This document shows positions 1 to 20,799 of a DNA stretch of 20,799 nucleotides, in pieces. Source of the DNA: Saccoglossus kowalevskii (taxonomy: Eukaryota > Hemichordata > Enteropneusta > Harrimaniidae); contig NW_003120927.1 in assembly GCF_000003605.2 (NCBI RefSeq), positions 63,169 through 83,967 on the forward strand, written 5' to 3'. The notes beneath the pieces are model-generated. The model did not search any database and was not told the DNA's origin. It saw only the letters and a program-made list of their open reading frames with translations. The translations under genes were made by a program, and so were the position numbers. The number at the start of each line of letters is the position of its first letter. The first letter of the stretch is position 1.

Positions 1-420
1 GTTAATATATGTAGGCATAAAGTGCATCTAAAAGTAGTTTAATATAATTATACACACAATCGTGACAAACATGTCTGAGAAACCTCTCAAGAGACGTGAT
101 CAATTTATTAGTCAACGAGGCATGGCTGGTTCAAAATTTGTTCATGTTTATAGATAAGTCGTGAGTGAAAAGAATTCTCATCTACTTTACAGTAGAATGC
201 TTCAAGTACCTATATCTAAATTGGGAAATTAATTTGGCTTGAAGTGGCCGCAGGACAGCTTTCATGCAAGGACACTATAAACTGATTTAATTTTATATAT
301 ATAATAGCCAGAGGCAAATTTTAACAAATTTTGCATGCAGTGATAATCTCACTGTGGGCATTTGTGAAATTCATAAAATTTCTGGTCAGCAAAATTTAAA
401 CGGTTTTCAGTAGGTTCAGT

Positions 421-665
421 TTGCTACTTAATATGCATGGGCGTTGCCTCAAAACTAATCATATCTGCACATTACCCCAATATTCTTAAGTACCAATTTT
501 AATCAACATATGCACAAGTTTTTGAGATTTGGTTTACACAGGCTGAAATAAGATAATTCAAATATACAAATTAGCTATTTAATATGCATAGACATGGCCC
601 AAAATGTACTAAATTTGATCAAAATATGCTCAGAATTTTTTGAGATTTTCTTTACATAGACACAG
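421..665. repeat. Diverged direct duplication inside the intron
   Basis: Two neighbouring segments, roughly 421-545 and 571-665, share an ordered set of words: a CTA-TTTAATATGCAT block, then a block ending in TTTGAT/TTTTAATCAA and ATATGC, then TTTTTGAGATTT followed by TTTACA. The second copy is shorter, with internal deletions. This looks like an old internally repetitive interspersed element rather than a gene. No terminal inverted repeats were recognised. Confidence 0.5.
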
Positions 666-1710
666 AAACGGAAACACCAAATTCATTACCTCCCTCCCAC
701 AGAAGCTAAATATAAGTAGTTACCCTCGATACTATTTTGTTACAAAAAATCTGTTGTTTCATCAATGTTCATATTTGAATCATTTTTCTTCTTCATAAAG
801 TGCTGTAAAGCATCACAGTCACCACATCACTCCATGAAAATGGATTGCAGGCAATATATAAGCTGATGTAAAATATCCATTTACACAAAATTGCAATGAG
901 TACTAGCTGTGTGACAACTGGGCCTTTATTGCATTATAGTAAATGTACAATACTGTATTTTACATGCTTTTGACAGTTTTTGTGCTCACTGTGTTGCCAT
1001 GCAGCTACAAATGTATATTGTGTTAATTTATTCTTACTGTATCATTGGTATTACATGCGCAGTTCAGGTGAGAGTCACCCTTTTTGACAATAAATTTAGT
1101 ATTTAATAAATTATACAATGCATAATTCTGTCATAAATACTGAACTATATTAACACATGCTTTTCAGAGGTCATTGACCAGGGTGAAATACTCAGATGAA
1201 GGCTGCCCTCTGGCAGGCTTGAATATAAAATTCTATTAAAATCATTTTGGTTCGGACATCTGTCCTCAAATTGACCTATTTATTTCAAGTGAAAGAATGG
1301 CAAGTCATAAATTTACTTAAATTTGGTGCCTGAGGTCTTTCAAAGTCATCTATTCAATGATGTGAATATTATTACTGGCCCTAATATAATCTGCTGTACT
1401 GTCAATTTGTATTTATTCCCACAACATGTATACAGTAAATTGCTGTAATTTGGGGATTAATATTGCAAGCTAATATTTTGCAGTATACACAGTCATAGTG
1501 ACTTTCGCAAAGTTAATCCTTGCAAAATAATCACATTGTGAATATTTATAGGTCATGAAAAAGTAAAGAAAAAATAAATACTACACATTGCTTATCCTAC
1601 ATGTACCATGACCCTCTCCACATCATCAAAACAAAAACTGGTTGAAATTTAGTTTTTGTTTTCATATATGAGGCTACCATTCACACTGCAAGTGACAAAT
1701 AACAAAATTA

Positions 1711-2140
1711 GTTTTCTTAAGAAGGTTCAACCCGAATTTAAAATTATATGTCATGTTCACTGCACTTTTATTTTTACAGGTTCATGGCACCAAGTTAACA
1801 AAAATGAAAAAAGAATAGGGTCATCGAACAATCTTTTATGAAACAAGAGTTCAAAATGTCCTAAAAAATGATCAAAACTGGCATTTTTTACATGTCTAGT
1901 TTCTGTGGTGATATTATTTCTTTGTATCTCAAAATTCTGCTTTTATTATTGATATGAATTCTAATATTGTGAAAACATTTCACAAAATTGCCAAATAATT
2001 TAGCGAGTTTCCATGGTGATAAGAGTTTCCCAATATATGTAGGTACAATGGAGGTTAGCTCCCATAATGCATTGTGTATATGTGTAGTAACATGCTCAGT
2101 AGTGCAAAATTTTAATTCGGCTTGGACTACCTTAAGCAAA
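1711..2140. mobile_element. Non-autonomous inverted-repeat element, copy 1
   Basis: The left end (from about 1711) reads TTTTCTTAAGAAGGTTCAAC, continuing into an AATTTAAAATTA tract. The reverse complement of the right end (to about 2140) reads TTTGCTTAAGGTAGTCCAAG, then GCCGAATTAAAATTTTG, giving imperfect terminal inverted repeats of roughly 35 bp. A second copy in the opposite orientation lies at 14379-14780 and matches through the interior, including the TTTCCATGGTGATA and TTATTATTGATATGAATTC blocks and the CATAATGC region. Two copies with matching ends in different introns support a dispersed miniature element. Target-site duplications are not clear because the ends have decayed. It has no convincing coding capacity. 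Confidence 0.7.
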
Positions 2141-2285
2141 ATGTTAAATATTATCCAATCCAATTCTTTTGTCAATATATAACAATAACAACGTGGGAAT
2201 CTCAGGTATATATTAAATATCATTCTACAATTAGACAAAAGCACACACAAGTGTAAACTCAATTTGGAAAAACCTTTTGCATATA

Positions 2286-2363
2286 CCGTATTACCCCGGG
2301 TAGGCGCCCAGTGGCCTGAACATACAAAATCGGGAAAAATTGGGGGTGGGCGCTTACCCGAGG
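2286..2363. repeat. Left terminal repeat and subterminal hairpin of the foldback element
   Basis: The arm CCCCGGGTAGGCGCCCA (2294-2310) is complementary to TGGGCGCTTACCCGAGG (2347-2363) with few mismatches, leaving a 36-base loop. A near-identical GGGGGTGGGCGCTT block recurs as a direct repeat near the right end (3481-3494). The ends are therefore themselves palindromic, not simply inverted copies of each other. Confidence 0.8.
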
Positions 2364-2866
2364 ACCACCCCAAAAAAGATTTTAAAAAGTTGTTTTTGTG
2401 ATTGTATGTGATTTTGCTTTTGTACACTTTGTACACATACTTATTTCTTGATTTATGCGAGGTTTTAATAAATGTGAGCACTCGGTCAAGAACTGTGGGA
2501 ACACTAAGACACAGGGTCGAATTTCAAGAATAAAACTTGTTTTATGTCAGTGAATGAAGTGGTATTACTCACTGAAATTGGCTACAAAGTGTGGTAAATA
2601 TTGTAATCAATGCACGGTTACTTTTTTCGTAACCGTGATCAGTGCAAGTCGAAACGGCTGCGAAAAACTACCGCTTGTAATCCAAGATGGTGATGACCTC
2701 ATTAGCATAATTTTGTACGTATTGATACATCGCATCGTAATTACTGAAGAATAGCAGACAGAGTTATAAAACAAATAAACCTTTTACTGATGAGATAACA
2801 TAAACATATCCAAATGGCGATACATAAAAAACAGACTGTAAATAAACTCAGGTCGACCTCATTAAC

Positions 2867-3208
2867 ATGATTTATTCACGCACCCACACACATGACGAAA
2901 TTACAAAAATAACGATGATGCAACAAGTTCCCATTGTCGGCATGCCTCATTATGGTTATCGTAATGGACTTGAGGTCGGCAAAATGTTTTTTCTTCAACG
3001 ACAGAAAAATAATCAACATGACCGTAATGCCATAGCTGTGATGAAGGATGGAAAGAAAGTAGCAAGTTTACGACGTGATGTCTCAAAATTGCTAGCTCCT
3101 GTTATGGATTCACAGTCAGCGAAATGCTACGTTTTGAAACCAAAGCTAAGTGCTTCAAACCACTCACCAAGGTATGGATTATTGCAATATTGGATTCATC
3201 GTGAATGA
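2867..3208 (+). CDS. HIRAN-domain-like ORF inside the foldback element
   Basis: This 113-codon reading frame lies entirely within the TA-flanked element. Residues about 23-81 fit the HIRAN pattern: a leading IVGMPHYGY strand, a hydrophobic LEVGKMFFLQR strand, the diagnostic N-x-H-D-R-N-A-I-A-V segment (about residues 48-57), a K-V-A-S-L strand, and an R-x-x-S-K-L-L-A-P-V-M-D helix. In helicase-like transcription factor and Rad5 relatives, HIRAN binds single-stranded 3' DNA ends. Here no helicase motif or other domain follows; the frame stops about 30 residues after the domain. An in-frame TAA lies eight codons before the ATG, and a CAG/GT acceptor-like site lies between them, so the ATG may be internal to a spliced gene. 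Function in the element is unknown. It could be the remnant of a larger transposon protein. The HIRAN assignment is from motif recognition only. Confidence 0.65.
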   Translation: MIYSRTHTHDEITKITMMQQVPIVGMPHYGYRNGLEVGKMFFLQRQKNNQHDRNAIAVMKDGKKVASLRRDVSKLLAPVMDSQSAKCYVLKPKLSASNHSPRYGLLQYWIHRE

Positions 3209-3428
3209 AGAGAAAGCAGAACGTGTGCCACATGCTGCGTGGTTCATCTTACGTCGTTAAGTTCCAATGAGTTTTTACATAAAAACACAAACAAAACGGC
3301 CCTTTTCAGGGCCACCACACACTCCAAAAAGAGAACTACTGTAACAAACGCACTATTTAAATAAATCAAACGCATTTGTTTTTGACAAATAAAACTTTAT
3401 TGTTGACCCCGTTCTTGGCTAAGAATCA

Positions 3429-3528
3429 CCCTGGGCATTTAACCGAGGATGTCCCCAACATGCAACTTTTTTGAAAACAGGGGGGTGGGCGCTTGCCCAG
3501 GGAGGGGCACGTGCCCGGGGTAATACAA
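3429..3528. repeat. Right terminal repeat and subterminal hairpin of the foldback element
   Basis: CCCTGGGCA at 3429-3437 pairs exactly with TGCCCAGGG at 3494-3502. GGGCACGTGCCC at 3505-3516 is a perfect palindrome containing an E-box-like CACGTG core. The outermost GGGGTAATAC mirrors the left end. The segment just inside (AACCGAGGATGTCCCC) resembles the left-end ACCCGAGGACCACCCC in direct orientation. Confidence 0.75.
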
Positions 3529-4411
3529 TAATATAACCTTTTAACATATAATCAATTTGGTTATCCATGTATGCTTTTAAAATGCAATGTGTAATAACGA
3601 TACCAGATTTATGAGTCTCAGAGGCATTTTAGAAACAATTAACCAATCAATTTTGATATCACAGACTGACATATGTATACAGATAGAGGGAGTACTTAGT
3701 TGGGTCAACTTTTCCAATCTCTGTAAAATAGCGCTGCTCTTAAAATTATTTACATGGTCATCTATAGGGAGGTTTTGATTGTAGGATGAAAACTTATAGT
3801 GGCTAATTTAACTCAAACTCATGTTTGCCATTTGCAAACAGATGTACATTTGATACAGTTACAACCAAAGTTATACATGTATGCACATGTACGGGTAATC
3901 TTGTTACACTGTTCAGGAGAATCTTTATCCCAAAGTATAGCTTTCCGAGAGTTTTTGCTCCGAGAATAGCGAGTATGAATGAAGAACAGAAGAAATATAA
4001 CAGTGGAATGTGTAGATCTGACAACAGTATGTACAGTAAATGCTTAAAGGTTACTCAAGGTTTTACAAACGTGGTAGGTTTGAAATGGACATGAGAAAAT
4101 GTTATATAGTCCATGTTAGCATAGGGAAAAATATTGAAACTGTTGTATCTTTACAAAAATTTTTTATTTTTTTATTACCTTAAGTCTAATTGAATGGTTG
4201 TTGTTTTACTTTTTCCCCATGATCTATTCGCAAAATATAAAAAATTCCAAAGATTTTCATTAATTGTATTGAGTAAACCATTTCAAAAATATGCACCCTT
4301 GAGTCACCTTTCACTAAAAGAATCTGCATATTTTTTAAAAAAATTCCATCAAGGTGAGAAAAATTATGACGTGTAAAAAGACAACTGTTATGAGAATATC
4401 AGCCATCTTAC

Positions 4412-4479
4412 CTGGGTTGGAAGCACTCATCGTTTTCTTTATGACATTCACTAAGCAATTCCTGTGCATCTAAATAAAA
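4412..4479 (-). CDS. UBA6: UBA6-like E1 enzyme, exon for the linker into the active adenylation domain
   Basis: This 68 bp exon is the most 3' one in the window. The acceptor, read on the minus strand, ends in CTCATCAG after a pyrimidine-rich tract; the donor is CAG|GTAAG. It is read in phase 0 from the preceding exon and gives 22 codons (FYLDAQELLSECH, then KENDECFQP) plus two bases that would start an arginine codon. It follows directly on the Q-W that ends the previous exon, as in E1 enzymes, where a W-L/F-Y/F segment leads through an acidic linker into the second, ATP-using adenylation domain. Length and acidic character agree with the equivalent UBA6 linker. It is short, so its assignment rests on exact phase, splice sites and continuity as well as on residues. 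Confidence 0.88.
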
Positions 4480-4559
4480 CTGATGAGGAAAACAAATAGA
4501 TGTGTTAATTACTGTTTAAATTGTTGGACATACGTGGAGTCGACAAATCTGAAGCTCCA

Positions 4560-5230
4560 TTGAAATCCAAGGAAATATTTCAGAGTAGTATAATCTCTAT
4601 CAAATCCCCATCCAAGTTCAATGGAGGTTCACATAGGAGTACATAATACATACACCCATGTCAAGAAACAGCATTTATTAAAAAACAATGGCCACCAGTC
4701 AGCCATATTGAATAATATGTATGTAAGTTTGAACAAAATTTGTCTATGCATGACCGTAATCCATATCACGAATGACAATAATGCTTGATTTTGATGAGTT
4801 TTTAGCTTTTGGTCATTTTGAATTGAATTCTAAAATAATTAATGTATGAAGTTTGAATCAGATCAGTCAAGGCATGTCAGAGATATACGGCTCTGGAACA
4901 GTATTTATTCAAACTAAATGACCAACACACAGTCAGCCATTTTGAATCAGCTCTGTAAAACAAAGTAATGTGCATCAGGGTCCTATAATGTATGTACCAA
5001 GATTAAACAAAATCCATTCTTACATGACCACCACTGACGACAATTTTGAATCAGATCACAGAATGAATGAACATGCATGTGTCTCACAATGTATTATGTA
5101 TGAAGTTTGAACATGATTGGTCAATGCACGTCTGAGATATGCCTTTGGAAATGCACTCTTTACAACAAAGTGGCCACCAGTCTGCCATTTTAAAACTGTC
5201 TGTGCATGAACGAGATCTGATTCAGGAATG
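4560..5230. repeat. Dispersed internally tandem repeat, region 1
   Basis: The phrase (GG)CCACCAGTCAGCCAT with a following TTGAATC recurs in diverged form near 4690, 4925 and 5170. A block beginning ATGTATGAAGTTTGAA, then TCAG/TTGG-TCAA-GCA-GTC-GAGATAT, occurs near 4843 and again near 5097, giving a period of about 253 bp. The same words occur at 6965-7835. No coding signal is seen. The pattern fits an old non-coding interspersed element built from tandem subunits. Confidence 0.6.
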
Positions 5231-6964
5231 ATAGAAATCCTCGACTTTGATCAATCAGATCAGAAAACGAATATAAATACAGATGTATCCCAAAAGAGAT
5301 CATGCATGTTGAGATATAGATGCAGACAGACTACAGATAGACGATAATCTTTAAATCCCTCGTTTTGGAAAGACAGAGAAAGCATCTCCATCTCTATAAA
5401 TTGCGCCCTCTAGTGATGGAATATGTCAGTGATGTCAAAATGGTGCATATACATGTAGGTAAAGACAAAAGCATGATCTACAGACCAAACGACATCGATG
5501 ATTTGAACAACCTTCATGCACCCATTTTCAGAATAGAGGCACATGTGTGACAAAAATTAGACAGGATTTAGACAGGATTAAGTACGCCAAACTCGCATTA
5601 ATCCATTTATGCCAACTTTTTGTTATCAAGTATTTATATAAACACAAATAAAACAAATATATCACCACAATAAGGCACCATATAATTGTCATTATGTAGA
5701 TTATTACATTAATTATGCATATAATTTATCAATTTAAAAATTGAAATATTAATAATGTATCCAATTTGAAATAGCTCAATAATTGTCAACAATATGCTGA
5801 AATACATTGTGTACATTTATTATGCTCCAACCATTAAGCTGTCATTGTATAGTAAAAGGCAGGTCATTGCATGCGTCTGTATGTGTTTAACGCGAGTACC
5901 ATGCCATGCATAGTAATATATATTCATGCAAGTCAAATGCATTGCCTATTTACAGATTAGATTGCATGTATCTATGACAACTGCCCTGTAATGAATGTTT
6001 ATTGAATAATGGCTGGTGAAATATGCAGGATTTTGACATCTACATAAAAATCCCTTAAACTGAGATTGGAATGTTGTATGCAGATTTTAATCACGAGCAA
6101 ATACAAAATAGGAAAGTCAGAGACATCATAGTGTATTCGCGTTTACTTGTGAAAATATCTGTGCTGTTGTACAAGTACACATCCAATGGTATACCACCTT
6201 TTCTTCATGATACTCCTCATAATGCAATCATTCAGTGACTATTTTATGTGTTATCAAATGAAAACTATTCAGATGGAACATTTTGATTGATATATCACAA
6301 GTAATTGCAGCTATTTATAATCTACATCATTTTATAATTAATTATCACACATCCTGCACCTGCAGTCTAGAGGAAAACCAAAATTAATTTTCATGATTGT
6401 CTGTTTTTTTACCTAACCTTACCACAAATTATTGTTTTGGAGAAAGTCATTATTATGTAGGAGCCTGTTTAAATACCATATGTGTTCTATTAAAAGAACA
6501 TCTCCAGTAGAATCTCAACTAAACCCAAAATTGCATTCACTGAACCATTAATAAAGACTTATTTTGACATCAGTTGCATCTTAGTAATGTAAACTGCTTT
6601 AATCCGCGAAAGATTGTCACGAATTTTGAAAGCCAGTGGAATTCATGAAATTTTGTAGAAGTGAAAACTTTGCCAGGGTAATACAACATACAGTGTTGGT
6701 GACTTTCGCAAAATTGCAACTTTAAAAGTGCCAAGAAATTGCAGAAATTTTACAGAAGAATGAAAGCAATCATAGTCAGCTATTGATCATAAACAGTATC
6801 AATCACTTACTGTATAGAGGTTTCGGAGACGACAGCCACCATATGTCTATAACAACGAGTCATTGTTAATGACACAGTCCCCGTCCAAAATTTTGTGATC
6901 TGACATATCAATTTGATGCTGATGAAGTCATTGAGATTAGAGTGAAACCATTAATAGGAGATGG

Positions 6965-7835
6965 ATTTGTAAAAAATTATGATTTAGTGCTTTTACACGA
7001 GAATTGAACATTGAGCAGTCATATTGAATCAAATTACAAAAATAATGTTCATGTTGATGTATCTATTGGTATACTGTCTTTGTACAAAATGTTCATTACA
7101 TTCATGGTAAAGTAGGTATGGGTATCATGAAAAACAAAATGGCCACCAGTCAGCCATATAAGTTTGAATCACAGAAAGAATATGACATGCAACTATAACC
7201 TGATATGTATGATCAACATATCAACTTTGATTTAAATTGGCCTTGTCATCACTGAGAAACAGCTCCGGACATGTAAAAAATGACGATTTAACGCTTTTAC
7301 AGGAAATTTGGGCGTCGGTCAGCCATATTGAATCGAATCACAAAAATAAAGTTGGTACAAATGTATCCCTTGGTATACTGTCTTTGTACAAAATTTAAAG
7401 AGAAACGTGCATTGTATTCAAGAGAAAGTAGCATGGGTACCATGAAAAACAAGATGGCCGCCAGTCAGCCATTATAGTTTGAATCACGAAAAAAAAATGA
7501 TGTGCACCTACAACCTAATATGTATGATCATCATACCAACTTTGATCCAAATCGGCCCAATCATCTCCGAGAAACTGCTGCGGACATGTTTAGGTATCAG
7601 AAAGAGCAAATTTTACAACCAAAATGGCCCCCAGTCAGCCATTTTTGCTCCGATCATGAAGTAAGTTGACGCGCATATGTAAAACATTATGTATTGTCTT
7701 CATGTAAAGTTTGAATCAATTCCGTCAATTGGTGTCCAAGATATATTTCCGTACGCACGGATGGACGAACGGACGAAACAAACCCAAATTAATAGTCCTT
7801 GTTTTCGGACTTCGTCCGAGCGGGGACTAAAAATA
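6965..7835. repeat. Dispersed internally tandem repeat, region 2, two units of about 305-315 bp
   Basis: About 6965-7275 and 7276-7590 are diverged tandem copies. Each has, in order: GATTTA-(G/C)GCTTTTACA, a CAGTCATATTGAATC or related block, a GGTATACTGTCTTTGTACAA block, GGGTA-CATGAAAAACAA, GATGGCC-CCAGTCAGCC, AACCT-ATATGTATGATCA and CGGACATGT. A partial third unit follows with another CCAGTCAGCC (7631-7640), then a GGACGAACGGACGAA tail near 7763-7777 and the hairpin at 7793-7829. Such tails of repeated GGAC words followed by a hairpin suggest the true 3' end of an element, about 65 bp from a coding exon. Confidence 0.65.
7793..7829. repeat. Nested hairpin at the end of the dispersed repeat
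   Basis: The outer arms TAGTCC (7793-7798) and GGACTA (7824-7829) are exact complements. The inner arms CGGAC and GTCCG flank a three-base TTC loop (7806-7818). The structure lies right after the GGAC-rich tail of the dispersed repeat and probably marks its terminus. It could fold in the pre-mRNA of the host gene, since the exon donor lies about 70 bp away. Confidence 0.7.
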
Positions 7836-7899
7836 TCACAACCCATGTTCGAAGCTCAGACTCATAAACATGAACAAATATGAATGAATGATTACTTAC

Positions 7900-8113
7900 C
7901 CATTGATTGAGTGGTGTAAATTTACCAGTCAAAGATTTCAATGCTTCCTGTGCTACAATACCCCCAACAGCTGCAGTCAGTGGAGCAAAACAGCCTTGAG
8001 CGGTAAAGGCCAGGTGTGTCAACAGCTCGTTATCTATACTGACTACTTTGTTAATTAATGTACTGTTTAATGATTTGGCTAGCTTTAACAGTTCTTCTGC
8101 ATCACCTTTATGC
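7900..8113 (-). CDS. UBA6: UBA6-like E1 enzyme, exon for the end of the four-helix bundle and inactive adenylation domain
   Basis: This 214 bp exon gives the strongest family signal. After a split arginine codon it encodes 71 residues starting HKGDAEELLKLAKSLN, consistent with the end of the four-helix bundle. It continues through HLAFTAQG and FAPLTAAVGGIVAQEALKS to LTGKFTPLNQW. The A-x-G-x-x-x-P-x-x-A-x-x-G-G-x-x-x-Q-E-x-x-K segment and the G-K-F-x-P-x-x-Q-W ending are E1 hallmarks of the second half of the inactive adenylation domain. The TAQG, AAVGG and TGKF-P forms are nearer UBA6 than UBA1, where the corresponding stretch reads differently. The acceptor is TTTTTTCAG at 8120-8114 upwards and the donor is TGG|GTAAGT. 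The phases (enter with one base, leave at 0) match both neighbours. No stop or frameshift is present. Confidence 0.95.
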
Positions 8114-8374
8114 CTGAAAAAATAATTTGAAAAGAGTACATAATGATAATGTTTTGGGAAGTTGCGTAACTGCACCATTTGTGATTCTCGCCTAACTAAT
8201 GGTATTGATTTTAAATTCCTGGGCAGATCTTATCTTTTCAATTTATAGTCGCGTGAACTTTGAACCTGCATGACACTTGTTGTATATGTGAAATCACAAG
8301 CATATTCCATCCTTGTGAAAAGTTGTTTTTAAAATAGTGTAGATGACATTGATACATTTCTATTAAAGTGATCC

Positions 8375-8498
8375 TGCTTGCCTAATCTTGCCCAACTTTA
8401 AGCAGTTCTCAGAGAATCTTGCCTAACTCGTAGGAGTACTAACAGAGAATAGTTATGCTACTGCTTACATAGAATCTTTGCTGTCTACCACGTAGTTG
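8375..8498. repeat. Decayed flanking units of the minisatellite
   Basis: Left of the regular array, CTAATCTTGCCCAACTTTAA, GCAGTTCTCAGAGAATCTTG and CCTAACTCGTAGGAGTACTA match the unit with more substitutions and uneven spacing. These edge units are closer in form (CTTGCCTAAC) to the nearby exon-intron junction than the uniform central units are, as expected if the centre has been homogenised and the edges are older. Confidence 0.7.
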
Positions 8499-9617
8499 TA
8501 GTTCTCACAGAAAATATTGCCTAACTTTTAGTTCTCACAGAAAATATTGCCAAACTTTTAGTTCTCACAGAAAATATTGCCAAACTTTTAGTTCTCACAG
8601 AAAATATTGCCAAACTTTTAGTTCTCACAGAAAATATTGCCAAACTTTTAGTTCTCACAGAAAATATTGCCAAACTTTTAGTTCTCACAGAAAATCTTGC
8701 CAAACTTTTAGTTCTCACAGAAAATATTGGCAAACTTTTAGTTCTCACAGAAAATATTGCCAAACTTTTAGTTCTCACAGAAAATATTGCCTAACTTTTA
8801 GTTCTCACAGAAAATATTGGCAAACTTTTAGTTCTCACAGAAAATATTGCCTAACTTTTAGTTCTCACAGAAAATATTGCTTAACTTTTAGTTCTCACAG
8901 AAAATATTGCCTAACTTTTAGTTCTCACAGAAAATATTGCCTAACTTTTAGTTCTCACAGAAAATATTGCCTAACTTTTAGTTCTCACAGAAAATCTTGC
9001 CTAACTTTTAGTTCTCACAGAAAATATTGCCTAACTTTTAGTTCTCACAGAAAATATTGCCAAACTTTTAGTTCTCACAGAAAATATTGCCAAACTTTTA
9101 GTTCTCACAGAAAATATTGCCAAACTTTTAGTTCTCACAGAAAATATTGCCTAACTTTTAGTTCTCACAGAAAATATTGCCTAACTTTTAGTTCTCACAG
9201 AAAATATTGCCTAACTTTTAGTTCTCACAGAAAATGTTGCCTAACTTTTAGTTCTCACAGAAAATATTGCCTAACTTTTAGTTCTCACAGAAAATATTGC
9301 CTAACTTTTAGTTCTCACAGAAAATATTGCCAAACTTTTAGTTCTCACAGAAAATATTGCCAAACTTTTAGTTCTCACAGAAAATATTGCCAAACTTTTA
9401 GTTCTCACAGAAAATATTGGCAAACTTTTAGTTCTCACAGAAAATATTGCCAAACTTTTAGTTCTCACAGAAAATATTGCCAAACTTTTAGTTCTCACAG
9501 AAAATATTGCCAAACTTAGTTCGCACAGAAAATATTGGCAAACTTTTAGTTCTCACAGAAAATATTGTCAAACTTTTAGTTCTTACAGAAAATCTTGCCT
9601 AACTTTTAGTTCTCACT
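8499..9617. repeat. 30-bp minisatellite, about 37 units
   Basis: The plus-strand unit is CAAACTTTTAGTTCTCACAG followed by AAAATATTGC. The period is strictly 30 from 8521 to 9510, then one 28-bp unit at 9511-9538 lacks two thymines, and further units run to about 9600. Units differ chiefly at one base, CAAAC versus CTAAC, and the two forms come in blocks: CAAAC at 8551-8790, CTAAC mostly 8851-9060, CAAAC 9061-9150, CTAAC 9151-9330, CAAAC 9331-9538. On the minus strand the CTAAC form puts a TAG in the otherwise open frame, so the frames of 85 and 70 codons with a FSVRTKSLAI decapeptide are by-products of the repeat. There are no spacers, so it is not a CRISPR array. Confidence 0.97.
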
Positions 9618-9776
9618 ACTCCTATCATCTTGCCTAATTTCTAACAGTACTTCATGTGTGAAGGGCTATGCTACTCAAAGTGTTTTCTTGAGAACTAAAC
9701 ATGATTCCAATAACACTTTGAGAACCCATTACAAATTAGTTGCTGATGCAGGATATTTGCTCTCCGAAAACCTTAC

Positions 9777-9916
9777 CTAACTCTTGGTAATGTTTTATGT
9801 TTTTCCATATACTTGTGTAACGCATACAATCCAAGGTGGATGCTTGCTGGAGATTCCATTTTACTCAAATCAGATATCAGGATTGAAGGATTTGTTAACT
9901 GTGCCTCAAGTGATTC
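9777..9916 (-). CDS. UBA6: UBA6-like E1 enzyme, exon for the four-helix bundle
   Basis: This 140 bp exon is read in phase 0 and encodes 46 residues plus two bases: ESLEAQLTNP, SILISDLSKM, ESPASIHLGL, YALHKYMEKH, KTLPRV. The S-L-x-x-Q-L start, the I-S/V-D-F/L-S strand and the I-H-x-x-x-x-A-L-x-x-Y/F helix with a following K-x-L-P-R are the usual succession in the E1 four-helix bundle, the helical insertion that packs on the inactive adenylation domain. The acceptor is ATCTTTTAG and the donor is GTTAG|GTAAGG, which splits an arginine codon with the next exon. The donor region is strikingly similar to the repeat unit of the minisatellite just downstream. No lesion is seen. Confidence 0.93.
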
Positions 9917-10294
9917 CTAAAAGATAAACAGTAGATACAAAGTTAGACATGCAACCCAAATTCTATCAAATCAGCGTCTTTCAAAGGTCTAAACGTAAAG
10001 TAAATATTTCCTGTTTGTTTTTGTCATAAATCATAATTTAATGATTAAAAAGTGTTTATAAATAACAAAAGACTAAAAGCTAAGCAATGGCAAAAATGTA
10101 GAAAGAATTTGTCATTTGCTTTAAGGAAAAAATAATTATATTTGATTTGCAACAAAACTGGGCTGAGTTTGGTTATCCAATGGAATGAGTGCATGATGAG
10201 GAACATCAGAATTCATGCATCAGAAGATGCATAAACTACCACAAACTAAGGGATAACGTCAAAAGATCGATGTCGGATAAAAAACTGAGGTGGA

Positions 10295-10306
10295 GGGGGG
10301 GGGGGG
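10295..10306 (+). repeat. Guanine homopolymer run
   Basis: Twelve consecutive guanines on the plus strand, which is the template strand of the host gene, preceded by GAGGTGGA. With the second tract at 10627-10643 it marks the ends of a possible decayed inverted-repeat element. Length calls in such runs are error-prone in assemblies. Confidence 0.9.
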
Positions 10307-10626
10307 TTGACCTCAAAATGTTTCCATCCTACAAAAACGATTTTATTTTTTAATGAAGTCGAAAAAATCTTGGAGTATTTGTAGTTCATTTTTTTTCTAC
10401 CCAATCATGGACAGAAATAACAGAAAATGAAAAAACACACATCCAAGACAAGAAAATGATTTGGTCTGAGTGTAAATATGTGTGTCAAATGAGGTGCATT
10501 TGTAAAGTCTTTTTACACCCACCCGACAAACAACTGCTATGCCATACTACTGTCCGATTATCAATTTGTATTTAATGGTGAATGTAGTCTGATGCCATGA
10601 CCAATATTTATCAATTAAGTTTCAGT

Positions 10627-10643
10627 GGGGGTGGGGTGGGGGG
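10627..10643 (+). repeat. Guanine tract with G-quadruplex potential
   Basis: Three long guanine runs separated by single thymines, with GG further on (GTTTGG). Four guanine stretches in close succession could form an intramolecular quadruplex on the plus strand. The host pre-mRNA carries the complementary cytosine tracts. Confidence 0.6.
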
Positions 10644-11404
10644 TTTGGAAAAAAACTAAAGGAATCACGTTTTTCATCTGACATCTTTTTTATCTGACAT
10701 TTTTATCTGATGGCACACCATCATTGGAGAGCAAGTCTCCATGGCAACTGCCAATAGCAGCCACTTGTCAGTCAAAGGAAATGTTTTAAGCCTGTTGCAC
10801 CCCACACTCCAAGACACAACAAGACTGTCGCAAATTTTGGCAAAATCATTCAATTACCACATCTCACACAGCTGTATGATGTAGCACATAATCTATTCAT
10901 CATCTGCCAGTTTCAAATCCCACTCTTTGATTGGTGCACTCTCACAACAAGCAGTGCACACCACCCAAAGCAACTCAATGCAACACGATAAAAGCTAACA
11001 TGCTCAGAATCTACGATGCGGTGGGAAAACCCATTACCGGTAAATTCGTTGTGGCGCATCGCATACCAGACACAGAGCATCTTTTACAATGCAACAGTTG
11101 TGTTACGTTGTAGATGGTGGTGTGCTGCGTGCAGGCTTTACTTTATTTAGATAGAAGAAAAAAAATGTTTCAATTTAACATGTGTATCAGTCCAAAAGGA
11201 CAGTTTACAACTTTACTTTCTTTCCTGTTTTTTGCCATAATATTGTAATATTAAAAGAAAAGAACTACTCAGATCCAGAAACAAGTCTTTTTTTGTTTGT
11301 TTAGCCCAACACTGTTGGTTTTTACAGCAGTTACATGTACAATAGAAAACAAAAAACATTTTCAGTTTTTGTACACAAACAAAGTACTTGTATAATTTAC
11401 TTAC

Positions 11405-11514
11405 AAATGTGACTGTAGCAGACTGTTTAACTTCTATACACCGACCACCTGTTATATAGGGTTTGTATTGACTACTAGTAGTATCACATATACTGAATGC
11501 ATACGGTGAAAGCA
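11405..11514 (-). CDS. UBA6: UBA6-like E1 enzyme, exon ending the first catalytic-cysteine half-domain
   Basis: This 110 bp exon completes a split valine codon and then encodes 36 residues: LSPYAFSICD, TTSSQYKPYI, TGGRCIEVKQ, SATVTF. The S-P-Y-x-F-S-I-x-D-T strand, the Y-x-x-Y-I-x-G-G turn and the V-K-x-x-x-x-x-x-F end are the standard E1 passage from the first catalytic-cysteine half-domain into the four-helix bundle. The acceptor reads CTTATTTTAG and the donor TTT|GTAAGT. Exit phase is 0, agreeing with the next exon, which starts at the glutamate of the S-L-x-x-Q-L motif. The SICDTT form is also seen in UBA1, so this exon alone would not separate the paralogues. Confidence 0.93.
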
Positions 11515-12250
11515 CTAAAATAAGAAAGAAATATTGATGCTCAATAAAATACATTGTACATTCAGTAAAATTTAACCAACATAAATTGTTTTCAGCACAC
11601 AGATGCACAACATACAAGTGTTTGCAGGATATTTGAAAATTCTAAGAAATGCTCAGAATTGACCATGTGAATTTTAAACAGATGGCAGTTATGGGCCCAT
11701 CACAAGTTTTTTGTTTTTGATGTATTGCAAAGCATCTACATCTACAATGTTAGCTTGGACTCTCTACAACACCCAAGCAATGATGTTCAGTTTATTTCAC
11801 AAAATTTATTTCAAGCGTCACATATTTTTAAAACAAAGTTGAACTATTAAAGTGAAATCCAACACATCTTCATTGGGCAGTTTATCTGTTGCATGCTGGG
11901 AATTCTTCCAAATCATGTGATCTCCAGATGCTTGATGCTAGTTACCATGACAGCATTCCAACCAACCAATCAGATTTACAGTCAATTGCTGATTGTGATT
12001 GCATAATTGACCATCACGACTAGAATTGTGCAACATTATCACCGTAGATCATGAAGCTACATGTACATGTAGAGCTAATCAGAGCAATATTTTTTATCAG
12101 ACATGCTCAGTCTTGATTGCAGGTTAGCAAAAAACGAAAACAAAGAGGTCAAAGTGTGTACATGTCTCACAGATATAGAAGGTGCATAGATTCTTGTGTA
12201 GTGCAAGGATGGTGAACAAATTAGGTCCAATTATCCCATTAATATCATAC
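11515..12250 (-). other. Intron of the UBA6-like gene
   Basis: This 736 bp intron has donor GTATGA and acceptor TTTTAG. It is AT-rich, with a few short palindromes such as TACATGTACATGTA near 12058-12071. No gene, terminal inverted repeat or tandem array is seen in it. Confidence 0.75.
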
Positions 12251-12374
12251 CTTTCACTTGATGTGTTGTGTTATTTAGAGATGTCATTCCTTCAACCTCT
12301 TTGAATGTGACATAGGCTCCAGACTCCAAACCATGCATTTGGTTTTCAAGACATGTTACAATGCCAGGATTAGC
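12251..12374 (-). CDS. UBA6: UBA6-like E1 enzyme, exon for the first catalytic-cysteine half-domain
   Basis: This 124 bp exon begins in phase 0 and encodes 41 residues plus one base: ANPGIVTCLE, NQMHGLESGA, YVTFKEVEGM, TSLNNTTHQV, K. The N-P-G-I/V-V-T-C-L motif, H-G/K-L/F-E-S/T-G, the V-T/S-F-x-E-V/I-x-G-M strand and the L-N glycine/asparagine turn are the core of the first catalytic-cysteine half-domain, which together with the second half-domain, encoded outside this window, cradles the thioester site. The acceptor is TTGCCACAG and the donor AAAG|GTATGA. The ANPGIVTCLEN start is shared with UBA6, whereas UBA1 usually has an aspartate and valine here. Confidence 0.95.
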
Positions 12375-14021
12375 CTGTGGCAAAAAAGACAAAAAAAAAT
12401 TTAATTTAAAAACAGTCGCTGACAAAGGTATCCAGAAAAAAAGGGGGGTGAATATCTTCAACCACATTATAGCGTTATTGTCATGCTCAACTCAAAAATG
12501 GGTCCTTGCAATTGCAAAGAAAAATATAAAAAAATAATTGCAACATAATGTTCTCAAAGTCTAATACTTTTAACAATGGTTAAATCACACTTTAAAATTT
12601 TAAATATTAGCAGTATGGGTTAACCTGTATTCAACTTGCTTTCGAATGGCTGGCTGTCAAGCAACCATTGTAAATCTTAAACTCTCTATACAAAGTTTGG
12701 TTCAAATTTGCTGAGATACATGTCAAAGAAATGTTTGATAATACTTCAAAGAATAGATTTTGCAAATGTCTACCAGTTTATTCATGCACTTACGGGGGAA
12801 AAAAGTCAGAACAAAAAAGGTGCATCTCATATAGTAGAATCCCTGTGTCAACTTGAAGCTTGAAAAAAACATATTACTATTTCCCAAGCAATTAGACACA
12901 ATATATTCAAAATAATTAGCTAGTTTACTGTAATAGCATTATTTACTGTAAGTTGAAAGAAAATTTTCGTACAATTGTAGAACAGTTTTGCACGTTCCTC
13001 AAATTTTGTAGTTTCTAACAGAAAAATCAGTAAAACCAGACAATCTACTAGTATTGAGTACAGTGCAAAAAGTTATACAGTGGTAGATATATATGAGATG
13101 AGCAACTGCTTGTGCTTTTAGAGGATGAATATTCATTGTTGAGTTTACCAATGTTTATAGTAAACCTGGTTTGCCTCTGAAAAACACCTGCCATAATCAA
13201 AGATTTTATTACTATGCCTATCTTCCCCATAAAATTGTTTTACCTCCACTGTTTAAAACACCACAGTAGTCCCAACCAAGTGTTGTTTAATATATATCCA
13301 AAGTTAGAATTTTGATTTCAAATCAAATATTAAGCCGCATTGATAAATGAATACTTTGGATATGTAAGTTATTTAACCCCTGGGTTCATGTGACATGCCT
13401 AATGTGTATGCTAATACATTTTACAGACAATATTGAAGTGAAGTACATTGCATAGTTATCTATAAAAACAGAAGTATATTACCTTGGAAAAAAAGTTGGT
13501 GGTCAGTGTGCACCATCAACCATTTAATTTAGTGGTCCAAAGCATAAAACCAGTGGTCATTTGATGCATGACCAATGCTAATTTAGAACCCCGAGTCCCA
13601 TGCAACATATACAATGTATGTCAAATATCTTATTTGTTTACACAAAATTCAGACACGCAAGAGTGGTAAACAATACCGGTAGATGGATAGGTTCAGTCAT
13701 CAAGAATTCTGTCCAACAATATTACATTTCTAATCATTTGCCATATTTTGGGTGTAAACAAGTAAATGTGACTGAAAACAAATGATTGACCAATATTGGG
13801 ACATTTTAAAAAAATACTAGGAAATTGCCGATGTTGGGTGAGCATCTGTATTTTATATGTGTTAATATAACATTTTTTTGCAATAGTTTTGAAATATTAA
13901 CCTGGTTCGAAAAGCTAAAATCTTCTACATAATATTAACAGTTTACCTATTGACTGACAGGGCAGGAACTTGTATCAGTATTTAACTTGTCAGTTAATCG
14001 ACGAGACTAGTACTCAAACTA

Positions 14022-14229
14022 CTGTAGAATACCTAATTTTCGCTTGGAATTTATTTTTGCTATTTTTGCTGAAGGGATGATTCCGTGAAATTAAAATCCA
14101 GCGAATATACTTTTTTTCCTATAGTTCACATTAAACTCATCAAAAAACAGTGAAAATAAATTGTATACAAAACGCCTAAAAAGCCTTTTCAGCAAAAATT
14201 AATTCCAGCAAAAATAAAGTATTCCACAG
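14022..14229. mobile_element. 208-bp MITE with TA target-site duplication
   Basis: The left end reads CTGTAGAATACCTAATTTTC then GCTTGGAATTTATTTTTGCT. The right end in reverse complement reads CTGTGGAATACTTTATTTTT then GCTGGAATTAATTTTTGCT. The two arms of about 40 bp match at most positions and each is flanked by TA (14020-14021 and 14230-14231). The small size, lack of coding capacity and TA duplication fit a Tc1/mariner-type miniature element. The family is inference, since no transposase is present. Confidence 0.85.
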
Positions 14230-14378
14230 TAATCAGCAGACTCAAGCTTTATATACATGTAGCAAGCTTCACTATGTGGGACAGTAAAGCATATAACTCG
14301 AGCAAGCATAGAATTACAGTAATGGATGTCTCCTTGAGAAAACATGTGATAGTGGCATTTCACATCAAAGCTGACTAT

Positions 14379-14780
14379 TGCTTTTTTATAAAGACAGTCT
14401 GAGCCAAATTAAAATTTTGTTCTACTGAGCATTTTTGCTTTCAGCTTTATTCCTTTCTACATGTGTAGAAACCAAAAAAGAATTGTCAAATTTTCTTCAA
14501 CGTTGTAATAAACAATATTATATTCTATATGCAAAGCATTATGGAAGAGAACCTCCCATTGTATATAATGTAAAAGTGATATCACCATGGAAACTAAATT
14601 ATAAGTCAATTATTTGAAATGTTTTTCATATTAGGATTCATATCAATAATAATTTTTATTTTTTTATATTCATGTCACAGAGTAAAATTTTGAATTATGA
14701 AGAAATTATAATCCTACCATAGAAACCAGTGCAAAAATGACATATAAATTTAAAATTAGCTCAAACCTCGTTAATCCCTT
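14379..14780. mobile_element. Non-autonomous inverted-repeat element, copy 2, opposite orientation
   Basis: This segment is the reverse complement of 1711-2140 with many substitutions. Matching blocks include GAGCC-AATTAAAATTTTG with CTACTGAGCAT (near 14401-14432), the GCATTATGG-AG-ACCTCCCAT-GTA block (near 14536-14563), ATCACCATGGAAACT (near 14581-14595) and GATTCATATCAATAATAA (near 14635-14652). The right end (TTTAAAATTAGCTCAAACCT, then CGTTAA) mirrors the left end. Recovering the whole element in a second intron in the other orientation confirms that the family is mobile. Confidence 0.7.
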
Positions 14781-15030
14781 ATAATTTTCCCAAATATGAG
14801 AACTATAACTACATAATTTACATATCAGTGTTGACTGTCCAGTTGTAGAGCATCGTGCAGTGGTAGAGTAGAGCATCGTAAAGAGCTTCGATACAGAAAC
14901 ATAATGTCAGAGTTGAAAACAATAACATTGTATGTGGGTGGATATATCGGAAATGTATTCCGTTTTTCATGCACAACAAATCACCTTTTAAGGTTTATTC
15001 CAGTTGTCTCAAAACTTAAAGATATTATTA

Positions 15031-15382
15031 GCTGTTAGTATACTCGTATAGAAAATCAATCGAGTTTTGAAGTCCTTCTGGTGTTGTTGATAGAAGTGCA
15101 ATGTCATCTGCATATAGTAGACATTTTACTAATTTATCATATAGTTCTTGTGTTGTTTTATCACTTTTAATTCCTGTGATAAGATGATTTATAATTGGTC
15201 ATCGAAATTTTACTTAAGTCTATTTACTAATGGTTTATTTTGATTTTTTCAGTAAGCATGTCATTTAATTTCATGTTAAATTTCATATTTTTATACATAA
15301 TCTTTATTATACTGTATACTATTCTGTAAATGTTATTATTCATTAGTTTATAATGTGAAGATGTAGAATAAAATAAGACATT
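15031..15382 (-). pseudogene. Broken LINE (non-LTR) reverse transcriptase fragment
   Basis: Two minus-strand reading segments together cover the middle of a reverse transcriptase. The upstream one (15382-15230) gives a stretch ending NIYRIVYSIIKIMYKNMKF, then NMKLNDMLTEKIKINH, resembling the palm region before the QG-x-x-LSP motif; it ends in TAG. The downstream one (15198-15031) gives IINHLITGIKSDK, KLVKCLLYADDIALLS, TTPEGLQNSIDFLYEY and ends in TAA. YADD is the catalytic aspartate motif, and the trailing LLS-x-x-x-x-G-L-Q is typical of Jockey/CR1-like LINEs. The 31 bases between the segments are too short for the expected QG-x-x-LSP stretch, so a deletion plus frameshift is likely. No endonuclease part or 3' tail was identified. 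It is a dead fragment. Confidence 0.85.
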
Positions 15383-16773
15383 GCATGGATAAAGAAGATT
15401 TTGACAAATTACATTTCTTTAAGAGAATTAATGATTAAGAACAGATATCCCTTAAGCATGTTTCAAGAAAATTCATATTAAAAATGTTCACTTTATTTTA
15501 TTTTTTTCCTTAACTTTCAAAATGGAATAGTTTATTTGTTATTTTTTGACCAAATAGACAAAATTTATCATAGTCATTTTTGAAGCAATATAAAAAACAT
15601 TATGCAGATTTATTTTGCACAAGATGATAAAAATTTACATTGGCATTCAAAAGGAGATTTATCTAATTACACAGGTCTCCCTCAATTATCATAAAATATT
15701 ATATTTAAAATTACCACAATTTTTTCTTTTTATGCTAAATGTCTTGGTATAATGAGTTCTACGAAGACCATTAAAAGCACATGTGTCTGTTCTATGGAGG
15801 CAGTCTTGTTAATTATATATTCAGCATAGAAATAACTAATACAAATACCCCATTTAGGAAGCAATAGCATAACCATATGGGAAAATGTGAAACCCCTCTG
15901 GTTATTGTTCGAATTTAGAATTACTTTCATGAGAGACCATATGCTTTCAATTTGGTAGTTACAAGTGACATTTTCGCAACCATATCAAAACCCTAAATCT
16001 GAAAAAAAACATACATTTATTTAAATACTTGGGGAATGTGTGTATGAACTGTTAATTGATATTATCACTCATGTATGAGATAGTCGATGTTATTGGTCAA
16101 AAGTGGTCACATGATCATTGGATAAATATTGATATTGGCCTCTCAGCACGTATTCCTTGTTCTAACATTATTTTATGCGTGTTACTTGTCACTCATGTTG
16201 TAACATCCGGGAGATTGTTGCAGAGAATAAAAGGATGGATGACACTTTCAGTGTGTTTTTCCACTGGGGGTTAATTTTAATTTGAAAGCTTGTGACTGAC
16301 TCAGTTTAATCTCGCTTACTGCCTCTTTTGGGATAATAAAACAAATATTGTCATTGGCTTTGGTAAATATTAAGAATTATCATTTCCCAAGAGGATGTTA
16401 TTGTTCTCAGCCTTCAGCCAATAACTGTATATTATAAATCAAATATTTTCAAGGGCTAGGATAAATTATTAATTTACTATATGCCTGATACTGTTAATAG
16501 TTCCCGTCTAAAGGAAACATAAATGTTCCCTGGTATGGCCCCAATATCCAATCTCATGAAGCCCTAAAACAAGGAAATTGTTAGTATGAAAGTAATATCT
16601 GGTAGATTATACTAGCAATGCAAGTACATTGAACAGAATTTGTGAATGAGCTTACAAATCATTTGATATTTTTAAAGATGATTCTTTTTTTTCCTGACTA
16701 TCAATTTTGAAAAATAAGTATACACTTTTTTTTCAAGCATGTGATGTTGAGGAGAAGTATAGACACCCCCCTC

Positions 16774-16790
16774 CACACACACACACACAC
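16774..16790 (+). repeat. Short CA dinucleotide run
   Basis: About eight CA units follow a cytosine-rich ACACCCCCCTCC stretch. It is a simple microsatellite with no further structure. Confidence 0.9.
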
Positions 16791-17110
16791 AAACACATAC
16801 ACCATAGAAGTAAGGCCAACAGCTCAAACATTGAAGTGACAGTCATTTGAAGCCACTAGTGTGAGGAAGAGTCAGGTAGCTCCCAACATGATACACATAA
16901 CTTCACCTACCACACTATAGCACAACCAGTAACAAATACTGGCATACTTCAAATATGAACTGAAAGGTTAGGTCGGGTAATCATAATTATTCAACCGTGC
17001 AAAATTACATTCTTTTATAATATTAGGAAAAGTACTGGTAGTCATGAAATATTGCTAGAGATATGAAGAAGAACAAGCTAGTAGTTTACCAAATACAAAT
17101 AAGGAATTAG

Positions 17111-18740
17111 GTGTATTCCCATCAGGGATTGATGGCTAGGGGTGCGTCTCATCAAGGTTGATGACTAGGGGTGTGTCCCTTCAGGAATTGATGGCTAGGG
17201 ATGTGTTCATAAGGAATTGATGGCTAGAGGTGTGTCCCATCAGGGATTGATGTCTAGAGATGTGTCACATCAGGGTTGATGGCTAGTGGTGTGTCCCATC
17301 AGGAATCAATGGCTAGGAATGTGTCACATCAGGGATTGATGGCTAGAGGTGTGTCCCATCAGGGATTGATGGCAAGGGATGTGTCACATCAGAGGTTGAT
17401 GGCTAGAGGAGTGTTCCATCATGGTTGATGGCTAGGGATGTGTCACATCAGGGATTGATGGCTAGAGGAGTGTTCCATCAGGGTTGATGACTAGAGGAGT
17501 GCTCCATCAAAAGTTGATGGATAGGGGTGAGTCTCATCAGGGATTGATGGCTAGGGATGTGTCACATCAGGGATTGATGGCTAGGGATGTGTCACATCAG
17601 GGATTGATGGCTAGGGATGTGTCACATCAGAGATTGATGACACAGGATGTGTTCCATCAGAGGTTGATGGCTAGAGAAGTGTTCCATCAGGGTTGATGGA
17701 TAGGGGTGCGTCTCATCAGGGATTGATGGCAAGGGATGTGTTCCATCAGGGTTGATGGATAGGGGTGCGTCTCATCAGGGATTGATGGCAAGGGAAGTGT
17801 CCCATCAGAGGTTGATGGCTAGAGGAGTGTTCCATCAGGGATGTATGGATAGGGGTGTGTCACATCAAGGATTGATGGCAAGGGATGTGTTACATCAGGG
17901 ATTGATGGCAAGGGGTGTGTCACATCAGAGGTTGATGGCTAGAAGAGTGTGCCATCAGGGATTGATGGCTAGAGGAGTGTTCAATCATGGTTGATGGCTA
18001 GGGGGGTGTGTTCCATCAGGGTTAATGGATAGGGGTGTGTCCCATCAGGGATTGATGGCTACGAATGTGTCACATCAAGGATTGATGGCTAGGGATGTGT
18101 CACATCTGGAACTGATGGCAAGGGATGTGTCCCATCAGAGGTTGATGGCAAGGGATGTGTCCCATCAGAGGTTGTAGGCGAGAGGAGTGTCCTATCAGAG
18201 ATTGATGGCTTGGGATGTGTCCCATCAGAGGTTGATGGCTAGGGGTGTGTCCCATCAGAGGTTGATGGCTAGGGGTGTGTCCCATCAGGGATTGATGGCT
18301 AGGGATGTGTCCCATCGGGGATTGATGGTTAGGGTTGTGTCCCATCAGAGGTTCATGGCTAGAGGAGTGTCCCATCAGGATTTGATGGCTAGTGATGTGT
18401 CACATCAGGGATTCATGGCTAGGAATGTGTTTCATCAGGGATTGATGGCAAGGAATGTGTCCCATCACAGGTTGATGTATAAGGGTGCGTCTCATCAGGG
18501 ATTGATGACTAGGGATGTGTCACATCAGGGATTGAAGGCTTGGATGTGTCCCAAAAGCAGTTGGAGGTTCAGGGAGTTGATGGATAGGGGTTGTCCTATC
18601 TGGGGATAATGGTTGGGTTATGACCTATCAGGGTTTGCTGGTTAGGATGATGGAAGGGGCCTGTCCCATCCAGGGGTTAATGGTAGGGGCAAATTAGGGG
18701 GTCGATGGCTAGTGGTGTGTCCCATCAGGAATTGTTGGTA
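17111..18740. repeat. Second minisatellite, unit about 30 bp, roughly 54 units
   Basis: The plus-strand unit is GGGATTGATGGCTAGGGATG followed by TGTCACATCA, with frequent variants (GGTTGATGG, GGATAGGGGTG, TGTTCCATCA, TGTCCCATCA) and units of about 27-32 bp. It is more diverged than the 8499-9617 array and decays from about 18540 on. Because most units are 30 bp and lack stops, open frames appear on both strands: decapeptides such as MARDVSHQGL on plus and MGHTPSHQPL on minus. Each unit has TGATG and CATCA as short inverted arms. There is no flanking gene structure for these frames and they interrupt whenever unit length shifts, so they are not called as genes. Confidence 0.95.
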
Positions 18741-18928
18741 AAGCAGTGTTCTTGCCACACAAAATACAAATTGTTCAGTGGGTATTAGGACAGAACTTAC
18801 ATGTATTTTCAGTCAGCGAATTTGCTTTTGTAAAATGATAATGAATAATTATGTTTGAATTTAATATTTCTACTAACAGGAGAGATTTCTTTGTTTAGAA
18901 ATGCTAAGCTAAAGTGGAATGGGGGTTG

Positions 18929-18960
18929 AGCGTGTTCAGTTGGTATAGTGGTAGTGTAAC
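18929..18960 (+). other. Possible tRNA-derived remnant (A-box-like)
   Basis: GCGTGTTCAGTTGGTATAGT, then GGTAGTGTAAC, resembles the 5' arm and D-loop of a tRNA, with a plausible internal promoter A box. No B box, anticodon arm or closing acceptor stem follows, since the sequence runs into the host splice donor region about 11 bases on. It may be a fragment of a tRNA-derived SINE, or chance. Confidence 0.25.
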
Positions 18961-18971
18961 TATTCATTTAC

Positions 18972-19094
18972 CTTTGTTATATTCGCCACAAAAACCTCTA
19001 CGGGTTCTTCTCCATTTTGATCCACCACTTCAAAGTGATCGCCGAAGTCACAGAACACAGAACAAAATACACCATACACATCAGCTGATATAAA
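18972..19094 (-). CDS. UBA6: UBA6-like E1 enzyme, exon from inactive adenylation domain into first cysteine half-domain
   Basis: This 123 bp exon, the most 5' in the window, has both ends in phase 0 and encodes 41 residues: FISADVYGVF, CSVFCDFGDH, FEVVDQNGEE, PVEVFVANIT, K. The S-A-D-V/T-x-G-V/L/I-x-x-x-x-F-C-D-F-G-D/E stretch closes a strand-helix unit of the inactive adenylation domain. The D-x-N/T-G-E-E/Q-P segment opens the first catalytic-cysteine half-domain. The acceptor is GTTCTCTTTTCAG and the donor AAG|GTAAAT. Reading straight into ANPGIV of the next exon reproduces the family without gap. The FISADVYG and FEV-D forms favour UBA6. UBA6 in vertebrates charges ubiquitin and FAT10 to E2 enzymes, notably USE1; whether this invertebrate enzyme has a second modifier cannot be told from here. 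Confidence 0.95.
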
Positions 19095-20430
19095 CTGAAA
19101 AGAGAACAAAAACAAAAACATAGTGAAACTAATGTAACCTTACCAAGATAAGGTATTTTTAAGTGGGAAAAAAATACTGTAAAGTACTGTATTTTCATTT
19201 GAAATTTATATTCGCAAGCAGGATAATCAGTGAAACATTTACATTTAAAATCTAGTGAAAAAAAATATCATACGCAACAGCCAAAATGAATGTAGCTGCC
19301 AGTATTTGAGGAGCTACTTAATACCTGATATAAATTACAAGCAAGCTAATAAAAAAAACACAAATGACAGAAACAAATTAGGTGTTGAATTTGAAAATCA
19401 TTCAAGTACTAGTTACAAATGTGAGCTTTGTTTAGCATATTGTATCCTAATTTTGGTCAAGAAGTATCCATTTATTTGTTTATCTGTCTGCTTGGTTTAT
19501 TAATTGACAGTTCATTTGTTCTTCATTTACAGGTCTAAAAAAATGCCAAATTATTTATTATGTTTATTCATTTCTGCCAGTTAACCAAAACTTTAATAAG
19601 ACAATATGGATATTTTTCAGATATTTTAAATAATTTTGTTTGATATTACACTTTGTTAAATAATATATGATTTATAGTAAAAAACAAATTTTGTTTTGGC
19701 AACAAATAGACGCATACCAGGGATTTCTCTAGAAAAAAACTGCAATTCAGCAGCGCCACCAAGAATTCTCCCTACCAGGGTGTGGAGTTTTTGTTAATTC
19801 TAAGTTAAAATTAAGCATTCTTTGGCTTCCTTAGGGCCAAAATTACTATCAGATAGGTCACAGTTGAAGACTGTGGCCACATGTGATCCCTGGTCAATCA
19901 GAATTTTATGGTTGCCAGAGGATCTGCTCCCCATGATAAGAGGCGCATGGCCATGGCATGAGAACGTTGCACCCCTGTTCCGTTGTTTAAAAAAAATTCC
20001 TGCATACACACAATTGGGTTCACTGATTTGAATACTGCTATGTTAGTTGCCAATATAAATGGTATTTATATTTACTCGTAATTTCTCTATATACATCTTG
20101 TGTTAAATGATCTACAGCCAGTGTTCGAAATTAGCGTCAGTCCGTCGGCCTCACGCCGACAGTGGGTGTAAAGGGCCTAGAGCTGTGAAAAACCATCAGT
20201 CCTTGCGACCGACCATAAATTTATATTTTAAAAAAATGTTCCATTATTTAGTATGATTGTAAGACCAAATATATAATAAATATCTATAGTAACTCCAGAA
20301 TTGTTTCAAAATTGCGTTTTCTTGCACGTTTGATCAACAAATGGCATCACTCATCGACCTGGGCATACGAGTCATAATTCAAGCTCGCCGAATGATCGCG
20401 AAATGCACCGAACGTGGGAACTGTAACAAA

Positions 20431-20477
20431 CGATCTGATTGGATGTAGGCCGATCAAGCCTCCGATTCAAACCAATA
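20431..20477. promoter_or_regulatory. Opposed CCAAT-like boxes in a CpG-rich patch
   Basis: CTGATTGGATG (near 20434-20444) and AAACCAATAGAATTC (near 20468-20482) are inverted CCAAT boxes about 30 bases apart, in sequence with several CpG sites (TCGCG, CGCGC). They lie just upstream of the 20556 ATG in the probable hAT element and could serve as its promoter. No TATA box is evident. Confidence 0.35.
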
Positions 20478-20555
20478 GAATTCGCGCATACATTTTATGT
20501 TCCGCCATCTTTGATTTGCATCGAACACGCTGCAGAGTTACGTCTACATCGAAGT

Positions 20556-20765
20556 ATGTGGCAATATTTAAACTGCCAGGAGCCTGCTGCTAAACGTGTG
20601 AAAACCACACAAGAAAGACTTGACAAACAGCAAGAATACGAACAGCTGTGTTATTTCCAATTTAACCTACATTTTTTTCAATATCAAAAAGAACAAGTCA
20701 TTGTCAATGACACGTCCCCGTTCCGTTCATATTTGAGTGACATATACATTCAAAGCAGATCATGA
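20556..20765 (+). CDS. Possible N-terminal exon of a hAT-type transposase or zinc-finger protein
   Basis: From the ATG at 20556 the frame reads MWQYLNCQEPAAKRVKTTQE, then RLDKQQEYEQ, then an aromatic- and glutamine-rich stretch to a stop at 20765. The frame is open back to an ATG at 20439, but that earlier part looks like promoter or leader. The A-A-K-R-V-K basic patch followed by a charged helix with a terminal Q-E-Y-E resembles the leader before the zinc finger in hAT-derived animal proteins; this is recognition by general pattern only. The later residues look less protein-like, so a splice donor soon after the Q-E-Y-E helix is possible. It could also be unrelated. Confidence 0.35.
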   Translation: MWQYLNCQEPAAKRVKTTQERLDKQQEYEQLCYFQFNLHFFQYQKEQVIVNDTSPFRSYLSDIYIQSRS

Positions 20766-20799
20766 CCGAAATGCACCTGCATATGTACAACACATTGTA

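Follow-up and report, generated by a model that had tools for sequence, protein, structure and literature searches.

The window, by which the whole analysed stretch of 20,799 nt of the Saccoglossus kowalevskii genome (contig NW_003120927.1) is meant, contains a DNA transposon with TA target duplication at positions 2286-3528. The element carries short terminal inverted repeats (TIRs), subterminal repeats, an open reading frame (ORF) for a HIRAN domain and a histone-type 3' end (Table 1). Exons of a ubiquitin-activating enzyme E1 gene (UBA1-like) lie on the minus strand between 7792 and 19139: the E1_FCCH (12234-12491) and E1_4HB (9776-9916) domains scored above the Pfam cut-offs, the end of the ThiF domain (7792-8229) reached 18.1 bits, below its cut-off of 28.1, and 18963-19139 is E1-like by eye, with no Pfam match. 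The transposon is located downstream of the last E1 exon seen and is perhaps inserted in an intron of the E1 gene. Two coding-like minisatellites (8521-9598 and 17484-18609, with the repeat peptides AIFSVRTKSL and HQGLMARDVS) and a weak reverse transcriptase remnant (15031-15198, minus strand, RVT_1 18.7 bits, cut-off 29.6) were also present in the window.

Table 1. Features of the transposon in the window
Feature	Position	Strand	Basis
TA target site duplication, left	2284..2285	.	sequence; TA in 24/24 copies with aligned 5' end (by eye)
Left terminal inverted repeat	2286..2309	+	repeat analysis, copy alignment, family TIR comparison
Subterminal repeat with GGGGGTGGGCGCTTACCCGAGGA	2334..2364	+	repeat family D1
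HIRAN ORF, 113 aa in the window copy	2867..3208	+	Pfam PF08797, E 3.2e-12
HIRAN domain proper, residues 18-87	2918..3127	+	Pfam
Stop codon of the ancestral HIRAN frame (..SSYVVKFQ*)	3268..3270	+	sequence, copy comparison
Histone 3' UTR stem-loop (RF00032)	3293..3338	+	Rfam 39.8 bits, gathering 34, E 2.1e-8
Histone downstream element AAAAAGAGAACTACTGTAACAA	3326..3347	+	complementary to candidate U7 snRNA 5' end
Subterminal repeat	3419..3449	+	repeat family D1, 61% to reference
Subterminal repeat	3473..3503	+	repeat family D1, 81%
Right terminal inverted repeat	3505..3528	+	final two bases AA in the window, GG in most aligned copies
TA target site duplication, right	3529..3530	.	copy alignment

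The boundaries of the element agreed to the nucleotide with those given in a preliminary description of this DNA, and the TA flanks reported there were found on both sides, in the arrangement TA-CCGTATTACCCCGGGTAGGCGCCC ... GGGCACGTGCCCGGGGTAATACAA-TA. The 22-nt arms of the window copy (2288-2309 and 3505-3526) are 86% complementary, and the TIR of the family represented by this copy, designated family A, is a perfect 24-mer (100% over 24 nt when opposite ends were compared) that starts with CCGTATTACCCCGGG. The target site was read by eye in 25 copies, with L004 omitted at the 5' end: TA preceded the element in all 24 family A copies with the 5' end aligned and followed it in 23 of the 24 copies readable at the 3' end, L025 having CA and L013 running into N. 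TA duplication is a trait of the IS630-Tc1-mariner (ITm) group according to excerpts of PMC10045372, and the presence of TA and the TIR in many copies places the window element among the DNA transposons of this kind. The subterminal repeat at 2334-2364 is probably a transposase-binding repeat. Foldback transposons have long, internally repeated TIRs with stable folding, and the element had been labelled as one of them, with heavily hairpinned termini. The subterminal repeats are there, but the hairpins do not exceed chance, the folding energy having a z score of -1.11 at the left end (25 of 200 shuffles as good) and 0.00 at the right end (87 of 200). With TIRs of only about 24 bp and ordinary folding at the ends, a foldback element was ruled out and the label is a misnomer.

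A search of the genome (572 Mb, 4830 contigs) with the window element gave at least 55 matches at at least 40 places, scores having been computed for 40 of 584 candidates. The 24 aligned copies diverge by 2.0-4.1% from the family A consensus, and the highest value (4.1%) is that of the window copy. Six of the 24 (L022, L023, L025, L026, L027 and L028) share one nested insertion in the HIRAN ORF, which has inverted ends and is clearest in L022, where it starts with CACAGTCAGCTGGCATC and is flanked by a 9-bp duplication, GCTCCCGTT. The amplification of the family thus continued after the ORF was broken. The extra 350-516 bp in these six copies were also considered as a sign of a longer element, and this was rejected because they correspond to the nested insertion. 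Among ten incomplete copies, the break lies at most 60 nt from N in six and coincides with a contig end in one, while neither is the case in three (L031, L032 and L042). No autonomous copy, with HIRAN and a transposase between the same ends, was found among the copies examined, and family A showed no significant transposase remnant. The window element is decayed and non-autonomous.

The presence of HIRAN in the ORF, proposed earlier from the letters alone, was confirmed by the PF08797 profile (46.6 bits against a cut-off of 24.7), and the best relative in PDB was the HIRAN domain of HLTF (E 3.8e-5). The ancestral frame extended as far as position 3270 or so. Close to the C-terminus, the window copy and the A majority consensus are frame-shifted by an 8-nt difference; the 8 nt, which restore ..QYCNIGFIVNEEKAERVRHMLRGSSYVVKFQ, are still present in seven of the 24 copies. 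In excerpts of PMC11366124 the HIRAN domain of HLTF is described as binding 3' ends; R71 is reported there to hold the DNA end, as are Y72 and Y93 in excerpts of PMC4666394. The corresponding positions are P, H and H in the window HIRAN, according to an alignment in which the residue numbers were placed by us, so that 3'-end binding of the HLTF kind need not be expected of the element protein. In contrast to the HLTF and Rad5 proteins, which it resembles in having a HIRAN domain by sequence, the element encodes no helicase or RING domain, and host HLTF has a gene of its own (L048), with HIRAN exons that are, by eye, clearly unlike the element HIRAN. A recent capture from host HLTF was ruled out on this ground. 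The earlier suggestion that a host repair domain had been captured may still apply to another host gene. Phage HIRAN relatives were found at E 0.01 to 0.6 only, and 26 pattern stretches in the viral contig set yielded no relatives.

The HIRAN profile matched 84 places in the genome. By coordinates, 18 belong to family A and 33 to a second family, B (26 assigned by DNA search and seven by our own alignments with rough coordinates), six have a listed B-type TIR at most 2.5 kb away, one is HLTF, one is L065 and 25 are unplaced. Family B has the TIR CCGTATTTATCCGGGTAAGAGCCC and TA, is older than A, has ends related to those of A and carries the same HIRAN ORF, with the ends and the ORF in the same order and orientation. 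That a mobile element encloses the HIRAN ORF within ends of its own is therefore borne out in two diverged families, and HIRAN does recur between the same type of ends. A HIRAN match (E 0.01) overlaps 26 of 40 B DNA matches (40 of 672 candidates scored) and 15 of 35 A DNA matches, a count that omits five of 40 A places and all secondary pieces, none of which overlaps a listed HIRAN match. B-type TIRs were found at 292 places (100 listed; none in the reversed-pattern control), and a HIRAN match lay within 2.5 kb at 24 of the 100 listed. Of nine places with perfect B-type TIRs, six (G000:C1602, C502, C887, C1617, C3101 and C4224) have no HIRAN or listed B match nearby and a seventh, C2972, is a B match with no HIRAN match. 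Such places could be MITEs or autonomous copies. Of the findings by which the preliminary description would have been refuted, the lack of a meaningful HIRAN match did not apply; ends with no detectable HIRAN do exist, and one HIRAN frame, L065, has no recognised TIR. The 15 B loci that were read were picked from the HIRAN list and are uninformative on the frequency of B ends lacking HIRAN. A frame of 1931 codons at the HIRAN match of L045 was dismissed as a run of N.

A and B are alignable at both ends of the element and over the ORF with the signals behind it. Of positions 93-672 of A, no more than the initial few bases could be aligned with any B locus. The majority of A-B alignments cover approximately 673-1102, stop shortly behind the downstream element and start again at the 3' end; the alignment reaches 1119 in L060 and runs right through at 65% in L059. 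This pattern indicates that the unit best kept is the ORF with the stem-loop and the downstream element. An imperfect palindrome (60-66%, about 275 nt) was seen just 3' of the downstream element in two B copies (L049 926-1190 and L046 1723-1987). In L065 (C1492:904806-905012) a frame of 137 codons is free of stops, and no TIR was recognised over the 2.8 kb that were read; L065 represents a third HIRAN lineage, strongly diverged, and may be an old copy, a domesticated gene or a source gene. Its dN is 0.56 against A and 0.58 against B1, and being about equally diverged from both it is not a recent source of either.

The comparison of dN/dS across copies, envisaged in the preliminary description, gave a neutral result within family A and a sign of selection between the families. 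Within A the ORF diverges by 2.62% and the other sequence by 2.64%, with changes at codon positions 1, 2 and 3 of 2.1, 3.2 and 2.5%. The distinct changes comprise 35 synonymous, 89 non-synonymous and 7 stop (27, 68 and 5%, against a neutral expectation of 23, 71 and 6%; ratio about 0.8). The ORF thus shows no clear selection within A and is now a passenger. Between the consensus of A and that of B1, 117 aligned HIRAN codons differ at 24, 13 and 65 sites at positions 1, 2 and 3, giving a dN of 0.18, a dS of about 3.6 (saturated) and a ratio of about 0.05; in this comparison pieces in different frames were stitched and stop codons skipped. Other A-B pairs gave ratios of 0.05-0.11 or an unresolvable dS, and within-B pairs 0.3-1.0. 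The low A-B ratio means that the protein was under selection in the ancestors. Transposon genes usually show this pattern, selected in active lineages and neutral in dead copies. As the frame of the B1 consensus is already broken, the B1 copies also moved in trans.

A histone-type 3' end, a feature missing from the preliminary description, was found behind the ORF by the Rfam model RF00032. The stem-loop proper, GGCCCT-TTTC-AGGGCC, occupies 3298-3313 and its stem starts 27 nt past the ancestral HIRAN stop. Histone3 (RF00032) was the only Rfam match at gathering in the window and seven loci; cmscan placed it above gathering in three of the eight sources (the window, L002 and L003, all of family A) and found none at gathering in L049, L046, L065, L054 and L060. 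A permissive scan of 13 sources detected it below the gathering score of 34 in five of nine B loci and in L070 (30.3 bits in the best B copy and 28.3 in L070), with no match in L045, L050, L054 and L058. The value for L066, 22.1 bits, is likewise below gathering. A motif search missed the stem-loop in five of 15 B loci; the region is unaligned in L051, L052 and L061 and aligned but altered in L045 and L050. In L065 the stem is worn, although stem-loop-like, and the downstream element is unrecognisable. Divergence of the stem-loop within A is 5.5%, above both the ORF and the other sequence. Family A also has an AATAAA beyond its downstream element, which would permit ordinary polyadenylation. 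The arrangement resembles that of replication-dependent histone genes (RF00032, U7 snRNA RF00066, SLBP) in the stem-loop soon after the stop and in the purine-rich downstream element pairing with a candidate U7, and differs in that the gene of the element is not a histone. According to excerpts of PMC6303110, among the protein-coding messages of animals none but those of histones are known to carry this stem-loop at their ends.

The genome contains three weak U7 matches. One of them, the candidate L068 (24.8 bits, below the gathering score of 34), has a U-rich 5' part, an Sm-like site AATTTCTCCAG and a 13-bp hairpin, and is regarded as the probable host U7 snRNA. L067 and L069 were rejected as U7, at best 31 of 500 shuffles being as good. 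The 5' end of L068 is predicted to pair with the downstream element of the window at -22.3 kcal/mol (z -7.8) and with that of the A consensus at -24.5 kcal/mol (z -7.7), with none of 1000 dinucleotide shuffles as good in either case. The values are -22.6 kcal/mol for L070 (z -5.0, 1 of 1000 as good, 17 base pairs in a row) and -17.5 kcal/mol for B1 (z -4.1, 3 of 1000). Among 4148 overlapping stretches from both strands of the whole window, the best four cover the downstream element. None of 2561 stretches from the flanks of A loci reached -22 kcal/mol (best -21.5), while 14 reached -17.5 kcal/mol, so the B1 pairing alone is unconvincing. Energies ranged from -24.6 to -13.1 kcal/mol across 27 A loci, and pairing was weak in L046 and L066 (-14.2 and -15.3 kcal/mol, matched or bettered by 39 and 42, respectively, of 500 mononucleotide shuffles). 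Provided that L068 is U7, the downstream elements of the window, family A and L070 would pair with it better than expected by chance.

The pogo-type transposase domain DDE_1 was matched 62 times in the genome. One such gene, L066, adjoins a B copy; it is broken, ends in ..DLLLDGDDEDD-FEGF.. and is followed by a stem-loop (22.1 bits, E 0.012), and only imperfect inverted repeats were found as its TIR. The 3' sides of three further DDE_1 loci (L070, L071 and L072) were read. L070/L073 has an open 484-aa ORF from the first Met (502 codons from stop to stop) with DDE_1 (4e-28), HTH_Tnp_Tc5 (8.5e-9) and DD35D. Behind this ORF, 42 nt past the stop, lies the stem-loop (28.3 bits, E 3.3e-4), accompanied by the downstream element, and the 3' UTR is 88% identical to positions 1048-1106 of family A over 59 nt. 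The same 3' end is thus present on a pogo-like ORF. No stem-loop was found in the approximately 1.1 kb read at each of L071 and L072, the latter ending in 123 N. No 5' end was identified for the L070 element, and its candidate 3' end, ..ATTACGG followed by TA, has only the last few bases in common with family A. On the opposite strand of B copies a stretch ..GILFDDDSDADLDFEGF.. resembles the acidic end of the transposase (27 aa, 41%, E 5.7, not significant). Excerpts of PMC7386202 define the pogo superfamily by HTH_Tnp_Tc5 plus DDE_1 with DD29-59D/E, and DD35D with HTH_Tnp_Tc5 points to the Passer or Fot types; the L070/L073 gene has this combination. The window element has no DDE_1 or HTH_Tnp_Tc5 transposase of its own, and its affiliation with pogo is suggested by TA, the short TIR, the 3' UTR that it shares with L070 and L066 and the weak C-terminal remnant in B.

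These data are best explained, with a probability of about 0.6, by the window element being a decayed non-autonomous pogo-like transposon of the IS630-Tc1-mariner group, from a lineage with its own HIRAN gene and histone 3' signals. In the proposed mechanism an autonomous pogo-like relative, of the L070 lineage, would supply the transposase, cut at TA and move the A and B copies in trans, and window-type copies would be mobilised with their HIRAN ORF as a passenger. Transposase and HIRAN messages would be cut by the histone 3'-end machinery (SLBP on the stem-loop, U7 by pairing), poly(A) signals possibly serving alongside, and the HIRAN protein would aid transposition and bind DNA, either at replication forks or on the element itself. 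The histone-type ends hint at a timing of the transposon genes to DNA replication, as they would put the synthesis of both proteins mainly in S phase. The full proposal, that the lineage adopted the 3'-end system of replication-dependent histone genes so that transposase and a fork-binding HIRAN accessory are made only during replication, is tentative and is given slightly less than even chances. If true, U7 and SLBP would couple the expression of a mobile element to S phase, the coordination of transposons with replication would become directly testable, and the occurrence in a transposon of HIRAN, known from replication-fork repair, would be explained.

The principal alternative is transduplication, in which two related non-autonomous families each took the same host HIRAN gene with a histone-type 3' end, the selection seen between A and B being that of the host gene. 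The non-autonomous state of family A with its neutral ORF would fit, as would L065, with its stop-free frame, worn stem-loop-like sequence and lack of recognised TIRs, and the low proportion of listed B-type TIR places with HIRAN nearby (24 of 100). A host gene would not, however, explain why the HIRAN 3' UTR is like that of a pogo transposase gene (88%, 59 nt). The identical order and orientation of ends and ORF in A and B also argue against two captures, and the dN values of L065 (0.56 and 0.58) exclude it as a recent source, so this explanation is considered unlikely.

Less probable again, and rather doubtful, is that the stem-loop and downstream element were taken once from a histone gene and never acted as RNA signals in the transposon. 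The stem-loop of A decays at least as fast as the remainder and AATAAA is present downstream, both in its favour, but the two signals were kept in A, in the B2 copies L046 and L049 and in the transposase gene despite saturated third positions and mostly unalignable neighbours. They also lie close behind the stop codon, at 27 nt in A and at 42 nt in L070, and in both of these the pairing with the U7 candidate has persisted. The role assigned to HIRAN in the preliminary description, gripping the hairpinned or nicked ends of the element itself, has very little probability left. It drew on the presence of the domain in the element and on the binding of 3' ends by the HIRAN of HLTF (excerpts of PMC11366124). 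Against it, the hairpins at the ends fold no more stably than shuffled sequence, P, H and H stand in place of the key HLTF residues, and copies with a broken ORF spread, six of them with the nested insertion in the ORF.

Compared with the Passer, Fot and Tigger types in excerpts of PMC7386202, the element shares TA duplication and a TIR of at most 40 bp, and its likely partner L070 shares HTH_Tnp_Tc5 and DDE_1 with DD35D, whereas the histone-type stem-loop and downstream element after the transposase stop and the separate HIRAN gene are differences. Pogo elements are described there as having one or two ORFs encoding transposases, and the word accessory is absent from the main text of that source. 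In a subset of PMC (listings, the openings of abstracts and the leading entries of longer lists) neither HIRAN nor the histone stem-loop was ever joined with eukaryotic transposons. MITEs and non-autonomous elements of Tc1-mariner type have a short TIR and TA duplication, lack transposase and are mobilised in trans; the relatives of the window element differ from them in a length of 1.0-1.8 kb and a formerly selected ORF. A tandem array of approximately 160-bp units upstream of the L070 transposase was seen to recur in inverted orientation in the B copy at L066 (about 82%; L074 and L066).
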